NCBI GenBank assembly: GCA_036226585.1
Contig: CP108997.1
Span: 3,224,001-3,288,000 of the forward strand
From: Streptomyces sp. NBC_00708
GTDB lineage: Bacteria; Actinomycetota; Actinomycetes; Streptomycetales; Streptomycetaceae
DNA length: 64,000 nucleotides
Direction: 5' to 3'
In this document: piece by piece, positions 1 to 64,000 of the stretch
How positions within the stretch are numbered: position 1 is the stretch's first letter
How the letters are laid out: every line of letters begins with the position of its first letter
The notes under the pieces: model-generated
What the model was told of the DNA's origin: nothing
The model's input: only the letters and a program-made list of their open reading frames with translations
Databases searched by the model: none
Program-made: the position numbers and the translations under genes

Positions 1-3
1 GCC

Positions 4-1359
4 CTACGACGAGGGTTCCAGGACTCCCGTCCGGTAGATCGTGCCCGCGCAGGCGTTGTCGATCTTGGTCGCGGCGACCGGCGCACCCGGCTCCGGGGTG
101 TGCTGCACGGAGATGCTGCCCTGTGCCGGGCCGGCCCCGTCGGCGGTGCCGAACTGCGCCTCCGTACCCGTGTCGCTCTCGCCGGTCCCGCCGGCCGCCG
201 CCGCCCCGGCGGAGCCGCCGCTGCCGGCGCCCGCCGCGGCGTCCGTCGGTGTCGGGGAGGGCGAGCCGCCGGTGGTCGGACAGGTGTCCTTGGGAACCCA
301 GGCGAACTGCACCTCGTAGACCATGTCCGGCTTCAGCAGGACGGTGGTCTCCTCGGTGGCCGGACTGGGCAGACCCGACGCGGGGTCGCCCTCGGTGTGC
401 CGGACGACCGCGATCCGGGCCGGGTCGGCGGCGCCCATCGCCTCGAAGCCCACGGTGCCACCGCTGTTCACCGCGCAGTCCTTGCTGGACACGTTGGCGA
501 TGCGGAAGGTCCCGTACACCGTGCCGTCGGCGCCCGCCGCACCCGTACTGGCCGACCTCACGCCGAGCTGGCCCGGATCGCATGCGGGCATGACGCCCTC
601 CGCGCTGACAGCGGGGTCGGCGGTCGCGCCGGTCGTGTCGCCGGCCGGCCCCTGGTCACCGCTGCCGGTCGGGGTCGCGGTGGCCTGCGGAAGCCCCTGG
701 CCGCCGTCCGGGTGCCCGCCGCCGCTCTCGCCGCCGCCCCCGGTGCCGGAGTCCTCGCCGGCGGCGTCGCCGTTGCCGCCCTGCGCCTGCTCGCCGTGGC
801 CGGCGATGGCGGGGCTGGCGGTGCTCGAACCCTCCGAGTTGGCGACGTGGACGAACGCGGGGATCGCGGTGCCGATCAGCAGTGCGGCGGCCGCCGCACC
901 GACCAGGGCCTGCCGTCGCCGGGCGCGCCGGGCGGGCACCGCCCGCTGCAGCCGGTCGAGGCTGCCCTCGCTCGGCTCCAGGCCCTGCACGACACCGCGC
1001 ATCATGCGGCGCAGCGCGTCCTCGTCGTCGCCGTCGTCACCGAAGGACCCGCCTCCGCCGGACGAACCGCCGCCGAAGGAACCGCCCCCTCCGCCGAAGA
1101 GCCCGTCGCCGAACAGATCGGCCGGGGTCGTGAAGCCTGCCGTGTCGCCGTCCCCGGCGCCCGCGCCCCCGGCGGGACGCGCACCGGGTTCCTCGTCGCC
1201 ACCCGCGTAAGGAACGCTCTCCGGCCCGTGGTTCACAGTTCCGTTCCCAGTCCGGTTCAGCGGAAATCCGCGCGAGGGGCCGCGCCGGTATCCGTCACGG
1301 CCCCCGTGCCGCGGGTCCCGTTCGTGATCGTGATCGTGGTGATCGCCGCGCCGGCTCAT
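4..1359 (-). CDS. Single-pass membrane protein paired with ECF sigma factor
   Basis: This 451-residue protein has no named family I recognise. The first ~110 residues are His/Asp/Gly-rich and low complexity. A short acidic helix-like stretch (about 112-145) precedes a basic segment and one membrane helix (about 150-172). The rest is a Ser/Thr/Pro/Gly-rich, probably extracellular, tail with several Cys. Its ATG overlaps the TGA of the sigma-factor gene by 4 bases, so the two are translationally coupled. By analogy with other SigE-family pairs I infer that it senses or restrains the sigma factor. No zinc anti-sigma (HxxxCxxC) motif is visible, so that role is unproven. Confidence 0.75.
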   Translation of the reverse strand: MSRRGDHHDHDHERDPRHGGRDGYRRGPSRGFPLNRTGNGTVNHGPESVPYAGGDEEPGARPAGGAGAGDGDTAGFTTPADLFGDGLFGGGGGSFGGGSSGGGGSFGDDGDDEDALRRMMRGVVQGLEPSEGSLDRLQRAVPARRARRRQALVGAAAAALLIGTAIPAFVHVANSEGSSTASPAIAGHGEQAQGGNGDAAGEDSGTGGGGESGGGHPDGGQGLPQATATPTGSGDQGPAGDTTGATADPAVSAEGVMPACDPGQLGVRSASTGAAGADGTVYGTFRIANVSSKDCAVNSGGTVGFEAMGAADPARIAVVRHTEGDPASGLPSPATEETTVLLKPDMVYEVQFAWVPKDTCPTTGGSPSPTPTDAAAGAGSGGSAGAAAAGGTGESDTGTEAQFGTADGAGPAQGSISVQHTPEPGAPVAATKIDNACAGTIYRTGVLEPSS

Positions 1360-2018
1360 ACCTGCGCCTCCATCACCACGCGCAGGGCCGCGATCCCGCG
1401 GGACCCGTATGCCTTCACCGAGCCCAGCGATATGCCCAGCGTCTCGGCGACCTGAGCCTCGGTCATGTCCGCGAAGTAGCGCAGGACCAGCACCTCGCGC
1501 TGGCGCCTCTGCAGGCCGCGCATCGCCTTGATCAGCGCGTCCCGCTCCAGTTGGTCGTACGCGCCCTCCTCCGCGCTCGCCATGTCCGGCATCGGCTTCG
1601 AGAGCAGCTTCAGCCCGAGGATGCGGCGGCGGAGCGCGGAGCGGGACAGGTTGACCACGGTCTGGCGCAGATACGCCAGGGTCTTCTCGGGCTCGCGGAC
1701 CCGGTTGCGCGCGGAGTGCACGCGGATGAACGCCTCCTGCACGACGTCCTCGCAGGACGCCGTGTCGTCCAGCAGCAGGGCCGCGAGGCCCAGCAGCGAA
1801 CGGTAGTGGGCGCGGTAGGTTTCGGTGAGATGGTCGACGGTGGTTCCGGCTGCCACGCTCTCCTCAGCGCCCTCGCGCTGCGTCGGCAGCCCCGTCCGGC
1901 GTGCGGCGGGCATGGGGGCGATCACCGGCATGCCGCCGGCTGCACGGGCCCGTCGGAGCGGTCGCACCGAAGCGCCGCGCAAGGGGCCCACCACTGTGAT
2001 ATCGAGAACCTCTGCCAC
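1356..2018 (-). CDS. SigE-family ECF RNA polymerase sigma factor
   Basis: This is a sigma-70 factor of the extracytoplasmic-function group, 220 residues from a GTG start. Region 2 lies at about 63-130, with the core-binding segment CEDVVQEAFIRVH. Region 4 lies at about 160-215 and includes a helix-turn-helix around TEAQVAETLGISLGSVKAYG. The first ~55 residues are not typical of sigma factors and the Shine-Dalgarno before the GTG is weak, so the true start could be further in. It is the first gene of a two-gene operon with the membrane protein downstream. Target promoters cannot be deduced here. Confidence 0.88.
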   Translation of the reverse strand: MAEVLDITVVGPLRGASVRPLRRARAAGGMPVIAPMPAARRTGLPTQREGAEESVAAGTTVDHLTETYRAHYRSLLGLAALLLDDTASCEDVVQEAFIRVHSARNRVREPEKTLAYLRQTVVNLSRSALRRRILGLKLLSKPMPDMASAEEGAYDQLERDALIKAMRGLQRRQREVLVLRYFADMTEAQVAETLGISLGSVKAYGSRGIAALRVVMEAQV

Positions 2019-2314
2019 GCCAGTTGGACACGCTTCCCCCCGTCAGGGTTGTACGCATACGGCACCGCGTTTGAGGCCCTGCGATATGCCTTCATACGTA
2101 CCCGCTCTTCCCCAGATGCCCCGCACATGCGCCCCGCCGCGCAAGAAGTGACCGCTTAGACGCCTGGCGCCCGACCCGCGGTTGCAACGAACCGAAAGGT
2201 CATCGTCGGTCACGGCGACTGCCCAGCTCAAGAGGTTCAGACCAGCAAGTTGCTCACAGACCGTTCACAGAAAGTACAAAACCGGTTCGATCCGGACCTC
2301 ATGATCACGACTGC

Positions 2315-3379
2315 TCAGGACCGGGGAAAATCGGCGGCCACCGATTCGGCGATCTGGGCCACGTTGAGTGCCGCGCCCTTGCGGAGATTGTCGCCGCAGA
2401 CGAAGAGTTCCAGCGCCCGGGGATCGTCCAGCGAGCGCCGGACCCGGCCGACCCAGGTCGGATCGGTGCCCACCACGTCCGAGGGGGTGGGGAAGTCGCC
2501 GGCGCCCGGACTGTCGTACAGCACCACTCCGGGGGCCGTCGCAAGGATCTCGTGGGCCCGGTCGACCGCGACCTCGTTCTCGAAGCGGGCGTGCACCGAC
2601 ATGGAGTGCGTGGCGACGACGGGTACGTAGACACAGGTCGCCGATACCCGTAGGTCCGGCAGGTCGAGGATCTTGCGGCACTCGTCGCGGATGGCCAGTT
2701 CCTCCGACGACCAGCCGTCCCCGGCGTCCGTCCCGGCCCAGGGGACGACGTTGAGCGCGACCGGCGCGGCGAACGGGCCGCCGTGCGTGTCCCCCACGAC
2801 GCGGCGTACGTCGCCCGGCTTCGTACCGAGTTCGGTGCCGGCCACCATCGACAGCTGTTCGCGCAGTGCCGCGACTCCGTCGCGTCCGGCGCCGCTGACG
2901 GCCTGGTACGAGGAGACGACCAGCTCCCGCAGGCCGAATTCGGCGTGCAGGGCACCGACGGCGACGATCAGCGCCAGCGTGGTGCAGTTGGGGTTCGCGA
3001 CGATGCCGCGCGGTCTCATCCGTACGGCATGCGGATTGATCTCGGGCACGACGAGCGGAACGTCGCCGTCCGTCCGGAAGGCCGCGGAGTCGTCGACGAC
3101 GACGGCGCCCTTCGACGCGGCGATCGGGGCCCATCGCGCCGAGACCTCGGCGGGCACCAGGAAGAGCGCCACGTCGACGCCGTCGAAGACATCCTCGGTG
3201 AGTTCGAGGACCTCGCTCTCCTCACCGCGTACGACCAGCTTGCGGCCGGCCGAGCGCGGCGAGGCGACGAGTCTGACCTCGCCCCAGACGTCCGCGTGCT
3301 GCGAGAGGATCTGGAGCATGACGCCACCGATCGCCCCGGTCGCGCCGACGACCGCGAGCGAAGGGCGGCGTGCGGTCAT
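2315..3379 (-). CDS. asd: Aspartate-semialdehyde dehydrogenase
   Basis: It reduces aspartyl-4-phosphate to aspartate-4-semialdehyde with NADPH, the second step towards lysine/diaminopimelate, threonine and methionine. The 354-residue protein has the NADP-binding GATGAIGG at residues 12-19 and the catalytic cysteine in NPNCTT (Cys132). A QAVSGAG substrate loop follows. Length fits the family (about 335-370). Its ATG overlaps the lysC TGA by 4 bases, so aspartokinase and this enzyme form one operon catalysing consecutive steps. Confidence 0.96.
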
Positions 3380-4647
3380 CGGCCGGTGCCCCCGTACACG
3401 ACTGCCTCGTCGGAGTCGCTGTCGAGACCGAAGGCGGTGTGCACGGCGCGCACGGCCTCGTTGACGTCGTCGGCACGGGTGACCACCGAGATGCGGATCT
3501 CGGATGTCGAGATCAGCTCGATGTTCACGCCGGCATCGGACAGCGCCTCGAAGAAGCCCGCGGTGACCCCGGGGTTGGTCTTCATACCCGCGCCGACCAG
3601 GGAGATCTTGGCGATCTGGTCGTCGTAGCGCAGCGAGTCGAAGCCGATCACACCGCGGTTGCGCTCCAGGGCGTCGATGGCCTTGCGGCCTTCGGCCTTC
3701 GGGAGCGTGAACGAGATGTCCGTCAGGCCGGTCGAGGCGGCGGAGACGTTCTGCACCACCATGTCGATGTTGACCTCGGCGTTCGCGATCGTGCGGAAGA
3801 TCGCGGCGGCCTCGCCCGGCTTGTCGGGCACGCCGACGACGGTGATCTTGGCCTCGGAGACGTCATGGGCGACTCCGGAGATGATCGCGTGCTCCACCTG
3901 CTGGTCCCCTTGCGGCTCGTTGCTGACCCAGGTGCCGCGCAGTCCGGAGAAGGACGAGCGGACGTGGATCGGGATGTTGTAACGGCGTGCGTACTCGACG
4001 CACCGGTGCAGCAGCACCTTGGAGCCGGACGCGGCCAGCTCCAGCATGTCCTCGAAGGAGATCCAGTCGATCTTACGGGCCTTCTTCACGACCCGCGGGT
4101 CGGCGGTGAACACGCCGTCCACGTCGGTGTAGATCTCGCAGACCTCGGCATCCAGTGCGGCCGCGAGGGCGACGGCGGTGGTGTCGGACCCGCCGCGGCC
4201 GAGGGTGGTGATGTCCTTCTTGTCCTGGGACACACCCTGGAACCCCGCGACAATCGCGATGTTCCCCTCGTCCAGCGCCGTACGGATACGGCCCGGCGTC
4301 ACATCGATGATGCGCGCTTTGTTGTGGACCGAGTCGGTGATGACGCCTGCCTGGCTGCCGGTGAACGACTGGGCCTCGTGTCCCAGGTTCTTGATCGCCA
4401 TGGCCAGCAGCGCCATGGAAATCCGCTCTCCCGCGGTCAGCAGCATGTCGAACTCACGCCCGGCCGGTATCGGGGATACCTGCTCGGCGAGATCGATCAA
4501 CTCGTCCGTCGTGTCGCCCATCGCTGACACCACGACAACCACCTGGTTGCCGTTCTTCTTGGCATCGACGATTCGCTTGGCGACGCGCTTGATGCCCTCG
4601 GCATCGGCTACGGAGGAGCCTCCGTACTTCTGCACGACAAGGCCCAC
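3376..4647 (-). CDS. lysC: Aspartokinase, alpha/beta-encoding
   Basis: It phosphorylates aspartate in the first committed step of the aspartate family. The 423-residue protein has the [12 protein letters not shown]/aspartate motif at residues 7-15, an amino-acid kinase domain to about 240, and two ACT domains (about 265-415) for feedback control. The GTG start is preceded by GAGGAG at 5-base spacing. Length and ACT layout match the actinobacterial class that makes an alpha subunit plus a shorter beta subunit from an internal start; that start is visible at codon 251. It is the first gene of lysC-asd. Confidence 0.96.
3895..3911 (-). promoter_or_regulatory. Internal ribosome-binding site and GTG for aspartokinase beta subunit
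   Basis: Within lysC, AAGGGG (3906-3911) lies 8 bases before an in-frame GTG (3895-3897). The product would be a 173-residue ACT-domain protein beginning VEHAIISGV. This is where the separate beta subunit of Corynebacterium aspartokinase begins (about Met250). I infer that the gene yields both the full alpha chain and this regulatory beta chain. Confidence 0.65.
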
Positions 4648-5005
4648 GTGCGCTCCTCGCTCAGTCCATTACTGCGGTCGGCTCAGTTTAACGAGCAGCC
4701 CGGAAACGCCGCGCTGATATCACATGATGAGATGTCCCGCTCACCACGTGATCAACAGCGTGTCGCTTCCGAGCCGCTCGTACCGCGCTGCTGCCCAGCG
4801 GACCCGTACGCATTCCCCTTTGTGGCCCAGCCCACACGGGGCCGGGGCACCGGATTCCTACGCTCCGCGGGTGCGGCAGCAGTCGGTGCCGTGGCCGGGC
4901 GGCGCCACAGCGCTTCACACGCCGCGCCGCGTCCGCCTCCGCCCCCGCGCGGCGCCCCGGCCCCAGCATGGGCGGAACGGTCCGTTCCGGCTTCGGAGGT
5001 TTCTC
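4648..5005. other. Divergent intergenic region upstream of lysC
   Basis: These 358 bases separate lysC from the small secreted-protein gene. I see no credible coding sequence in either direction. It must hold both promoters. A short AT-richer stretch with TGATATCA and TCACATGATGA (about 4715-4735) is the most promoter-like part. No lysine riboswitch fold was recognisable by eye. Confidence 0.5.
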
Positions 5006-5290
5006 GTGCGCAAGCAGATCCGTGTGTTCCCGCTGCTCCTGGCCCTGGCGGCCGTGCCGGTGGCGGCCTCGCCCGCTCGGGCCGGCGGGACCTGTTTCGC
5101 CACGCACGCGGACGCGCCGATCTACGCGGGCGACAACCCGTGGACCGACATCGCCGGCTACCTGGACCCGGGCATTCCGGTGAACGGCACGCGTGCGGGG
5201 GCGGACGCGCCGTGGCAGGTGTCGCGCACCGACAACGGGGCGCGGCTGGGCTTCATGCGGCCGCAGGATCTGCGGTGCGACGGCGGGTGA
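5006..5290 (+). CDS. Small secreted protein, SH3-like
   Basis: This is a 94-residue exported protein. A GTG start follows GGAGGT (4995-5000) by 5 bases. An N-terminal signal peptide (MRKQIRVFPLLLALAAVPVAA, cleavage after about residue 26, PARA) leads to a mature part of about 68 residues. That part has two Cys and a layout (APIYAGDNPWTDIAGYL, later GARLGFM) reminiscent of small bacterial SH3 domains found in Streptomyces secreted proteins. The disulfide pair and SH3 fold are inferences. It stands alone, convergent with the DUF5063 gene. Confidence 0.75.
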   Translation: MRKQIRVFPLLLALAAVPVAASPARAGGTCFATHADAPIYAGDNPWTDIAGYLDPGIPVNGTRAGADAPWQVSRTDNGARLGFMRPQDLRCDGG

Positions 5291-5296
5291 CGGCCG

Positions 5297-5956
5297 CTAC
5301 TTCACCGGCCGCAGGCCCAGCGGCCCCGCGATCTCCTCGACCATGACGCGGCCCGCCTCCTCGGCCAGGTCGTCGTCGGCGGCGTCCTGGTCGATGTCCA
5401 GGCCGTCCAGCTCCTGGAGGGGCTGGTTGAGGCGGATATGGGCGATGAGGGACTGCAGGGCGCGCAGGGTGGCGGAGGCCGTGGAGCCCCAGTTGGAGAA
5501 GTAGGAGAACTGCCACCACCACAGGGCCTCGGTGGTCCGGCCCTCCTCGTAGTGGGCCAGGCCGTGGCGCAGATCGGTGACGAGGTCGGCCAGGTCGTCC
5601 GAGATGCGGGCCGCGACCGGCGCCTTGCGGGGCTCGTACGGGTCGAAGACCTCGGAGTAGACGTCGATCGGCTCCAGGAGGGCCGCGAAGCGCTCGCGCA
5701 GGCCGTCGGCGTCCGGCTCGGCGCCCAGGTCCGGCTCGTAGCGCTCGTCCGGGAGGATGTCCTCGTACGCGCCGAGCCGGCCGCCGGCCAACAGCAGCTG
5801 GGAGACCTGGAGGAGCAGGACCGGAACGGCCTCTTCCGGCTCCTCGACCTTGGACACCTCGGCGACCGCGACGATGAACGTCTTGATCTGGTCCGCGATC
5901 TGGACCGCGAAATCGCCGGGGTCCTGCGTGACGGTGTTCAACGTGGCGTCAGACAT
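5297..5956 (-). CDS. DUF5063 family protein
   Basis: This is a 219-residue acidic, soluble, mostly helical protein with no signal peptide or membrane segment. The central part (about 95-180), with ISDDLADLVTDLRHGLAHY and the Trp-rich EALWWWQFSYFSNWG, is the signature of DUF5063 proteins of actinobacteria, whose function is unknown. It lies 92 bases downstream of recR on the same strand, so it may belong to the ybaB-recR transcript. A DNA-repair role would only be guilt by association. Confidence 0.85.
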   Translation of the reverse strand: MSDATLNTVTQDPGDFAVQIADQIKTFIVAVAEVSKVEEPEEAVPVLLLQVSQLLLAGGRLGAYEDILPDERYEPDLGAEPDADGLRERFAALLEPIDVYSEVFDPYEPRKAPVAARISDDLADLVTDLRHGLAHYEEGRTTEALWWWQFSYFSNWGSTASATLRALQSLIAHIRLNQPLQELDGLDIDQDAADDDLAEEAGRVMVEEIAGPLGLRPVK

Positions 5957-6048
5957 CGAGGAGACCTCCCGTGTGCACGGTCGGAGACGGTGAGTAGAAG
6001 ATAACCGCGCTGAACGTAAAGCCGTCGTGAGATGCGGGGGCGGAACCG

Positions 6049-6648
6049 TCAGACATCGAGCAGCCGCCTCCCCTCGAAGGCGCGGCCGAGGGTGACCTCG
6101 TCCGCGTACTCCAGATCGCCGCCCACCGGCAGGCCGCTGGCCAGCCGGGTGACGCGCAGGCCCATGGGCTTGACCATCCGCGCCAGGTACGTCGCGGTGG
6201 CCTCGCCCTCCAGGTTGGGGTCGGTCGCCAGGATCAGTTCGGTGATGGAGCCGTCGGCGAGGCGGGCCAGCAGCTCGCGGATGCGCAGATCGTCCGGTCC
6301 GACGCCCTCGATGGGGCTGATCGCCCCGCCCAGCACGTGGTAGCGGCCCCGGAACTCACGGGTCCGCTCGATCGCGACAACGTCCTTGGGCTCCTCGACC
6401 ACGCAGATGACCGACCGGTCGCGGCGCTGGTCGCGGCAGATCCCGCACTCCTCCTGCTGGGCCACGTTGCCGCAGACCGCGCAGAAGCGGACCTTGTCCT
6501 TGACCTCCAGGAGGGCGTGCGCCAGCCGTCGCACGTCCGTGGGCTCCGCCTGCAGCACGTGGAAGGCGATCCGCTGCGCGCTCTTGGGACCGACGCCGGG
6601 CAGCCTGCCCAGTTCGTCGATGAGGTCCTGAACCACGCCTTCGTACAA
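6049..6648 (-). CDS. recR: Recombination mediator protein RecR
   Basis: RecR works with RecF/RecO in loading RecA at gapped DNA. The 199-residue length is normal. The N-terminal helix-hairpin-helix is [17 protein letters not shown] (about 14-30). The four-Cys zinc finger runs from CAVCGNV to CGIC (about 57-72). A Toprim domain follows, with [13 protein letters not shown] and [16 protein letters not shown]. It lies 79 bases downstream of ybaB, the usual ybaB-recR pairing. The dnaX gene often found upstream elsewhere is absent here. Confidence 0.97.
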
Positions 6649-6727
6649 CGGAACGCCTTCCTGACTGAGCCGGCTGAGTCGTGGTACGTACCGTAGGGGG
6701 TACGTACGGTCTTGGGTATGCGGCCGG

Positions 6728-7081
6728 TCAGAACGGCAGGCCGGGCATGCCGCCGCCCAGGCCCTGGGTCAGCGGGCCCAGCTTCTGCTGCTGGAGCTGC
6801 TGCGCGTTCTCGTTGGCCGCCTGGACCGCCGCGACGACGAGGTCCGCGAGGGTCTCGGTGTCCTCCGGGTCCACCGCCTTGGGATCGATCACCAGGCCGC
6901 GCAGCTCGCCCGAGCCGTTGACCGTCGCCTTGACCAGGCCGCCGCCCGCCTGCCCGTCGACCTCGGTCCTGGCGAGCTCCTCCTGGGCCTGAGCGAGCTC
7001 CTGCTGCATCTTTTGGGCCTGCTGCAGCAGCTGCTGCATATTGGGCTGACCACCACCGGGAATCACGGTCACTCCAGGCAT
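6728..7081 (-). CDS. YbaB/EbfC nucleoid-associated protein
   Basis: This is a 117-residue small DNA-binding protein that forms dimers and coats DNA in other bacteria. The N-terminus is a Gln-rich helix (about 10-40, with [18 protein letters not shown]). The core is [22 protein letters not shown], typical of YbaB, followed by [16 protein letters not shown] Gly/Pro tail ends the protein. It precedes recR on the same strand, a conserved arrangement suggesting a shared transcript. Confidence 0.95.
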
Positions 7082-7445
7082 TTCGACGACAAATGTTTCG
7101 GTACGCCGAGCCTACGTTGTCCCCGGGCGGCGCGCCCCACCCGCCGGGGAGCAACTCTTTCGGGTGAGTTCGGGTAAACGGTGCCGGGACTCCTATACCT
7201 GACCAGAGGCCGTACGCACCCGGGAATACCGCGATTTCGGCCCCGCGGCCCACCATTCGGCGGTAGGAAGGGCATGCGTCCCGGTACGCACGCGCATACT
7301 TCCCGTCACGCATGGTTACGCACGGGGGACTGCCCGTCGCGTCCAGGGGGCTGGAGCAGCCAGGGAGCAGAGCAGAGATCCGCCCCGTCGTCGAGTACGC
7401 GGTCGAGAGCACGCGTCGCTATGCAGCATGCAGAGGAGTACCCCG
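7082..7445. other. Divergent intergenic region, ybaB / SLATT gene
   Basis: These 364 bases hold the promoters of ybaB-recR (leftward) and the SLATT gene (rightward). I see no RNA gene, repeat or small coding frame that can be defended. The sequence around 7175-7200 (TTCGGGTAAACGG to CTCCTATACCT) is the least G+C-rich and may carry promoter elements. Confidence 0.4.
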
Positions 7446-8246
7446 GTGAGTCAGCCGGAGATGCAGCCCGAAGTGCCGCCTCGCAAGTCCGGCGCGTCCG
7501 GCCCGGTGGGTGCGGCCGCTCCTTCCGGTACGGGCTCCGGCGCCGAGGGCCGTGCGGGGCGGGGCCGTGACCTGACCGGGGAGCCGTTCCCGCAGGGCGA
7601 CTGGGGAGAGCCCTCCCAGCGGCTCGACGAGCTCTACCGGTGGCTGGAGGCGGACGCGCTGCGCACCGCCGAGTGGTATCTGAACGACCGGCTGTGGAAG
7701 CGGCGCGGCGCTCGGGCCCTGCGGATGGGCACCGCGGCCGGAGTGGTCGCGGGCGCCGCCCTGCCGCTGCTCGACCTGACCGGCGCGCTGCACGGTGCGG
7801 CCGGCCTGGGGTATCTGTCGCTGCTGCTGGGCGCCGCGTGCATGGCGTGCGACCGGTACTTCGGCCTGACCTCGGGCTGGATAAGGAACCTCGCGACCGC
7901 GCAGGCCGTGCAGCGGCGGCTCCAGGTGCTCCGGTTCGACTGGGCGTCGGAGTGCGTACGGGAGGTGCTCGGCCCGGCCGAGGGCACGGCGAGCGAGGCG
8001 ACCGAACGGTGCCTGGGCGTGCTGCGGCGCTTCTCCGAGGACATCACGGAGCTCGTACGGTCGGAGACCGCCGACTGGATGGTGGAGTTCCGGGCCGGTC
8101 CCGCACCGCTGGGGATGCAGGCCCTGGCCTCCGGCGGCTCGGGAAACGGGCGCCCGGAGCAGGGGGCGGCGCCCGGCCGGTTCCCGCTCCAGTCCATGGG
8201 CCGGCCGAACATGCCGAGGCAGCGGCCACCGGAGTCCCCGCGCTGA
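7446..8246 (+). CDS. SLATT-domain two-helix membrane protein
   Basis: This is a 266-residue protein from a GTG with GAGGAG 7 bases upstream. After a low-complexity N-terminus, a domain at about 55-215 has the SLATT pattern: helix (LDELYRWLEADALRTAEWYL), two adjacent membrane helices (about 95-140), then a helix (NLATAQAVQRRLQVLRFDW). SLATT domains are predicted pore-forming effectors linked to nucleotide-sensing conflict systems. This copy stands alone beside recR, with no SMODS or SLOG partner visible, so a defence role is not supported locally. The C-terminal 45 residues are disordered. Confidence 0.8.
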   Translation: MSQPEMQPEVPPRKSGASGPVGAAAPSGTGSGAEGRAGRGRDLTGEPFPQGDWGEPSQRLDELYRWLEADALRTAEWYLNDRLWKRRGARALRMGTAAGVVAGAALPLLDLTGALHGAAGLGYLSLLLGAACMACDRYFGLTSGWIRNLATAQAVQRRLQVLRFDWASECVREVLGPAEGTASEATERCLGVLRRFSEDITELVRSETADWMVEFRAGPAPLGMQALASGGSGNGRPEQGAAPGRFPLQSMGRPNMPRQRPPESPR

Positions 8247-8279
8247 CCGGCACGGGGATCCGGGCGGTACGAGGCCGCC

Positions 8280-8930
8280 TCAGCTGAAGACGATCATCGA
8301 TCCCTGAGCGAGGCTGCGGGTGGCCGCGGCGTGCAGGCCGAGCCAGACGTGGCGCTCCCGGGCGAACGGGTCGTCGCCGTACGGGACGGAGCTCGCCGGC
8401 TCCTCCAGCTCGGTCGGTGCGGCGGGCGGCAGCGGGGCGGCCGGCGGGTTCGCCGGGTCGATACCGATGGCCGGGGCGACGAACTCCAGCTCCCGCAGCA
8501 GCCCGTGCGCCGAACCGAGCGGGCCGCCGCCCGCCAGCAGGTCGTCGGTGGAGACCGGGGCGGCGAAGTCGAGGGGAACGTACGCCCCCGCGTGGTCGAA
8601 GTGCCACACCAGATGCGACTGCCGGGCCGTCGGCTCGAACATCTCCAGCAACTGCTCGTAGTCCCCGCCCAGCTCGTCGACCGGGGTGACGGCGAGGCCG
8701 CTGAGCTGGAGCAGATAGGCGCGGCGCAGGAAGTGCAGGGCCTCGTAGTCGAAACCCGCGACCGGGGCCACATCCCCGGTCAGTCCGGGCATGTAGGCGT
8801 AGACGGGGACGGGCGGCAGTCCGGCCTCGCCCAGGGCCTTGTCGTAGAGGGCGATCTCTTCGGCGAAGGGGTTGTCGGGGCTGTGGCACAGCACATCGAC
8901 GAGGGGGACCAGCCACAGGTCACAGGCCAC
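8280..8930 (-). CDS. Conserved hypothetical protein
   Basis: This is a 216-residue acidic, soluble protein with no recognised domain. I chose the GTG giving VACDLWLVPLVDVLCHS because GGAGAG lies 9 bases upstream; a longer version could begin at 9011. Features visible are a Leu/Tyr-rich core (FDYEALHFLRRAYLLQL) and a Pro/Ala linker (PANPPAAPLPPAAP, about 165-178). The end resembles a short beta-strand (SMIVFS). It is convergent with the SLATT gene and follows a GntR regulator on the same strand, but 126 bases separate them. Confidence 0.65.
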   Translation of the reverse strand: MACDLWLVPLVDVLCHSPDNPFAEEIALYDKALGEAGLPPVPVYAYMPGLTGDVAPVAGFDYEALHFLRRAYLLQLSGLAVTPVDELGGDYEQLLEMFEPTARQSHLVWHFDHAGAYVPLDFAAPVSTDDLLAGGGPLGSAHGLLRELEFVAPAIGIDPANPPAAPLPPAAPTELEEPASSVPYGDDPFARERHVWLGLHAAATRSLAQGSMIVFS

Positions 8931-9056
8931 GAAGTCTCGCTCTCCAACGGGGGCGTGCGGTGGTCGGGCCAGCGTAATGCGGCCGGCACCGCGCGCACAG
9001 AGGTCGCTCACGACCGGCCCGGGGCGCGGTGGCGCTGTGCCCGGTGCCCGCCGGGG

Positions 9057-9773
9057 TCAGGGGCGCCCCTCGGGCTCCCTCGTGACCGGTCCCGGGCCGG
9101 CCAGGCGGTCGGCCCAGCTCAGCGCGTGGCTGTTGTAGTCGTGGATCACCGCGCGCAGGGCCTCGCGGTCCCGGTGCGTGATCGCGGCGACCAGCTCGGC
9201 ATGGCCGTTCCACAGCCAGTCGCGCATATCGGCGTCGCCCCGCAGGTACGGCACGGCGAACACCCACGCCTGCACGCGCAGCCGGTGCAGGAAGTCGCTG
9301 ATGTAGGCGTTGCCGATGAGCCCGCCGAGCTCCCGCCAGAAGCGCAGGTCGTAGCCGATGAGGATGTCCAGGTCCCCGCCGCGTGCCGCACGGGCGGCCT
9401 CCTCCGCGCGGCGGCGTACGGAGACGAGCGCGTCCCGGTAGCCCGGCTGCTGCGCCGGGAGCGGCTCCTGGAAGACGCCCCGGATGACCCCGTCCATGAC
9501 CAGGGCGCGGGCCTCGACCATCGCCCGGTAGTCCGCGACCGTGAACTCGTGCACCCGGAACCCGCGGTGCTGGTCGGATTCGAGGAGGCCCTGCGCGGAC
9601 AGGTCGAACAGCGCCTCGCGGACGGGCGTCGCGGAGACCCCGTACTGCTCGGCGATCTGCTTCACCGTGAACTCCCGCCCCGGCAGCAGACGCCCGGCGA
9701 GCACCTCGTCGCGCAGCGCGTCCGCGATCTGCTGACGCAGGGTGCTGCGGGTGACGGCTCCGCTCGCGCACAT
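9057..9773 (-). CDS. GntR family transcriptional regulator, FCD type
   Basis: This is a 238-residue DNA-binding regulator. The N-terminal winged helix (about 8-75) includes LRDEVLAGRLLPGREFTV and the recognition helix YGVSATPVREALFDL. The rest (about 85-225) is an all-helical FCD ligand-binding domain with metal-ligand-like residues in IGYDLRFWREL and NGHAELVAAI. Such proteins usually sense organic acids or sugars. No metabolic operon adjoins it, so the effector is unknown. It is divergent from the kinase gene, which it might control. Confidence 0.9.
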   Translation of the reverse strand: MCASGAVTRSTLRQQIADALRDEVLAGRLLPGREFTVKQIAEQYGVSATPVREALFDLSAQGLLESDQHRGFRVHEFTVADYRAMVEARALVMDGVIRGVFQEPLPAQQPGYRDALVSVRRRAEEAARAARGGDLDILIGYDLRFWRELGGLIGNAYISDFLHRLRVQAWVFAVPYLRGDADMRDWLWNGHAELVAAITHRDREALRAVIHDYNSHALSWADRLAGPGPVTREPEGRP

Positions 9774-9915
9774 GGCGCCCCTCCCCGATTCGGTTCCGGG
9801 TCACCTTAGACCGGCTCCGGACCGGTCAGGAGCCCCCGAGGGCCCCGACGGGACGGGCCACGCCGCTATTCTCGTCCCCGTCCGGCGTGTTGTCGTACGG
9901 GGGAGGCCGCACACC

Positions 9916-12111
9916 ATGGAGAAGCTCGGGTCCACCGATCCACAGCGCATCGGCGCGTACCGCTTGCTCGGGCGCCTCGGCGCGGGCGGCATGGGCCAGG
10001 TCTATCTGGCCAGGTCCGACCGGGGCCGTACGGTCGCGCTCAAGCTCGTACGCGAGGAACTCGCCGCCCAGCAGGAATTCCGCGACCGGTTCCGCCAGGA
10101 GGTGCAGGCCGCCCGCCGGGTGGGCTCCACCTGGACCGCGCCGGTGCTCGACGCCGACACCGAGGCCGATGTGCCGTGGGTCGCCACGGGGTATGTGGCG
10201 GGGCCCTCCCTCCACGCCACCGTCTCGGGCCGGGTGGCCGCCGGCGGGTACGGCCCTCTGCCGGAACGGTCCGTCCGCATTCTCGGCGCCGGTCTCGCGC
10301 ACGCCCTGAAGGCCATCCACACGGCCGGCCTCATCCACCGGGACCTGAAGCCCTCCAACATCCTGCTCACGATCGACGGTCCGCGCGTCATCGACTTCGG
10401 GATAGCCAGGGCCCTGGACACCGTCACCGACGGCGGCCTCACCCGTACCGGAGCGCTGGTCGGCTCGCCCGGCTTCATGTCGCCGGAGCAGGTGCGGGGC
10501 GAGCGGGTGAGCGCGGCGAGCGACGTGTTCTGTCTGGGATCGGTGCTCACGTACGCGCTGACCGGGCGGCTCCCCTTCGGTGCCGCGGCCAACGAGATGC
10601 ACGCCCTGCTGTTCCGTATCGCGCAGGAGGACCCGGACCTGACCGGGGTCACGGCGGGCCTCGACGACCTGATCCGGGGCTGCCTCCACAAGGACCCGCA
10701 GGCCCGGCCGTCCACGGACGACATCCTGGCCCTGCTGGCGGACGACGACAACAGCGCGGAGCCCTGGCTGCCGGGCGCGCTCATCGCCCAGCTCGGCCGC
10801 CATGCCGTGGAACTGCTCGACTCGGAGGACCCGGAGGACGCGGTACCGGCGGACGCGGGGGCGGCCGGTGCGGGGGCGGGGGCGGCCGGTGCGGCTCCCG
10901 GGGGTGGCGGGCCGGCGGATGCGGGGGCTTCCGGCGCCGGAGCGGGCGGCGGCGGGCCGCAGGGCGACGATCCGCGGGTCGCGGCACCTCGGGACACGGC
11001 ACCTCGGGATACAGCGCCTCGGGACACGGAGCCGCAGGACGCGGTGCCCCGGGACGCGGTGCCCCTGACCAAGCCGTCCCCGGCCGGTCCGGTGACCGCC
11101 GCAGTGCCCGAACCGCAGCCGGGGCCCCCGGCCGAACCCGCGACCGAGGTGCTGGGCGTGCCAACCGGGCCGACCGCTCCTCTCGCCCCGCCGCAGCCGC
11201 CGGCTCCCGGCCCCGCCACCCCGCTCCCCGGCGCATCCGGTCCGGCCGTCCCGCCGACGCCCTCCCCCGGCTACGGCTACCCGCATCAGCCGGCCCAGCC
11301 GCAGCCCGTCCAGGGGTACGGCCACCCGCAGCAGCCCGCACCCGGGCAGGGTTACGGCCATCCGCAGCAGCCCGGAGCCGCCCCGGCGTACGGCTATCCG
11401 CAGCAGCCGAGCCCGGACCACGGCTACCCCTACGGCTACCCGCAGCAGCCCGGTCACGCAGCCACGCCCCCGTACGGCCCGGGGTACCCCACGGGTGCCC
11501 AGCACCCGGCCCCCGCCCCGGAACCGGCCCGCAGGAGCAGCGGCTCGACCATCGCCCTCGTCGTGGTCGCCGTGCTGGTCGCCCTGGGGGCCGGCGGGTC
11601 CGTCTACGCGCTGATGAACGAGAAGGGCGGAACGCCCACGGCGAAGCCCACCCACTCCGCCGGCCCCTCCCCGACCCGGCCCGTCGACTCCCCCTCCCCC
11701 GACGTCTCCCCGGACCCGTCACCCAGCGACGACGGGGCCAACGGCGAGGAGGGCGCCGTCCCGGAGGGCTACCTGGGCTCCTGGTCCGGCAGCATCGACA
11801 ACGCATCCGGCCACTCCACCCGCGAACTGGTCATCCGCCAGGGCGAGGTGGGCGAGGCCGTCCTCACGCTCACCGCCGAGGGCCCGCTCGCCACCGGCGG
11901 CACGTACCGCTGCGTCTTCGAGGCGTCCCTGTCCGCCGAGCCCGCCGAGGGCGAGGCGGTGCAGATCGGCCCGTCCACCGTGACGGAGGGCGAGCCCATG
12001 GCCTCCTGCACCCCCGGCAGCCCGACCACGCTCACTCTGCTTCCCGACGGCAGCCTGAGCCGTGAGAACACGTCCAGCGGCGAGAAGCTCACCTACACGA
12101 AGTCCGGCTGA
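9916..12111 (+). CDS. Membrane Ser/Thr protein kinase (PknB-like catalytic domain)
   Basis: This is a 731-residue Hanks-type kinase. The catalytic domain (about 10-275) has the Gly loop GRLGAGGMGQVY, the ATP lysine in ALKLV (Lys43), HRDLKPSN and the DFG-equivalent IDFGIARAL. A long Ala/Pro/Gly linker (about 310-535) contains Gly-Tyr-Pro-Gln repeats. A membrane helix (about 545-566) leads to an extracellular domain of about 130 residues with two Cys that is not PASTA. ATG 9916 was chosen over upstream starts because GGGAGG precedes it by 9 bases. The extracellular domain probably senses an envelope signal (inference). Confidence 0.92.
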   Translation: MEKLGSTDPQRIGAYRLLGRLGAGGMGQVYLARSDRGRTVALKLVREELAAQQEFRDRFRQEVQAARRVGSTWTAPVLDADTEADVPWVATGYVAGPSLHATVSGRVAAGGYGPLPERSVRILGAGLAHALKAIHTAGLIHRDLKPSNILLTIDGPRVIDFGIARALDTVTDGGLTRTGALVGSPGFMSPEQVRGERVSAASDVFCLGSVLTYALTGRLPFGAAANEMHALLFRIAQEDPDLTGVTAGLDDLIRGCLHKDPQARPSTDDILALLADDDNSAEPWLPGALIAQLGRHAVELLDSEDPEDAVPADAGAAGAGAGAAGAAPGGGGPADAGASGAGAGGGGPQGDDPRVAAPRDTAPRDTAPRDTEPQDAVPRDAVPLTKPSPAGPVTAAVPEPQPGPPAEPATEVLGVPTGPTAPLAPPQPPAPGPATPLPGASGPAVPPTPSPGYGYPHQPAQPQPVQGYGHPQQPAPGQGYGHPQQPGAAPAYGYPQQPSPDHGYPYGYPQQPGHAATPPYGPGYPTGAQHPAPAPEPARRSSGSTIALVVVAVLVALGAGGSVYALMNEKGGTPTAKPTHSAGPSPTRPVDSPSPDVSPDPSPSDDGANGEEGAVPEGYLGSWSGSIDNASGHSTRELVIRQGEVGEAVLTLTAEGPLATGGTYRCVFEASLSAEPAEGEAVQIGPSTVTEGEPMASCTPGSPTTLTLLPDGSLSRENTSSGEKLTYTKSG
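11266..11455 (+). repeat. Gly-Tyr-x-x-Pro-Gln-Gln-Pro coding repeats in kinase linker
   Basis: Six imperfect copies of an octapeptide of the type GYGHPQQP/GYGYPQQP are encoded in the juxtamembrane linker of the kinase. The most similar units are the two GYGHPQQP copies near 11320-11370. Such Pro/Gln/Tyr tracts are probably disordered and phosphorylatable or protein-binding. Copy number may vary between strains. Confidence 0.75.
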
Positions 12112-12272
12112 CGGGCTGCCGTCCGCCGCACCTCGGGAGCCACTGCCGGGTGGCCGGAATCCGGCCATGCGTACGAGTTGTCACCCTCATGTCATACCCT
12201 GCGATCCGGACCGCGCACCTCTCTCATCTCCAGGTGTCGGACGGTCCCTTCACCGTGGGGGTATTCACCGTC

Positions 12273-14264
12273 TTGCGTACGCGCAGAATCTCCACCGCGA
12301 CCTCGATCGCGGTGCTCTTCAGCTCAGTTGTGCTGATCGGTGGTGCGGCCGAACCGGCCGTCGCCGACTCCAGCAAGGTCATCGCAGCCGCTTCCGTCGG
12401 CGACATCGTCGCCGACGGTGTGCACAAGCGCGTCTTCATCAGCGACCCGGCCGGGGGCAAGGTCGTCGTCGCCGACTACAGCGGCACCGTCATCGCGAAG
12501 ATCAACTCACTGCCCGGGGTGACCGGGCTCGAACTGTCCGCGGACTCCGGCACGCTGTACGCCGCCGTCCCGGGCTCGGACGCCATCGTCGCGATCGACA
12601 CGGCGGCGCTCGACGTGTCCGCCCGGTATGCGACGGGGGCCGGCACGGATCCCATGTTCCCGGCGTTGGCGGGCGGCAAGCTCTGGTTCGGCTACGGCTC
12701 GGCCGGCACGGGCCACATCGGCTCGCTCGACCTGTCTGGTGCCGAGCCGGTCGTGGCCCTGGAACAGGACGCCAACGGCACCTGGTACGGGGCGCCGACC
12801 CTGGCCTCGACGCCGGGGGCGCCCGATCTGCTGGCCGCCGGCATCCAGACCCAGAGCCCGACGGAACTGGCCGTCTACGACGTGGCCTCGGGGGCGGCCG
12901 TGCAGACCGCGTCGACCCGCACGGACGGCGGGAACATGCGCGATCTCGCGCTCAGCCCGGACGGCACGCAGCTCGTGGTGGCCAGTGGCGCTCCGTACTC
13001 CCACCAGGCGTACCGCACGTCGGACCTCGCACCGTCGATCGCCTACGCCTCGGACGCGTATCCCAATGCGGTCGACATCGCCCCGGACGGGACGGTCGCC
13101 GCCGGCATCGACGGCTGGTACGAGCCGGACGTGTACATCTACAAGCAGGGCTCGACCACGAAGCCGGTGCGGACGTACGACTTCCCCAACACCGGGAACA
13201 GCAGCGGCGCGGACACCCTGGACCCGTCCGGTCTGGCCTGGGCGCCGGACACCAGCCGGCTGTTCGCCGTCACGGTCAACAGCGAGGGTGTCCGCTCGCT
13301 GCGGGTGCTCACCGACCCGGTCAAGTACCGGACGACGGTCACGGTCAGCGCTCCGGCGAAGGCGACCCGCGCCAAGAAGCTCACGGTGACCGGCAAGGTG
13401 AAGGCCGACGGTGCCTTCCCCTCCGGGGCCAAGGCGACCGTGACGCGTACGGACATCGAGTCGCCCAAGGGCAAGGCGCTGGCCGCCGTGAAGCTGAAGT
13501 CGGACGGCACGTTCTCCTTCGGCGACACCCCGCCCGCGGGTGGCACCGTCACGTACAAGGTCTCCTACGCCGGTGACGCCACGCACTCCGCGTCGTCGGG
13601 CAGCGACAAGGTCGCCGTCTCCCGGGCGGCCACCTCGCTGACCCTGAACCGCAACAAGGCGGTCTACTCGTACGGCGCCGACGTCTCCTTCACCGCGCAC
13701 CTCGGCACGACGTACAAGAACCGCACCGTCGAGCTCTGGGTGGACCCGTACGGCAAGGACAAGCCGAAGAAGCTGGTGAAGACCGGCAAGGTCAACTCCA
13801 AGGGCAACCTGTCCACGACCGTCGACATGACCCGGGACACGACCGTCACGGCCGTCTTCAAGGGCGACGGCCGCTATGCGTCCAGGACGGTCACCTCGAC
13901 CGCGTACGCCAGGGTGAAGGTCTCGACCTCGGTCTCCAAGCAGTACCGGACGGCGAAGATCGGCTCGCGGTCGTACGCCTATTTCCACAAGAAGACCAAC
14001 CCGGTCTTCGCCACGACGATGAGCTACTACAAGAACCGCAAGTTCCGCCTGGCCATGGAGGTCTTCTACCAGGGCAAGTGGTACGACGCGGGCTCGCAGT
14101 ACTTCAAGCTCGGCACCAGCGGCAAGACCAACGTGACGCTGACCGGCACCCATGAGACGGGCTACCGGATGCGCATCCGCGCCTCCTACGTGGACGGTTC
14201 GTCGGGCGACATCGTGAACACGACGACCCACGGCGCCTGGAAGTACTTCATCTTCACGAAGTAG
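12273..14264 (+). CDS. Secreted beta-propeller / Ig-like repeat protein
   Basis: This is a large exported protein of about 663 residues. A signal peptide (RTRRISTATSIAVLFSSVVL, cleavage near EPAVA) precedes a beta-propeller-like region (to about residue 350) of YncE/WD-like strands, such as VGDIVADGVHKRVFISDPAGG and DLALSPDGTQLVVASG. Two or three Ig-like segments follow (about 355-560; for example TVTVSAPAKATRAKKLTVTG). A C-terminal domain of about 90 residues is rich in Lys and Tyr. The TTG at 12273, with GGGGG 11 bases upstream, puts the signal peptide at the N-terminus; GTG 12255 and ATG 12189 are alternatives. A cell-surface adhesion or matrix role is inferred. Confidence 0.82.
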   Translation: MRTRRISTATSIAVLFSSVVLIGGAAEPAVADSSKVIAAASVGDIVADGVHKRVFISDPAGGKVVVADYSGTVIAKINSLPGVTGLELSADSGTLYAAVPGSDAIVAIDTAALDVSARYATGAGTDPMFPALAGGKLWFGYGSAGTGHIGSLDLSGAEPVVALEQDANGTWYGAPTLASTPGAPDLLAAGIQTQSPTELAVYDVASGAAVQTASTRTDGGNMRDLALSPDGTQLVVASGAPYSHQAYRTSDLAPSIAYASDAYPNAVDIAPDGTVAAGIDGWYEPDVYIYKQGSTTKPVRTYDFPNTGNSSGADTLDPSGLAWAPDTSRLFAVTVNSEGVRSLRVLTDPVKYRTTVTVSAPAKATRAKKLTVTGKVKADGAFPSGAKATVTRTDIESPKGKALAAVKLKSDGTFSFGDTPPAGGTVTYKVSYAGDATHSASSGSDKVAVSRAATSLTLNRNKAVYSYGADVSFTAHLGTTYKNRTVELWVDPYGKDKPKKLVKTGKVNSKGNLSTTVDMTRDTTVTAVFKGDGRYASRTVTSTAYARVKVSTSVSKQYRTAKIGSRSYAYFHKKTNPVFATTMSYYKNRKFRLAMEVFYQGKWYDAGSQYFKLGTSGKTNVTLTGTHETGYRMRIRASYVDGSSGDIVNTTTHGAWKYFIFTK

Positions 14265-14335
14265 TCCGGGATTCCGAGGAGCCGCTGACGCGGGGCCGGG
14301 GCGGGCGACCGTCCCCGGTCCCGCGTCCGTCGTGC

Positions 14336-15478
14336 TCACTGGACCAGCGGCTTGACCGACATGAGCAGGTGCTGGTGGACCGTGTCCCCCGCCCCGTCCG
14401 CCGCGGCCGCCGCGTCCTCGTGGTCCGGATGTCCCGTGATCATCGCGCGCTGGCCCTGGCCCATGAGCTGGAACCTGACGACCGGGGTGTCGAACGAGGC
14501 CAGCGCGTCCATCAGGTACGAGGGATTGAACGCGACGGTGATCTCTTCGGCGCGCGTGAGCACGGCGGGCAGACGCTGGGACGCCACGTCGTCCTCGTAG
14601 CCGGCCTGGAGCAGGACGGAGCCGCCGGCGAAGGCGAACTGGAGCGGGCTGTCGCCGTCCGCCACCACCGCGACCCGTCTCACGGCCTCGACCAGCGGCT
14701 CGAGCTCGGTCACGGCCCCGACCGGCCCGTTCAGCACGAACAGCTTGTCGTGGCGAGGCAGCCGGCCGTCGAGCAGCCGGACCGTGGTGCGCATCCCCTC
14801 GCGTTCGAAGCCGGCCGAGCCGCTGTCCAGGGCGAGGCGGACCGTACCGGGGCGGGCGCCGACCGAGCGGGCGATCTCGCTGAGCCGCCGGGCCGAGACG
14901 ACCACATCCGCGGTGACCCCGTGCGTCGCGGGGCGCCAGTCGAGCGTACGGACGGCGAAGCGGTAGCGGTCCGTGGCCGCCAGGGTCATCCGCTCGCCGT
15001 CGAGTCCGAGGCGGATGCCGGTGAGCGTGGGGAGGGTGTCGTCCCGGCCGGCGGCCACCGACACATCCGCGACGGCCGCCATGAACTCCTGGCCGTCGAC
15101 CGCGCCGAGGACCTCCGGCAGCGGCGGCAGCGAGGGATAGTCGTCCAGCGGGAGGACCGACAGGCCGAATCCGGCGCCGCCGCCCGTGACCGTGAATCTC
15201 GATCCCTCGACCGCGCACTCCACCGGGCCCTCGGGCAGCACCTTGCACACGTCGAGCAGGCGGCGGCCCATGACCAGCACCTTCCCGGGCCGTTCGGTCC
15301 GCGCCGCGACCTCGATGCGGGCGGATGCCTCGTAGTCCAGGCCGGAAATGCTGAGCCTGTCCTCCGTCGCCTCCAGCAGCAGCCCGCCCAGGACGGGCAC
15401 GGGCGATCTGGTGGGCAGCACACGGGCGGCCCAGGCCACGGCGTCCGTCAGCTCGCCGCGTTCGATCCGGAACTCCAT
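14336..15478 (-). CDS. DNA polymerase III beta subunit (sliding clamp) paralogue
   Basis: This 380-residue protein has the three-domain clamp fold. Domain 1 starts at MEFRIERGELTDAVAWAARV and includes LPTRSPVPVLGGLLLEA. Domain 2 has LPTLTGIRLGLDGERMTLAATDRYR. Domain 3 carries FNPSYLMDALASF and ends with HQHLLMSVKPLVQ instead of the usual MPMRL-type end. The replicative dnaN is normally beside dnaA at oriC, and no replication gene adjoins this one. It is likely a second clamp, for repair or as a non-replicative clamp (inference). Confidence 0.92.
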   Translation of the reverse strand: MEFRIERGELTDAVAWAARVLPTRSPVPVLGGLLLEATEDRLSISGLDYEASARIEVAARTERPGKVLVMGRRLLDVCKVLPEGPVECAVEGSRFTVTGGGAGFGLSVLPLDDYPSLPPLPEVLGAVDGQEFMAAVADVSVAAGRDDTLPTLTGIRLGLDGERMTLAATDRYRFAVRTLDWRPATHGVTADVVVSARRLSEIARSVGARPGTVRLALDSGSAGFEREGMRTTVRLLDGRLPRHDKLFVLNGPVGAVTELEPLVEAVRRVAVVADGDSPLQFAFAGGSVLLQAGYEDDVASQRLPAVLTRAEEITVAFNPSYLMDALASFDTPVVRFQLMGQGQRAMITGHPDHEDAAAAADGAGDTVHQHLLMSVKPLVQ

Positions 15479-15556
15479 CGTGGTGACCTCTCCTCGTGCG
15501 CCGACCGCCCGGCGGTCCTGACGATTCCGAAGCTAGAGGCCACCACTGACAACGCG

Positions 15557-15598
15557 GTGGGGGACGCCTCCGGCAGCGAAGCCGGAGGCGTCCCCCAC
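15557..15598 (-). terminator. Hairpin terminator of the first GH19 chitinase
   Basis: Two perfect 18-base arms (GTGGGGGACGCCTCCGGC and its complement) flank the hexaloop AGCGAA, 30 bases beyond the chitinase stop. No T-run follows, which is usual in Streptomyces. Confidence 0.85.
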
Positions 15599-15628
15599 AC
15601 GAGTGAAGTTGACGGATGAAAGCGCTGG

Positions 15629-16522
15629 TCAGCAGCTCAGGTTGGAACCGGGAGTGGTTCCAAGGATCTGCACGAACGCCTGGTACTTGTCGATGCGGCT
15701 CTGGACCTGCGCGGGGTTGCCGCCGTTGCACTCGATCGAGCCGTTGATGGAGCGGATCGTCTCACCGAAACCTGCACCGTTCACCATGGCGTTGTGGGGC
15801 GTCATGGTGCCGGGGCCGCTCTGGGTGTTCCAGTACCAGAGGCCGGTCTTCCAGGCCACGGCGGCGTCCTGCTCGACCAGGTAGGGGTTGCCCAGCAGGT
15901 CGATGCCGAGCGCGTCGCCCGCGGCCTTGTAGTTGAAGTTCCAGCTGAGCTGGATCGGCCCGCGCCCGTAGTACGCGGCCTGGCCCGCCGGGCAGCCGTA
16001 GGGCTGGCTGCTGTCGCAGTAGTGCGGGTAGTTGGCGGTGTTCTGCTCGACGATGTACACCAGCCCGCCGGTCTCGTGGCTGACGTTGGCGAGGAAGGCC
16101 GCGGCCTCCTGCTTCTTGACGGTGTCGCTGCCGGTGTTGGAGAAGCCCGGGTAGGCGTCCAGGGCGGCGACCAGCCCGCTGTACGTGTAGAAGGAACTAC
16201 GGCCGGGGAACATCTGGTTGAACTGCGCCTCGCTGACCACGAAGCCGGAGGACGAGCCCGGATCGCCCGGGTCCGTGCCGCCGTTCCCGCACGCGCCCTG
16301 GTCGGCCCAGACGTCGGAGCTGCCGGGCTTCTCGTTCTGTGTCCACCACTTGGCGGTCCAGTTGTGCCCGTTGTACGAGGCGGAACCGCCGCCCGTGTAC
16401 ACGGACGAGGCGTTCCAGGCGGCCGCGCAGTCGGCGGCCGACGCGGTGGTGGCGGGGAGTACGACGAGCCCTGCGACGACCGCGCCCAGCGCGGCGAGCA
16501 GGCCCATGATGCGACGGAACAT
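15629..16522 (-). CDS. Secreted GH19 chitinase with CBM5/12 chitin-binding domain
   Basis: An exported endochitinase of 297 residues. ATG 16522 follows AAGGAG by 7 bases. The signal peptide covers residues 1-29 (cleavage after TASA). A chitin-binding module of CBM5/12 type follows (about 31-78; AAAWNASSVYTGGG, NGHNWTAKWWTQNEKPG). A short Gly/Asp/Pro/Ser linker leads to the GH19 catalytic domain (about 95-297). The general acid lies in HETGG and the second Glu nine residues later (YIVEQ). It is preceded by a tandem DasR-type box and followed by a strong terminator, so it is a single-gene unit. Confidence 0.96.
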   Translation of the reverse strand: MFRRIMGLLAALGAVVAGLVVLPATTASAADCAAAWNASSVYTGGGSASYNGHNWTAKWWTQNEKPGSSDVWADQGACGNGGTDPGDPGSSSGFVVSEAQFNQMFPGRSSFYTYSGLVAALDAYPGFSNTGSDTVKKQEAAAFLANVSHETGGLVYIVEQNTANYPHYCDSSQPYGCPAGQAAYYGRGPIQLSWNFNYKAAGDALGIDLLGNPYLVEQDAAVAWKTGLWYWNTQSGPGTMTPHNAMVNGAGFGETIRSINGSIECNGGNPAQVQSRIDKYQAFVQILGTTPGSNLSC

Positions 16523-16598
16523 CAGCACACTCCTTCGGCGCGGTACGCCGGTCGTCGCGGTGCACCGCTGTGGGGGGTTCCCGCCACTCAAGCGCGGT

Positions 16599-16626
16599 TG
16601 GTCTGGACCTGTCAAGGTCTAGACCA
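16599..16626 (-). promoter_or_regulatory. Tandem DasR-type chitinase operator
   Basis: Two 12-base boxes, TGGTCTGGACCT (16599-16610) and AGGTCTAGACCA (16615-16626), lie 77-104 bases upstream of the chitinase ATG. They match the direct repeats and dre consensus (TGGTCTAGACCA) of Streptomyces chitinase promoters, which DasR binds and N-acetylglucosamine-derived signals relieve. The same pair recurs before the next chitinase gene. Confidence 0.88.
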
Positions 16627-16650
16627 ACAATGGGATGCCTCCGAAAGAAG

Positions 16651-16697
16651 AACCCCGGGACCCGTCCACGATGCGGGATCGCGGCGGCCCCGGGGTT
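16651..16697 (-). terminator. Hairpin terminator of the second GH19 chitinase
   Basis: AACCCCGGG (16651-16659) and CCCGGGGTT (16689-16697) can pair around a 29-base loop, starting just beyond the stop at 16708. It would insulate the two tandem chitinase genes. Confidence 0.65.
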
Positions 16698-16707
16698 TGA
16701 AGAAGCC

Positions 16708-17598
16708 TCAGCAGGTAAGCCCTGAGCCCGGGTTGACCCCGACGACATCCGTGATGTGCTCGTACTTGGCCACGCGCGCCTGCACCGAGCCGGGGTTGCC
16801 GCCGTTGCATTCCAGCGAGCCGTTGAGCGAGCGGATGGTCTCGCCGAACCCCGCGCCACCGACCATGGCGTCGTGGGACGTCATCGTGCCGGGCCCGTTC
16901 TGGGTGTTCCAGTACCAGAGCGCGGTCTGCCAGGCGACCGACGGATCGCGCTCCACCAGCCACGGGTCGTTGAGCAGGTCGAGGCCGAGCGCGTCCCCCG
17001 CCGCCTTGTAGTTGAAGTTCCAGCTGAACATGATCGGACCCCGCCCGTAGTACGCGGACCGGCCCGCCGGGCAGCCGAACGGCTGGCTGTAGTCGCACTT
17101 GATCCAGTAGTTGGCCTCGTTGATCTCCTTCACGTACCGCAGGCCGACCGACTCGAAGTCGGCGTGCGTCAGGAACGCCGCCGCCTCCCGGGCCCTGGTC
17201 TGCTCGGTCCCGGTGTTCGCGAACCGCGGGTACGCGTGCAGCGCGTCGATCAGGCCCTGGTACGTGTAGAACGAGTCGCGCTCGGGGAAGATCTCGTCGA
17301 ACTCCGCCTCACTGATGACGAAGTCCGAGACCCCTCCCGTACAGGCGCCCGCGTCCGCCCAGACGGTGGTGGCGCCCGGATTCTCGTTCCGCGTCCACCA
17401 CTTCGCCGTCCAGTTGCGGCCGTGGTGCGAGACCGCACCGCCGGCCGAGTAGGCGGTCGAGGAGTCCCACAGGGGTGCGCACGACGTGGAGTCGGCGGTG
17501 TCCGAGGCGGCCGGTGCGGCGGCGGCGACGCCGGGCAGGAAAGCCGCCGTCGCGACGACTGCGCCCAGTACGGTCAGGATGCTCTTGATGCGGTTCAG
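16708..17598 (-). CDS. Secreted GH19 chitinase, apparent CTG start
   Basis: A tandem paralogue of the upstream-lying chitinase, 296 residues: signal peptide (1-27), CBM5/12 module (about 40-87; CAPLWDSSTAYSAGG to VWADAGAC) and GH19 domain (about 92-296). The reading frame is open back to a TGA just upstream, with no ATG, GTG or TTG before codon 156. The only start giving the signal peptide is CTG 17598 (LNRIKSILTVLGAVV), 9 bases after AAGGAG. Both catalytic Glu are kept, but HETGG is FESVG here. It has its own tandem DasR box. Translation from GTG 17133 would give a useless half domain. Confidence 0.87.
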   Translation of the reverse strand: MNRIKSILTVLGAVVATAAFLPGVAAAAPAASDTADSTSCAPLWDSSTAYSAGGAVSHHGRNWTAKWWTRNENPGATTVWADAGACTGGVSDFVISEAEFDEIFPERDSFYTYQGLIDALHAYPRFANTGTEQTRAREAAAFLTHADFESVGLRYVKEINEANYWIKCDYSQPFGCPAGRSAYYGRGPIMFSWNFNYKAAGDALGLDLLNDPWLVERDPSVAWQTALWYWNTQNGPGTMTSHDAMVGGAGFGETIRSLNGSLECNGGNPGSVQARVAKYEHITDVVGVNPGSGLTC

Positions 17599-17688
17599 CG
17601 CTGCTCACTCCTTCGACGAGGACGGGCATGGCTCGCCGCACACCTCGGGGGGCGGGCCGTGCGGGCATTCCCTGCACCCAACCGTCGC

Positions 17689-17716
17689 TGGTCTGAACCT
17701 GTCAAGGTCTAGACCA
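17689..17716 (-). promoter_or_regulatory. Tandem DasR-type chitinase operator
   Basis: TGGTCTGAACCT (17689-17700) and AGGTCTAGACCA (17705-17716) lie about 91-118 bases upstream of the CTG-start chitinase. Spacing and sequence are nearly identical to the pair before the other chitinase, so the two genes should be co-regulated by DasR. Confidence 0.87.
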
Positions 17717-17740
17717 GCCGGAGTCACCGAGGACGCACAT

Positions 17741-17781
17741 GCGCGAGGGCCGGGGCTCGACCACCGCCCCGGCCCTCGCGC
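17741..17781 (-). terminator. purA terminator
   Basis: Perfect 16-base arms (GCGCGAGGGCCGGGGC and complement) surround a 9-base loop, starting 12 bases past the purA stop. Confidence 0.85.
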
Positions 17782-17793
17782 GTGCCCGTGTGT

Positions 17794-19077
17794 CTACAGG
17801 AACGAGTTGATCTCGATGGTCTCGGTACGGCCGGGGCCGACACCGATCGCGGAGATCGGGGCGCCGGACATCTCCTCCAGCGCCTTCACGTACGCCTGCG
17901 CGTTCTTCGGCAGGTCGGCGAACGTCTTCGCCTTGGTGATGTCCTCGGACCAGCCCGGAAGCATCTCGTAGACCGGCTTCGCGTGGTGGAAGTCGGTCTG
18001 GCTGTACGGGAGCTCCTCGACGCGCTTGCCGTCGATCTCGTACGCCACGCACACCGGGATCTGCTCCCAGCCGGTCAGCACGTCCAGCTTGGTGAGGAAG
18101 AAGTCCGTGAGGCCGTTGACCCGGGTCGCGTACCGCGCGATGACCGCGTCGAACCAGCCGCACCGGCGGTCACGACCGGTGGTGACACCGCGCTCGCCGC
18201 CGATCCGGCGCAGCGCCTCGCCGTCCTCGTCGAGCAGCTCCGTCGGGAACGGACCGGCGCCGACGCGGGTGGTGTACGCCTTGAGGATGCCGATGACCCG
18301 GCTGATCTTGGTCGGGCCCACGCCGGAACCGGTGCAGGCACCGCCCGCGGTCGGGTTCGACGAGGTGACGAACGGGTACGTGCCGTGATCGACGTCGAGC
18401 AGCGTGCCCTGACCGCCCTCGAACAGGACGACCTTGCCCGCGTCGATGGCGTTGTTCAGGATGAGCGTCGTGTCGGCGACGTAGGGCTTGATCTGCTCCG
18501 CGTACTGGAGCATGTCCTCGACGACCTTGCCGGCCTCGATCGCGCGCCGGTTGAAGACCTTGGCCAGAAGCTGGTTCTTCTGCTCCAGGGCCGCCTCGAC
18601 CTTCTGCTCCAGGATCGACTCGTCGTAGAGGTCCTGGACGCGGATGCCGACACGGTTGATCTTGTCGGCGTACGTCGGCCCGATACCCCGGCCGGTGGTG
18701 CCGATCTTGCGCTTGCCGAGGAACCGTTCCGTCACCTTGTCGACGGTGACGTTGTACGGGGTGATCAAATGAGCGTTGCCGCTGATCAGCAGCTTCGACG
18801 TGTCCACGCCGCGGTCGTTGAGCCCACTCAGCTCGGAGAGCAGGACCGCCGGGTCGACGACGACACCATTGCCGATGACCGGGGTACATCCCGGTGACAG
18901 GATGCCGGAGGGGAGGAGATGCAGTGCGTACTTCTGGTCGCCGACGACCACCGTGTGGCCGGCGTTGTTGCCACCCTGGTAGCGCACCACATAGTCCACG
19001 GATCCACCGAGGAGGTCGGTGGCCTTTCCCTTGCCCTCGTCACCCCACTGAGCACCGAGCAGCACAAGTGCGGGCAC
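17794..19077 (-). CDS. purA: Adenylosuccinate synthetase
   Basis: It condenses IMP and aspartate with GTP to adenylosuccinate, the first step from IMP to AMP. The 427-residue length is standard. The GTP loop [11 protein letters not shown] lies at residues 8-18 with the catalytic Asp13. [19 protein letters not shown] and the C-terminal [10 protein letters not shown] follow as expected. A GTG start is preceded by AAGGGG. Single gene, divergent from the diacylglycerol-kinase-like gene, with its own terminator. Confidence 0.97.
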
Positions 19078-19201
19078 AGGCGTACACCCCTTCCGGGCGG
19101 GGCATGTCCAAGGTCAGGGGGCGTAGGAAAACGCCGTACATGCCGTACGTCGTTGTACGGCACAGTCCGAACCGTCGAACCGGGTGCCCCGGAATAGACG
19201 A

Positions 19202-19229
19202 AGCCCCTGGCGCAATAGCGCAAGGGGCT
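19202..19229. other. Hairpin in the purA / kinase-like divergent promoter region
   Basis: AGCCCCTGGCGC (19202-19213) pairs with GCGCAAGGGGCT (19218-19229) over 12 positions with one G-A mismatch and a 4-base AATA loop. It lies 22 bases before the AGGAAGG ribosome site of the rightward gene. It could be a leader hairpin or a dyad operator; no T-run supports a terminator. Confidence 0.5.
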
Positions 19230-19263
19230 CTTGCACCAAGATGCTACCCGAGGAAGGACCGAG

Positions 19264-20115
19264 GTGTCGGCTGCCCAGCCCCCCGGTAACGGTGCGCCCC
19301 ATCTGCTGGTGGTGATCGATCCGGTCGCCCGCCGGACGGACGGCGAGTCCGTCCGCATCGCGAAGGACGTGCTGAGCGCGGGCTCGCACGCCAAGATCTG
19401 CCTCCCGGACAGCCCCGGGGAATTCGCCCGTGCCCTGGCGCGCCGGGGCGGCCGGCGCCCCGTGGTGATCGGCGACGACCGGGCACTGCGGCGCGCGGTG
19501 TCCTTGCTGCACCGGGAACGGGAGCCCGCCATGAGCGCGCTCTCGCTGGTCCCGGTCGGCGCGTCGGACACCCTGGAACTCGCGCATTCCCTCGGCGTGC
19601 CGAACGGCGCCGTGGCGGCGGCGCGCACGGCGCTGGACGGTGCGGTGCGCCGGCTGGACCTGCTCGTCGACGACAGCGACGGCGTGGTCCTGGGCGCGCT
19701 GCGCATCCCCGCGCTGAACGGCGCCCCGGGTACGGGGGCCGACCGCTCGGGCATGACGACCGTCTGGGACACCTGCCGCTCCCTGGTCCGCACCCTGGTG
19801 CGCCCCGCGCCTCCGGAGCCGCCCAGCGGGCCCGCGACGCACCGGCTGCGCGTGGAGGCCGACGGCGTGGTGCTGAACGATCTGGACCGCCCGGTCGCCT
19901 CGGTGACGGTGACCTCGGGGTGCGGTGACGACGGCGTGGCGGCCGTGACGATCGACGCGCCGGACACCGCGCCTGTCACCACGGAGGCCAAGGCCGTCAC
20001 GGTCTCGGGGGCGGACTTCCGCTACCGGGCGGACATACAGGTCGCGGGGCCGGTGCGGACCCGGACATGGACCGTACGGGCGGGGGCCTGGGGGCTGATG
20101 CTTCCGGCACGCTAG
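19264..20115 (+). CDS. Diacylglycerol-kinase-like protein lacking the GGDGT motif
   Basis: This is a 283-residue soluble protein from a GTG with AGGAAGG 6 bases upstream. The fold order resembles bacterial diacylglycerol/sphingosine kinases: an N-terminal Rossmann-like part with HLLVVIDPVARRTDG, a central PVGASDTLELAHSLG where lipid kinases have a P-x-GTxND-type loop, and a beta-rich C-terminal half. Where catalytically active members have GGDGT, this protein has VVIGDDRALRRAV. The ATP-binding glycines are therefore missing, and it may be a non-catalytic relative. Annotation as an active kinase should be doubted. Confidence 0.72.
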   Translation: MSAAQPPGNGAPHLLVVIDPVARRTDGESVRIAKDVLSAGSHAKICLPDSPGEFARALARRGGRRPVVIGDDRALRRAVSLLHREREPAMSALSLVPVGASDTLELAHSLGVPNGAVAAARTALDGAVRRLDLLVDDSDGVVLGALRIPALNGAPGTGADRSGMTTVWDTCRSLVRTLVRPAPPEPPSGPATHRLRVEADGVVLNDLDRPVASVTVTSGCGDDGVAAVTIDAPDTAPVTTEAKAVTVSGADFRYRADIQVAGPVRTRTWTVRAGAWGLMLPAR

Positions 20116-20125
20116 CGGGGCGGCG

Positions 20126-20160
20126 GGCAGGTCCGGCAGGTCCGGCAGGTCCGGCAGGTT
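20126..20160. repeat. Short tandem GGCAGGTCC repeats
   Basis: Four near-perfect 9-base units (GGCAGGTCC) lie between the stop codons of convergent genes. They are a plausible slippage-generated microsatellite. No function is evident. Confidence 0.7.
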
Positions 20161-20169
20161 GTCCGGTCC

Positions 20170-20724
20170 TCAGGCGCCGGACTCCGGACCGCCCGTCGGC
20201 AGGTCGAGGGTCTTGCGGTGCTCCTCCCAGCGGCCCATCAGCCCCTCCAGCTCCGTCTGGAGGAACTCGAAGAACGCGGCCGTCTCCGCGATCCGGGCCC
20301 CGGCCGGGGTGTGTTCGCCGAGGGTGCGCGCGCCCTCCTTGAGGGTGCGCTCCCAGCGGGTCAGCACCTGGTCGCGGCTGGCGAAGGTGGTGTACCAGAT
20401 CTCGTTGTGCAGGCGGTAGCGGTCGCGGCGCGAGCCCGGTTCGCGTTCGCGGCCGACCATGCTGACCTGCGTGAGGTAGTTGATCGCGCCGGACACGGCG
20501 GCGGGGCTGATCTGCAGGGCCAGGGCGAGCTCCGCCGAGGTCATCGAGGCGTCGTCGTCCGCGAGCAGCGCCGCGAAGACGCGGGACGCCATGCGCTGCA
20601 TCCCCGCCTCGGTCATCTCGGACGCGAACCGCTCGACGAAACGGGCGACCGCCTCCGCGTCCCGGCCCCCGTGAGTCTGGACCGCGCCGCTCGGTGCGCT
20701 CTCCTGCGCGGATTCGCCGCTCAT
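20170..20724 (-). CDS. GbsR/MarR-type transcriptional regulator
   Basis: A 184-residue regulator. After about 25 disordered residues, a winged-helix domain (about 27-115) includes EMTEAGMQRMASRVFAALL, the recognition helix ALQISPAAVSGAINYL and the wing REREPGSRRDRYRL. The C-terminal helices (about 120-175) form the dimer or effector part. ATG 20724 was chosen because GAGGAG precedes it and the frame before it is antisense to the ABC gene. It is divergent from an ABC exporter operon with a palindrome between, so it is probably that operon's local repressor. Confidence 0.88.
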   Translation of the reverse strand: MSGESAQESAPSGAVQTHGGRDAEAVARFVERFASEMTEAGMQRMASRVFAALLADDDASMTSAELALALQISPAAVSGAINYLTQVSMVGREREPGSRRDRYRLHNEIWYTTFASRDQVLTRWERTLKEGARTLGEHTPAGARIAETAAFFEFLQTELEGLMGRWEEHRKTLDLPTGGPESGA

Positions 20725-20787
20725 CCCGCTCCTCTTCCCCGGTTCGCCACTGCCTGTCACTCCTTCGAGTTTATACGGTTCCTTAAC

Positions 20788-20803
20788 TTCACAAAGTTGT
20801 GAA
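20788..20803. promoter_or_regulatory. Perfect palindrome, probable operator of the GbsR/MarR regulator
   Basis: TTCACAA-AG-TTGTGAA sits in an AT-rich patch of the 99-base divergent region, 20 bases before the ABC gene ATG. Its position between regulator and target, and its symmetry, fit an autoregulatory operator. Confidence 0.7.
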
Positions 20804-20823
20804 AGTAGCGTACGTTCAAAATC

Positions 20824-21738
20824 ATGACGAAGGCAATCACCGTGGCCGGACTGTGCAAGTCGTTCGGCCGGACGCGGGCGCTGGACGGTCTCGACCTGGC
20901 CGTCGAGACCGGTGAGGTCCATGGCTTCCTCGGGCCGAACGGGTCGGGAAAGTCCACCACCATCCGGGTTCTGCTGGGGCTGCTGAGAGCGGACTCGGGC
21001 GCTGCTCAGCTGCTCGGCCGGGACCCCTGGCACGACGCGGTCGAGCTGCACCGGCGCGTGGCGTACGTCCCCGGGGACGTCACGCTGTGGCGCAACCTCT
21101 CCGGCGGCGAGGTGATCGACCTGTACGGCCGACTGCGCGGCGGACTCGACGAGGCCCGGCGCGCGGATCTCGTCGACCGCTTCGAGCTCGACCCGACGAA
21201 GAAGGGCCGGACCTACTCCAAGGGAAACCGGCAGAAGGTGGCGCTGGTCGCCGCCTTCGCCTCGGACGTCGATCTGCTGATCCTGGACGAGCCGACCAGC
21301 GGGCTCGATCCGCTGATGGAGGAGGTCTTCCAGAGCTGCGTGGCCGAGGAGCGCGAGCGCGGGCGGACGGTCCTGCTCTCCAGCCACATCCTGAGCGAGG
21401 TCGAATCGCTCTGCGACCGGATCAGCATCATCCGGCAGGGCCGGACGGTGGAGACCGGATCGCTGGCGGACATGCGCCATCTGACGCGGACGAACATCAG
21501 CGCCGAGCTGATGCGTGATCCGGACGGTCTGACGCAGCTCCCGGGGGTCCATGACCTCGGCATACAGGGACGGCGGGTCTCGCTCCAGGTCGACACGAAC
21601 CAGCTGGACGCCGTCCTCAAGTCCCTGTCCGCATCCGGTGTCCGCACGCTGACGAGCACCCCGCCCACGCTGGAGGAGCTGTTCCTCCGCCACTACACGC
21701 CGGACGCCGGGCAGTCGTCGGAGGTGGTGGCGCGATGA
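20824..21738 (+). CDS. ABC transporter ATP-binding protein
   Basis: This is a 304-residue nucleotide-binding subunit of a drug- or lipid-type exporter. Walker A is GPNGSGKST (residues 38-46). The signature-like stretch is [16 protein letters not shown] and Walker B is [13 protein letters not shown]. The switch His lies in [11 protein letters not shown]. The C-terminal 80 residues resemble the DUF4162-type tail of ABC-2 exporter ATPases. It overlaps the permease gene by ATGA and is probably repressed by the divergent GbsR/MarR protein. Confidence 0.95.
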
Positions 21739-23360
21739 CCGCCGTGCCTTTGACCGCGACGGCCGGTGCGCGACGCCGGTCCGGCACCGGGCAGCTGGCG
21801 GGGACCTGGGCCCTGCTGCGGCTCGCGCTGAGGCGCGACCGGATCGTCATCCCTGTCTGGGTGCTCGTGCTCGGCGGTTCGTTCTCCTCCGTCGGTTCAT
21901 CCCTCTCCTCGCTCTACGAAACCCCCGCCCAGCGGGCCGAGCTCGCCGCGTCGATGAACGGCAACAGCTCGGTACGGGCCATGTACGGGCCGGTGTTCGA
22001 CGACTCCGTGGGCGGACTCGTCAGCTGGCGCATGCTGGCCTTCGGGGCCGCTCTGGCCGCCGTAATGAGCCTGGTCGTCGTCGTGCGGCACACGCGCGAG
22101 GAGGAGGAGACGGGCCGTCAGGAGATGCTCTCCGCAGCCATGGTGGGGCGCAGGGCGCCGCTCACCGCCGCGCTGCTCGCGGCCTTGATCGCCCAAGCTG
22201 CCCTGGCCCTGGTGATCGTCGCCGGAATGGCCGGCTCGGGTGCCGGAGGCGCGGGGGCGGTGGCACTCGCGTCGGCCGTCGCCGGGGTGGGCGTGCTGTT
22301 CGCCTGTACCGCCGCGATCGCCGCACAGTTCACCGAGAGCGCACGCCTCGCGAAGGGGCTCACGGCGGCAGTGGCCGGCGCGGCCTTCGTCCTGAAGGCG
22401 GCGGGCGACTCGGCGGCGGACGACGGCTCCTCCGTCCTCACCTGGCTCTCCCCGCTCGGCTGGGCGGAGAACGTCCGGCCGTACGCGGGCGAGCGGTGGT
22501 GGGTGCTCCTCATGATCGGCGGCGCGGTGGCCGTGCAGTGCGTCGTGGCGTACGCGCTGGCCGGGCGCCGGGATGTGGGGATGAGCTTTCTGGCAGCGCG
22601 GCCGGGGCCGGCCCGGGGGCGGATGGCCACCGCCTCGGATCTTGCGATACGCCTTCAGCGCGGTTCGCTCCTGGGGTGGGCGGTGTCCTTCGCGGTCGTC
22701 GGCTTCGTGTTCGGCGGACTGGCCGGCGGAGCGGCGGACCTGGTCGGGGACAACGAGAAGGCCAGGGAGATCTTCGAGCGGATGGGCGGGCAGTCCGGCC
22801 TCACGGACGCGTTCCTCGCCTCGATGGTCTCCGTCCTCGGCACGGTCGCGGCGCTGTACATCGCCGCATCGGTGCTCCGGCTGCACGGTGAGGAGACCGC
22901 GGGGCGCGCCGAGCCTGTGCTCGCCGGAGGGACCGGCCGGCTCGGCTGGGCAGCCGGTCATCTGCTCATCGCCTTCGGCGGCGCGGCCCTGATCATGGCG
23001 GTCGGCGGTCTCGGCCTCGCGGCCGGGTACGGACACGCGCTTCCGGCCGTGCTCGGTGCCGCCCTGGTGCAACTGCCCGCCATCTGGCTGCTCGGCGGGG
23101 TCACGGCCCTGCTGTACGGGGCGATACCGAAGGCGGCCCCCGCGAGCTGGGGCCTGGTGGGCCTCTGCCTGGCACTCGGCTGGATCGGGCCCGCCCTGGA
23201 CCTGCCGCAGCCGGTGATGGACGCGTCGCCGTTCACCCACCTTCCGAAGCTCCCCGGGGCGGAGATGGAGTGGGGGCCGGTACTGCTCCTGACCGCACTG
23301 TCGGCGGTGCTGGTGGCCGCCGCTCTGGCGGCATTGCGCCGCCGCGACCTGCTGACATGA
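21735..23360 (+). CDS. ABC-2 type exporter permease
   Basis: The membrane subunit for the preceding ATPase: 541 residues with about 12 membrane helices in two similar halves, as in the large fused permeases annotated as polyketide-antibiotic exporters in Streptomyces. A conserved cytoplasmic motif, [17 protein letters not shown], lies after helix 2. It is a single-chain 12-helix form, so one permease with two ATPases would make the transporter. Start overlaps the ATPase stop by 4 bases. The substrate is unknown. Confidence 0.92.
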
Positions 23361-23487
23361 GGCGGCTCGCGACCTGCTGACCTGGCGGCTGGGGGGCGGC
23401 GGTCCGGGGCTGGAGACCGGCGGGGCGTGAGGCGGGGGGCTGGAGGCCGGGGGGCGGGCGGATGCCGGGGTTCGCCCGCCCCCGGGC

Positions 23488-24711
23488 TCATACCTCGACC
23501 CGCAGCTCCTTCAGGCCCCTGATGACGTAGCCCGGGTTCCACTCGGGTTCCGCGGCCAGGCGCAGGCCGGGGGCCTTGCGGAGCAGCTCGCCGAAGGAAG
23601 CCGCCAGCTCGACACGGGCCAGCGGCGCGCCCAGACAGAAGTGGATTCCGGCACCGAAGGTGATGTGCGGGTTCTCCCGCCGGGCGAGGTCCAGGGTGTC
23701 CGGGGCCGCGAAGCGTGCCGGGTCGCGGTTGGCGGAGCCGAAGAGCAGGGCGACCTCGGAGCCCCGCGGAATGACCGTGCCGTCGATCTCGATGTCGTCC
23801 AGGACCCAGCGCTCGAACATCTGGAGGGGGGTGTCGTACCGCATCAGTTCTTCCAGCGCCGTGGGCAGCAGTCCGTGGTCGGCGCGCAGGGCGGCCAGCT
23901 GCCCGGGGTGGCGCAGCAGCGTCCACCAGCCGTTGACCGTGGTGTTGACGGTCGCCTCGTGCCCGGCGTTCAGAAGGAGGACGCAGGTGGAGACCATCTC
24001 CTGCTCGGTCAGCCGCTCGCCCTCGTCGTGGGCGGCGACGAGGGCCGAGATGAGGTCGGGCCCCGGGGTCGCGCGCCGCTCGGCGATCAGCTCGCGCAGA
24101 TACGCGGAGAATTCGAGGGAGGCACGGACGGCGGCGCGGGCGGTCTCCTCGGACGGATTGAGCTCGAACATCCCGCAGATCGCCGCGGACCAGGGCCGGA
24201 GCGGGGCGCGGTCGGACTCGGGGATGCCGAGCATCTCGGCGATCACCGCCACGGGCAGCGGCTCGGCGACGGCCGAGAGCAGGTCGCCTCCGCCCTGCTC
24301 GACGAAGTCGTCGACGAGTCCGGCGGCCAGCCGCTGGACGGTGGGGACGAGTTGTTCGACGGTGCGCGGGGTGAACGCCTTGGACACCAGCCGGCGGATG
24401 CGGGTGTGGTCCGGCGGTTCGAGGTCCAGCAGCCCCTGCCCGTTGAGCGTCTCGAACGGCTCGTGCTCGGGAGGCGGCGGTGTCCGGCCGAACTCCTCGT
24501 GCGTGAACCGGTGCAGGTATGTGCGCCCCAGCCGCCGGTCACGCAGCAGGGCCGACACGTCGGCGTAGTGCGGGACGAGCCACTGGTCGGTGGCCTCGAA
24601 GTAGTGCGCCCGGCCGGTGGCCCGCAGCCCCGAGTAGGCGGGGTACGGGTCGGCGACGAACGCCGCCGACCAGGGGTCGAACGGGGCGGCGGGGATGCTG
24701 GGCTGTTCCAT
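23488..24711 (-). CDS. Cytochrome P450, CYP107-like
   Basis: A 407-residue soluble class I monooxygenase. Key features are the I-helix oxygen-binding motif AGHEAT (249-254), the K-helix ExxR (288-291) and the heme loop FGAGIHFCLG with the axial thiolate Cys359. The PPDHTRIRRLVSKAF C-helix region is typical of the CYP107 group. No ferredoxin or ferredoxin reductase adjoins it and it has no biosynthetic neighbours, so the substrate is unknown and it must use a redox partner from elsewhere. Confidence 0.95.
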   Translation of the reverse strand: MEQPSIPAAPFDPWSAAFVADPYPAYSGLRATGRAHYFEATDQWLVPHYADVSALLRDRRLGRTYLHRFTHEEFGRTPPPPEHEPFETLNGQGLLDLEPPDHTRIRRLVSKAFTPRTVEQLVPTVQRLAAGLVDDFVEQGGGDLLSAVAEPLPVAVIAEMLGIPESDRAPLRPWSAAICGMFELNPSEETARAAVRASLEFSAYLRELIAERRATPGPDLISALVAAHDEGERLTEQEMVSTCVLLLNAGHEATVNTTVNGWWTLLRHPGQLAALRADHGLLPTALEELMRYDTPLQMFERWVLDDIEIDGTVIPRGSEVALLFGSANRDPARFAAPDTLDLARRENPHITFGAGIHFCLGAPLARVELAASFGELLRKAPGLRLAAEPEWNPGYVIRGLKELRVEV

Positions 24712-24816
24712 GGCCCGACGCTAACCGGCCACCCCCGACCGGGCCAGCCCTGCCGGGACCACGCGCACCGGGCGGGCCGGCCGCGCCGCCGCCACGCATC
24801 GCACCCGGCGGCCTGC

Positions 24817-25494
24817 TCAGGAAGGGGTGACCAGCCGGGCCTCGTAAGCGAAGACGGCGGCCTGGGTGCGGTCGCGGAGGCCCAGTTTGACCAGGATGCG
24901 GCTCACATGGGTCTTGATCGTCGACTCGGCGACGACCAGGTGACCGGCGATCTCCGCGTTCGACAGGCCCTGCGCGATGAGCACGAGCACCTCCGTCTCG
25001 CGTTCGGTGAGGTCGCCGACCCGGGCCAGCGCCGGGGGACGCGGGGCCGACGCGAGTTTGGAGAACTCGGTGATCAGGCGCCGGGTGACCGTGGGTGCCA
25101 GCAGTGCCTCGCCGGAGGCGACCACGCGTACACCGTCGGCGAGCTGGCGGGCCGAGGCGTCCTTGAGGAGGAAGCCGGAGGCACCCGCGCGCAGGGCCTG
25201 GTAGACGTACTCGTCGAGGTCGAAGGTGGTGAGGACCAGGACCTTCGCGTCCGCGTCGGCGGCGACGATCTCGCGGGTGGCCTCGATGCCGTTGAGCTCG
25301 GGCATGCGGATGTCCATCAGCACCACGTCGGGGCGGAGGGCGGCGACCTGGGAGACGGCCTCGCGCCCGTTGACCGCCTCGCCGACGACCTCGATGCCCG
25401 GCATGGCGTTGAGCAGGACCGAGAAGCCCTCGCGGACCATCATCTGGTCGTCGACGATCAGGACCCGGATCGGCGCGGCGGGCGGCGTCGTCAT
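24817..25494 (-). CDS. Two-component response regulator, NarL/LuxR type
   Basis: This is a 225-residue response regulator. The receiver domain (8-125) has the acidic pair at 15-16, phospho-acceptor Asp61 in VVLMDIRMP, Thr in LTTF and Lys in LLKDA. The LuxR helix-turn-helix (about 158-220) has LTERETEVLVLIAQGLSNAEI and VAESTIKTHVSRIL. Its ATG overlaps the histidine-kinase TGA by 4 bases, so the two are coupled. Targets are unknown. Confidence 0.96.
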   Translation of the reverse strand: MTTPPAAPIRVLIVDDQMMVREGFSVLLNAMPGIEVVGEAVNGREAVSQVAALRPDVVLMDIRMPELNGIEATREIVAADADAKVLVLTTFDLDEYVYQALRAGASGFLLKDASARQLADGVRVVASGEALLAPTVTRRLITEFSKLASAPRPPALARVGDLTERETEVLVLIAQGLSNAEIAGHLVVAESTIKTHVSRILVKLGLRDRTQAAVFAYEARLVTPS

Positions 25495-26864
25495 CCCTGC
25501 TCCACGGAGGCACCGGACGCGCCGGACGTGCTGGTCGTGCCGGTCGTGCCGGTCGTGCCGGTCGTGCCGGTTGTCCCGGGCTCGCCGGACCCGATCGGCT
25601 GGGCGGGGATGAAGGCCGTGACCTCGTAGCCGCCCTCCGCGGTGGCCTCGGCGGTCATCTCGCCGTTCAGCATCGCGACCCGTTCCCGCATCCCGGTGAT
25701 TCCGTGCCCGGCCCCCGGTGACGGCTTCACCGGACCGGTCGCGGGCCCGTTGACGACGCGCAGGCCGAGCCCGCCCAGGACGTAGCCGATCTCGACCCTC
25801 GCGGGGGCGCCCGGGGCGTGCCGCAGGCTGTTGCTGAGGGCCTCCTGGATGATGCGGTACGCCGACAGTTCGACGCCCTGCGGCAGTTCGCGCACCGCGC
25901 CGGTCACCGCCTTCTCCGTCACGAGGCCCGCCTCCCCGACGTTGGCGAGCAGCCGGTCGAGGTCGGCGAGGGTGGGCTGCGGTGCGTCCGGGGCCTCGTA
26001 GTCGTCGGCCCGGACGACGCCGAGCACCCGGCGCAGTTCGGTGAGCGCGGCCACGGCGTTCTCCCGGATCGTGACGAAGGCCTGCTCCAGCTCCGGCGGC
26101 GGGTTCTCCACCCGGTACGGGGCGGCCTCGGCCTGAATGGCGACGACGGACATGTGGTGGGCGACCACGTCGTGCAGTTCGCGGGCGATGGTGGTGCGCT
26201 CCTCCAGCAGCGTGCGCCGGTCGCGTTCGACAGCGGTCACGGTGCGCTGCACGGTGACCTCGCGCTGCGCCTCCCGCCGGACCTGGACCAGGCTCACCAC
26301 GAGCAGCGCGAACGCCGAGGCCACCGCCATGGCCGCGGTGCTCGCCCCGCCGTCCCCGCCGGTGACGACGCTCTCGACGACGAGCCCCAGCAGCAGCGTG
26401 AGCGCCCACATCCAGGCGGCGGTGCGCGGCCGGGTCCTGGCCGCGACGACGAACAGCACCACCAGGTGGGAGAAGAAGGTGGTCGCCCCCCACGGCCCTT
26501 CGCCGCCCACGACCGCGCTCACCGGCATCAGCGCCATGGCCATCCAGAACGCCCCGACCGGCCTGATCAGCGTCATCGCCACGCAGATGGCGGGCAGCAG
26601 CCCGGACAGCAGGACGCCGGCGTTGCCCGTCTCGGTGAACCCCGCCATGAAGGTGATCAGCGCGGCGCCCAGCACCGCCGCGTGCGGAATCCATGCGGCC
26701 CCCGTCCCGAGGCGCCCCGGCAGCCGCCGGGTCAGTGGCCCGTCGGTGCGCATCGGTGCCATCGGGCGGTAGGCGAACGCGTCCTGGAGGAGGTCGTGCC
26801 GCAGTTCGTCGATCGCACCCGCGGCGAGCCGGAGCTCCGGGCTTCTGGTCTTGGTCTCGGTCAC
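25491..26864 (-). CDS. Sensor histidine kinase, HisKA_3 type
   Basis: The cognate sensor for the adjacent regulator, about 457 residues. The N-terminal half has several membrane helices (about 50-200). The H-box is AREL-HDVVAHHMSVVA, where the His is phosphorylated. The HATPase part has a shortened G box (PGAGHGITGMRERV). A C-terminal tail carries four Gly-Thr-Thr repeats. The GTG at 26864 is my choice, but GGAGG is only one base upstream, so the exact start is uncertain. It is translationally coupled to the response regulator. Confidence 0.9.
   Translation of the reverse strand: MTETKTRSPELRLAAGAIDELRHDLLQDAFAYRPMAPMRTDGPLTRRLPGRLGTGAAWIPHAAVLGAALITFMAGFTETGNAGVLLSGLLPAICVAMTLIRPVGAFWMAMALMPVSAVVGGEGPWGATTFFSHLVVLFVVAARTRPRTAAWMWALTLLLGLVVESVVTGGDGGASTAAMAVASAFALLVVSLVQVRREAQREVTVQRTVTAVERDRRTLLEERTTIARELHDVVAHHMSVVAIQAEAAPYRVENPPPELEQAFVTIRENAVAALTELRRVLGVVRADDYEAPDAPQPTLADLDRLLANVGEAGLVTEKAVTGAVRELPQGVELSAYRIIQEALSNSLRHAPGAPARVEIGYVLGGLGLRVVNGPATGPVKPSPGAGHGITGMRERVAMLNGEMTAEATAEGGYEVTAFIPAQPIGSGEPGTTGTTGTTGTTGTTSTSGASGASVEQG
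25533..25579 (-). repeat. Nine-base tandem repeats in the histidine-kinase C-terminus
   Basis: About five units of GTCGTGCCG (+ strand) encode a run of Gly-Thr-Thr in the kinase tail. Units are nearly identical, which points to recent slippage; repeat number changes would keep the frame. Confidence 0.85.
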
Positions 26865-27012
26865 GCCTCCACGGTAGGCGGGGCGGCGGACCGGGTCGTC
26901 AGCAGTGATACGGATTCCCGGCCGTCCGTCGCAAGTACTACACGCGTACGACGCGGACCCCGCCCGGCCCGCAGCACGGCTGCCGCGCACAGCCGCCCAG
27001 CCATCGCGCGGC

Positions 27013-27888
27013 CTACCAGGCGAGCTGGGCGATCTCCTCGGCGACCACCGCGCACGCGTCGGCGGCCGGGTCGATCAGCGGGAAGTGGCCGACGTCCGGC
27101 AGCAGTGTCAGCCCCACCGTCTCGCCCTCCTTCGCGGCCGCGTCGACGAACGCCTCGGAGACGGCCGCCGGCACCGTGAGGTCCGTGGTGCCCTGGACGA
27201 CGACGGTCGCGATGCCGGTGGGCAGCAGCCGGGCCGGGTCCGCGTGCGCGCTCCGCCCGGCGAAGTCCGCCGCCGGTCCCAGGAGCTGCCCGACCGCCCC
27301 GGCACACACGTCGAGCGCTACCGCCGACGAGAAGTCCGCGATCGGCGCGAGGGCCACCACGCCCCGCAGCGCGGGCGGCCTCACCAGCCGCCACGGCGAC
27401 CCCTCGGGCAGGACGTGCCGGGCGGCGGCCCACAGGGCCAGCTGCCCGCCCGCCGAGTGCCCGGTGACGACGATCCGGCGGCTGTCCGCTGCGGGCAGCT
27501 CCCGCGCCAGCAGCTCCGGCAGCGCGTCCATGGCGGCGGCCACGTCCTCGAAGGTCTCCGGCCAGCGGCCCGCGACCGGGCCCGAGCCGCGCTGCTGCGG
27601 AAGCTCGCTGCCGCGCCGGTACTCGACGCTGGCCACGGCGAACCCGCGCCGGGCCAGGAAGTCCGCGAACGGCGACACATGCGCGCGGTCGTACGGGGCC
27701 CGCCACGCACCGCCGTGCAGGACGACCACGACGGGCGCGCCGGTGCGCCCGTCGCGCGGGGCGTAGAAGTCGATGACCTGGTCCGGGTGGCTGCCGTAGG
27801 CGGCGGACGCGTCGGGAGCGACGGCCGGATGCGCGAAGGCCGACTCCGTCTCGGCGGCGTCCCGCTCGCGCGCGGCAGAGTCCGACAT
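27013..27888 (-). CDS. Alpha/beta hydrolase, probable arylformamidase (kynurenine formamidase)
   Basis: This is a 291-residue alpha/beta hydrolase. HGGAW (58-62) is the HGGxW oxyanion motif of kynurenine formamidases and related esterases. The nucleophile is Ser145 in GHSAGG. Asp in QGTTDLTVP and His in LPDVGHFPL complete the triad. ATG 27888 was chosen as the first residue of a protein of family length. It lies 229 bases downstream of kynureninase on the same strand, behind tryptophan dioxygenase. Hydrolysis of N-formylkynurenine is therefore the likely reaction, from context plus motif. Another esterase function is possible. Confidence 0.85.
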   Translation of the reverse strand: MSDSAARERDAAETESAFAHPAVAPDASAAYGSHPDQVIDFYAPRDGRTGAPVVVVLHGGAWRAPYDRAHVSPFADFLARRGFAVASVEYRRGSELPQQRGSGPVAGRWPETFEDVAAAMDALPELLARELPAADSRRIVVTGHSAGGQLALWAAARHVLPEGSPWRLVRPPALRGVVALAPIADFSSAVALDVCAGAVGQLLGPAADFAGRSAHADPARLLPTGIATVVVQGTTDLTVPAAVSEAFVDAAAKEGETVGLTLLPDVGHFPLIDPAADACAVVAEEIAQLAW

Positions 27889-28117
27889 CCTGCTCCCACC
27901 CTCCCTGTCGTCCGGCCCAACTGGCCTGACCTGCGGGGACCGTACCAGTACGGGGGCCGGGCCCGCCCACCGGGAATCGATGCGGAGGACCGGCGCCCGG
28001 GAAGCGGTCCGGATGCTCCCCGTCCCCCAGGCCGGATCGTCCCCGCACCCCGTCCGGGACCGGGCGCGACGCCGTCCGGTGACCGGGGCGAGCCGGTCAC
28101 CGGACGGATGCGGCAGC

Positions 28118-29314
28118 CTACGCCGCCGGAGCGGCCAGAACCTCCGCGAGCACCCGTGCCGCGCGTTCCGCGTCGGCGAACCCCACGTACAGCGGTGTGA
28201 AACCGAACCGCAGCACATCCGGCCGGCGCAGGTCCCCGACGACGCCGCGCGCGATCAGCTCGGCCATCACGGGCTCGGCGTCGTCGCACCGCAGCGCGAC
28301 CTGGCTGCCGCGTTCCGCGTGGGCGGCCGGGGTGACCGAGGTGACCCGGCCCTCGGGGGCGTACGCCTCGACGCACTCCAGGAAGAAGTCCGTCAGCGCC
28401 AGGGACTTGGCCCGGACCGCGTCGATCCCGACCCCGTCCCAGACGTCGAGCGACGCCTCCAGGGCCAGCATGGACAGGATGTCGGGCGTGCCGACCCGGC
28501 CCCGTACCGCGCCGTCGGCCGGGGTGTAGCCCGGCGTCATCGCGAACGGGTCGGCGTGCGACGTCCACCCCGGCAGGGGCGAGTCGAAGGCCGGCTGGTG
28601 GCGCTCGGCGACGTACAGGTAGGCGGGCGAACCGGGGCCGCCGTTGAGGTACTTGTACGTACAGCCCACCGCCAGGTCCACGCCGTGCTCGTCCAGACCG
28701 ACGGGGAGCGCGCCCGCGCTGTGGCACAGGTCCCAGACGGAAATCGCGCCCGCGGCCCGCACCGCGGCGGTGAGCCCCGGCAGGTCGTGCAGCCGGCCCG
28801 AGCGGTAGTCGACGTGGTTGAGCAGGACGGCGGCGGTCCGCGGACCGAGCGCGTCCGGCACGTCGGCGGGGGCGACCGGGACGATCCGGTGGCCGGTCAT
28901 CCGGGCCGCCGAAGCGGCGATGTAGCCGTCGGTGGGGAACGTCTGCGCGTCGACCAGGATCTCGTCACGGCCTTCCGGCGCCAGCCGGGTCGCGGCGACG
29001 ACCGCCTTGAAGACGTTCACGCTCGTCGAGTCCCCGACGACGATCCGGCCGGGCGCCGCCCCGACGATCGGGGCGATGCGGTCACCGATCCGTTCCGGCG
29101 CCGTCCACCAGCCGCTCTCGCCCCACGAGCGGATGCGCAGCTCGCCCCACTCGCGGGTGAGGACCTCCTGCACCCGGGCGGGCACATGGCGCGGCAGCGC
29201 GCCGAGCGAGTTGCCGTCCAGGTAGACGGTGTCGTCGAGGGTGAAGAGTCCGCGCAGCGGCGCGAGGGTGTCCGCAGTGTCGAGCGCCTGTGCGCGCTCC
29301 TTCAGGTCAGACAT
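28118..29314 (-). CDS. kynU: Kynureninase
   Basis: A PLP enzyme of 398 residues that cleaves kynurenine to anthranilate and alanine. The N-terminal YLDGNSLGALP is characteristic. The PLP site includes WDLCHSAGALP and the Schiff-base lysine in GCTYKYLNGGPGSPA. ATG 29314 was chosen because the gene then overlaps the dioxygenase stop by 8 bases, implying coupled translation. Together they convert tryptophan to anthranilate once the formyl group is removed. Confidence 0.96.
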   Translation of the reverse strand: MSDLKERAQALDTADTLAPLRGLFTLDDTVYLDGNSLGALPRHVPARVQEVLTREWGELRIRSWGESGWWTAPERIGDRIAPIVGAAPGRIVVGDSTSVNVFKAVVAATRLAPEGRDEILVDAQTFPTDGYIAASAARMTGHRIVPVAPADVPDALGPRTAAVLLNHVDYRSGRLHDLPGLTAAVRAAGAISVWDLCHSAGALPVGLDEHGVDLAVGCTYKYLNGGPGSPAYLYVAERHQPAFDSPLPGWTSHADPFAMTPGYTPADGAVRGRVGTPDILSMLALEASLDVWDGVGIDAVRAKSLALTDFFLECVEAYAPEGRVTSVTPAAHAERGSQVALRCDDAEPVMAELIARGVVGDLRRPDVLRFGFTPLYVGFADAERAARVLAEVLAAPAA

Positions 29315-30155
29315 GGCTGCGGGCCGTCCAGAGCTCGGGGAAGACGTTCTTCGTGGCGCGCTTCTCCAGCCAGGCCACGCCGGCCGAGCCGCCGGTGCCC
29401 GTCTTGGAGCCCATGGCCCGCCGGGTCGCGAGCAGATGGTCGTTGCGCCATCGCCACACGAGCTCGCCGACATCGGTGAGCACCTCGCCGAGGCGGACCA
29501 GCTCGTCGTTCTGGTCCGGGTTGGCGTAGATCTCCGCCCAGACGGCCTCGACCTCGGGCGAGGGCTCGTACTTACGGGTCAGGTCCCGGCCGAGCACAGA
29601 CTCGGGGATCGCGTGCCCGCGCCGGGCGAGCAGGGCGAGCGCCTCGTCGTAGAGCCCCGGCTCCGCGAGGGCCTTCTCCAGCTCGGCGTGGACGCGGGGC
29701 GCGCCCCGGTGCGGCACCAGCATGGACGCGGACTTGTCGCCGAGCAGGAACTCCATCCGCCGGTACATCGCGGACTGGAAACCGGAACCCTCGCCGAGCG
29801 AGGACCGGTAGGAGTTGAACTGGGCGGGGGTGAGCTGGGCGAGCGGCGTCCAGGAGGCGTTCAGGGCCTCCAGTTCGCGCAGGGACCGCTTCAGCGCGTC
29901 CTGCGCGACGTCCAGGCGGTCCTCGCGCATCGCGTGCGCGGCGGTCTCCCACTCATGGACGATGACGGTGAACCACAGCTCCATGACCTGGGTGGTGACC
30001 AGGAAGACCATCTCGCCGGGATCGTCCGAGCGGAGGTGCTGGAGGTGGGTCAGGACATCCGCCTGGACATAGTCCTCGTACGGAGTCGTGCCCGCGAAGT
30101 CGAGGTGCGGGGTCGCCGCACCGGTGGCTTCGGGGTCGGGGGGAATCGTCGACAT
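29307..30155 (-). CDS. kynA: Tryptophan 2,3-dioxygenase
   Basis: A heme enzyme of 282 residues that opens the indole ring to N-formylkynurenine. Family hallmarks are the N-terminal YEDYVQAD, the distal-side FLVTTQVMELWF, PAQFNSYRSSLGEGSGFQS and the WRWRNDHLLATRRAMGSKTG region with the proximal His. ATG 30155 is preceded by GAGGAG at 6 bases. It is the first gene of the kynurenine set and probably supplies anthranilate for catabolism or secondary metabolites. Confidence 0.96.
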   Translation of the reverse strand: MSTIPPDPEATGAATPHLDFAGTTPYEDYVQADVLTHLQHLRSDDPGEMVFLVTTQVMELWFTVIVHEWETAAHAMREDRLDVAQDALKRSLRELEALNASWTPLAQLTPAQFNSYRSSLGEGSGFQSAMYRRMEFLLGDKSASMLVPHRGAPRVHAELEKALAEPGLYDEALALLARRGHAIPESVLGRDLTRKYEPSPEVEAVWAEIYANPDQNDELVRLGEVLTDVGELVWRWRNDHLLATRRAMGSKTGTGGSAGVAWLEKRATKNVFPELWTARSHV

Positions 30156-30258
30156 CGCTGTCTCCTCGACACGAGCTTCCGGGTAGCGGTCCGCCCCTTC
30201 CATGAGGAAGTGGAGCTCCGGTCCCCTGTTCGCATCCTAAACGCCGCCCCCGGACGCG

Positions 30259-30300
30259 CGCAGGCCCCGCAGCCGCGGATGCGGAGCCGCGGGGCCTGCG
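30259..30300 (-). terminator. Hairpin terminator after the DUF3151 gene
   Basis: Arms CGCAGGCCCCGC (30259-30270) and GCGGGGCCTGCG (30289-30300) are perfectly complementary, with an inner GCCGCG pair extending the stem. It starts 12 bases past the DUF3151 stop. Confidence 0.8.
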
Positions 30301-30312
30301 GTACGGCGTCGG

Positions 30313-30726
30313 CTAGCCGAGGGTCTCGGCGGCGGTCGGCGAGGAGTCGCGCAGGAACGTCGAGCAGCGCTCGTACTCCTCCTGCTCGCCGATGGCCTGC
30401 GCGGCCCGTGCGAGGGCGTGCAGGGCGCGCAGGAAGCCGCGGTTCGGCTCGTGCTCGAACGGCACGGGCCCGTGGCCCTTCCAGCCGGCCCGGCGCAGCG
30501 CGTCGAGGCCGCGGTGGTAGCCGGTGCGGGCGTAGGCGTACGACTCGACGACCCGGCCGCCCTCGAACGCCTCGTCGGCGAGCTGCGCCCAGGCCAGCGA
30601 GGAGGTCGGGTACTTCGCGGCGACATCGGCGGGCGCGGTACCGGCGGCGAGCAGCTCGCGCGGCTCCGGGTCGTCGGGCAGGTGGGTCGGGGCAGGGCCA
30701 CCGAGCAGGTTCTCGTGGATCGACAT
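30313..30726 (-). CDS. DUF3151 family protein
   Basis: This is a 137-residue soluble protein matching the length and sequence style of actinobacterial DUF3151. Visible features are LAWAQLADEAFEGGRVVESYAYARTGYHRGLDALRRAGW split over a helical pair (about 45-85) and PFEHEPNRGFLRALHALARA (about 88-107). The pattern suggests TPR-like helices. No function is known. ATG 30726 lacks a strong ribosome site; the start could be 7 codons upstream. It is ended by a strong hairpin. Confidence 0.85.
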   Translation of the reverse strand: MSIHENLLGGPAPTHLPDDPEPRELLAAGTAPADVAAKYPTSSLAWAQLADEAFEGGRVVESYAYARTGYHRGLDALRRAGWKGHGPVPFEHEPNRGFLRALHALARAAQAIGEQEEYERCSTFLRDSSPTAAETLG

Positions 30727-30815
30727 GGGTTCCAGTGTGCCTGGCACGGGCCCCGCCCGGGGAACCAGGCGGGCGGTGATCCCGGTGCGGGCGACGCGTT
30801 CCGGTCAGCGCCCCT

Positions 30816-32360
30816 TCAGCCCGTGCTCTCCGGTCCGGCGGTCTCCGGTGCGGGTTCCAGCGGCGGGCTCGTGACACCGCAGTGCACCGCGCACTCGGGC
30901 CGTGCGGTTGCCGCCTCGGGCTCGGAGGGCCTGCGCACGGTCGCCCACGCGATCAGCGCGCCGAGCACCAGCAGCCCGGCGCACATCGGCATGGCCCGCC
31001 GGAACGTCGCGGCGAACTCCCCGGCGTCCCGGTAGGCGTCCGGCCCCATCCCGGCGAGCAGCGGCAGGGCGGCCACCGCGATCAGGCCGGCGGCGCGTGC
31101 GGCGGCGTTGTTGATCCCGCTGGCGAGCCCGGCCCTGGCGGTGTCCACGGAGGCCAGGACGGACGCGGTGAGGGGTGCCACCACGGTGACCAGCCCGGCT
31201 CCGAGGACGGCCACGGCGGGCAGCACGTCGGTGAGGTAGCCGGTGACGGAGCCCGAGCCCGGCCCCACCCGCAGCATCAGGAGCATCCCCGCGGCGGCGA
31301 TCAGCGGCCCGGCGGTCAGCGGGATGCGCGGGCCGATGCGCTGGCCCAGCTCGCCGGACGCGGCCGAGAACAGCAGCATCAGCAGCGTGGTCGGCAGCAG
31401 TGCGGCGCCCGCGCCGAGGGCGGAGTACCCGGCGACGACCTGGAGCTGGATCGCGGAGAGGAAGAAGTAGCCGCCGAGCGCCGCGTACACGCACAGGGTG
31501 ACGATGTTGACGGCGGTGAACTGCCGGGAGGCGAACACCGACGGCGGGAGCATCGGATCCGCCCTGCGCCGCTCGACCTGGACGAAGGCGACCCCGAGGG
31601 CCACCCCGCCCAGCGCCGCCCCGATCACCACCGGGGAGGCGCCCTGCCCCGGCGCCGCGATCAGCGCGTACGTGACCAGTGCGAGCGCGAGGGCGCCGAG
31701 GACCGCGCCCACGACATCGAAGCGCCCGTGCGCGCGCGGATCACGGGACTCCGGTACGTGGCGCAGCGCGACGGGCACGCAGACGGCGGCGAGCGGCAGA
31801 TTGAGCAGGAACACCCAGCGCCAGCCGGGTCCGTCGACGAGCCAGCCGCCCACGAACGGCCCGACGGCGGCCCCGACCCCGCCGAACCCGGACCACAGCC
31901 CGACCGCGCGGGCCCGGTCGTCGGGGTGGAAACTCGCCTGGATCAGCGCCAGCGACCCGGGCGTCAGCAGGGCGCCGCCGACACCCTGGAGGGCGCGGGC
32001 GGCGATGAGTACGGCGGCGTTCGGCGCGAGGCCGCAGACCAGCGAGGCGGCGGCGAACCAGACGACGCCGACGACGAAGACCCGACGCCGCCCGTAGCGG
32101 TCGCCGAGCGAGCCGCCGAGGAGGATCAGCCCGGCGAGGGTCAGCATGTAGGCGTTGACGGTCCACTGGAGCGCGGCCAGATCGGTGCCCAGGTCCTCGC
32201 CGATGCGGGGCAGGGCGACGTTGATGACGGTGGAGTCGAGCATGGCCATGCTGGACCCGAGCACCGTCGTCAGGACGACCCAGCGCCCGGCGCCGGAGGC
32301 GACTCGGATCCCGGGCCCGTCCGCCTCGCTCTTCTCCATGCCCCCCAGCATCGTCGTCAC
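30816..32360 (-). CDS. MFS efflux transporter, DHA2 (14-helix) type
   Basis: A 514-residue proton-coupled drug exporter-type permease with about 14 membrane helices. Motif A is LGGSLGDRYGRRRVF. The family C-type motif is near PGSLALIQASF. The short cytoplasmic C-terminus ends in a Pro/Glu-rich tail. Three close in-frame starts exist (32360, 32351, 32339); none has a well-placed ribosome site, so the first ~7 residues are uncertain. It is the last gene before the aminotransferase on the same strand, separated by 27 bases. The substrate is unknown. Confidence 0.92.
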   Translation of the reverse strand: MTTMLGGMEKSEADGPGIRVASGAGRWVVLTTVLGSSMAMLDSTVINVALPRIGEDLGTDLAALQWTVNAYMLTLAGLILLGGSLGDRYGRRRVFVVGVVWFAAASLVCGLAPNAAVLIAARALQGVGGALLTPGSLALIQASFHPDDRARAVGLWSGFGGVGAAVGPFVGGWLVDGPGWRWVFLLNLPLAAVCVPVALRHVPESRDPRAHGRFDVVGAVLGALALALVTYALIAAPGQGASPVVIGAALGGVALGVAFVQVERRRADPMLPPSVFASRQFTAVNIVTLCVYAALGGYFFLSAIQLQVVAGYSALGAGAALLPTTLLMLLFSAASGELGQRIGPRIPLTAGPLIAAAGMLLMLRVGPGSGSVTGYLTDVLPAVAVLGAGLVTVVAPLTASVLASVDTARAGLASGINNAAARAAGLIAVAALPLLAGMGPDAYRDAGEFAATFRRAMPMCAGLLVLGALIAWATVRRPSEPEAATARPECAVHCGVTSPPLEPAPETAGPESTG

Positions 32361-32387
32361 GGCACCGGAGAGCCACCGGGACCGCCC

Positions 32388-33554
32388 TCAGACGGTGTCG
32401 CGTACCGCCTCGACGCCCCGGATCAGCGCCGCGAGTCCGGCCTCCACCTTGCTCCGCGCGCACCCCACGTTCAGCCGCACGAAGCCGTCGGCCCCGTAGG
32501 TGCTCCCCGGCATCACCGCGACCCGTTCCCGCTCGATCAGCACCCGCTGCAGCGCCTCGTCGTCCCGGACGCCCGCGCGCCGCAGGTCGATCCAGGCCAG
32601 GTAGCCGGCCTGCGGGGGCTCCCACTCCAGGGCCGGGAACGCGGTGTTCAGCCGCTCGGCGACAAGGGCCAGGTTCTCCGCGACGTATGCGCGCACCGCG
32701 TCCAGCCACGGCCCGCCCTCCCGGTACGCGGCGATGTGCGCGGTCAGCGAGAGCACCGCCGGCGAGGCGAGGCCCTCGGCCGTCTCCATGCGGCGCAGGT
32801 ACTCGGTCCGGTCCTCCGGCCTGCCGATGAGCCCGTACGAGCCGGTCAGCGCGGGGAAGTTGAACGACTTCGAGGCCGAGGTGATGACCGCCCAGCGCCC
32901 GTCGCCGCCCACCCGGGTCCACGGCACGTGCGGGCGGCCGTCGTGCACGAAGTCCGCGTGGATCTCGTCGCTGATCACGGCCACCCCGTGGCGCGCGGCG
33001 AGCGCCGCCATCCCGGCGAGCTCGTCCTCCGTCCACACCCGGCCGGACGGATTGTGCGGGGAGCACACCACGAGGACCGTGCTGTCCGGCCGCGCGAGCT
33101 CCCGCTCCAGCGCGTCCGTGTCCCCGAGCGGCACCCCCCTCAGTTCCCGCCCGAGGCCATGGATCGCCTTGCGGAAACCGTCGTACGTGGGGGTATGCAG
33201 GACGACGCCGTCGCCCTCGGCCGTCCACATCTGGAGCAGCTGGGAGAACTGGCTGAGCACGGACGGCCCGTACACCAGCCGGCCGGTGTCGATCGTGGTG
33301 TCGTACCGGGTCGCGTACCAGTGGGCGACGGCGGACCGGAAGTCGTCCTGCCGCCAGTCCGTGTAGCCGAACACTCCATGGTCGAGCCGGGCCCGGAGGG
33401 CGGCCAGCACCTCGGGGGCCGTCCTGAAGTCCATGTCGGAGATGGTGAACGGCAGCAGCCCGTCCACCCCGAAGCGGTCCGCGACCCCGTCCCACTGGAC
33501 GCACCAGGTTCCGCGGCGGTCGATCACGGTGTCGAAGTCGTAGGACGTGCTCAC
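32388..33554 (-). CDS. MalY/PatB-type PLP aminotransferase / cystathionine beta-lyase
   Basis: A fold-type I PLP enzyme of 388 residues. Hallmarks are PFTISDMDF near the N-terminus, VCSPHNPSGRVW, ISDEIHADF and the Schiff-base lysine in TSASKSFNFPAL. These place it in the MalY/PatB group, which has C-S beta-lyase activity. A GTG at 33554 follows GAGGGA by 6 bases. The MFS exporter lies just downstream and may be co-transcribed. The exact substrate cannot be assigned. Confidence 0.92.
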   Translation of the reverse strand: MSTSYDFDTVIDRRGTWCVQWDGVADRFGVDGLLPFTISDMDFRTAPEVLAALRARLDHGVFGYTDWRQDDFRSAVAHWYATRYDTTIDTGRLVYGPSVLSQFSQLLQMWTAEGDGVVLHTPTYDGFRKAIHGLGRELRGVPLGDTDALERELARPDSTVLVVCSPHNPSGRVWTEDELAGMAALAARHGVAVISDEIHADFVHDGRPHVPWTRVGGDGRWAVITSASKSFNFPALTGSYGLIGRPEDRTEYLRRMETAEGLASPAVLSLTAHIAAYREGGPWLDAVRAYVAENLALVAERLNTAFPALEWEPPQAGYLAWIDLRRAGVRDDEALQRVLIERERVAVMPGSTYGADGFVRLNVGCARSKVEAGLAALIRGVEAVRDTV

Positions 33555-33594
33555 AGCTGTTCCCTCGGATCGTGCGTGCCGGGTCCGGACATGC

Positions 33595-33630
33595 CGTGGG
33601 CCCGGCTCCCCGAGGGGTGCCGGGCCCACG
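33595..33630 (-). terminator. fba terminator
   Basis: Twelve-base perfect arms CGTGGGCCCGGC and its complement flank a 12-base loop, 18 bases past the fba stop and just upstream of the MalY-type gene. Confidence 0.82.
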
Positions 33631-33648
33631 CCACACATCCGTACGGAA

Positions 33649-34671
33649 TTACTTCAGCTTGGTGCCGGTGGACCGCAGGTTGGCGCAGGCCTCCGTGACG
33701 CGCTTGGCCATGCCGGCCTCGGCGGCCTTGCCCCAGGTGCGGGGGTCGTAGGTCTTCTTGTTGCCGACCTCGCCGTCGACCTTCAGGACACCGTCGTAGT
33801 TGCGGAACATGTGGTCCGCGACCGGGCGGGTGAAGGCGTACTGGGTGTCGGTGTCGAGGTTCATCTTCACGACGCCGTTCTCCAGCGCGGTGGCGATCTC
33901 CTCGGCGGTCGAGCCGGAGCCGCCGTGGAAGACGAAGTCGAACGGGGAGGTCTTGCCGTACTTGGCGCCGACGCCCTCCTGGAGGTCCTTCAGGAGCTCC
34001 GGACGCAGGACGACGTTGCCCGGCTTGTAGACGCCGTGCACATTGCCGAAGGACGCGGCCAGCAGGTAGCGGCCCTTCTCGCCCAGGCCGAGCGCCTCGG
34101 CGGTGCGCAGCGCGTCGTCGACGGTCGTGTAGAGCTCGTCGTTGATCTCGTGGGTGACGCCGTCCTCCTCGCCACCGGTCGGGGTGATCTCGACCTCAAG
34201 GATGATCTTGGCGGCGGCGGCCTTGGCCAGCAGCTCCTGGGCGATGGCCAGGTTGTCGGCCAGCGTCTCGGCCGAGCCGTCCCACATGTGCGACTGGAAC
34301 AGCGGGTTGCGGCCCTGGGCGACACGCTCCGCGGAGATGTCGATCAGCGGACGCACATAGGTGTCCAGCTTGTCCTTGGGGCAGTGGTCCGTGTGCAGCG
34401 CGACGGTGACGTCGTACTTGGCGGCGACGATGTGCGCGAACTCGGCCAGCGCGACCGCGCCCGTGACCATGTCCTTGTTGTACTGGCCGCCCAGGAACTC
34501 CGCGCCGCCGGTCGAGATCTGCACGATGCCGTCGCTCTCGGCCTCCGCGAAACCGCGCAGGGCGGCGTGCAGGGTCTGGGTCGACGTCACGTTGATGGCC
34601 GGGTAGGCGAACTTGCCTGCCTTCGCCCGGTCGAGCATCTCGGCGTATGCCTCGGGGGTTGCGATGGGCAT
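33649..34671 (-). CDS. fba: Class II fructose-bisphosphate aldolase
   Basis: A zinc aldolase of glycolysis and gluconeogenesis, 340 residues. The zinc motif HTDHCPKDKLD, the Lys/Gly-rich FVFHGGSGST phosphate loop, GNVHGVY and VKMNLDTDTQYAF are all present. ATG 34671 follows AAGGAG by 7 bases; longer frames upstream lack a ribosome site. Single gene between the pyrE palindrome and its own terminator. Confidence 0.97.
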   Translation of the reverse strand: MPIATPEAYAEMLDRAKAGKFAYPAINVTSTQTLHAALRGFAEAESDGIVQISTGGAEFLGGQYNKDMVTGAVALAEFAHIVAAKYDVTVALHTDHCPKDKLDTYVRPLIDISAERVAQGRNPLFQSHMWDGSAETLADNLAIAQELLAKAAAAKIILEVEITPTGGEEDGVTHEINDELYTTVDDALRTAEALGLGEKGRYLLAASFGNVHGVYKPGNVVLRPELLKDLQEGVGAKYGKTSPFDFVFHGGSGSTAEEIATALENGVVKMNLDTDTQYAFTRPVADHMFRNYDGVLKVDGEVGNKKTYDPRTWGKAAEAGMAKRVTEACANLRSTGTKLK

Positions 34672-34822
34672 CTGTCCGCTCCTTGGGATGTGCGGGTGTG
34701 CGTTGCTGGGTCCCTGACCTGGGGGCGACGTCATCGTCGCCCCCATCTTCCCAGACTCTGGTTCCGGCTCCACCCGGCGGTGTCCCCCAGGATCGGCGGT
34801 TCCCGTTCGCAGGGATACGACA

Positions 34823-34856
34823 AAGGCGGCCGGTTTCACGTGAAACCGGCCGCCTT
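34823..34856. promoter_or_regulatory. 34-base perfect palindrome containing a parS sequence; pyrE terminator
   Basis: The arms AAGGCGGCCGGTTTCAC and their complement form an unbroken palindrome starting 17 bases past the pyrE stop. Its centre, 34833-34846, reads GTTTCACGTGAAAC, the Streptomyces ParB-binding parS consensus. It can therefore act as transcription terminator and as a centromere-like ParB site. Streptomyces chromosomes carry about 20 such sites, mainly around oriC. Confidence 0.85.
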
Positions 34857-34872
34857 CGGAGAAACTCGCAGG

Positions 34873-35412
34873 TCACGCCAGGTCGAGGTCCGGGACCGTG
34901 TAGACGTGGACGTACGGAAGGCCCGCCTCGGCGATGGCCGGAGCCGCACCGCGCTCCACGATCACGGCCACGGCGACCACCTCGCCACCGGCCTCGCGCA
35001 CGGCTTCGACGGCGGTCAGCGGCGAGCCGCCGGTCGTCGAGGTGTCCTCGACGACGAGGCAGCGCCGGCCCTTGACGTCCGCGCCCTCGATCCGGCGCTG
35101 CATCCCGTGGGCCTTCTGCGCCTTGCGCACGACGAAGGCGTCCAGCTCCTGGCCACGGGCGGCGGAGGCGTGCAGCATCGACGTGGCGACCGGGTCGGCG
35201 CCGAGCGTCAGCCCGCCCACACAGTCGTAGTCCAGCTCCGCCGTCGCGTCGAGCATGACCTGACCGACCATCGGAGCGGCCTTGCCGTCCAGCGTGATGC
35301 GGCGCAGGTCGATGTACCAGTCGGCCTCCAGACCGGAGGAGAGCGTCACCTTGCCGTGAACCACGGCCTTGTCCTTGATCTGCTGGAGCAGCTCAGCACG
35401 TACGTCAGTCAT
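34873..35412 (-). CDS. pyrE: Orotate phosphoribosyltransferase
   Basis: It converts orotate and PRPP to OMP in pyrimidine synthesis. The 179-residue protein has VTLSSGLEADWYIDLR near the N-terminus and the PRPP motif CLVVEDTSTTGGSPL (about 128-142). It is separate from the other pyr genes, as usual in Streptomyces. It ends at the parS-containing palindrome. Confidence 0.96.
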   Translation of the reverse strand: MTDVRAELLQQIKDKAVVHGKVTLSSGLEADWYIDLRRITLDGKAAPMVGQVMLDATAELDYDCVGGLTLGADPVATSMLHASAARGQELDAFVVRKAQKAHGMQRRIEGADVKGRRCLVVEDTSTTGGSPLTAVEAVREAGGEVVAVAVIVERGAAPAIAEAGLPYVHVYTVPDLDLA

Positions 35413-35491
35413 GGCTACGAGGATAAGGCGCGCCTCTCCCGTGACCGCCCGCGCGGAGCGCCCCCGCCGGGCCGGTCCGGCGGGACCGTGC

Positions 35492-36289
35492 TCAGAGCCG
35501 GCGCCAGCTCCACGTGGTGGCGATCTCCAGCGGGTCGATCGGGGTGACGTAGTACGGGTCGGTGTTCAGCCCGTTCGGCGGGCCCGACTGCGGCTCCACG
35601 CAGACCGCCTCGTCCTGCTCGTCGTAGATCACGACCCACTCGGACCGGCTCTTCACGGTCAGCTCCAGCCGCTCCGGCCAGGTGAGGGTGACGTCGACAC
35701 CGTCCGGCATCCCGAAGCAGTCGTCCCACGGACCGGCCAGGGGCGGAATCCGGCGGCCGGTCGGCAGGTGGTTCTCGCCGCGCTCCTCCTGCCAGGCGGC
35801 GTCGAAGTCGATCCGGACCTCCTCGCCGCCGTCCAGCCGGCGGTGGAACCACGGGTGCCAGCCCGCCTGGGCCGGGAAGGAGTCCCCGTACGTCTCGATG
35901 CCGAACGCCAACGTGAGGGAGTCCTCGGCCAGTTCGAAGGCCTGGGTCACCCGGCCCGGGTACGGCCAGGGGTCGGCCAGGTCGTAGTAGAACGAGGCCT
36001 GGGTGTCGCTCTCCAGGGCGGTGTGCCACGCCGTGTCCCGGCCCGTGCCGTGGATGGCGTGCGGCGGAGCGGTCAGCGGCAGCTGGTGCAGGACGCCGCC
36101 GTCACGGAACCGCCCGTTCTCGGTGCGCCCGCACCACGGCACCATCGGGAAGCAGCCGTACCGCTCCCCCTGCCGCAGCAGTTCGGTGCCGCCGATCCGC
36201 AGACTGCTGATACGGCAGCCGTTGGCGGGGTTCACGGTCAACTCTGTGTCGCCGACGGAGAGCCGGACGTCCTTCTCGCTACTGCTCAC
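35492..36289 (-). CDS. Aldose 1-epimerase family protein
   Basis: A 265-residue mutarotase-type beta-sandwich protein. Family features are ANGCRISSLRIGGTELL near the N-terminus, the active-site His in HAIHGTGRDTAWH (about 93-105), WHPWFHRRLDGG, and a C-terminal VIYDEQDEAVCVEPQSGPPNGL that carries the catalytic Glu. It likely interconverts sugar anomers, or a hexose-6-phosphate. It lies 79 bases upstream of pyrE on the same strand. Confidence 0.92.
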   Translation of the reverse strand: MSSSEKDVRLSVGDTELTVNPANGCRISSLRIGGTELLRQGERYGCFPMVPWCGRTENGRFRDGGVLHQLPLTAPPHAIHGTGRDTAWHTALESDTQASFYYDLADPWPYPGRVTQAFELAEDSLTLAFGIETYGDSFPAQAGWHPWFHRRLDGGEEVRIDFDAAWQEERGENHLPTGRRIPPLAGPWDDCFGMPDGVDVTLTWPERLELTVKSRSEWVVIYDEQDEAVCVEPQSGPPNGLNTDPYYVTPIDPLEIATTWSWRRL

Positions 36290-36310
36290 GGGACGACCCT
36301 ACTGGCGCCG

Positions 36311-37369
36311 CTACCTCCGGCGCCGCAGCGCCCGGCTGACGACCACAGCCGAGGCGATGGCCAGCGCGGCGGCCGGGGCGACCCACCGCAGCGTGGCGCC
36401 CGCACCGACGGAATCGGGCGAGGGCACGGGGGCGTACCGGCCGCGCGGCGGGGCGTGGTCGACCTCCTCCGCGCTGCGCCCGATCATGGTGCGCCGGGCG
36501 TGCGCGGCCTCGGCGGGCGGCCCGTCCGGGACGGTGAACTCGATCCCGGCGACCGGGTCCAGCGACGACGGCGGAATGGGCGCGTCGAACAGGGACTCCC
36601 CGTCCGAGGACTCTTCGTCGTCGCGCTCCCCCGGCTGCTCGGCGCCCGGTGCCTCGTCGGGGGCCGCCTCGTGCGTGGGCAGCGTCTCGTCGGCGCCGCT
36701 CATGGGCCCGGAGCCGCCGAGCGGGGAACCGGCGGCGGGCTCGGGGCCGCTCTGGTCCGCCTCCTCGGCGGCCTCTTCGAGCGCCTTCTCCACGGCTTCC
36801 CCGACGGCCAGCTCGTCGGCGGAGACCTCGGCGGCACCCGGCTCCTCCTCGGAGGCCCCGCCACCGGCCGCACCGCCCCCGCCCCACGCCTCGTCCGCCG
36901 CGCCCTCGCCCTGGGCGGCCAGCGACTCCGTCACGAGCTGCTGCACGAACCGGTCCAGCAGCCGGTGGGCCGTCGACAGCGCCGCGGCCGGTTCGAGGTC
37001 CCGGAGGCGGCCGTCGCCGCTCACCGTGCCCTCGAAGGCGATCGACGTGCCCTCCTCGCCCTCCGTCAGCCGAAGGTTCAGCGACAGCCGTGCCGTACCG
37101 CCGCCCCGGGCCTCCGTGCCGTCGCCCTCCACCAGGACGGCATGCACGGAATCCACATCCGGGTCGCCCGGCAGGGGCGTGAGGCTCAGCGCGCCCCGAT
37201 AGGTGATGGTGTGGCCGCCGGCCCGGATTCTGAGCCGGCCCGCCAGGGGGCCCGCCGACGCGTCGGCGTCCTGCTGGAACCCCGGTACGCAGCGGGCGAC
37301 CCGGACGGGATCGCCCAGCGTCCGCCGCAGGGCCGGGACCGGAACCGGAACGAACACCTCATGCTCCAT
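36311..37369 (-). CDS. SRPBCC/CoxG-like domain membrane-anchored protein
   Basis: This 352-residue protein has three parts. An N-terminal SRPBCC (CoxG-like) domain (about 1-150) starts MEHEVFVPVPVPALRRTLGD with VARCVPGFQQ. Next is an acidic Glu/Ala/Gly linker (about 150-285). A single C-terminal membrane helix (about 330-348) ends in RALRRRR. The helical-grip fold can bind lipids or hydrophobic ligands. CoxG homologues recruit CO dehydrogenase, but no cox genes are nearby, so the role is open. It lies 21 bases upstream of the epimerase. Confidence 0.83.
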   Translation of the reverse strand: MEHEVFVPVPVPALRRTLGDPVRVARCVPGFQQDADASAGPLAGRLRIRAGGHTITYRGALSLTPLPGDPDVDSVHAVLVEGDGTEARGGGTARLSLNLRLTEGEEGTSIAFEGTVSGDGRLRDLEPAAALSTAHRLLDRFVQQLVTESLAAQGEGAADEAWGGGGAAGGGASEEEPGAAEVSADELAVGEAVEKALEEAAEEADQSGPEPAAGSPLGGSGPMSGADETLPTHEAAPDEAPGAEQPGERDDEESSDGESLFDAPIPPSSLDPVAGIEFTVPDGPPAEAAHARRTMIGRSAEEVDHAPPRGRYAPVPSPDSVGAGATLRWVAPAAALAIASAVVVSRALRRRR

Positions 37370-37428
37370 GGTGAACGAGCCTACTCAGCCCCGGCCATCA
37401 CGTCAGCGCTTCCGCACCCGCCGGCTGC

Positions 37429-39027
37429 TCACCGTTCGTCCCAGTAACGGGGGTGCACCAGCGTCGACGGCGCGAGGCCCGACAGCCGCCCGGCCTCCGC
37501 CAGGCGCCCCGCGTCCAGCAGCCCCGGCAGGCTCAGGGAGCGCAGCGCGGGCGCGTCCGGGGCGAGGCCCAACGTGGGCCTCGCGGCCGCACCGGCCAGC
37601 AGGAACCCCCAGCCGCGGTCCCCCTCCGTGCCGCCCCTGGCCCGGTCGGGACCCACCGCGAAACCCGAGGAGCGCCCGCTGATCCGATAGGGGCGCGGAC
37701 GCAGCCCGGCCGCCCGCATGGACGCGTCGACCGTCCAGTACGTGCGCGGCCGGCCGAGGGGCGGTCCGGCGTGCACCACCAGCCGGCCGTCGGGTGCGAG
37801 GGCCTCGGCGACGAGGCCGTAGAACTCCGCCGAGTAGAGCTTGGTGCTCGCCGAGATCCCGGGGTCGGGCAGATCGGAGATCACCACGTCGTAGCGGCCG
37901 TGGGCGGTCCGCAGCCAGGTGAAGGCGTCACCGGTCACAGCCGTCACGCGGGGGTCGTCCAGGGCGTGCGCGTTCAGCGCGGAGAGCGCGGGGTCCGTAC
38001 GGGCCAGCCGGGTGACGCCCGGGTCCAGCTCCACCAGCGTCACGCTCCGCACGTCCGGGTAGCGCAGCACCTCCCGCGCCGCCAGCCCGTCGCCGCCGCC
38101 CAGGATCAGCACCCGGGCACGCGCGCCGTTCATCGCCGGGTGCACCAGCGCCTCGTGGTAGCGGTACTCGTCGCGCGAGCTCACCCGCAGCCGCCCGTCC
38201 AGATACAGGTCCAGGGAGCTGCGACCCGCTCCGGTCAGCACGACCTCCTGCACATCGGTCTGCACGGCGACCCGCACCTGGTCCCCGTAGACCGCGCGCC
38301 GCGCCGCCTGCTCGAAGTCGTCGGCCAGCAGCGCGGCCGTGGCGAGCACGGCGATCACGGACACGTTGGCGGCGATCAGCAGCCACCGGGACCGGCGCGT
38401 GAGGTCCCGCCGGAACACCCACAGCACCAGCGCTCCGCCCGCCGCCGCGTTCACCGCTCCGGTCAGCAGCGCGCCGGTGAGCTGGCCGAGCATCGGCAGC
38501 AGCAGGAAAGGGAAGGCGAGACCGCCGACCAGCGCCCCCACGTAGTCCGCCGCGAACAGATCGGCGACGGCCCCGCCCGCGTCCTGCCGGTCCACCCGCT
38601 GGATCAGCGTCATGAGCAGGGGGATCTCCGCGCCGATCAGGATGCCGATGGTCAGCGAGAACGCGACCAGCGCGTACCTCGACTCGCCGAACCAGGCGAA
38701 CGACGCGTAGAGCACCAGCGCCGAGAAGCCCCCCACCAGGGCGAGCGCCGCCTCGATCAGTCCGAAGCCCACCGCAGCCCGGCTGCGTAAACGTTTCGCG
38801 AGCAGCGAGCCGATTCCCATCGCGAACACCATCACGGAGAGCACGACGGACGCCTGGGTGACCGAGTCACCGATCAAGTAGGAGGCGAGTGCGACCAGTT
38901 CGAGCTCGTACACCAGTCCGCAGGCGGCACAGACGAAGACGGCGGCCAGCACGAGGTAACGACCGGTCCTCGGCCGTACGGGAAGCCGCGCCGCGCCCCC
39001 TCGCAGCGACACCTGCTGGTCGATCAT
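37429..39027 (-). CDS. speE: Membrane polyamine aminopropyltransferase (spermidine synthase-like)
   Basis: This 532-residue protein has about seven membrane helices (residues 20-235) fused to a spermidine-synthase-like methyltransferase fold (about 265-480). The nucleotide-binding motif is [27 protein letters not shown] holds the catalytic Asp region. The membrane-fused form is common in actinobacteria. Whether it makes polyamines or another aminopropylated product is not settled by sequence. The next gene on the strand is 59 bases downstream. Confidence 0.9.
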
Positions 39028-39111
39028 GCCGCGAACGCTACGTCACGGAATGCTTGCCGCTTGTCACCCACAAGGGTGTAACTGGCGCACCCGCGGCGTA
39101 GTCGGAACCCC

Positions 39112-39633
39112 TCACAGCGCCGCCGCCGGCATCCGTACGCCCACCCTGGTCCGCGTCACCACGAGCTGGCCCTCCTGCGGGTACGCGTGCCAGGTCCGCC
39201 ACCGCACCTGGCCCTCGGTCCGCTGGGCGAGCATGGCGGTGAAGGCGTGCGGGCTGCCCGGAAACGTCCCGGCCAGGCCGTGCGGGTGGTCGGCGACGAG
39301 CGCCAGCAACTCCTGCGCCCGGCCGGCGAAGGAGCCCGCGCCCAGGGTCTCGACGCGCGCCGCGAACTCGTACTCCCAGTCGCCGATCCGCTTGGCGACG
39401 CCCAGGGGCAGCGGGGTGCTGCTGCCGGGCATACAGGCGACGGTCTCGGAACAGCTGCCGCGCTCCTCCTCCAGGAGGACCTGGTGGGAGGCGCCGAGCA
39501 GCCGCAACTGCATCGTGGCCCCGGCGAGTTCGAGGTCGAGGACGGCCAGCGCCGGGAGCGGTTCGCGCCCCAGCGCCCAGGCCAGGTCGGCGGCACGGGT
39601 GTCGGAATAGGCCGTATGAAGGGTCGTGAGCAT
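39112..39633 (-). CDS. DUF2617 family protein
   Basis: A 173-residue soluble protein matching DUF2617 of actinobacteria. Recognisable parts are LTTLHTAYSDTRAADLAW at the start, RIGDWEYEFAARVE in the middle, and FPGSPHAFTAMLA with RWRTWHAYPQEGQLV near the end. It often lies next to the membrane spermidine synthase, as here (84 bases upstream), suggesting a linked role. ATG 39633 follows GGAG by 7 bases. Function unknown. Confidence 0.87.
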   Translation of the reverse strand: MLTTLHTAYSDTRAADLAWALGREPLPALAVLDLELAGATMQLRLLGASHQVLLEEERGSCSETVACMPGSSTPLPLGVAKRIGDWEYEFAARVETLGAGSFAGRAQELLALVADHPHGLAGTFPGSPHAFTAMLAQRTEGQVRWRTWHAYPQEGQLVVTRTRVGVRMPAAAL

Positions 39634-39946
39634 GGGTCGGCTCCGCAAACACGCGTGGACACGTGGACAGGGGACGCCCCCGCGTCGTGCGCGTGGGAGG
39701 TGGGAAGCGCCCGATCAGGTCCAACTGGGGTCCGAGGGCTGAATGTTCTCTCCACCGAGGGAATCACGAACTACGCCGCACTCACAGCGTTTTTGCCCAA
39801 CTTGCCGGGGTTTCCATCCCCTCGGGGGCCTTCCGCTCACCTGTTCACCGCAGACCCGCCGACGAGCCCAACAAAAAGGTGCCCGGCGGGACTTGGCGCA
39901 TACCCCACCCGTCCCGCCGGACACCTCGCGGACCAGCTGCCCCGTG
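39634..39946. other. Intergenic region with terminator hairpin
   Basis: These 313 bases contain the promoter of the DUF2617 gene at the low end. At the high end is a hairpin (39877-39926; arms AGGTGCCCGGCGGGAC and GTCCCGCCGGACACCT, one mismatch) that terminates the Gly/Cys-rich gene. No coding frame is credible between. Confidence 0.6.
39877..39926 (-). terminator. Terminator of the Gly/Cys-rich protein gene
   Basis: Sixteen-base arms with one mismatch and an 18-base loop, starting 20 bases past the stop at 39947, followed on the transcript by UUUUUG, an unusual U-run for this genome. Confidence 0.75.
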
Positions 39947-40279
39947 TCAGCTGCCTCCGCCGCACCCGCCCCCGCCGCCGCAGGAGGAACCTCCACCGCA
40001 CGAGGAGCCGCCGCCGCAGGAGTGCCCGCCCGAGTGGCCGCCCCCGCCCGAGTGGCCGCCCCCGCCCGAGTGGCCGCCGCCGGAGTGCCCGCCGCTGCCG
40101 CAGGACGAGCCCCCGTCCCCGCCCCCGGCCCACCAGCTGCCCCCGGCCGCCGAGCCGCCCGCCGTACCGCGCCGCCTGCTGCGCGACGGCGCACGCCCCC
40201 GTCCGCCGGCCCCCGCCACCATCGCGACGACGACCACGACCAGCACGACCAGAATCACCCCTGCCAGCACACCACCCAT
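39947..40279 (-). CDS. Small membrane-anchored Gly/Ser/His/Cys-rich protein
   Basis: This 110-residue protein is unlike any named family I know. An N-terminal helix (MGGVLAGVILVVLVVVVVAM) is a membrane anchor or uncleaved signal. A basic stretch (about 25-38) precedes a C-terminal half made almost wholly of Gly, Ser, His and Cys. That half contains four GHSGGG-type units followed by CGGGSSCGGGSSCGGGGGC. The His/Cys content could bind metal or cross-link. AAGGA lies 9 bases before the ATG. The coding repeats give a locally repetitive DNA sequence. Confidence 0.75.
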   Translation of the reverse strand: MGGVLAGVILVVLVVVVVAMVAGAGGRGRAPSRSRRRGTAGGSAAGGSWWAGGGDGGSSCGSGGHSGGGHSGGGGHSGGGGHSGGHSCGGGSSCGGGSSCGGGGGCGGGS

Positions 40280-40415
40280 GACCTCACGTCCTTCCGTCCC
40301 CCGAAGCGAGGCCCCCCGCTCCGCGCCCGTTCCGGCGTGCAGGGGAGATGCCCCCGGCCCCGTACGGCCAAAGCAGACTTGAGCAAGTCCAGAGCTTGCG
40401 CGCAGGATGGCGGCC

Positions 40416-41594
40416 ATGACACAGGGACGACCGCTGCTCAACCGCCGCCTCGCCGAGTTCGGCACGACGATCTTCGCGGAGATGTCCGCGCTGGCCGTCC
40501 GCACCGGAGCCATCAATCTCGGCCAGGGCTTCCCCGACACCGACGGCCCCGAGGAGGTCCGCGAGGCCGCGGTCCGTTCCCTGCGCGCCGGGCACGGAAA
40601 CCAGTACCCGCCCGGACCCGGCGTGCCCGAGCTGCGCACCGCGATCGCCGCCCACCAGCAACGGCGCTACGGCCTGGCGTACGACCCCGACACCGAGGTG
40701 CTGGTCACGGCGGGCGCCACCGAGGCCATCGCCGCCTCCCTCCTGGCGCTCCTGGAACCGGGCGACGAGGTCATCGCGCTGGAGCCGTACTACGACTCGT
40801 ACGCCGCCTGCATCGCCATGGCGGGCGCCGCCCGCGTTCCCGTCACGCTGCGTCCCGACGCCTCCGCCGGCACCTACCGGCTGGATCTCGACGAACTGCG
40901 CGCGGCGGTCACGCGCCGTACCCGGCTGCTGCTGATCAACACCCCGCACAATCCCACCGGCACCGTCCTGAGCCGTGCGGAACTGGCCGCGATCGCCGAG
41001 CTGGCCTGCGAGCACGACCTCCTCGTCGTCACGGACGAGGTCTACGAGCACCTGGTCTTCGAGGGCGAGCACCTGCCGCTGGCCGGCTTCCCCGGGATGC
41101 GCGAGCGCACCGTCACCATCTCGTCGGCCGGGAAGACCTTTTCGTACACCGGCTGGAAGATCGGGTGGGCCACCGGGAGCCCCGAGCTGGTGACGGCGGT
41201 CCGCTCGGCCAAGCAGTATCTGACGTACGTCTCCGGCGGCCCCCTCCAGTACGCCGTCGCCGAGGCGCTGCGGCTGCCCGACAGCTTCTACGAGGAGCTG
41301 CGCGCGGACCTGCGCGCCAAGCGGGACCTGCTGTGCGCGGGGCTCACAGAGGCCGGGTTCGGGGTGTACCGGCCGGCCGGGACGTACTTCGTGACCACCG
41401 ACATCCGCCCGCTGGACGCGGCCGGCGACGGCATCGCGTTCTGCCGGGCGCTGCCGGAGCGGTGCGGGGTGGTGGCCGTCCCCAACGCCGTGTTCTACGA
41501 CCACCGGGACCAGGGCGCGCCCTTCGTCCGCTTCACCTTCTGCAAGCGGACCGATGTGCTCCAGGAGGCCGTTACCCGGCTCAAACACCTGTGA
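40416..41594 (+). CDS. Class I/II aminotransferase (DapC/kynurenine aminotransferase-like)
   Basis: This is a fold-type I PLP aminotransferase of 392 residues. Features are INLGQGFPDTDGP, the PLP-phosphate region TAGATEAIAAS, NTPHNPTG, VTDEVYEHLVF and the Schiff-base lysine in SSAGKTFSYTGWKIGW. This pattern is shared by N-succinyldiaminopimelate transaminases and kynurenine/glutamine aminotransferases, which sequence alone does not separate. AGGA precedes ATG 40416; ATG 40407 is an alternative. A strong hairpin follows. Confidence 0.93.
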   Translation: MTQGRPLLNRRLAEFGTTIFAEMSALAVRTGAINLGQGFPDTDGPEEVREAAVRSLRAGHGNQYPPGPGVPELRTAIAAHQQRRYGLAYDPDTEVLVTAGATEAIAASLLALLEPGDEVIALEPYYDSYAACIAMAGAARVPVTLRPDASAGTYRLDLDELRAAVTRRTRLLLINTPHNPTGTVLSRAELAAIAELACEHDLLVVTDEVYEHLVFEGEHLPLAGFPGMRERTVTISSAGKTFSYTGWKIGWATGSPELVTAVRSAKQYLTYVSGGPLQYAVAEALRLPDSFYEELRADLRAKRDLLCAGLTEAGFGVYRPAGTYFVTTDIRPLDAAGDGIAFCRALPERCGVVAVPNAVFYDHRDQGAPFVRFTFCKRTDVLQEAVTRLKHL

Positions 41595-41599
41595 CACAC

Positions 41600-41638
41600 G
41601 ACGAGGCCCGGCGCGGATTCCCCGCGCCGGGCCTCGTC
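41600..41638. terminator. Bidirectional terminator between convergent genes
   Basis: Seventeen-base perfect arms (GACGAGGCCCGGCGCGG and complement) with a 5-base loop lie between the aminotransferase and YbjN stops, 5 and 14 bases away. Confidence 0.88.
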
Positions 41639-41652
41639 ATGCGTACGGGCGC

Positions 41653-42222
41653 TCAGGCGTCCGGAGCGGCCTGCTCCGCGCCCTCGGCGCCGTCCGCCTT
41701 CTGCTCGGCCGGGGCCAGGCCCAGGCGCTCCAGCAGCCACTTGTCGAACTCGATGGACGCGCGCACCCAGCTGACCGTCGAGGAGACGAAGTGCTCCAGC
41801 GAGACACCGGTGCCGATGAGCATCTGCGCCTCACCGATCAGCCGGACCGAGGGGCCGGTCTCCTCGGAGCCCTCCTCGGGCTCGTGGGTGTGCGTGTAGA
41901 CCTTGGGCCACAGGGTGCGGCGGTTCCAGTCGTCGATCGCGTCGAGCAGGACCGGACGCTGGTCCGTGTCGTGCGGGCGGTCGTAGAACGTACGGACCGA
42001 GAAGACCTGCTGCTCGCCCTCGCCGCGGAACATGAAGTACGTGCGGAATTCCTCCCACGGCGCGGCGAGGTCGCCCTCGTCGTCGACGACGTACTTCAGC
42101 TCCATCTGTTCCAGCAGCTGCTTGACGAGGTCCTGGTCGGGGACGACGGGGCCCTCCGGTCCTGCCGCCTGCGGTTCGGGCTGCGCCCCGAAGTTCGGAA
42201 TCGAGGACGGGTCGATAGACAT
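41653..42222 (-). CDS. YbjN domain-containing protein
   Basis: A 189-residue acidic soluble protein with a YbjN-type (secretion-chaperone-like) fold. After a Pro-rich N-terminus, DLVKQLLEQMELKYVVDDEGDL starts the domain in two parts. Then come FRTYFMFRGEGEQQVFSVR and NRRTLWPKVYTHTHEPE. The Ala/Glu tail is disordered. YbjN proteins affect motility and stress traits in enterobacteria; the role in Streptomyces is unknown. Confidence 0.87.
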   Translation of the reverse strand: MSIDPSSIPNFGAQPEPQAAGPEGPVVPDQDLVKQLLEQMELKYVVDDEGDLAAPWEEFRTYFMFRGEGEQQVFSVRTFYDRPHDTDQRPVLLDAIDDWNRRTLWPKVYTHTHEPEEGSEETGPSVRLIGEAQMLIGTGVSLEHFVSSTVSWVRASIEFDKWLLERLGLAPAEQKADGAEGAEQAAPDA

Positions 42223-42302
42223 CGCTGGTACTCCTGTGGATCTCGTGGTTTCCTGCCGACGACCCTAGCCGCGTTTGGCCGCCGGGGCGTAGACCGCTCG
42301 GG

Positions 42303-43568
42303 CTACGCCTTCTCGGGAATCATCCCCGGCCCGGTGGCACGGGCCCGTGTCCAGGCCGTGGCGGCGAGAACGGCGCAGGCCACACCGAGGAGCCCGGAGG
42401 CTCCGATGGTGGTCGCCGAGGACCCGGTCAGCTCGGTCACCGCGCCCCCGGACGCCACGCCGATGCCCTGCATGGCGATCATCCCCGACCGGGCGAGACC
42501 CAGTGCCTGGCCCCGCTGGTCGGCCGGGGTCAGCAGGACGAAGGTGGCACCGGCGGTGATCTGGTAGGCGGAACACACCCCGGCGACGAACAGCAGGAAC
42601 ATCGCCACTTCCGCACCGGGGCCGAGCAGATAGGCGACCAGCGGCACATTCGCGGCGACCGCCAGCGGGCCGAGCAGCCGGCGCCGGTTCTCGTCCCCGA
42701 CCGTGGAGCGCCCCAGCAGGGCCGCCCCCAGCACCATGCCCGCCGGATGCGAGGCGAGCAGCAGCCCCACTGTGTAGGCGCCGCCGCCGGCCTCGTCCGC
42801 GAACGGGGCGGCCAGCCCCTCCGGCAGGACGACGAAGCCCGCGAGCCAGCCCAGTGCGAGCAGCGAGCGAAGCCTGCGGTCCGACCAGATCAGCGCGGCG
42901 GCGCCGCCGACCCGGGCGCCGAGCTTCGCCGTACGGGCCTCGGTGCTCGTCACCGGGCGGGCCTTCACCCCGAACCGGATGAGGGCAGCCGAGAGCAGGA
43001 AGGTCGCCGCGTTCACCGCCAGCGAGCGGTTGCTGCCCAGCCACGCGGCGAGCAGCCCGCCTCCGGCGAAACCGACCAGCTGGCCGACCTGATGGGTGAT
43101 CTGCATGATCCGCTGGCCGCGCTCGTAGCGCTCGACGCCGAGCACGGTGGGCAGCAGCGCGCCCTGGGCGGCGCCGAAGGGTGCCTCGGCCAGCTGCGCC
43201 AGCACCAGCAGTCCGGCGAGCAGCGGCAGCGGCATCCCCGGCAGCGCCATCAGCCCGACGAGCACCATCCTGGTCAGGTCACAGCTGATCATGACCGTGC
43301 GCCGGGGGAACCGGTCCGCCAGTCCGGAGAGCAGTACCCCGGACAACAGGGCCGGCAGGGTGGTCAGGGCATAGGTCGCCGCGGTCCATCCCGGCGAGTC
43401 CGTACGCTCGAAAACAAGCAACGACAGCGCTACACGCGCCAGCTGGTCGCCCAGGATCGACTGAGCGTAAGCAGTCCAAAGGGTACGGAATTCGCCAAGG
43501 TGAAAGAGATTGTCAGATCTGGACTTCTTGGGCCCGTTGGTTATCTCATCGCCTGTCCGCTCGTTCAT
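42303..43568 (-). CDS. MFS transporter, 12-helix
   Basis: This is a 421-residue major facilitator with about 12 membrane helices, of the kind annotated as drug or macrolide exporters. Features are a charged N-terminus, LGEFRTLWTAYAQSILGDQ before helix 1 and LADRFPRRTVMI as motif A. No regulator or pathway is adjacent, so the substrate is unknown. About 300 bases without genes separate it from clpB. Confidence 0.9.
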   Translation of the reverse strand: MNERTGDEITNGPKKSRSDNLFHLGEFRTLWTAYAQSILGDQLARVALSLLVFERTDSPGWTAATYALTTLPALLSGVLLSGLADRFPRRTVMISCDLTRMVLVGLMALPGMPLPLLAGLLVLAQLAEAPFGAAQGALLPTVLGVERYERGQRIMQITHQVGQLVGFAGGGLLAAWLGSNRSLAVNAATFLLSAALIRFGVKARPVTSTEARTAKLGARVGGAAALIWSDRRLRSLLALGWLAGFVVLPEGLAAPFADEAGGGAYTVGLLLASHPAGMVLGAALLGRSTVGDENRRRLLGPLAVAANVPLVAYLLGPGAEVAMFLLFVAGVCSAYQITAGATFVLLTPADQRGQALGLARSGMIAMQGIGVASGGAVTELTGSSATTIGASGLLGVACAVLAATAWTRARATGPGMIPEKA

Positions 43569-43810
43569 GCGGGCACGCTACCGGCCGCCCGAATCGACCT
43601 CTAACCCCAGGCGCGGGCAGGTTGCCGCAGGTGAAGCGCGGTGTCCTGTTTGGTCGCGCGGCGCGAACCGGGCGCCATGGGCCCACATCGCGAACTCCCT
43701 TGCCAGAAGCGGTGTACCGGGGCCGGGACCGCTCCGGGGAAGGAGTTCACGCACGGGGGACCGGACAGAACGTTTGGCTGGATACCGATGTTGAATAATG
43801 GATCAGACCA

Positions 43811-43856
43811 GGCCGGGAATGTGCCGGTCGAAAGTTCGGGCGGCACATTCCCGGCC
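43811..43856 (-). terminator. clpB terminator
   Basis: Perfect 16-base arms GGCCGGGAATGTGCCG and complement flank a 14-base loop, 12 bases past the clpB stop. Confidence 0.85.
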
Positions 43857-43867
43857 AACGGCCTCTC

Positions 43868-46462
43868 TCAGGTCGCCGCGCCGACGATCAGTCCGTCCTC
43901 GAACCGGTCCACACGGACCGTGTCGCCGTCCCGGATCTCGCCCGCCAGGATCTCCTTCGCGAGCCGGTCGCCGATCGCCGTCTGGATGAGGCGGCGCAGC
44001 GGCCGGGCGCCGTACGCCGGGTCGTTGCCCTCCTCGGCCAGCCAGGCCAGCGCCTCCGGCGTGACGTCCAGCGTGAGCCTGCGCTCGGCCAGGCGCTTCG
44101 CGAGCCGGTCGATCTGAAGGCCCGCGATGTGCGCCAGCTCGTCGCCGGACAGCGCGGAGAAGACCACCAGGTCGTCGAGCCGGTTGAGGAACTCCGGCTT
44201 GAAGGAGGCCCGTACGACCTCCAGGACCTGCCGCTTCTTCTCCTCCGGCTTGGCCAGGGGGTCGGTCAGGAACTGGCTGCCGAGGTTGGACGTCAGGATC
44301 AGGATGGTGTTCCGGAAGTCCACCGTCCGGCCCTGTCCGTCGGTGAGCCGGCCGTCGTCGAGCACCTGGAGCAGGATGTCGAAGACCTCGGGGTGGGCCT
44401 TCTCGACCTCGTCCAGCAGCACGACGGTGTACGGGCGGCGGCGGACCGCCTCCGTGAGCTGGCCGCCCTCCTCGTAACCGACGTATCCGGGCGGGGCGCC
44501 GACCAGCCGGGCGACGCTGTGCTTCTCGCTGTACTCGCTCATGTCGATGCGGACCATGGCCCGCTCGTCGTCGAAGAGGAAGTCCGCCAGCGCCTTCGCC
44601 AGCTCGGTCTTGCCGACCCCGGTCGGCCCGAGGAACAGGAACGAGCCGGTGGGGCGGTCGGGGTCGGCGATGCCGGCGCGGGTGCGGCGTACCGCGTCCG
44701 AGACGGCCTGCACGGCCTCGGTCTGCCCGATCAGGCGCCGGCCCAGCTCCGACTCCATGCGCAGCAGCTTCTGCGTCTCGCCCTCCAGGAGACGGCCCGC
44801 CGGGATGCCGGTCCAGGCGCCGACGACATCGGCGATGTCGTCCGGCCCGACCTCTTCCTTGACCAGGGTCTCCTTGGGCTCCTTCGCGGCCTCCTCCTCG
44901 GCCTCGGCGGCCTCGGCCAGCTCGCGTTCCAGGCCGGGGATCTCTCCGTACAGCAGCTTGGACGCCGTGTCGAAGTCGCCGTCGCGCTGGGCGCGTTCGG
45001 CCTGGCCGCGCAGGTCGTCGAGACGTTCCTTCAGCTCACCGACGCGGTTGAGGCCCTGCTTCTCCTTCTCCCAGCGGGCGTTGAGGCCGCGCAGCTCCTC
45101 CTCCTTGTCGGCGAGGTCGCGGCGCAGCTTCTCCAGGCGCTGCCTGGAGGCGGGGTCGGTCTCGTTCCTGAGGGCCAGCTCCTCCATGTGCAACCGGTCG
45201 ACCGAGCGCTGGAGTTCGTCGATCTCGACGGGCGAGGAGTCGATTTCCATGCGCAGCCGGGAGGCCGCCTCGTCGACGAGGTCGATGGCCTTGTCGGGGA
45301 GGAAACGGGAGGTGATGTAGCGGTCGGACAGGGTCGCGGCGGCGACCAGGGACGCGTCCGCGATCTGCACCTTGTGGTGGGCCTCGTAACGGCCCTTGAG
45401 ACCGCGCAGGATCGCGATGGTGTCCTCGACGGACGGCTCCGCCACCAGCACCTGCTGGAAGCGGCGTTCCAGGGCCGGGTCCTTCTCGATGCGCTCGCGG
45501 TACTCGTCGAGCGTGGTCGCGCCGACCATCCGCAGCTCGCCGCGGGCCAGCATCGGCTTGAGCATGTTGCCCGCGTCCATCGCGGAGTCGCCGCCGGCGC
45601 CCGCGCCCACGACGGTGTGCAGCTCGTCGATGAACGTGATGATCTGGCCGTCGCTCTCCTTGATCTCGGACAGGACGGTCTTCAGGCGCTCCTCGAACTC
45701 ACCGCGGTACTTCGCGCCCGCGACCATGGCACCCAGGTCCAGCGAGACGAGCCGTTTATTCTTCAGGGACTCGGGAACGTCGCCCTTGACGATGCGCTGG
45801 GCGAGCCCTTCGACGACGGCGGTCTTGCCGACGCCGGGCTCACCGATGAGCACCGGGTTGTTCTTGGTGCGCCGCGAGAGCACCTGGACGACGCGGCGGA
45901 TCTCCTGGTCGCGCCCGATGACCGGGTCGAGCTTGCCCTCGCGCGCGGCGGCGGTGAAGTCGGTGCCGAATTTCTCCAGGGCCTTGTACTGGCCCTCCGG
46001 GTCGGGAGTGGTCACCCGTCGCCCTCCCCTGCTCTTCTCGAACGCGTCCAGCAGCTTCTTCGCACTGGCCCCCTGTCCATCGAGGATCTCACCGGCACGG
46101 CCGCCCTTCGCGGCGATCCCGATCAGCAGGTGCTCGGTGGAGATGTAGTCGTCGCCCAGCTCCTTGGCGCGCTGCGCGGCGTCCGCGATGACGGCGAGCA
46201 GTTCGCGGTTGGGCTGGGGCGGGGCGACCGTCGACCCGGTCACGCTGGGCTGGGCGCCCAGGAGCCGTTCGGCCTCGGTGCGTACGGCGACCTGATCGGC
46301 CTCGACGGCGGCCAGCAGATCGACGAGATTCTCGTTGTCCTCTCCCGAGAGCAGCGCCAGCAGCAGATGCCCCGGGGTCAGATCGGGGTGGCCGTCCTTC
46401 ACGGCCCTGCTGGTGGCCGCGTTGATGGCGTCCCGGCTCCTGTTGGTCAGCTCGGCGTCCAC
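43868..46462 (-). CDS. clpB: ATP-dependent chaperone ClpB
   Basis: A disaggregase of 864 residues that works with DnaK to resolubilise proteins. It has an N-terminal Clp repeat domain (about 1-150), first AAA module with Walker [14 protein letters not shown], a middle coiled coil (about 400-530) rich in Glu/Lys/Arg heptads, and a second AAA module with [14 protein letters not shown]. No ClpP-binding loop is evident. Two HAIR boxes before the gene place it under the HspR repressor encoded at 50144-50590. Confidence 0.97.
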
Positions 46463-46528
46463 GTGCGCTGTCTCCTCCTTGCGACGACTGGTCCGTTCCC
46501 ACGTCTGACACGGTCAACGTGTACAAAG

Positions 46529-46549
46529 TTGAGTCTATTCCACTCAAGG
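46529..46549 (-). promoter_or_regulatory. HAIR operator (HspR box) 1 of clpB
   Basis: GTTGAGT-N7-ACTCAAG, differing from the HAIR consensus CTTGAGT-N7-ACTCAAG at one position, lies 67 bases upstream of the clpB start. HspR bound here with DnaK as co-repressor would silence clpB outside stress. Confidence 0.9.
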
Positions 46550-46565
46550 CTGGGCGCGTCGAAAG

Positions 46566-46586
46566 TTGAGTGCATTCCACTCAAGG
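46566..46586 (-). promoter_or_regulatory. HAIR operator (HspR box) 2 of clpB
   Basis: A second GTTGAGT-N7-ACTCAAG with the same single deviation, 16 bases from the first. The paired boxes suggest cooperative HspR binding. Confidence 0.9.
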
Positions 46587-46674
46587 CGAAACACGGTCCA
46601 CCTCTCCTCCGAGTGAAGCGGCCGTCACGGGCACCCGCCACCGCAGCCCGCCGCGCCCCGCCTACGCTGGGGCC

Positions 46675-47079
46675 ATGGCAGTCGACGTACACCGGCCCGG
46701 CCCGGAATACCTCGCGTTCTGGCGCGAGAACCACGTGTGCACGCTCACCACGCTCCGCCCCGACGGCACCCCGCACGTGGTGCCCGTCTGCGTGACGTAC
46801 GACCCCGAGGCCGGCCTGGCCCGGGTGATCACCAACAAGCGCAGCCGCAAGGTGGCCCACATCCTCGCCGCGGGCCCGGACGGCGCCCGCGTCGCGGCGT
46901 GCCAGGTGCACCGCCGCCGCTGGGCGACCCTGGAGGGCGTGGCCAGGATCAGCACGGACCCGGAGCGGGTCGCGGAGGCCGTACGCCGCCACACGGAGCG
47001 CTACGACCGGGTGCCCTCGCCCAATCCGGACCGGGTCGTCATCGAGATCACCCTGGACCGGGCGCTCGGCCGCGGCTGA
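46675..47079 (+). CDS. PPOX-class (FDOR) flavin/F420-dependent oxidoreductase family protein
   Basis: A 134-residue split-barrel protein of the pyridoxamine-phosphate-oxidase superfamily. The early strands CTLTTLRPDGTPHVVPV are typical of flavin- or F420-binding members. LARVITNKRSRKVAHI and HRRRWATLEGVARI are the cofactor phosphate-binding pattern of F420-type enzymes. It cannot be called PdxH. The ribosome site is weak (GGGG, 2 bases). It is divergent from clpB, whose HAIR boxes lie in the shared promoter region. Confidence 0.85.
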   Translation: MAVDVHRPGPEYLAFWRENHVCTLTTLRPDGTPHVVPVCVTYDPEAGLARVITNKRSRKVAHILAAGPDGARVAACQVHRRRWATLEGVARISTDPERVAEAVRRHTERYDRVPSPNPDRVVIEITLDRALGRG

Positions 47080-47111
47080 ACCCGTCCGCGCGTCCGTCCG
47101 TCCGGACACAG

Positions 47112-47154
47112 CACAACGGCGCCACCGTGTTCAGGTCACGGTGGCGCCGTTGTG
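47112..47154. terminator. Bidirectional terminator
   Basis: Eighteen-base perfect arms (CACAACGGCGCCACCGTG and complement) with a 7-base loop lie between the convergent PPOX and Rieske-like genes. It closes off the peptide/Rieske pair. Confidence 0.9.
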
Positions 47155-47195
47155 TGGGGGAAGTGACTGAGCGACGTGGAACGACGGGGGATCGC

Positions 47196-47516
47196 TCAGG
47201 CACTGCGGGGGGTGGCGGAAATGGCTTCTGGTTCGAACAGCTGGTGGTCACGCTGCGCGAGATTCACAAAGATCATGTCGTACCGGATGGCACAGCGAAC
47301 CGGCTGCGGCGCGCCTCGCGGCTTGCGCAGGCAACGGTAGGCGCGAACCTCTCCGTCGTCCTCGCGGGCGACGACGACCGGGTCGCCGAACAGAGTGACC
47401 ATCAACGAGTCACCACGGTGAGGAAGCGCCGTGACGAGATCGATGAAATGCCACCCTGAACGGTAGGCCGTCGCCATCTCACGCCTGAAGGTGCGGTCGT
47501 CCGGCGGGGTGGTCAT
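47196..47516 (-). CDS. Small Rieske-like protein without cluster ligands
   Basis: A 106-residue soluble protein. Its order of motifs resembles the N-terminus of Rieske-type ring-hydroxylating oxygenases: YRSGWHFIDLVTALPHRGD, then VTLFGDPVVVAREDDGEVRAY. Where Rieske proteins have C-x-H and C-x2-H ligands, it has RCLRKPRGAPQPVRCAIRYD, with two Cys and no ligand His. It probably cannot hold a [2Fe-2S] cluster and may use the fold for binding only. The ATG begins one base beyond the stop of the repeat-peptide gene, so the two are one operon. Function unknown. Confidence 0.7.
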   Translation of the reverse strand: MTTPPDDRTFRREMATAYRSGWHFIDLVTALPHRGDSLMVTLFGDPVVVAREDDGEVRAYRCLRKPRGAPQPVRCAIRYDMIFVNLAQRDHQLFEPEAISATPRSA

Positions 47517-47517
47517 G

Positions 47518-47799
47518 TCAGGCGCCCGCCCGGCTCGGCTGGATCCAGGCGATGTCGCCGGGGGTCGCGGCCTGAACACGCCACGCGATGTCGGACGGCG
47601 TGGCCTTTCCGCCGAACCAGGCGATGTCGCCGGTCGCGTCCGCCCGGGTCGACCAGGCAATGTCTCCTGCCGCCGATCCGCCCCCGATCTTCGAGGCGAT
47701 GCCGCTGCCGCTCAGGGCCGCGAGACCCAGAGCCGCGACGAACGAGGCGGCAAGCGCCGAGCGAAGCATTCGCTTATACATAGTCGGCTTCGTCCTCAC
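47518..47799 (-). CDS. Secreted peptide with four GDIAW repeats
   Basis: A 93-residue product with a signal peptide (basic MYKRMLRSALAAS then FVAALGLAALSG, cleavage likely after GSGIA). The mature part of about 55 residues is four near-equal 12-13-residue units, each ending in Asp-Ile-Ala-Trp: SAAGDIAW, DATGDIAW, ATPSDIAW, ATPGDIAW. I know of no named family for it. Multi-core layout suggests a peptide processed into four signals or products, but no protease or RiPP enzyme is encoded beside it. GTG 47799 or ATG 47781 may be the start. It is co-oriented with the Rieske-like gene and divergent from a LuxR regulator across 110 bases. Confidence 0.75.
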   Translation of the reverse strand: MRTKPTMYKRMLRSALAASFVAALGLAALSGSGIASKIGGGSAAGDIAWSTRADATGDIAWFGGKATPSDIAWRVQAATPGDIAWIQPSRAGA

Positions 47800-47874
47800 T
47801 TGTGGATTCTTCTCCCCCGCACCAAAGACGATGTCTCACCTGGGCACACGAACACCACTGAGTCGATGCATCAT

Positions 47875-47894
47875 GTTCCTGCATGTTCAGGAAC
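47875..47894. promoter_or_regulatory. Inverted repeat in the peptide/LuxR divergent promoter
   Basis: GTTCCTG-N6-CAGGAAC is a perfect dyad 16-35 bases before the first LuxR start. The left part, CATGTTCCTGCATG, is shared with the promoter of the second regulator. Likely an operator for one of these LuxR proteins (inference). Confidence 0.6.
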
Positions 47895-47909
47895 CTGGGG
47901 GGTGGACAA

Positions 47910-48893
47910 ATGGTCACAAGTGATACAAAGCCGACACATCCTCATGGCATCACTGAGCTGTGTGACGAAGGAAGGCGTCTCTACGCAAGTGCGTTGCGTT
48001 CAGGCCGCATCGCGCGGGCCGAGGTCGAACCCGCCCCCTGCCTCATGGACTTCGCGCTGCTGCACCCCGACCCCGACGACGCCGCCTGGCTCAGGCCCGT
48101 ACTGCCGTCGGCCGCGCTGGCGAAGCATCTGAACCCCATCGAGCGCGAGATCCAGGAGCGCCGCCGGCACTCGGTCCGACTGGCGGAATCTTTCGTACCG
48201 TTCATGGACATCAGCGCGCAGGACGCACCGACGACCCACGCCATCACCGTGCTGGAGGGCTTCAACCGGATCAACGCGGCGCTCGATCTGGCCACTGCAG
48301 AGTGCCTGACCGAGGTCCTCACCGTCCAGCCCGGCGGCGGCCGGAGCGAGGACCGGCTCAGCGAGGCGCTGGAGCGCGGACTGTCCGTCGTGGACCGCGG
48401 TGTCAGCATTCGTACGCTCTACCAGCACACGGTCCGCCACAGTCCCGGAACCCTGGCCTACGCCGAGCAGATCGCCAACGAGCACGTCGAGATCCGCACC
48501 CTCGAGGAGCTCATCGAACGGCTCATCATCTTCGACCGCACGGTCGCGTTCATCCCGGCGACGGACGACCGGCAGAACGCCCTGGAACTGCGCCATCCGG
48601 GTCTCGTCGCGTATCTCGTCAAGGTGTTCGAGCAGCTGTGGGCGCGGGCGGCCCCCCTGCGCGAAGAGATCAAGTACGACTCCGTACCCCGCGGCCTCAG
48701 CGGTGTCCAGCGTTCCATAGCCCAACTGCTCGTCGAGGGCCACGTCGACGACTCGATAGCACGGCGCCTCGGGATGAACGTCCGCACCTGCCGGGCCCAT
48801 GTCGCCAAGCTCGCCGCCGCGCTCGGCAGCAACAGCCGCGCCCAGCTCGGTTACCTGATCGCCCGGTCAGGAATCCTCGATCAGGACTCCTGA
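47910..48893 (+). CDS. LuxR-type HTH regulator, paralogue 1
   Basis: This is a 327-residue transcription factor. The first ~230 residues form an alpha/beta domain with ITELCDEGRRLYASAL, VEPAPCLMDFALLHPD and EELIERLIIFDRTVAFIP, resembling the TrmB/PLD-like sensor of some Streptomyces regulators. There is no receiver or PAS motif. The C-terminal LuxR helix-turn-helix (about 262-320) has LSGVQRSIAQLLVEG and NVRTCRAHVAKLAA. ATG 47910 is favoured over 47883 because GGTGG lies 4 bases upstream and the paralogue begins at the same place. It is divergent from the GDIAW peptide gene. Confidence 0.88.
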   Translation: MVTSDTKPTHPHGITELCDEGRRLYASALRSGRIARAEVEPAPCLMDFALLHPDPDDAAWLRPVLPSAALAKHLNPIEREIQERRRHSVRLAESFVPFMDISAQDAPTTHAITVLEGFNRINAALDLATAECLTEVLTVQPGGGRSEDRLSEALERGLSVVDRGVSIRTLYQHTVRHSPGTLAYAEQIANEHVEIRTLEELIERLIIFDRTVAFIPATDDRQNALELRHPGLVAYLVKVFEQLWARAAPLREEIKYDSVPRGLSGVQRSIAQLLVEGHVDDSIARRLGMNVRTCRAHVAKLAAALGSNSRAQLGYLIARSGILDQDS

Positions 48894-49041
48894 CCGGATC
48901 GGCCCCGAAACCCCACCCCCCGGGCCGGCGGGCGCGCCACGCAACGGGGGAGAGCATGGCCACGCCCTTGATCAGCCGGGGGAGTTCCCGGCTCCCCCGA
49001 CACCCCCACACTGACCCGCCGGACTACGCTTCCACCACCGT

Positions 49042-49058
49042 CATCTTGCTGCATTGCC
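49042..49058 (+). promoter_or_regulatory. Motif shared with the first LuxR promoter
   Basis: CATCTTGCTGCATTGCC, 35 bases before the second LuxR start, aligns with CATGTTCCTGCATGTTC at 47872-47888, 38 bases before the first. The downstream GGGGGGT patches also align. Probably a shared operator or promoter element kept since the duplication. Confidence 0.5.
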
Positions 49059-49076
49059 GAAAGTGGGGGGTCACAC

Positions 49077-50120
49077 ATGCGCAAGGACGAGGACATATCG
49101 CACCACCCGCACGGCGAACTCGAACTGTGCGACGCCGGCATCAGAACGTACACAGAGGCCCTCACGGCCGGCCGCATGCCACGCTCCGCGCTCGAACCCG
49201 TCCCCTGCCTCACCGAATTGGCGCTCGTTCACCCCGACCCCCAGGACGATGACTGGATCCGTCCGGTGCCGCCCTCCGCCGCCCTGACCCATCTGCTGCA
49301 GCCCGTCACCAGAGAGATCCACGAGCGCATCCGGCTCTCCGCCGCCCTGGCCGACTCCCTCGCGCCCCTGGCGTCCGTCGCCAGCACCGACCCCAATCTG
49401 GCCATCACCGTCCTCGAAGGCATCCCGCTGATCGAGGCGGCCGTCCAGAACGCCACGGACGACGCGCGGGAGGAGGTCCTGACCCTTCAGCCCAGCGGCA
49501 ACCGGCCCGCGGAACAGCTCAAGAAGGGGCTGGAACTCGCCCTGTCCATGGCGGAGCGCGGCGTGACGCTGCGCCACATCTACCAGCACCCCGCCCGCTA
49601 CAGCCCGGCCATCAAGGCGTACGTGGACGAGGTGCCGCCGGGCCACATCCAGGTCCGCACCATCGAGCAGACGGTCGAGCGCCTCTTCGTCTTCGACCGC
49701 ACCGTCGCGTTCATCCCCGCCAACGCCCGCCGCGACGTGGCCCTGGAGATCCGCCACCCGGCGCTCGTGCGCTACCTGATCCAGGTGTACGAGGTGCTGT
49801 GGGCCCAGGCCAAACCCCTCACCACGCCCCTCCAGGCGCCCGCGCACGACATGCCGGTCACCGCCGTCCAACTGAGCGTCGCCCGCCTCCTCGTGGAGGG
49901 CAACACCGACCAGATCGTGGCCCGCAAGCTGGCCATCAGCGTCCGCACCTGCCGCGCCCACATCGCCAAGCTCATGCGGACCCTCGGCGCCACCAGCCGC
50001 ACCCACCTCGGCGCCCTGCTCGTCCAGTCCGGCACCGTCGAAGGACCCGCGGGCCCCGCCGGCCCCGTACCGCCGTACACGGCGAAGCGGCCCGTCGCGC
50101 CGGAGACAACTCCGGAATGA
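49077..50120 (+). CDS. LuxR-type HTH regulator, paralogue 2
   Basis: A 347-residue tandem paralogue of the preceding gene. Corresponding blocks are HPHGELELCDAGIRTYTEAL, LEPVPCLTELALVHPDPQ, EQTVERLFVFDRTVAFIPA and the C-terminal LuxR helix-turn-helix with VTAVQLSVARLLVEGNTDQ and ISVRTCRAHIAKLMRTLG. A Pro/Ala/Gly tail of about 30 residues is unique to this copy. ATG follows GGGGGGT by 5 bases. It is convergent with hspR. The N-terminal domain probably binds a ligand, unknown. Confidence 0.88.
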   Translation: MRKDEDISHHPHGELELCDAGIRTYTEALTAGRMPRSALEPVPCLTELALVHPDPQDDDWIRPVPPSAALTHLLQPVTREIHERIRLSAALADSLAPLASVASTDPNLAITVLEGIPLIEAAVQNATDDAREEVLTLQPSGNRPAEQLKKGLELALSMAERGVTLRHIYQHPARYSPAIKAYVDEVPPGHIQVRTIEQTVERLFVFDRTVAFIPANARRDVALEIRHPALVRYLIQVYEVLWAQAKPLTTPLQAPAHDMPVTAVQLSVARLLVEGNTDQIVARKLAISVRTCRAHIAKLMRTLGATSRTHLGALLVQSGTVEGPAGPAGPVPPYTAKRPVAPETTPE

Positions 50121-50143
50121 CGGGCCGCACGAGCGGGTAGCGC

Positions 50144-50590
50144 TCAGTCCTTCGGCCGCTTCGGGCGCCAGACCACCAGGGCGCTCGTCTGCTGCACGTC
50201 CTGGTACGGCACCAGGTCGCGCCGGTACGACGCGTGGACCTGGGCCTCGCGCTGCTGCATCGCCGCCGCCGCTCCGTCCACGGCCGCCGAGAGTTCGGCG
50301 ACGCGCTGCTGGAGCGCCGCGACCTGGTTCTCCAGCTCGATGATGCGCTTGATACCGGCGAGGTTGATGCCCTCGTCCTGCGACAGCTGCTGCACCGTGC
50401 GCAGCAGTTCGATGTCGCGGGCCGAGTAGCGCCTGCCGCGTCCGGCCGTGCGGTCGGGGGAGACCAGGCCGAGGCGGTCGTACTGGCGCAGTGTCTGCGG
50501 GTGCAGGCCCGAGAGCTGGGCCGCGATCGAGATCACGTACACCGGGGACTCGTCGGTCAGTTCGTACGGATTACGCCGTCGGCCGTCCAC
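50144..50590 (-). CDS. hspR: Heat-shock repressor HspR (MerR family)
   Basis: This is a 148-residue autoregulatory repressor of dnaK and clpB. The MerR-type winged helix (about 16-85) has YVISIAAQLSGLHPQTLRQYDRLGLVSP and RGRRYSARDIELLR in two parts. A coiled coil (about 88-115) follows. The C-terminal tail ALVVWRPKRPKD is where DnaK is thought to act in the family. A GTG start lies one base past the dnaJ stop. It is last in dnaK-grpE-dnaJ-hspR, and its targets are the HAIR boxes at 46529-46586 and 54444-54516. Confidence 0.97.
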   Translation of the reverse strand: MDGRRRNPYELTDESPVYVISIAAQLSGLHPQTLRQYDRLGLVSPDRTAGRGRRYSARDIELLRTVQQLSQDEGINLAGIKRIIELENQVAALQQRVAELSAAVDGAAAAMQQREAQVHASYRRDLVPYQDVQQTSALVVWRPKRPKD

Positions 50591-50591
50591 C

Positions 50592-51779
50592 TCAAGCTCC
50601 CTTCGCCGCCTGGAACAGCTCCGCCCGCGGATCGTGGTCCGCGGTCGCCTTGCGGTAGGCCTCCAGCGCGTCCCTGGCCTCGGTGCCGAGGTCGGTGGGC
50701 ACGGTCACCTCGACGGTGACCAGGAGGTCGCCCCGGGTGCCGTCCTTGCGGACAGCGCCCTTGCCGCGGGCCCGCATCGTACGCCCATTCGGCGTACCGG
50801 CCGGAAGCTTCAGCGTCACGGACGGCCCGCCGAGCGTCGGCACCTTCACCTCGCCGCCGAGCGCCGCCTCCGTGAAGGTGACGGGCACCGTGACGGTGAG
50901 GTTGTCGCCCTTGCGGCCGAAGACCGGGTGGGCGTCGACGTGGACGACGACATAGAGGTCGCCGGCCGGTCCGCCGCGCTCGCCCGGGGCGCCCTTGCCG
51001 CGCAGCCGGATGCGCTGCCCGTCGGAGACGCCCGCCGGAATGCGGACCTGCATGGTCTTCGAGGAGCGGGCCCGGCCACTGCCCTTGCAGACCTCGCAGG
51101 GGTCCTGGGCGATGAGGCCGCGGCCCTTGCAGTCCACGCACGGGTCGGTGAGCGAGAAGCCGCCGCCGCTGCCGCGCGAGACCTGTCCGGTGCCGACACA
51201 GGTCGGGCAGACCCTGGGGGTGCCGTTCTTGTCGCCGGTGCCGGAGCACGCCTTGCAGGGGGCCTGGCTGGACATCCGGAGCGGGACCGTGGCCCCGTCG
51301 ACCGCCTCGGTGAAGCTGAGCGTCACCTCGGACTCGATGTCCTGACCGCGCCGCGGCTGTACCCGCGTACCGGCGCCGCCGCCGCGGTTGAAGAGGCCGC
51401 CGAACACGTCGCCGAGGCCGCCACCGCCGCCGAAACCGCCGGCGCCGCCCTGGCCCCCGCCCTGGGCGCCTCCGAAGAGGTCTCCCAGGTCGAAGTTGAA
51501 GTTGCCCTGGGCGCCGCCGGGCCCGGCGCGGAAGCCGCCGTTGCCGAAGAGGGCGCGCGCCTCGTCGTACTCCTTGCGCTTCTTGGCGTCCCCGAGGACG
51601 TCATTCGCCTCGGAGATCTCCTTGAAACGCTCCTCCGCCTTGTCGTCGCCCTTGTTGGCGTCCGGGTGGAACTCGCGGGCGAGCTTCCGGTACGCCTTCT
51701 TGATCTCGGCGTCGGTGGCGTCCTTGGGGACGCCGAGAACCTTGTAGTAGTCCTTCTCGACGAAGTCCTTCGTACTCAT
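50592..51779 (-). CDS. dnaJ: Chaperone DnaJ
   Basis: The J-domain co-chaperone that stimulates DnaK ATPase, 395 residues. The J domain (about 9-75) includes the HPD tripeptide in [11 protein letters not shown] Gly/Phe-rich region (about 80-140) follows. Four zinc-binding CxxCxGxG repeats (about 165-240; [32 protein letters not shown]) are intact. C-terminal substrate-binding domains complete it. ATG follows GGAGGG by about 6 bases. Third gene of the dnaK operon. Confidence 0.97.
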
Positions 51780-51815
51780 CGACGTCCCTCCTTCCGGACG
51801 ACCGGCCGGGAGCCC

Positions 51816-51864
51816 CCCGTCCGGCCGGCGCCGGGCCCGCAGGCCCTGGCACCGGCCGGACGGG
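51816..51864 (-). other. Intercistronic hairpin between grpE and dnaJ
   Basis: CCCGTCCGGCCGG (51816-51828) and CCGGCCGGACGGG (51852-51864) are perfect 13-base arms with a 23-base loop in the 132-base grpE-dnaJ gap. It may attenuate or stabilise the upstream dnaK-grpE messenger and so set chaperone ratios. Confidence 0.65.
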
Positions 51865-51911
51865 AGGTCCTGGTGGCCGGGCGGTGTGCTGCCAGGTGAT
51901 CGGACAGGATG

Positions 51912-52565
51912 TCAGACCTCCTCGCCGCCACCGCTCTCCTCGTCGTCTGTCTTCTCTTCCTTCGCGGCCGCGGGAGCCGCCCCCGGCTGGGGCTCGGCGA
52001 CCGCGACCCGCGCGGGACGGATGGTGCGCTCGCCGATCCGGTAGCCGGGCTGCAGGATCGCCACGCAGGTCGTCTCCGTGACGTCCGGCGCGTAGCTGTG
52101 CATCAGGGCCTCGTGGACCGTCGGGTCGAAGGGCTCGCCCTCCTTGCCGAACTGCTGGAGGCCCAGCTTCGCGACGACCGTCTCCAGCGATTCGGCCACC
52201 GACTTGAACCCGCCCACGAGCTCACCGTGCTCCCGGGCGCGGCCGACGTCGTCGAGCACGGGCAGGAGCTCGGACAGGAGGTTCGCGACGGCGATCTCCT
52301 TGACCGTGACCCGGTCCCGCTCCACGCGGCGGCGGTAGTTCTGGTACTCGGCCTGGAGCCGCTGGAGGTCGCCGGTGCGCTCGCCGAGCGCCGTGCGGGC
52401 CTGGTCCAGCTGCGCGGTCAGGGCCGTGACCCGGTTCGCGTCGTCCCCGGCCGGGGCCGCCGCCTCCTCCTCGGAGGGGGTGGCGGCCTTCGGCTCGGCG
52501 TCGTCAGGGGTGGCGCCGGAGGGGACGTCGGGCTTCTCCTCGAAGCCCGGAGTCTCCTCGGTCAC
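51912..52565 (-). CDS. grpE: Nucleotide exchange factor GrpE
   Basis: It releases ADP from DnaK. The 217-residue protein has an acidic disordered N-terminus (to about 45), a long coiled coil (about 48-110; [17 protein letters not shown]), and the C-terminal beta domain (about 140-190) with [11 protein letters not shown] and [18 protein letters not shown]. Its GTG overlaps the dnaK TGA by 4 bases, so it is coupled to dnaK. Confidence 0.97.
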
Positions 52566-54421
52566 GCCGCACCGCCCTTGGAGTCCTTCTCGTCGTCGAC
52601 GATCTCGGCGTCGACGACATCGTCCTGGGCGTCGCCCTGCGCCTGCTCGGCACCGGGCTGCGCGTCGGCCTGCGGGCCGCCCTCGGCCTGGGCGTTGGCG
52701 TACATCGCCTGGCCCAGCTTCTGGGAGACGGCCGCGACCTTCTCGGTGGCCGTGCGGATCTCGGCGGTGTCCTCGCCCTTGAGCTTCTCCTTCAGCTCGG
52801 TGAGCGCGGTCTCCACCTCCGTCTTCACGTCGCCGGGGACCTTGTCCTCGTTGTCCTTGAGGAACTTCTCCGTCTGGTAGACGAGCTGCTCGCCCTGGTT
52901 GCGCGACTCGGCGGCCTCGCGGCGGGCGTGGTCCTCCTCCGCGTACTTCTCGGCCTCCTCACGCATCCGGTTGACCTCGTCCTTCGGCAGCGAGGAGCCG
53001 CCGGTGACGGTCATCTTCTGCTCCTTGCCGGTGCCGAGGTCCTTCGCGGCGACGTGCATGATGCCGTTGGCGTCGATGTCGAACGCGACCTCGATCTGCG
53101 GGACACCGCGCGGGGCCGGCGGCAGACCGGTCAGCTCGAACATCCCGAGCTTCTTGTTGTACGCCGCGATCTCGCGCTCGCCCTGGTAGACCTGGATCTG
53201 CACGGACGGCTGGTTGTCCTCGGCCGTCGTGAAGATCTCGGAACGCTTGGTCGGGATCGTGGTGTTGCGCTCGATGAGCTTGGTCATGATCCCTCCCTTG
53301 GTCTCGATGCCGAGGGACAGCGGGGTGACGTCGAGGAGCAGGACGTCCTTGACCTCGCCCTTGAGGACACCGGCCTGGAGCGAGGCGCCGATGGCGACGA
53401 CCTCGTCCGGGTTCACACCCTTGTTGGCCTCCTGGCCGCCGGTCAGCTCCTTGACGAGCTCGGCGACGGCCGGCATGCGGGTGGAGCCACCGACGAGAAC
53501 GACGTGGTCGATCTCGGAGAGCTGGATGCCCGCGTCCTTGATGACGTTGTGGAACGGGGTCTTGCAGCGGTCCAGGAGGTCCGCGGTGAGCTGCTGGAAC
53601 TGCGAGCGCGTGAGCTTCTCGTCCAGGTGCAGCGGGCCCTCGGCGGACGCCGTGATGTACGGCAGGTTGATCGTGGTCTCCGTCGAGGAGGACAGCTCGA
53701 TCTTCGCCTTCTCCGCGGCCTCGCGGAGACGCTGGAGAGCCATCTTGTCCTTGGACAGGTCCACGCCGTGGCCGTTGGCGAACTGCTTCACCAGGTAGTC
53801 GACGACGCGCTGGTCCCAGTCGTCACCACCGAGGTGGTTGTCACCGTTGGTGGCCTTCACCTCGACGACGCCGTCGCCGATCTCCAGGAGGGACACGTCG
53901 AAGGTGCCGCCACCGAGGTCGAAGACGAGGATCGTCTGGTCGTCCTTGTCGAGCCCGTACGCCAGCGCGGCGGCGGTCGGCTCGTTGACGATGCGCAGGA
54001 CGTTCAGGCCCGCGATCTCACCGGCCTCCTTGGTTGCCTGGCGCTCGGAGTCGTTGAAGTACGCCGGGACGGTGATCACCGCGTCGGTGACCTTCTCGCC
54101 CAGGTACGACTCGGCGTCCCGCTTCAGCTTCTGCAGGATGAAGGCGCTCATCTGCTGCGGGTTGAAGCTCTTGCCGTCCAGGTCGATCTTCCAGTCAGTG
54201 CCCATGTGGCGCTTGACGGAGCGGATGGTCCTGTCGACGTTGGTCACCGCCTGGCGCTTGGCGACCTCGCCGACCAGCACCTCGCCGTTCTTCGCGAAGG
54301 CGACGACGGACGGCGTGGTCCTGGCGCCCTCTGCGTTGGTGATGACGGTGGGCTCGCCGCCTTCGAGAACGCTGACGACGGAGTTAGTCGTGCCCAGGTC
54401 GATGCCGACCGCACGTGCCAT
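52562..54421 (-). CDS. dnaK: Chaperone DnaK (Hsp70)
   Basis: The main Hsp70, 619 residues. The ATPase domain begins [20 protein letters not shown], with [29 protein letters not shown] and [12 protein letters not shown]. The peptide-binding domain follows from [13 protein letters not shown], and the helical lid runs from about 505. The C-terminus is Ala/Gln/Glu-rich. ATG 54421 is confirmed by GGAGG upstream and by family length. Transcription starts behind two HspR boxes, and DnaK itself acts as co-repressor with HspR in this genus. Confidence 0.98.
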
Positions 54422-54443
54422 TTTCGATTCCTCCAACTGACTA

Positions 54444-54464
54444 CTTGAGTGGATCTGACTCAAG
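54444..54464 (-). promoter_or_regulatory. HAIR operator (HspR box) of the dnaK operon
   Basis: CTTGAGT-N7-ACTCAAG, an exact match to the HAIR consensus, 22 bases before the dnaK ATG. Confidence 0.95.
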
Positions 54465-54495
54465 GATGCACGACACCCGTCACGGAGTCAACAGA

Positions 54496-54516
54496 CCTGA
54501 GTCGAGGGGGCTCAAC
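54496..54516 (-). promoter_or_regulatory. Second, degenerate HAIR box of the dnaK operon
   Basis: CCTGAGT-N7-GCTCAAC keeps 11 of 14 consensus positions and lies 31 bases upstream of the perfect box. Weaker HspR binding is expected. Confidence 0.6.
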
Positions 54517-54671
54517 TTACGTGCATCCGCCCCGCGCCACCGGCGACACCAGGCGCCTCATGGGCCGCACAGCCCTCCCCCATCATGGCCGCATGGGATC
54601 GTTCTGTCACAAAATGCCGTGAGCAGCGCAAAACCGGCATCCGATCCGCCGATTCCAGGCAGGTGCGAACG

Positions 54672-55343
54672 ATGCGTACGCAGGGACAGTGGGGAAGAGG
54701 ACCCCGGCCGCACCCCTGGCGGCCGCCACGCGTGTCCCGTACAGCAGCCGCGCGCGCGTACCTGCGGGCGCGGATCCCCGCCCCTCTTCCCCGCCCGACC
54801 GCCAAACGCACCCTCGACCTGGCCCTCGGTTCGACCCTGCTGCTCCTCGCCTCCCCTTTACTGGCGGCCGCCGCCCTGGCGCTCGCCGTACGGGGCCGCC
54901 CGGTCACGAGGCGCTCCCCACGCGTCGGGCTGCACGGCACGCCCTTCGTCCTGCGCTCGCTGCACACCCGGTGGCTGAAGCTGGACGTGGTTTCGCGCCT
55001 GCACCACGTGGTACGCGGCGAGCTCTCCCTCGTGGGGCCGGCGCCGCTCGCCCCGGGCGACGCGAGGAACGGCGCCGAGGGTGCGCGCCGCTGGCGTCAC
55101 GAACTGAAGCCCGGCCTGACCGGCCTGGCCCAGGTCCGGCACCGCTCCGGGATGCCATGGGACGAGGCAGCGCTGCTGGACCAGCACTACGCGGAGCACC
55201 AAGGACTGCCGCTGGACCTGGCGGTCCTCGCCGAGGCCGTACGCGTACCCCTCCGCGAGGCGGCCCATGCCCTGCGGTGGCGCGGCAAGGCACACCTGAG
55301 CGACACAGATCACCGCCTGCCCGGCTACAGGACGGCGGAATAA
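54672..55343 (+). CDS. Degenerate bacterial sugar transferase (WbaP/PssA-like)
   Basis: A 223-residue protein with one membrane helix (about 50-72). Sugar-transferase landmarks are present in order: AKRTLDLALGSTLLLL, SPRVGLHGTPFVLRSLHT and the end of the catalytic block RGELSLVGPAPLAPGD. PGLTGLAQVR follows. The catalytic DE-LP segment normally before RGE is replaced by LDVVSRLHHVV, so the Asp-Glu pair is lost and phosphoglycosyl transfer is doubtful. ATG 54672 follows AGGCAGG by about 8 bases. It is divergent from dnaK; no other polysaccharide genes are near. Confidence 0.7.
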   Translation: MRTQGQWGRGPRPHPWRPPRVSRTAAARAYLRARIPAPLPRPTAKRTLDLALGSTLLLLASPLLAAAALALAVRGRPVTRRSPRVGLHGTPFVLRSLHTRWLKLDVVSRLHHVVRGELSLVGPAPLAPGDARNGAEGARRWRHELKPGLTGLAQVRHRSGMPWDEAALLDQHYAEHQGLPLDLAVLAEAVRVPLREAAHALRWRGKAHLSDTDHRLPGYRTAE

Positions 55344-55481
55344 GTGGATAGTGTCAGCACAGACTGATTAAGTTACTGCTTAGTAGTAGCGATACTCGTT
55401 GTTCCGGTGCTCACCGGAAGGCGCCGTACTCGCTAGTAGACGCTGGATCGATCCCACCCTCGCAGGCCCGAGGAGCCCCCA

Positions 55482-57749
55482 ATGCAACTCGCCGCGATCA
55501 TCGTGTCGCTGGTGCTGACCGTGGTCGGCGTTGCGCTCATCGCCCGAGCCGTCGCGCAGATCTACCGGTTCGTCACGCTCGGACAGCCGGTTCCGGCCGG
55601 CAGCCGCACCGATGCCGTGAAACAGCGCACGATCACCCTGGCCAAGGAGTTCGTCGGCCACACCAGGATGAACCGATGGGGCATCATCGGCATCGCCCAC
55701 TGGTTCGTCGCCGTCGGCTTCCTGACCCTCGGCCTGACCATCGTCACGGCGTACGGTCAGCTGTTCAAGGCCGACTGGGTCCTCCCCGTCCTCGGCGGCT
55801 GGCTGCCGTACGAGGTGTACACGGAGTTCATCGCGCTCGCGACGACGGTGGGCATCCTGGTCCTCATCGCGATCCGCCAGCTCAACCTGCCCTCCCGGGC
55901 GGGCCGCAAGTCGCGGTTCGCGGGGTCGAAGATGGGCCAGGCGTACTTCGTCGAGGCCGTCATCCTCGTCATCGGTCTCGCGATCATGACGCTGCGCGGC
56001 CTCGAGGGCGCGCTGCATCACGTGGGCGGCTACGAGGCCGCGTACTTCGCCTCGTACCCCCTGGTCGCGGCCTTCAAGGGGCTCAGCCTCGGCACGCTCC
56101 AGAACCTCGTCTACCTGACCGCCATGATCAAGCTCGGCGTCACCATGACCTGGGCGATCACCGTCGGCCTCAACACGAACATGGGTGTCGCCTGGCACCG
56201 CTTCCTGGCCTTCCCGAACATCTGGTTCAAGCGGAACGCCGACGGCGCGGTCGCGCTGGGCGCGCTGCAGCCGATGACCACGGGCGGCAAGGAGATCGAC
56301 TGGGAGGACCCGGCCGACGACGCCGTCTTCGGTGTCTCCCAGGTCGAGCAGTTCTCCTGGAAGGGCATCCTCGACTTCTCCACCTGCACCGAGTGCGGCC
56401 GCTGCCAGTCGCAGTGCCCCGCCTGGAACACCGGCAAGCCGCTCTCGCCGAAGCTCCTGATCATGTCCCTGCGCGACCACGCGCACGCCAAGGCCCCCTA
56501 CCTGCTGGCCGGCGGCGGCAAGGACATGGAGGGCGAGGAGAAGGCGACCGAGGAACAGCTCAAGGACGTTCCCGCGGCCGCCCTCGCGGAGGCCGAGCGC
56601 CCGCTGATCGGCACGGTCGAGGAGAACGGCGTCATCGACCCGGACGTCCTCTGGTCCTGCACCACCTGCGGTGCGTGTGTGGAGCAGTGCCCGGTCGACA
56701 TCGAGCACATCGACCACATCGTCGACATGCGCCGCTACCAGGTGATGATCGAGTCGGCGTTCCCGTCCGAGGCGGGAACCATGCTCAAGAACCTGGAGAA
56801 GAAGGGGAACCCCTGGGGGCTCGCCAAGAAGCAGCGCGTCGAGTGGACCAAGGAGGTCGACTTCGAGGTCCCGATCGTCGGGAAGGACGTCGAGGACCTC
56901 ACCGAGGTCGACTACCTCTACTGGGTCGGCTGCGCCGGCGCCCTGGAGGACCGCGCCAAGAAGACCACCAAGGCCTTCGCGGAGCTGCTGCACATCGCGG
57001 GCGTCAAGTTCGCGATCATGGGCGGCGACGAGAAGTGCACCGGTGACTCGGCCCGCCGCCTCGGCAACGAGCCGCTGTTCCAGCAGCTCGGCGCGGAGAA
57101 CGTCGCGATGCTGAACATGGCCTTCGGCGAGGACGATGAGGACGACTCGACGAAGAAGGCCAAGGCCTCGAAGAAGATCGTCGCGACCTGCCCGCACTGC
57201 TTCAACACGATCGCGAACGAGTACCCGCAGCTCGGCGGCGAGTACGAGGTCATCCACCACACGCAGCTGCTCCAGCACCTCATCGACGAGGGCAAGCTGA
57301 TCCCGGTGACCCCGGTCGAGGGTCTGATCACGTACCACGACCCCTGCTACCTGGGCCGTCACAACAAGATCTACACGCCTCCGCGCGAGATCATCGCGAA
57401 GGTCCCGGGTCTGCGGAACGAGGAGATGCACCGCCACAAGGAACGCGGCTTCTGCTGCGGCGCCGGTGGTGCCCGGATGTGGATGGAGGAGCGGATCGGC
57501 AAGCGCATCAACAACGAGCGTGTCGACGAGGCCCTCGCCCTCAACCCGGACATCGTCTCCACGGCCTGCCCGTTCTGCCTGGTCATGCTGACCGACTCGG
57601 TCAACGGCAAGAAGAACGACGGCAAGGCGAAGGAGTCCATCCAGGTGGTGGACGTGTCCCAGCTGCTGCTCGACTCCGTGAAGACCCCGGCCGACCCGGC
57701 GGGCGAAGCGGAATCGGCGGACGAACCGGAGCCGGAACCGGTGAAGTAG
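55482..57749 (+). CDS. Membrane Fe-S oxidoreductase, EtfD/HdrD-like
   Basis: This 755-residue protein joins an N-terminal membrane domain of about five helices (to about 250) to a soluble domain with two 4Fe-4S ferredoxin motifs (CTECGRCQSQCPAW; CTTCGACVEQCPVD) and two CCG-type cysteine domains (CPHCFNTIANEYP with partner Cys; ERGFCCGAGGARMWM). It is the family of mycobacterial EtfD (Rv0338c), which passes electrons from electron-transfer flavoprotein in fatty-acid oxidation to menaquinone. That role here is by homology only. GAGGAG precedes the ATG by 7 bases. Confidence 0.93.
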   Translation: MQLAAIIVSLVLTVVGVALIARAVAQIYRFVTLGQPVPAGSRTDAVKQRTITLAKEFVGHTRMNRWGIIGIAHWFVAVGFLTLGLTIVTAYGQLFKADWVLPVLGGWLPYEVYTEFIALATTVGILVLIAIRQLNLPSRAGRKSRFAGSKMGQAYFVEAVILVIGLAIMTLRGLEGALHHVGGYEAAYFASYPLVAAFKGLSLGTLQNLVYLTAMIKLGVTMTWAITVGLNTNMGVAWHRFLAFPNIWFKRNADGAVALGALQPMTTGGKEIDWEDPADDAVFGVSQVEQFSWKGILDFSTCTECGRCQSQCPAWNTGKPLSPKLLIMSLRDHAHAKAPYLLAGGGKDMEGEEKATEEQLKDVPAAALAEAERPLIGTVEENGVIDPDVLWSCTTCGACVEQCPVDIEHIDHIVDMRRYQVMIESAFPSEAGTMLKNLEKKGNPWGLAKKQRVEWTKEVDFEVPIVGKDVEDLTEVDYLYWVGCAGALEDRAKKTTKAFAELLHIAGVKFAIMGGDEKCTGDSARRLGNEPLFQQLGAENVAMLNMAFGEDDEDDSTKKAKASKKIVATCPHCFNTIANEYPQLGGEYEVIHHTQLLQHLIDEGKLIPVTPVEGLITYHDPCYLGRHNKIYTPPREIIAKVPGLRNEEMHRHKERGFCCGAGGARMWMEERIGKRINNERVDEALALNPDIVSTACPFCLVMLTDSVNGKKNDGKAKESIQVVDVSQLLLDSVKTPADPAGEAESADEPEPEPVK

Positions 57750-57772
57750 CCGGACCGGCACCACGGCGCGGC

Positions 57773-57813
57773 GAAGCGGTCGGACCTGCCTCGGGGGCAG
57801 GACCGGCCGCTTC
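57773..57813 (+). terminator. Hairpin terminator of the Fe-S oxidoreductase gene
   Basis: Imperfect 18-base arms (start GAAGCGGTCGGACCTGCC, two mismatches) around a short loop, 24 bases past the stop. Confidence 0.7.
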
Positions 57814-57944
57814 CGCGTTCCCCCCGACGGATGCTGGGGACAACCCCCGGGGGTTCCCTTAGGGGATGTCACATCTACGCGTCAAAGGCCGGTACTTCCC
57901 CGGCCCCGGGCCCCCGTAACCGGCGGACCAGGTACGTTCGACGA

Positions 57945-58856
57945 GTGGCTGGATTCAGGATCGGACGCGGCCGGGACAACCGCACCCCGCAGCAAGGGCA
58001 ACAGCAACCGCGGCAGCAGCCGTACGGCAATCAGGCACCACCGCCGCCGTACGGGCAGCAGCAATGGCCGCCGACGGGAGGACAGGGCGCCCCGCACCAA
58101 GCCGCACCGGGCTACCACGACGGCGGCGGCTACCGGGGCGGCGGCCCCGACGAGCCGGAGTACTTCGCCGACCCGTACCCGCAGCAGGGCGGCGGGCACC
58201 ACGGCGACCCGTACGCGAACAACCCCGGCCACACGCAGGCGTTCCGCATCGACGAGGAGCCGTACAGCGACGGCAGCGCCTACCGCGCCGGCCAGGCGCC
58301 CGCCGCGCCCGCGGGCCCGCGCCTGCACTGGAAGCAGCTGCTGAGCGGCATCGTGACGCGCCCCGGCCCGACGTTCTGGCAGATGCGGGACTACCCGGTC
58401 TGGGGCCCGGCCCTGGTCGTGACGTTCCTCTACGGCCTGCTGGCCCTCTTCGGCTTCGACCAGGCGCGCGACGACGCGATCCACGCCCCGGTCTCCAGCG
58501 CCGTCCCCTACGTGATCCTCACGGGCGTCTGCTTCGTGCTCGGCGGCCTGGTCCTGGGCGCGGTCACCCACACACTGGCCCGCCAGCTCGGCGGCGACGG
58601 CGCGTGGCAGCCGACGGTCGGCCTGTCCATGCTGATCATGTCGATCACAGACGTGCCGCGCCTGGTCTTCGCGATGTTCCTGGGCGGCGAGAACTCGCTG
58701 GTCGTCATCCTCGGCTGGGTCACCTGGCTGGCCGCGGCGGCGCTGCTCACCTCGATGGTGAGCAAGTCGCACGACCTGCCGTGGCCGAAGGCGCTGGGCG
58801 CCTCGGCGATCCAGCTGCTGGCGCTGGTGTCGATCCTGAAGCTGGGCACGATCTGA
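57945..58856 (+). CDS. Yip1 family membrane protein
   Basis: A 303-residue membrane protein. The first ~120 residues are cytoplasmic and rich in Gln/Pro/Tyr/Gly (QQGQQQPRQQPYGNQ). The Yip1 domain (about 128-303) has five membrane helices and begins with LSGIVTRPGPTFWQMRDYPVW, the conserved entry motif. GTG 57945 is the only plausible start near the frame opening. Bacterial Yip1 proteins have no agreed function. Confidence 0.87.
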   Translation: MAGFRIGRGRDNRTPQQGQQQPRQQPYGNQAPPPPYGQQQWPPTGGQGAPHQAAPGYHDGGGYRGGGPDEPEYFADPYPQQGGGHHGDPYANNPGHTQAFRIDEEPYSDGSAYRAGQAPAAPAGPRLHWKQLLSGIVTRPGPTFWQMRDYPVWGPALVVTFLYGLLALFGFDQARDDAIHAPVSSAVPYVILTGVCFVLGGLVLGAVTHTLARQLGGDGAWQPTVGLSMLIMSITDVPRLVFAMFLGGENSLVVILGWVTWLAAAALLTSMVSKSHDLPWPKALGASAIQLLALVSILKLGTI

Positions 58857-58877
58857 CGACTGCGCCGTGCGTACGGA

Positions 58878-58906
58878 AAAGGGCCCCGGAATGACCGGGG
58901 CCCTTT
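58878..58906. terminator. Bidirectional terminator
   Basis: AAAGGGCCCCGG, a 5-base loop and CCGGGGCCCTTT lie between the convergent Yip1 and phosphoribosyltransferase genes. The A/T flanks give a U-run in both directions. Confidence 0.9.
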
Positions 58907-58921
58907 CGCATACCTACGCGA

Positions 58922-59422
58922 TCACGCGTCGAGAACCTGCCCGCTGCGGCGCACGACGGGCTTCTCCACGCTCCACGGGAAGTTGATCCAGTTGTCGGTC
59001 TTCTTCCACACGTATTCGCATTTCACGAGCGAGTGGGACTTCTCGTAGATGACCGCGGACCGCACCTCGGCCACATGGTCGACGCAGAAGTCGCGGACCA
59101 GCTTCAGCGTCTTCCCGGTGTCGGCGACATCGTCGGCGATCAGGACCTTCTTGTCCGAGAAGTCGATGACGTTGGGCACGGGCGCCAGCATGACGGGCAT
59201 TTCCAGCGTGGTGCCCACGCCGGTGTAGAACTCCACGTTCACCAGGTGGATGTTCTTGCAGTCCAGCGCGTACGCCAGACCGCCCGCGACGAACACCCCG
59301 CCGCGCGCGATGCTCAGCACCACGTCCGGCTCGAACCCGTCGTCGGCCACGGCCTGCGCCAGCTCGCGTACGGCGTGCCCGAAGCCGTCGTACGTCAGGT
59401 TCTCCCGCACATCGTCAGTCAT
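58922..59422 (-). CDS. Type I phosphoribosyltransferase
   Basis: A 166-residue enzyme of the hypoxanthine/xanthine phosphoribosyltransferase type. The PRPP motif is VLIADDVADTGKTL (about 91-105). SIARGGVFVAGGLAYAL supplies the pyrophosphate loop. The hood is short and the base specificity cannot be read from sequence; xanthine or guanine salvage is likely. The next gene on the strand upstream is dcd, 7 bases away, so nucleotide-metabolism genes share a transcript. Confidence 0.93.
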   Translation of the reverse strand: MTDDVRENLTYDGFGHAVRELAQAVADDGFEPDVVLSIARGGVFVAGGLAYALDCKNIHLVNVEFYTGVGTTLEMPVMLAPVPNVIDFSDKKVLIADDVADTGKTLKLVRDFCVDHVAEVRSAVIYEKSHSLVKCEYVWKKTDNWINFPWSVEKPVVRRSGQVLDA

Positions 59423-59429
59423 CGGGCCC

Positions 59430-60005
59430 TCACACCTGCGTCCGGTGGAAATTCATGAAGGAGCGCGACGCGGTCGGACCGCGCTGTCCCTGATAACGCG
59501 ACCCGTACCGCTCGGAGCCGTAAGGGAACTCCGACGGAGAGCTCAGCCGGAACATGCACAGCTGGCCGATCCTCATACCCGGCCACAGCTTTATCGGCAG
59601 CGTCGCCAGATTCGACAGCTCCAGGGTCACGTGCCCGGAGAAACCGGGGTCGATGAACCCGGCGGTGGAATGCGTGACCAGCCCGAGGCGGCCGAGGGAA
59701 CTCTTGCCCTCCAGCCGCGAGGCGAGATCGTCGGGCAGTGAGATGACCTCGTACGTCGACGCCAGCACGAACTCCCCGGGGTGCAGGATGAACGCGTCAT
59801 CCCCCTCCGGTTCGACGGTGCGGGTCAGATCCACCTGCTCGACGGCCGGGTCGATGTGCGGATAGCGGTGGTTCTCGAACACCCGGAAGTAGCGGTCGAG
59901 CCGCACATCGATGCTCGAGGGCTGCACCATCGACACGTCGAATGGATCAATACGTACGCGTCCGGCGTCGATCTCGGCGCGGATGTCCTTGTCTGAGAGA
60001 AGCAC
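59430..60005 (-). CDS. dcd: dCTP deaminase
   Basis: It deaminates dCTP on the route to dTTP. The 191-residue protein starts at GTG 60005 ([12 protein letters not shown]). It has [17 protein letters not shown] and the active-site Glu block [32 protein letters not shown] is split over two strands. The C-terminal [11 protein letters not shown] tail is as in family members. It is 7 bases upstream of the phosphoribosyltransferase gene, so the two are probably co-transcribed. Confidence 0.96.
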
Positions 60006-60076
60006 CCACCGAGGATACGCAGAACGCGCGGACCCGCCCTCATCGGGCCGCCCCGCGCGCCTGTCACCACCGCTCC

Positions 60077-60250
60077 CTACCGCTGCTCGAACACCACGGG
60101 CACGGCATGCCGCAACCGGGCGCAGCGAGGACACCGGATGAGCCGCCCGGGGCCGATCCGCCCGGCCCCGAGCTGCTGCATCGGAAACGAGGTGGTTGCG
60201 AAAACGTGCCCTTCGGCACAGCGGACGACGGTGCGCTCCATGGAGTCCAT
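60077..60250 (-). CDS. Small zinc-ribbon-like protein
   Basis: A 57-residue basic protein. It starts [17 protein letters not shown] and ends [18 protein letters not shown]. The pairs Cys11-x3-His and CPRC (40-43) with a nearby His form a likely zinc ribbon. AAGGGA lies 4 bases before the ATG. A shorter version starting at the second ATG (60241) has 54 residues. It lies upstream of dcd on the same strand. Function unknown; size and Cys layout suggest a nucleic-acid or protein-binding module. Confidence 0.7.
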
Positions 60251-60475
60251 CAAGTCCCTTCCCCATCAAGCCGTGGACGAGACCGCCACATTAGGGGATG
60301 AACAGGACGCCACTCCACGCGGCACTCCGACCACCCACGCTACGCCCCCAACTCCCGCCCCCGACAACCGCATCACCCTCCGCACACGCTCTCGCTCCCG
60401 GCCGACTCCGCGACGGGATCACGATGGGGTAAGGTGTGTCACGATGCACCGCTGGAGACAGCGGCTGACATTTTC

Positions 60476-60546
60476 GCGGGTGTAGTTTAATGGTAGAACA
60501 TGAGCTTCCCAAGCTCAGAGCGCGAGTTCGATTCTCGTCACCCGCT
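60476..60546 (+). tRNA. tRNA-Gly (anticodon CCC)
   Basis: A 71-nt cloverleaf. Acceptor GCGGGTG pairs with CACCCGC. The D arm is TAGTTTAATGGTAGA. The anticodon stem TGAGC/GCTCA holds loop TTCCCAA with anticodon CCC. The T arm carries GTTCGATTC. CCA is not encoded. A strong hairpin follows. Its 3' half is the target site of the decayed element to the right. Confidence 0.95.
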
Positions 60547-60551
60547 CTTCC

Positions 60552-60584
60552 ACTAACCCCCAGGTCATCGACCTGGGGGTTAGT
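60552..60584 (+). terminator. tRNA-Gly terminator
   Basis: Perfect 15-base arms ACTAACCCCCAGGTC and complement with loop ATC, 6 bases past the tRNA, followed by a T-rich stretch. Confidence 0.85.
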
Positions 60585-60814
60585 CGTTGTCTTGACCTCT
60601 CTAAAAGCGCCTCGCACCACTTGCCCCCTTTCCGATGCACTCGCGGTCGCTCCTTGTCCGGCCTCGGGATCGCGCACATACCCGCAGTTTTGTCGGCGAC
60701 ATGGGTGACAGGGCGCGGGCGATGGTGCTGGAACTTGATGCGTACCGAAGCGAGTTGGTTCGCTAGTGCTCTCGCATGCCGGGTTCGTACGCATAAGCCA
60801 AGGGTGTCGCGCGG

Positions 60815-61681
60815 CAGGCCCTCGTCCGAGCTCGGCAGAACGCCGGGCAGTTCGAGGGCAGGTCGTCCCTGCGTTCATTGGTGTACCGAATCGCCACCAA
60901 CGTGTGTCTGGACGCCTTGGCCGCCGGGAGGTGGCGTGCGCCGCCTATGGACCTGCCCCGGGCCGCCGGGCGGCGCCGTGCCGCCAGAGGCGCCGGAGGA
61001 CGGCGTACTGTGGATCGGCCCTTGCCCGGTGGCGATCCGGGAGCCTCCGTGACGACTGGTGAGTCGGTGCGGCCGGCGTTCGTCGCTGCGCTCCAGCACC
61101 TGCCGCCCAAGCAGCGGGCCACGTTGCTCCTGCGGGACGTACTCGGCTTCTCGGCGCGCGAGGTCGCCGGCCTCCACGGCTGCACCCTCGCCTCCGCCAA
61201 CAGCGCTTAGCAGCGGGCCCGCGCCACTCCGGCCGACCGCCGGGACAGGGCCGGCGAACTCGGCCTCCCGGCGTCCGGCGGCGCCCAGCAGGTCCTGGCC
61301 AAGCGGTACGCCACGGCGTTCTGCCCCGTACGACATGGAGGAGCTGGGATTGCTGCTCCACGTCGACGCCGCGCTGTCCCTGCCGCCGCATGCGAAGTGG
61401 ATGCATGGAGTGCCGACATCGAATCCTGGCCGACCTGCCCAGCCATCGGCTGCCGCGGATCACGACTCGTCCCGACCGTGGCGAACGGCTCCCCCGCCTT
61501 CGGCCAGTACCTGTCCCGTACGGATGGGACCTGCTACGAGCCCTGGGCTCTCCAAGTCCTCGAGTTCTCCGGCGACTGCATCGCTCGCATCACGGCATTC
61601 CGTGACGCCGCGCTCCTCTTTCCTCTGTTCGGCCTGCCGGGATACCCGAGCGGTGAAGCATGCCTCGGCGTCCCGGCCTGA
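60815..61681 (+). pseudogene. SigJ/ECF41-like sigma factor pseudogene (SnoaL-type C-terminus)
   Basis: Pieces of one ECF sigma factor lie in several frames. Region 2 survives as FEGRSSLRSLVYRIATNVCLDAL. A middle block continues in another frame (VPPEAPEDGVLWIGPCPVAI). Region 4 has LQHLPPKQRATLLLRDVLGF and breaks at a TAG (61208-61210) within SANSA. The SnoaL-like end resumes at about 61430 (SPAFGQYLSRTDGTCYEPWAL, PLFGLPGYP). The N-terminus of region 2 is missing. At least three frameshifts or stops make it non-functional. Confidence 0.85.
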
Positions 61682-61897
61682 TCACTTGGCGCTGTCCTCG
61701 GCGAGAGTGTGGGCGACGAGGGCATTTGCATGGCCGTGGCCGAGTTCATGCTCGGACTTGAGCCAGCCGACCAGCTCCATGTGCTTGGTGAGCGGGGAGG
61801 AACGGATGAGCTCCTTCCACTCGGCGATCGGACGGCCGTACTTCTTCTCGATGGACGGGAAGTAGCTGGCAGGGCCCTTCACGACGTTGTCGGTCAT
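61682..61897 (-). CDS. DUF4287 domain protein
   Basis: A 71-residue protein with the DUF4287 sequence KGPASYFPSIEKKYGRPI and SPLTKHMELVGWL, ending with EHELGHGHANALVAHTL. This small helical family is common in actinobacteria, often next to transporters or hydrolases, with no known function. GGAG lies 5 bases before the ATG. It overlaps the end of the sigma pseudogene by none and lies between it and the DUF998 gene. Confidence 0.85.
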   Translation of the reverse strand: MTDNVVKGPASYFPSIEKKYGRPIAEWKELIRSSPLTKHMELVGWLKSEHELGHGHANALVAHTLAEDSAK

Positions 61898-61954
61898 GGA
61901 TGCTCCGTTTCGTATCGTGATCATCTTGGTGGTACCGGTGAGAACGGCGTTTGG

Positions 61955-62623
61955 CTAGTGGTCGCCCGGAGCGTCGGCCAGCCGCGCCGTCACCGCGCTC
62001 AGCCACAGGAGACCGAGGCCGGCACCGGCGGTGAACGCGAGAACCGACGCGGCCGAGCCCATGAACCCGGCGAGGACAGCCACGGGTACGACCCGCGACG
62101 CCACGGCCCAGCCCCGAAGACCCCGGGCGGCAAGCGGGCGAGCCAGAACGGCGAACGCCGCACACAGAGCGAGGTAGCCGATCATTCCGGCGCCCATGTG
62201 GACCGCACCGTGCCCACTCATCACCGTCGCGTCCGGGGAGCCTGCCGGGAACCCCGCACCGGCGTCGGCCGGGAAGGCGGCAGCGGCCCAGAAGGAGAGG
62301 CCGAACACGCCGACCAGAGACGGTGCCCACTTCCCGGCAGGACCGCTGCGCAGAGTCCGCCGCAGTCCGGCCGCGCCGACGATCAGCAGCGCTCCGGTGA
62401 ACACGAAACTCAACGTCTGAACCCAGCCAGCCCCACCCAGAGCGAGTTGGCTGATCGCGTTCCGGGTGAAGCGAAAGCCGTCGCGCGTGAGGCCCTGGGC
62501 GAGTCCGGCCGCGAGGAACAGCGGACCTGCCACCACACCACCGGCCGTGAGCCACCGCGCCGCGGATCGCTGAGTGGTGGCTACGGGGTGGATGGGGACG
62601 GGTGGGGTGAATGTGTCGGCCAT
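61955..62623 (-). CDS. DUF998 membrane protein
   Basis: A 222-residue membrane protein with about six helices. The DUF998 hallmark FTRNAISQLALGGAGW lies after helix 1. GHGAVHMGAGMIGYLAL and LAARGLRGWAVASRVV follow. Function unknown; members are often linked to ECF sigma factors with SnoaL tails, which fits the pseudogene nearby. It is divergent from the toxin-antitoxin genes. The DUF4287 gene lies 57 bases downstream. Confidence 0.87.
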   Translation of the reverse strand: MADTFTPPVPIHPVATTQRSAARWLTAGGVVAGPLFLAAGLAQGLTRDGFRFTRNAISQLALGGAGWVQTLSFVFTGALLIVGAAGLRRTLRSGPAGKWAPSLVGVFGLSFWAAAAFPADAGAGFPAGSPDATVMSGHGAVHMGAGMIGYLALCAAFAVLARPLAARGLRGWAVASRVVPVAVLAGFMGSAASVLAFTAGAGLGLLWLSAVTARLADAPGDH

Positions 62624-62689
62624 GGCGTGCCTTCCTCGTGCGCCGTGTCACCCATATGACCGACGTCAAGAAACAAAGTGATCGCCCTC

Positions 62690-62715
62690 CCGCATGTGAC
62701 CTGGGCCACATGCGG
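62690..62715. promoter_or_regulatory. 26-base near-palindrome upstream of toxin-antitoxin genes
   Basis: CCGCATGTGACC-TG-GGCCACATGCGG has 12-base arms with one mismatch. It lies 61 bases before the RHH antitoxin start in the DUF998/antitoxin divergent region. It could be the RHH autoregulatory operator (inference). Confidence 0.55.
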
Positions 62716-62776
62716 AAGCCCGTGTCGGCTCCAGGAGTCACGCCCCCTCCCGCGCATACTCCAGCATGCTTGACGT

Positions 62777-63025
62777 ATGTCCTCAACGACTCGCATCACC
62801 GTCACGCTCCCCAGCGACCAGGTGGCGGAGCTCCGCAAGCTCACGGACAACGTCTCCGGCTACGTGGCGGAGGCCGTGGCCCGCCAGATCCGGCACCAGC
62901 TTCTGGGCGACGACCTTCGTCGGCACGAGGAAGAACAGGGGGACTTCAGCGACGAGGAACTCGCCGAGGCCCGTGCGAAGATCTTCGGCTCCGCCGTCTC
63001 CCCCAAGGATGCGGACGCCGCGTGA
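62777..63025 (+). CDS. Ribbon-helix-helix antitoxin
   Basis: An 82-residue protein with an RHH (CopG-like) N-terminus: strand TRITVTLPSDQVAEL, then helices NVSGYVAEAVARQI. An acidic C-terminal tail (EEEQGDFSDEELAEARAKIF) would wrap a toxin. Its TGA overlaps the GTG of the PIN-like gene by 4 bases, the standard antitoxin-toxin order. No clear ribosome site precedes the ATG; a leaderless message is possible. The antitoxin looks intact. Confidence 0.87.
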   Translation: MSSTTRITVTLPSDQVAELRKLTDNVSGYVAEAVARQIRHQLLGDDLRRHEEEQGDFSDEELAEARAKIFGSAVSPKDADAA

Positions 63026-63414
63026 GTAAGCGCGTCGAAACCGTTGTTCTGGACTCGGAAGAGCTCTCCGCCTGGACCGCGCAGGATCGCAAGCTGCTCG
63101 CGATGCTTCAGGTCTTCCACGCCATGGGAGCCGATCTGGTGATCGGGGCCAACACCATCGTGGAAGTCAGCCACTCCCGTACCAACATGCCCCGCCTGAA
63201 CGGGGCTCTGTCCCGCGCCAAGGTGGAGCCGGTCACCGAACAGGCGGCGAAAGCGGCAGCGGAGCTGCTCAAAGGCGCCGGACTGCACGGGGACAAGTAC
63301 GCCATCGTCCCCCTCCGACCAGTCGGCCCGCCCGGAGCCCATGTCGCGCTGCCAGCTCTCATGCCACAGCGAAATCGCAGGTCAGACCCCCTCCAACAAC
63401 GTAAGCACCGTTGA
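63022..63414 (+). pseudogene. PIN-like toxin, decayed at the C-terminus
   Basis: A 130-residue frame from a GTG coupled to the antitoxin. The N-terminal two-thirds is PIN-like: the first acidic residue in VVLDSEELSAWT, the second in ANTIVEVSHSR, and then RLNGALSRAKVEPVTEQA. After GLHGDKYAI, where PIN toxins have an Asp and a final strand-helix part, the sequence becomes unrelated VPLRPVGPPGAHV. The third catalytic Asp is lost, apparently by a frameshift plus substitution, and the frame ends directly at the attR copy. Probably inactive. Confidence 0.75.
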
Positions 63415-63461
63415 TTCCCAAGCTCAGAGGGCAAGTTCGGCTCTCGTGACCCGTTCTTCGA
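63415..63461 (+). repeat. Degenerate copy of the tRNA-Gly 3' half (attR-like)
   Basis: TTCCCAAGCTCAGAG matches the tRNA exactly. The next 32 bases (GGCAAGTTCGGCTCTCGTGACC...) match its T arm and acceptor with about 8 differences. No 5' half is present. It is the expected footprint of integration into the 3' end of tRNA-Gly followed by mutation. Confidence 0.8.
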
Positions 63462-63462
63462 A

Positions 63463-64000
63463 TCAAGGCCCTGGTCGACGACCGGGGCCTTTTGCGTTCC
63501 GCACAGCACTCACGTGCCGGAAGGGCCGACGATCTCGCCCTCCAACAGTTCCAGCGCCTCCTCCCTCCCACCGGAAGCGGTCCGCTCCGCCGCCCGTCTT
63601 CGGCCGGTGGGGCTCGTACGACCCGATCCGTACGCCCATTTCCCGGAGCTGAGTCAGGCTCCGGCCGTATGCCGGGTGGGCGGCCATGGCCGTGTTCACG
63701 TACGGGAGGACGGCGGTCGGGATGCCCATCCCGTATGCCTCGCACAGGATGCCGAGGGCCAGGGTGTCGGCGATGCCGGCCGTCCATTTGTTGATCGTGT
63801 TGAAGGTGGCGGGCGCGACGGCGATGGCGTCGGCGGGCGGGAACGCACGAGCGTCGCCGGGGCTGCGCCAAGCCGACCGGATCGGGTAGCCGGTCCGGGC
63901 CTCCACCGCTTCCGTGTCGAGAAACCCGAGGCCCTGGGGTGTGGCCACCACCCCGACACGCCAGCCCTTGCCCTGCGCGGCGCTGATCAGCCGGTGGGCG
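63463..64000 (-). CDS. Flavoprotein (PPC-decarboxylase-like), 5' end beyond window, 3' frameshift
   Basis: Partial gene; the N-terminus lies past the window edge. The visible part is a flavoprotein-family (HFCD) domain: VGVVATPQGLGFLDTE, ADAIAVAPATFNTINKWTAG, IADTLALGILCEAYG and the phosphate-binding-like LPYVNTAMAAHPAYG. After RFRWE the frame degenerates to Gly/Arg-rich sequence. Dropping one G near 63565 restores EEALELLEGEIVGPSGT with a stop at 63510. A one-base insertion in a G run, or a base-calling error, is likely. Substrate unknown. Confidence 0.8.
   Translation of the reverse strand, partial: AHRLISAAQGKGWRVGVVATPQGLGFLDTEAVEARTGYPIRSAWRSPGDARAFPPADAIAVAPATFNTINKWTAGIADTLALGILCEAYGMGIPTAVLPYVNTAMAAHPAYGRSLTQLREMGVRIGSYEPHRPKTGGGADRFRWEGGGAGTVGGRDRRPFRHVSAVRNAKGPGRRPGP
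63465..63493. terminator. Terminator hairpin beyond the attR copy
   Basis: AAGGCCCTGGTC, loop GAC, GACCGGGGCCTT (one mismatch) followed by TTTT on the + strand. It may be the original terminator of the tRNA gene displaced by the insertion, and also ends the leftward flavoprotein gene. Confidence 0.75.

Follow-up and report, generated by a model that had tools for sequence, protein, structure and literature searches.

The locus between clpB and hspR in Streptomyces sp. NBC_00708 raised the question of whether its small genes form a peptide signalling system and, if so, which protein reads the peptide. The window (the whole stretch of 64,000 nucleotides that was analysed) was studied together with corresponding loci from other genomes, and the computations covered gene co-occurrence, uniformity of the repeated word, coupling between alleles, residue covariation, prediction of held-out loci and an invariant site. 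Very probably, the locus holds a peptide pheromone gene and a cytoplasmic TrmB-like LuxR receptor (LuxR1) that occur as pherotypes, the receptor reading position x1 of a repeated peptide word via its residues 135 and 156.

Open reading frame (ORF) translations placed a four-repeat, secreted-looking peptide gene, a ligandless Rieske-like gene and a divergent LuxR gene in the clpB-hspR interval (Table 1). The layout was that described in the first-pass annotation, with the peptide and Rieske-like genes head-to-tail and divergent from LuxR1. The right border, hspR, was likewise recovered, and the strong terminator proposed for the left side corresponds to a hairpin, devoid of a T tract, which is probably a bidirectional terminator.

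Table 1. Features of the locus, in window positions.
Feature	Position	Strand	Basis or remark
F420-dependent PPOX-class oxidoreductase gene, flanking, outside allele block	46675..47079	+	family scan, locus comparison
Hairpin, 19-bp stem, between convergent PPOX and Rieske-like genes	47111..47155	.	-40.8 kcal/mol; probable bidirectional terminator
Ligandless Rieske-like protein, 106 aa, start one base past peptide stop codon; accessory	47196..47516	-	ORF, family scan, alignments
Peptide precursor gene, 93 aa: four DIAW repeats behind a hydrophobic, export-like N-terminal segment	47518..47799	-	ORF, homologs
Repeat word 4, DIAW, residues 82-85	47545..47556	-	translation
Repeat word 3, DIAW, residues 70-73	47581..47592	-	translation
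Repeat word 2, DIAW, residues 58-61	47617..47628	-	translation
Repeat word 1, DIAW, residues 46-49	47653..47664	-	translation
Candidate operator GCATCATGTTCCTGCATGTTCAGGAAC	47868..47894	+	between peptide gene and LuxR1
LuxR1, candidate receptor of the peptide: residues 11-250 TrmB/PLD-like, residues 258-325 GerE/LuxR HTH	47910..48893	+	numbering from 47913
LuxR1 residue 135 codon (Val), covaries with peptide x1	48315..48317	+	covariation
LuxR1 residue 156 codon (Gly), covaries with peptide x1	48378..48380	+	covariation
LuxR2, tandem paralog, 50% identical; variable array part	49077..50120	+	ORF, locus comparison
hspR (MerR family), flanking, right border	50144..50590	-	ORF, family scan, locus comparison

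The precursors repeat a four-residue word, [DE]-x1-x2-W, and apparently carry a predicted secreted peptide. An ORF with [DEN]xxW was found at the same gap position at 200 of 200 loci read, the hydrophobic N-terminal stretch from which export was judged being itself a selection criterion for these ORFs. A peptide profile matched 221 of 295 Streptomyces genomes. Loci without a match (e.g. L020, L022 and L029) still had a peptide with the word EPTW or EPSW, so at least part of this shortfall was due to the profile, which was rejected as a presence test. Strong matches to LuxR1 and the Rieske-like protein were present together in 242 of the 295 genomes, both missing in 48 and only one found in 5 (counts tallied by hand); the two genes are present or lost together. 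The co-occurrence of peptide, Rieske-like and LuxR genes, which the first-pass annotation had proposed as a check, was found, and the two outcomes it had named as contrary, a peptide gene unconserved in Streptomyces and LuxR genes standing without the peptide, were looked for and not encountered.

LuxR1 combines a TrmB-like N-terminal part and a PLD-like effector domain, as in the TrmB family, with the C-terminal GerE HTH of LuxR/GerE proteins, and matched TrmBL2 by fold as well as in a profile comparison of sequences that covered positions 49-243 (E 1.2e-4). Pfam scans gave no AHL autoinducer-binding domain, residues 11-250 matching TrmB, and no TPR family. For most LuxR proteins of actinobacteria, no natural ligand is known to our knowledge.

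Position x1 of the word covaried with LuxR1 residues 135 (z 11.5) and 156 (z 9.5), x2 covaried weakly (z 3.9), and no tested Rieske or ClpB column exceeded z 2.1 with x1. Met135/Asp156 accompanied Ser at x1, Val135/Asp156 accompanied Thr, Leu135 accompanied Pro, and Ile mostly occurred together with Val135/Gly156. When the resulting rule was applied to 59 further, held-out loci, all relatives of training loci, 51 were predicted correctly, 7 fell outside the rule and 1 was wrong. Independent contrasts on the flank tree supported Ser/Thr with Asp156 in 9 of 9 cases and Ser/Thr with Met/Val135 in 8 of 8; the contrast of Ile/Leu against Val with Gly/Ala156 fell short of significance. On the LuxR1 tree, switches of Ser/Thr with Met/Val135 were supported in 6 of 6 cases, and the pairings of Ser/Thr with Asp156 (2 independent changes among those listed) and of Pro (1) rest on few events. 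A receptor specificity that covaries with the adjacent peptide, characteristic of RRNPP-like systems, is present here at the level of sequence covariation.

The putative system extends beyond the clpB-hspR locus. Related peptide-LuxR pairs were found elsewhere in Streptomyces, one of them in this genome, and in Nocardioides; distant LuxR relatives, some of them from Nocardioides, adjoin DxxW peptides. No DxxW-type ORF was found upstream of the other strong paralog in this genome (C1:4636836). Residue 156 was acidic in 11 of the 11 distant Ser/Thr pairs listed (Asp in 10, Glu in 1). Residue 135 carried over imperfectly, with Leu135 in the Nocardioides Thr pairs and in three DSAW paralog pairs, and a DPAW ORF beside a paralog at L294 was accompanied by Leu135 but Ser156, which breaks the rule if that ORF is genuine. 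The divergent layout holds for the distant pairs in part, as the Nocardioides peptides are convergent with their LuxR genes. At its first setting, an adjacency scan of 21 distant loci gave 5 matches that were upstream and divergent and 8 that were downstream and convergent; all 13 pairs had been identified beforehand, so the scan does not count as a separate discovery. Among the control zones, the co-directional one upstream and the antisense one within the gene each gave 0 matches, and the co-directional one downstream gave 3 of 21 (9 of 21 at a looser setting), which makes adjacency alone weak for distant loci.

For the pheromone reading, we infer export, cleavage, uptake, binding, regulation and output. 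The precursor would be exported and cut into short peptides bearing [DE]-x1-x2-W, several word copies per precursor raising the peptide yield. The peptide would re-enter the cytoplasm, likely through an oligopeptide permease (the analysis tied neither a protease nor a permease to this locus), and bind the TrmB-like domain of LuxR1, where residues 135 and 156 would read the side chain of x1. Peptide-bound LuxR1 would then act via its LuxR HTH, probably at the invariant intergenic site and at other targets. The word and LuxR1 may have been swapped or co-diversified jointly as pherotypes, with the Rieske-like partner and the operator fixed. Covariation suggests contact and is silent on the place of contact, and would also fit a peptide that acts as an intracellular anti-regulator of LuxR1 in the same cell, with no cell-to-cell signal. 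This is unlikely, as the peptide homologs have a signal-like start in common (hydrophobic N-termini alone are weak here, being a selection criterion), seven Nocardioides ORFs carry the word directly or at most two residues past an AxA-type end, and signals in parallel systems show the same traits, words in several copies and replacement of alleles.

Among precursors with at least two repeats, from 159 unique loci, 147 kept to a single word and 12 mixed words, and 39 word types were found between loci. In multi-core RiPP precursors, cores are uniform within one precursor, and the word might accordingly be the core of a RiPP or bacteriocin, LuxR1 then regulating the pathway by sensing the finished product; the PPOX and Rieske-like neighbours are imaginable as tailoring enzymes. 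It is, however, improbable, since the identified neighbours (clpB, PPOX, hspR and dnaJ) include no RiPP enzyme, the PPOX gene lies in convergent orientation beyond the allele block and went undetected in some loci, and the Rieske-like protein is devoid of cluster ligands. The Rieske fold is present in the latter, with the C-x-H ligand motif reading R-x-P in the alignment and the C-x-x-H motif absent (Cys75-x-x-Arg78 invariant in 121 sequences). As specificity partner of the peptide it was rejected, having no covarying column and little exchange between alleles; the Rieske-like gene accompanies LuxR1 without that role.

Among loci with near-identical flanks, the word and LuxR1 changed together (AUC 0.9997), and Rieske, HspR, DnaJ and PPOX hardly did so (AUC 0.52-0.70). 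At a ClpB identity of 97% or more, LuxR1 likeness was 0.964 with the same word (n = 35) and 0.732 with different words (n = 96), the corresponding values being 0.987 and 0.975 for Rieske and 0.989 and 0.986 for HspR. The LuxR1 tree carried 51 word changes, the Rieske tree 95 and the ClpB tree 98. The peptide gene and LuxR1 share one stretch in which DNA identity is low although the flanks are near-identical, as would be expected if they merely shared a recombination block and turned over without contact of their products. Such linkage is a very improbable explanation: the Rieske-like gene stays near-identical across alleles despite its one-base distance from the peptide gene, and the concentration of covariation at two residues, the repeated Ser/Thr with Met/Val switches within the LuxR1 tree and the acidic residue 156 of Ser/Thr pairs elsewhere in the genomes and in a second genus would all be left unexplained. 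Joint allele turnover and residue-level covariation together single out LuxR1 as the likely receptor.

The weakest alternative, that the covariation reflects LuxR1 binding to repeat DNA within the adjacent, repetitive peptide gene, can practically be dismissed, as residues 135 and 156 fall in the TrmB/PLD-like domain, the HTH is the most conserved part of LuxR1 between loci of different words, the invariant site is located outside the repeats, and the word is kept as amino acids (common to 433 of 439 repeat pairs with dissimilar flanks) while its codons vary (differing in 423 of 1309 same-residue codon pairs). At the candidate operator, GCATCATGTTC was found in 177 of 177 unique loci. A regulon search of this genome with the 21-base operator pattern at up to 3 mismatches returned a single site, its own, and no second one. 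The predicted LuxR1 site between the peptide gene and LuxR1 was also given as GCATCATGTTCCTGCATGTTC.

The pheromone reading resembles the RRNPP systems of Firmicutes (Rgg-SHP, PlcR-PapR and ComR-XIP) in its short, here predicted, secreted peptide, adjacent genes, cytoplasmic one-component DNA-binding receptor and strain-specific pherotypes. The RRNPP receptor is a TPR protein, whereas here a TrmB-like fold is joined to a LuxR HTH, most precursors hold several copies of one uniform four-residue word, and the host is actinobacterial. In agr and ComQXPA, signal and receptor are likewise replaced jointly between conserved flanks, but here the identified neighbours (clpB, PPOX, hspR and dnaJ) include no membrane histidine kinase or modifying enzyme, and the changing partner is a transcription factor. 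Several near-identical signal copies in one secreted precursor are also known from yeast, in precursors of the alpha-factor type; the present precursor is bacterial, with a four-residue word and spacers having no obvious fixed cleavage motif. Compared with archaeal TrmB/TrmBL2, LuxR1 has an extra C-terminal LuxR HTH, and its ligand would be a peptide instead of TrmB's sugar.

Streptomyces signalling is known mainly for gamma-butyrolactones. Most Streptomyces carry a gene for an apparently secreted word-repeat peptide beside a word-matched regulator, in what resembles a previously undescribed peptide language with dialects; titles and abstract openings of the open-licence PubMed Central literature gave no description of the peptides or peptide-LuxR pairs. 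Somewhat more speculatively, though still on balance favoured, TrmB-LuxR proteins may be receptors of secreted [DE]xxW peptides across the phylum, with a readable code, pherotypes that can vary among close relatives and more than one orthogonal pair, in fact several, in each genome, forming a general actinomycete peptide language that controls differentiation or antibiotic production and possibly includes the BldK-imported peptide. An oligopeptide signal imported by the BldK permease is described for S. coelicolor (PMC11303876), in passages that give neither a precursor gene nor a connection with the present locus. In the same species, SCO3665 (327 aa) and SCO3666 (394 aa) are classed as LuxR proteins (PMC3282765), and SCO3664, possibly the LuxR1 gene, is termed a 'regulator' (PMC6585502). 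Insertion mutants including SCO3664 showed a large actinorhodin increase, which may hint at antibiotic control (PMC6585502); if such control exists, the peptides might serve to activate silent gene clusters one species at a time. The word is largely predictable from two receptor residues, which opens the pheromone reading to a direct test with inexpensive synthetic tetra- to hexapeptides. If that reading is true, the TrmB-like fold joins the known peptide-pheromone receptors, and the co-evolved pairs offer a natural data set for protein-peptide recognition.

The first-pass annotation had proposed a peptide signal with its own sensor-regulators. Its signalling function stays inferential; allele turnover and covariation uphold LuxR1, and LuxR2 was rejected as a fixed partner, being absent or multiplied at many loci (none to at least 4 extra LuxR copies in other genomes). 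With a less sure alignment, the reversed LuxR copy near hspR had Asp156 in 0 of 60 cases and did not vary with the word, and tandem plus-strand LuxR copies had Asp156 in 34 of 36 cases at Ser/Thr loci and in 3 of 52 at other loci.

The arrangement proposed in the first-pass annotation was borne out in its ORFs, strands, divergent regulator (LuxR1), tandem paralog (LuxR2) and bordering hspR, which in the window is oriented facing LuxR2. Five homologs of the peptide carry the name 5'-nucleotidase in public databases, apparently an error copied from one annotation to the next.

Features of the peptide-LuxR locus in the window and of a second pair, L309, in the same genome
Feature	Position	Strand	Remarks
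Rieske-like ORF, 106 residues	47196-47516	-	Begins one base past the peptide ORF
Peptide precursor ORF, 93 residues	47518-47799	-	Hydrophobic N-terminus, four DIAW words
Candidate operator	47868-47894		Direct repeat CATGTTC-N3-CATGTTC and inverted repeat GTTCCTG-N6-CAGGAAC
LuxR1	47910-48893	+	Best start at 47910; divergent from the peptide/Rieske-like pair
LuxR2	49077-50120	+	Downstream of LuxR1
Hairpin, 19-bp			Left side of the locus
L309 LuxR1 paralog	4215-5081	-	Position within C1:3664500-3673500; divergent from the peptide ORF
L309 peptide ORF, 68 residues	5396-5599	+	Position within C1:3664500-3673500; secreted-looking, EDDRWGPIT

Among 295 Streptomyces genomes, LuxR1 was matched in 265 (E 1e-40), the Rieske-like protein in 251 (E 1e-4), and the peptide profile in 221 (E 0.01). 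When strong matches (LuxR1 E ≤ 1e-80, Rieske E ≤ 1e-40) were tallied by hand from the match lists, genomes not listed being counted as matchless, 242 genomes had both, 48 neither, and 5 only one. Four of these five (G047, G050, G105, and G184) had a strong LuxR1 and a divergent Rieske match, and the remaining one (G063) a LuxR1 fragment. Outside Streptomyces, no full-length match to the Rieske-like protein was found in 150 family and 296 class genomes: 30 of the 31 family genomes matching at E 1e-6 were of the same genus, the other match being partial in a 455-residue frame, and 23 of the 25 class genomes matching at E 1e-8 were of the same genus, the other two matches being partial, within frames of >600 residues.

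Two non-random samples of loci were examined, 120 by place, picked via Rieske or peptide hits, and a further 80 named loci found through the Rieske-like protein. The recurrent order in the 120 loci was clpB, a PPOX-class oxidoreductase gene (PPOX; undetected in part of them), Rieske-like, LuxR1, 0 to at least 4 extra LuxR copies, and hspR, short of which part of the stretches stop. In all 200 loci, including those missed by the peptide profile, the gap contained a short hydrophobic reading frame with a [DEN]xxW motif. With the window, the set came to 201 loci; three in which the ClpB, Rieske-like or LuxR1 protein could not be read were dropped, and 177 unique loci were left once duplicates had been collapsed.

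The precursors in the unique loci carried 1 to 18 copies of the word [DE]-x1-x2-W, of 39 types in all, and 147 of the 159 multi-word precursors were uniform (12 mixed). In the first set of 120 loci (99 uniform among 106 multi-word precursors), within-protein identity at the four word positions was 1.00, 0.99, 0.99, and 1.00; it was 0.30-0.39 for the six preceding residues and 0.69 for the residue immediately after, which is partly common. Between proteins, agreement at x1 and x2 was only 0.19 and 0.20. Simple DNA copying would also equalise spacers and codons, whereas the word was common to 433/439 repeat pairs having dissimilar flanks, and in such pairs 423/1309 same-residue codon pairs of the word differed. 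The uniformity is thus kept by selection on the protein word. The extreme precursor (locus L131, genome G269) has 296 residues and 18 DTGW words.

The word was coupled to the LuxR1 allele. For locus pairs with ClpB parts (300 residues) at least 97% identical, mean LuxR1 identity was 0.964 in same-word pairs (n = 35, range 0.86-1.0) and 0.732 in different-word pairs (n = 96, 0.51-0.90), and it separated the two classes with an AUC of 0.9997. The flanking Rieske, HspR, DnaJ, and PPOX proteins had near-equal identities in both classes (AUC 0.698, 0.557, 0.624, and 0.524, respectively). The block is visible in DNA identity: L018 and L082, for example, are 0.974 identical over the Rieske-like gene, 0.675 over the peptide gap, and 0.698 and 0.817 over the sensor and HTH parts of LuxR1, respectively. 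The HTH is the most conserved LuxR1 part between loci with different words. Word changes numbered 51 on the LuxR1 tree, 95 on the Rieske tree, 98 on the ClpB tree, and 94 on the joined flank tree, with at least 137 for shuffled labels (200 shuffles).

Covariation was scored as background-corrected mutual information across the 177 loci (an effective number of 54). Position x1 covaried with LuxR1 residues 135 (z 11.5) and 156 (z 9.5), the D/E position with 73 and 229 (z 7.8 and 7.2), and x2 with 152 (z 3.9); none of the tested columns of the Rieske-like protein (45) or ClpB (96) exceeded z 2.1 with the word. Ser at x1 was accompanied by Met135 and Asp156 in 42/42 loci, Thr by Val135 and Asp156 in 27/27, Ile by Val135 in 50/50 (residue 156 being Gly in 43, Ala in 6, Ser in 1), and Pro by Leu135 in 32/32 (Val in 25, Met in 6, Leu in 1); residues 135/156 were more varied for Leu and Val. 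Chemically, such a code is sensible: hydroxyl side chains are paired with an acid, and branched side chains are given room.

On the flank tree, 9/9 supported independent pairs agreed for Ser/Thr with Asp156 (p 0.004) and 8/8 for Ser/Thr with Met/Val135 (p 0.008). When columns 135, 156, and 207 were left out in building the LuxR1 tree, the Met/Val135 contrast held in 6/6 pairs (p 0.03), and only 2 pairs among those listed bore on Asp156. For Pro, the flank tree supplied 2 pairs and the LuxR1 tree 1; the Ile/Leu versus Val contrast in independent pairs fell short of significance. The rule was fixed before 70 further loci were scored, from which 10 training repeats and the window's own locus (L218) were removed. 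For the remaining 59, which as relatives of training loci are incompletely independent, x1 was predicted correctly in 51 (29 Ser, 8 Thr, 10 Ile/Leu, 2 Pro, and 2 Val); seven were not covered by the rule (Ile135 in six, a truncation in one), and for one, DFGW with Ala-Ala, the call was wrong. These sequence patterns strongly suggest that x1 contacts LuxR1 residues 135/156.

A candidate control site, GCATCATGTTC, was present between peptide and LuxR1 in 177/177 unique loci, mostly 45 to 57 bases ahead of the LuxR1 match start, with the exact inverted core TTCCTG-N6-CAGGAA in 34. Because the 21-base pattern had a single site in its own genome at ≤3 mismatches, autoregulation through this site is the only target suggested.

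In the simplest account, a cytoplasmic one-component receptor would read a multi-copy pheromone, with export, maturation, uptake, and output of the peptide inferred. No other part was as constant as the Rieske-like protein, which has 51 invariant columns (by a count from the column list) across 34 aligned relatives and appears to be a Rieske fold lacking the ligands; as a guess, it may aid maturation or modulate LuxR1. Its invariant Cys62 and Cys75 differ from the usual ligands and may form a disulfide or serve some other purpose.

The genes SCO3664, SCO3665, and SCO3666 presumably lie between clpB and hspR, and one of them may be LuxR1. In the consulted excerpt of one study, S. coelicolor insertions in a gene group including SCO3664, called a regulator, raised actinorhodin >50-fold, and in some mutants >200-fold (PMC6585502); an excerpt of another lists SCO3665 and SCO3666 as LuxR proteins, 327 and 394 residues long (PMC3282765). 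No description of such peptides or peptide-LuxR pairs was found among the titles and abstract openings returned by a literature search, nor any mention in the consulted passages of two reviews (PMC3466318, PMC4748050) that deal with LuxR proteins and quorum sensing in actinobacteria. Peptide pheromone signalling is of a known kind; the receptor fold, word, and code are, as far as searched, new to it.

LuxR1-like proteins were found in 54/197 class genomes and 18/90 sampled genera (E 1e-20), and distant relatives adjoin small ORFs that combine a hydrophobic start with DxxW. Streptomyces paralogs have the DxxW ORF divergent upstream (DSAWG, DSSWGG), and the genome of the window has a second peptide-LuxR pair (L309), a DDRWG ORF beside a LuxR paralog at contig position 3668714. 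In genus g55, named as Nocardioides through one 100% identical protein, the DxxW ORF was convergent downstream of the LuxR1-like gene in 7/10 loci and was not found beside it in 3/10. The tiny ORFs of these seven (L326, L327, L328, L329, L330, L332, and L336) have one or two DTSW, DSSW, DTGW or DTTW words, placed 0-2 residues past an AxA-type end of the hydrophobic stretch. Control zones of the adjacency scan also gave hits (co-directional downstream, 3/21; 9/21 at a looser setting), which makes the distant pairs less secure than the main locus.

Of the eleven distant Ser/Thr pairs listed, ten had Asp156 and one Glu156; residue 135 was Met for DSSW (3/3) and Leu in the DSAW pairs and the five Thr pairs of Nocardioides. 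L288, L289, and L290 (DPTW, DPAW, and DPTW), which are divergent loci of the main type, had Leu135 and Val156 as the rule predicts; L294 (DPAW, ORF possibly spurious) would contradict it with Leu135 and Ser156.

Three or four additional LuxR paralogs follow LuxR1 in loci L018, L059, L081, L104, and L115, some arrays ending with the stretch. Tandem plus-strand LuxR copies mostly obey the Asp156 rule, which hints that several receptors serve one peptide. A conserved extra LuxR, reversed, adjoins hspR (e.g., L069:5213-6157, minus strand). Its aligned residues 135/156/207 were Val-Ala-Phe in 55/60 copies irrespective of the local word, and it is perhaps tuned to a different, constant ligand.
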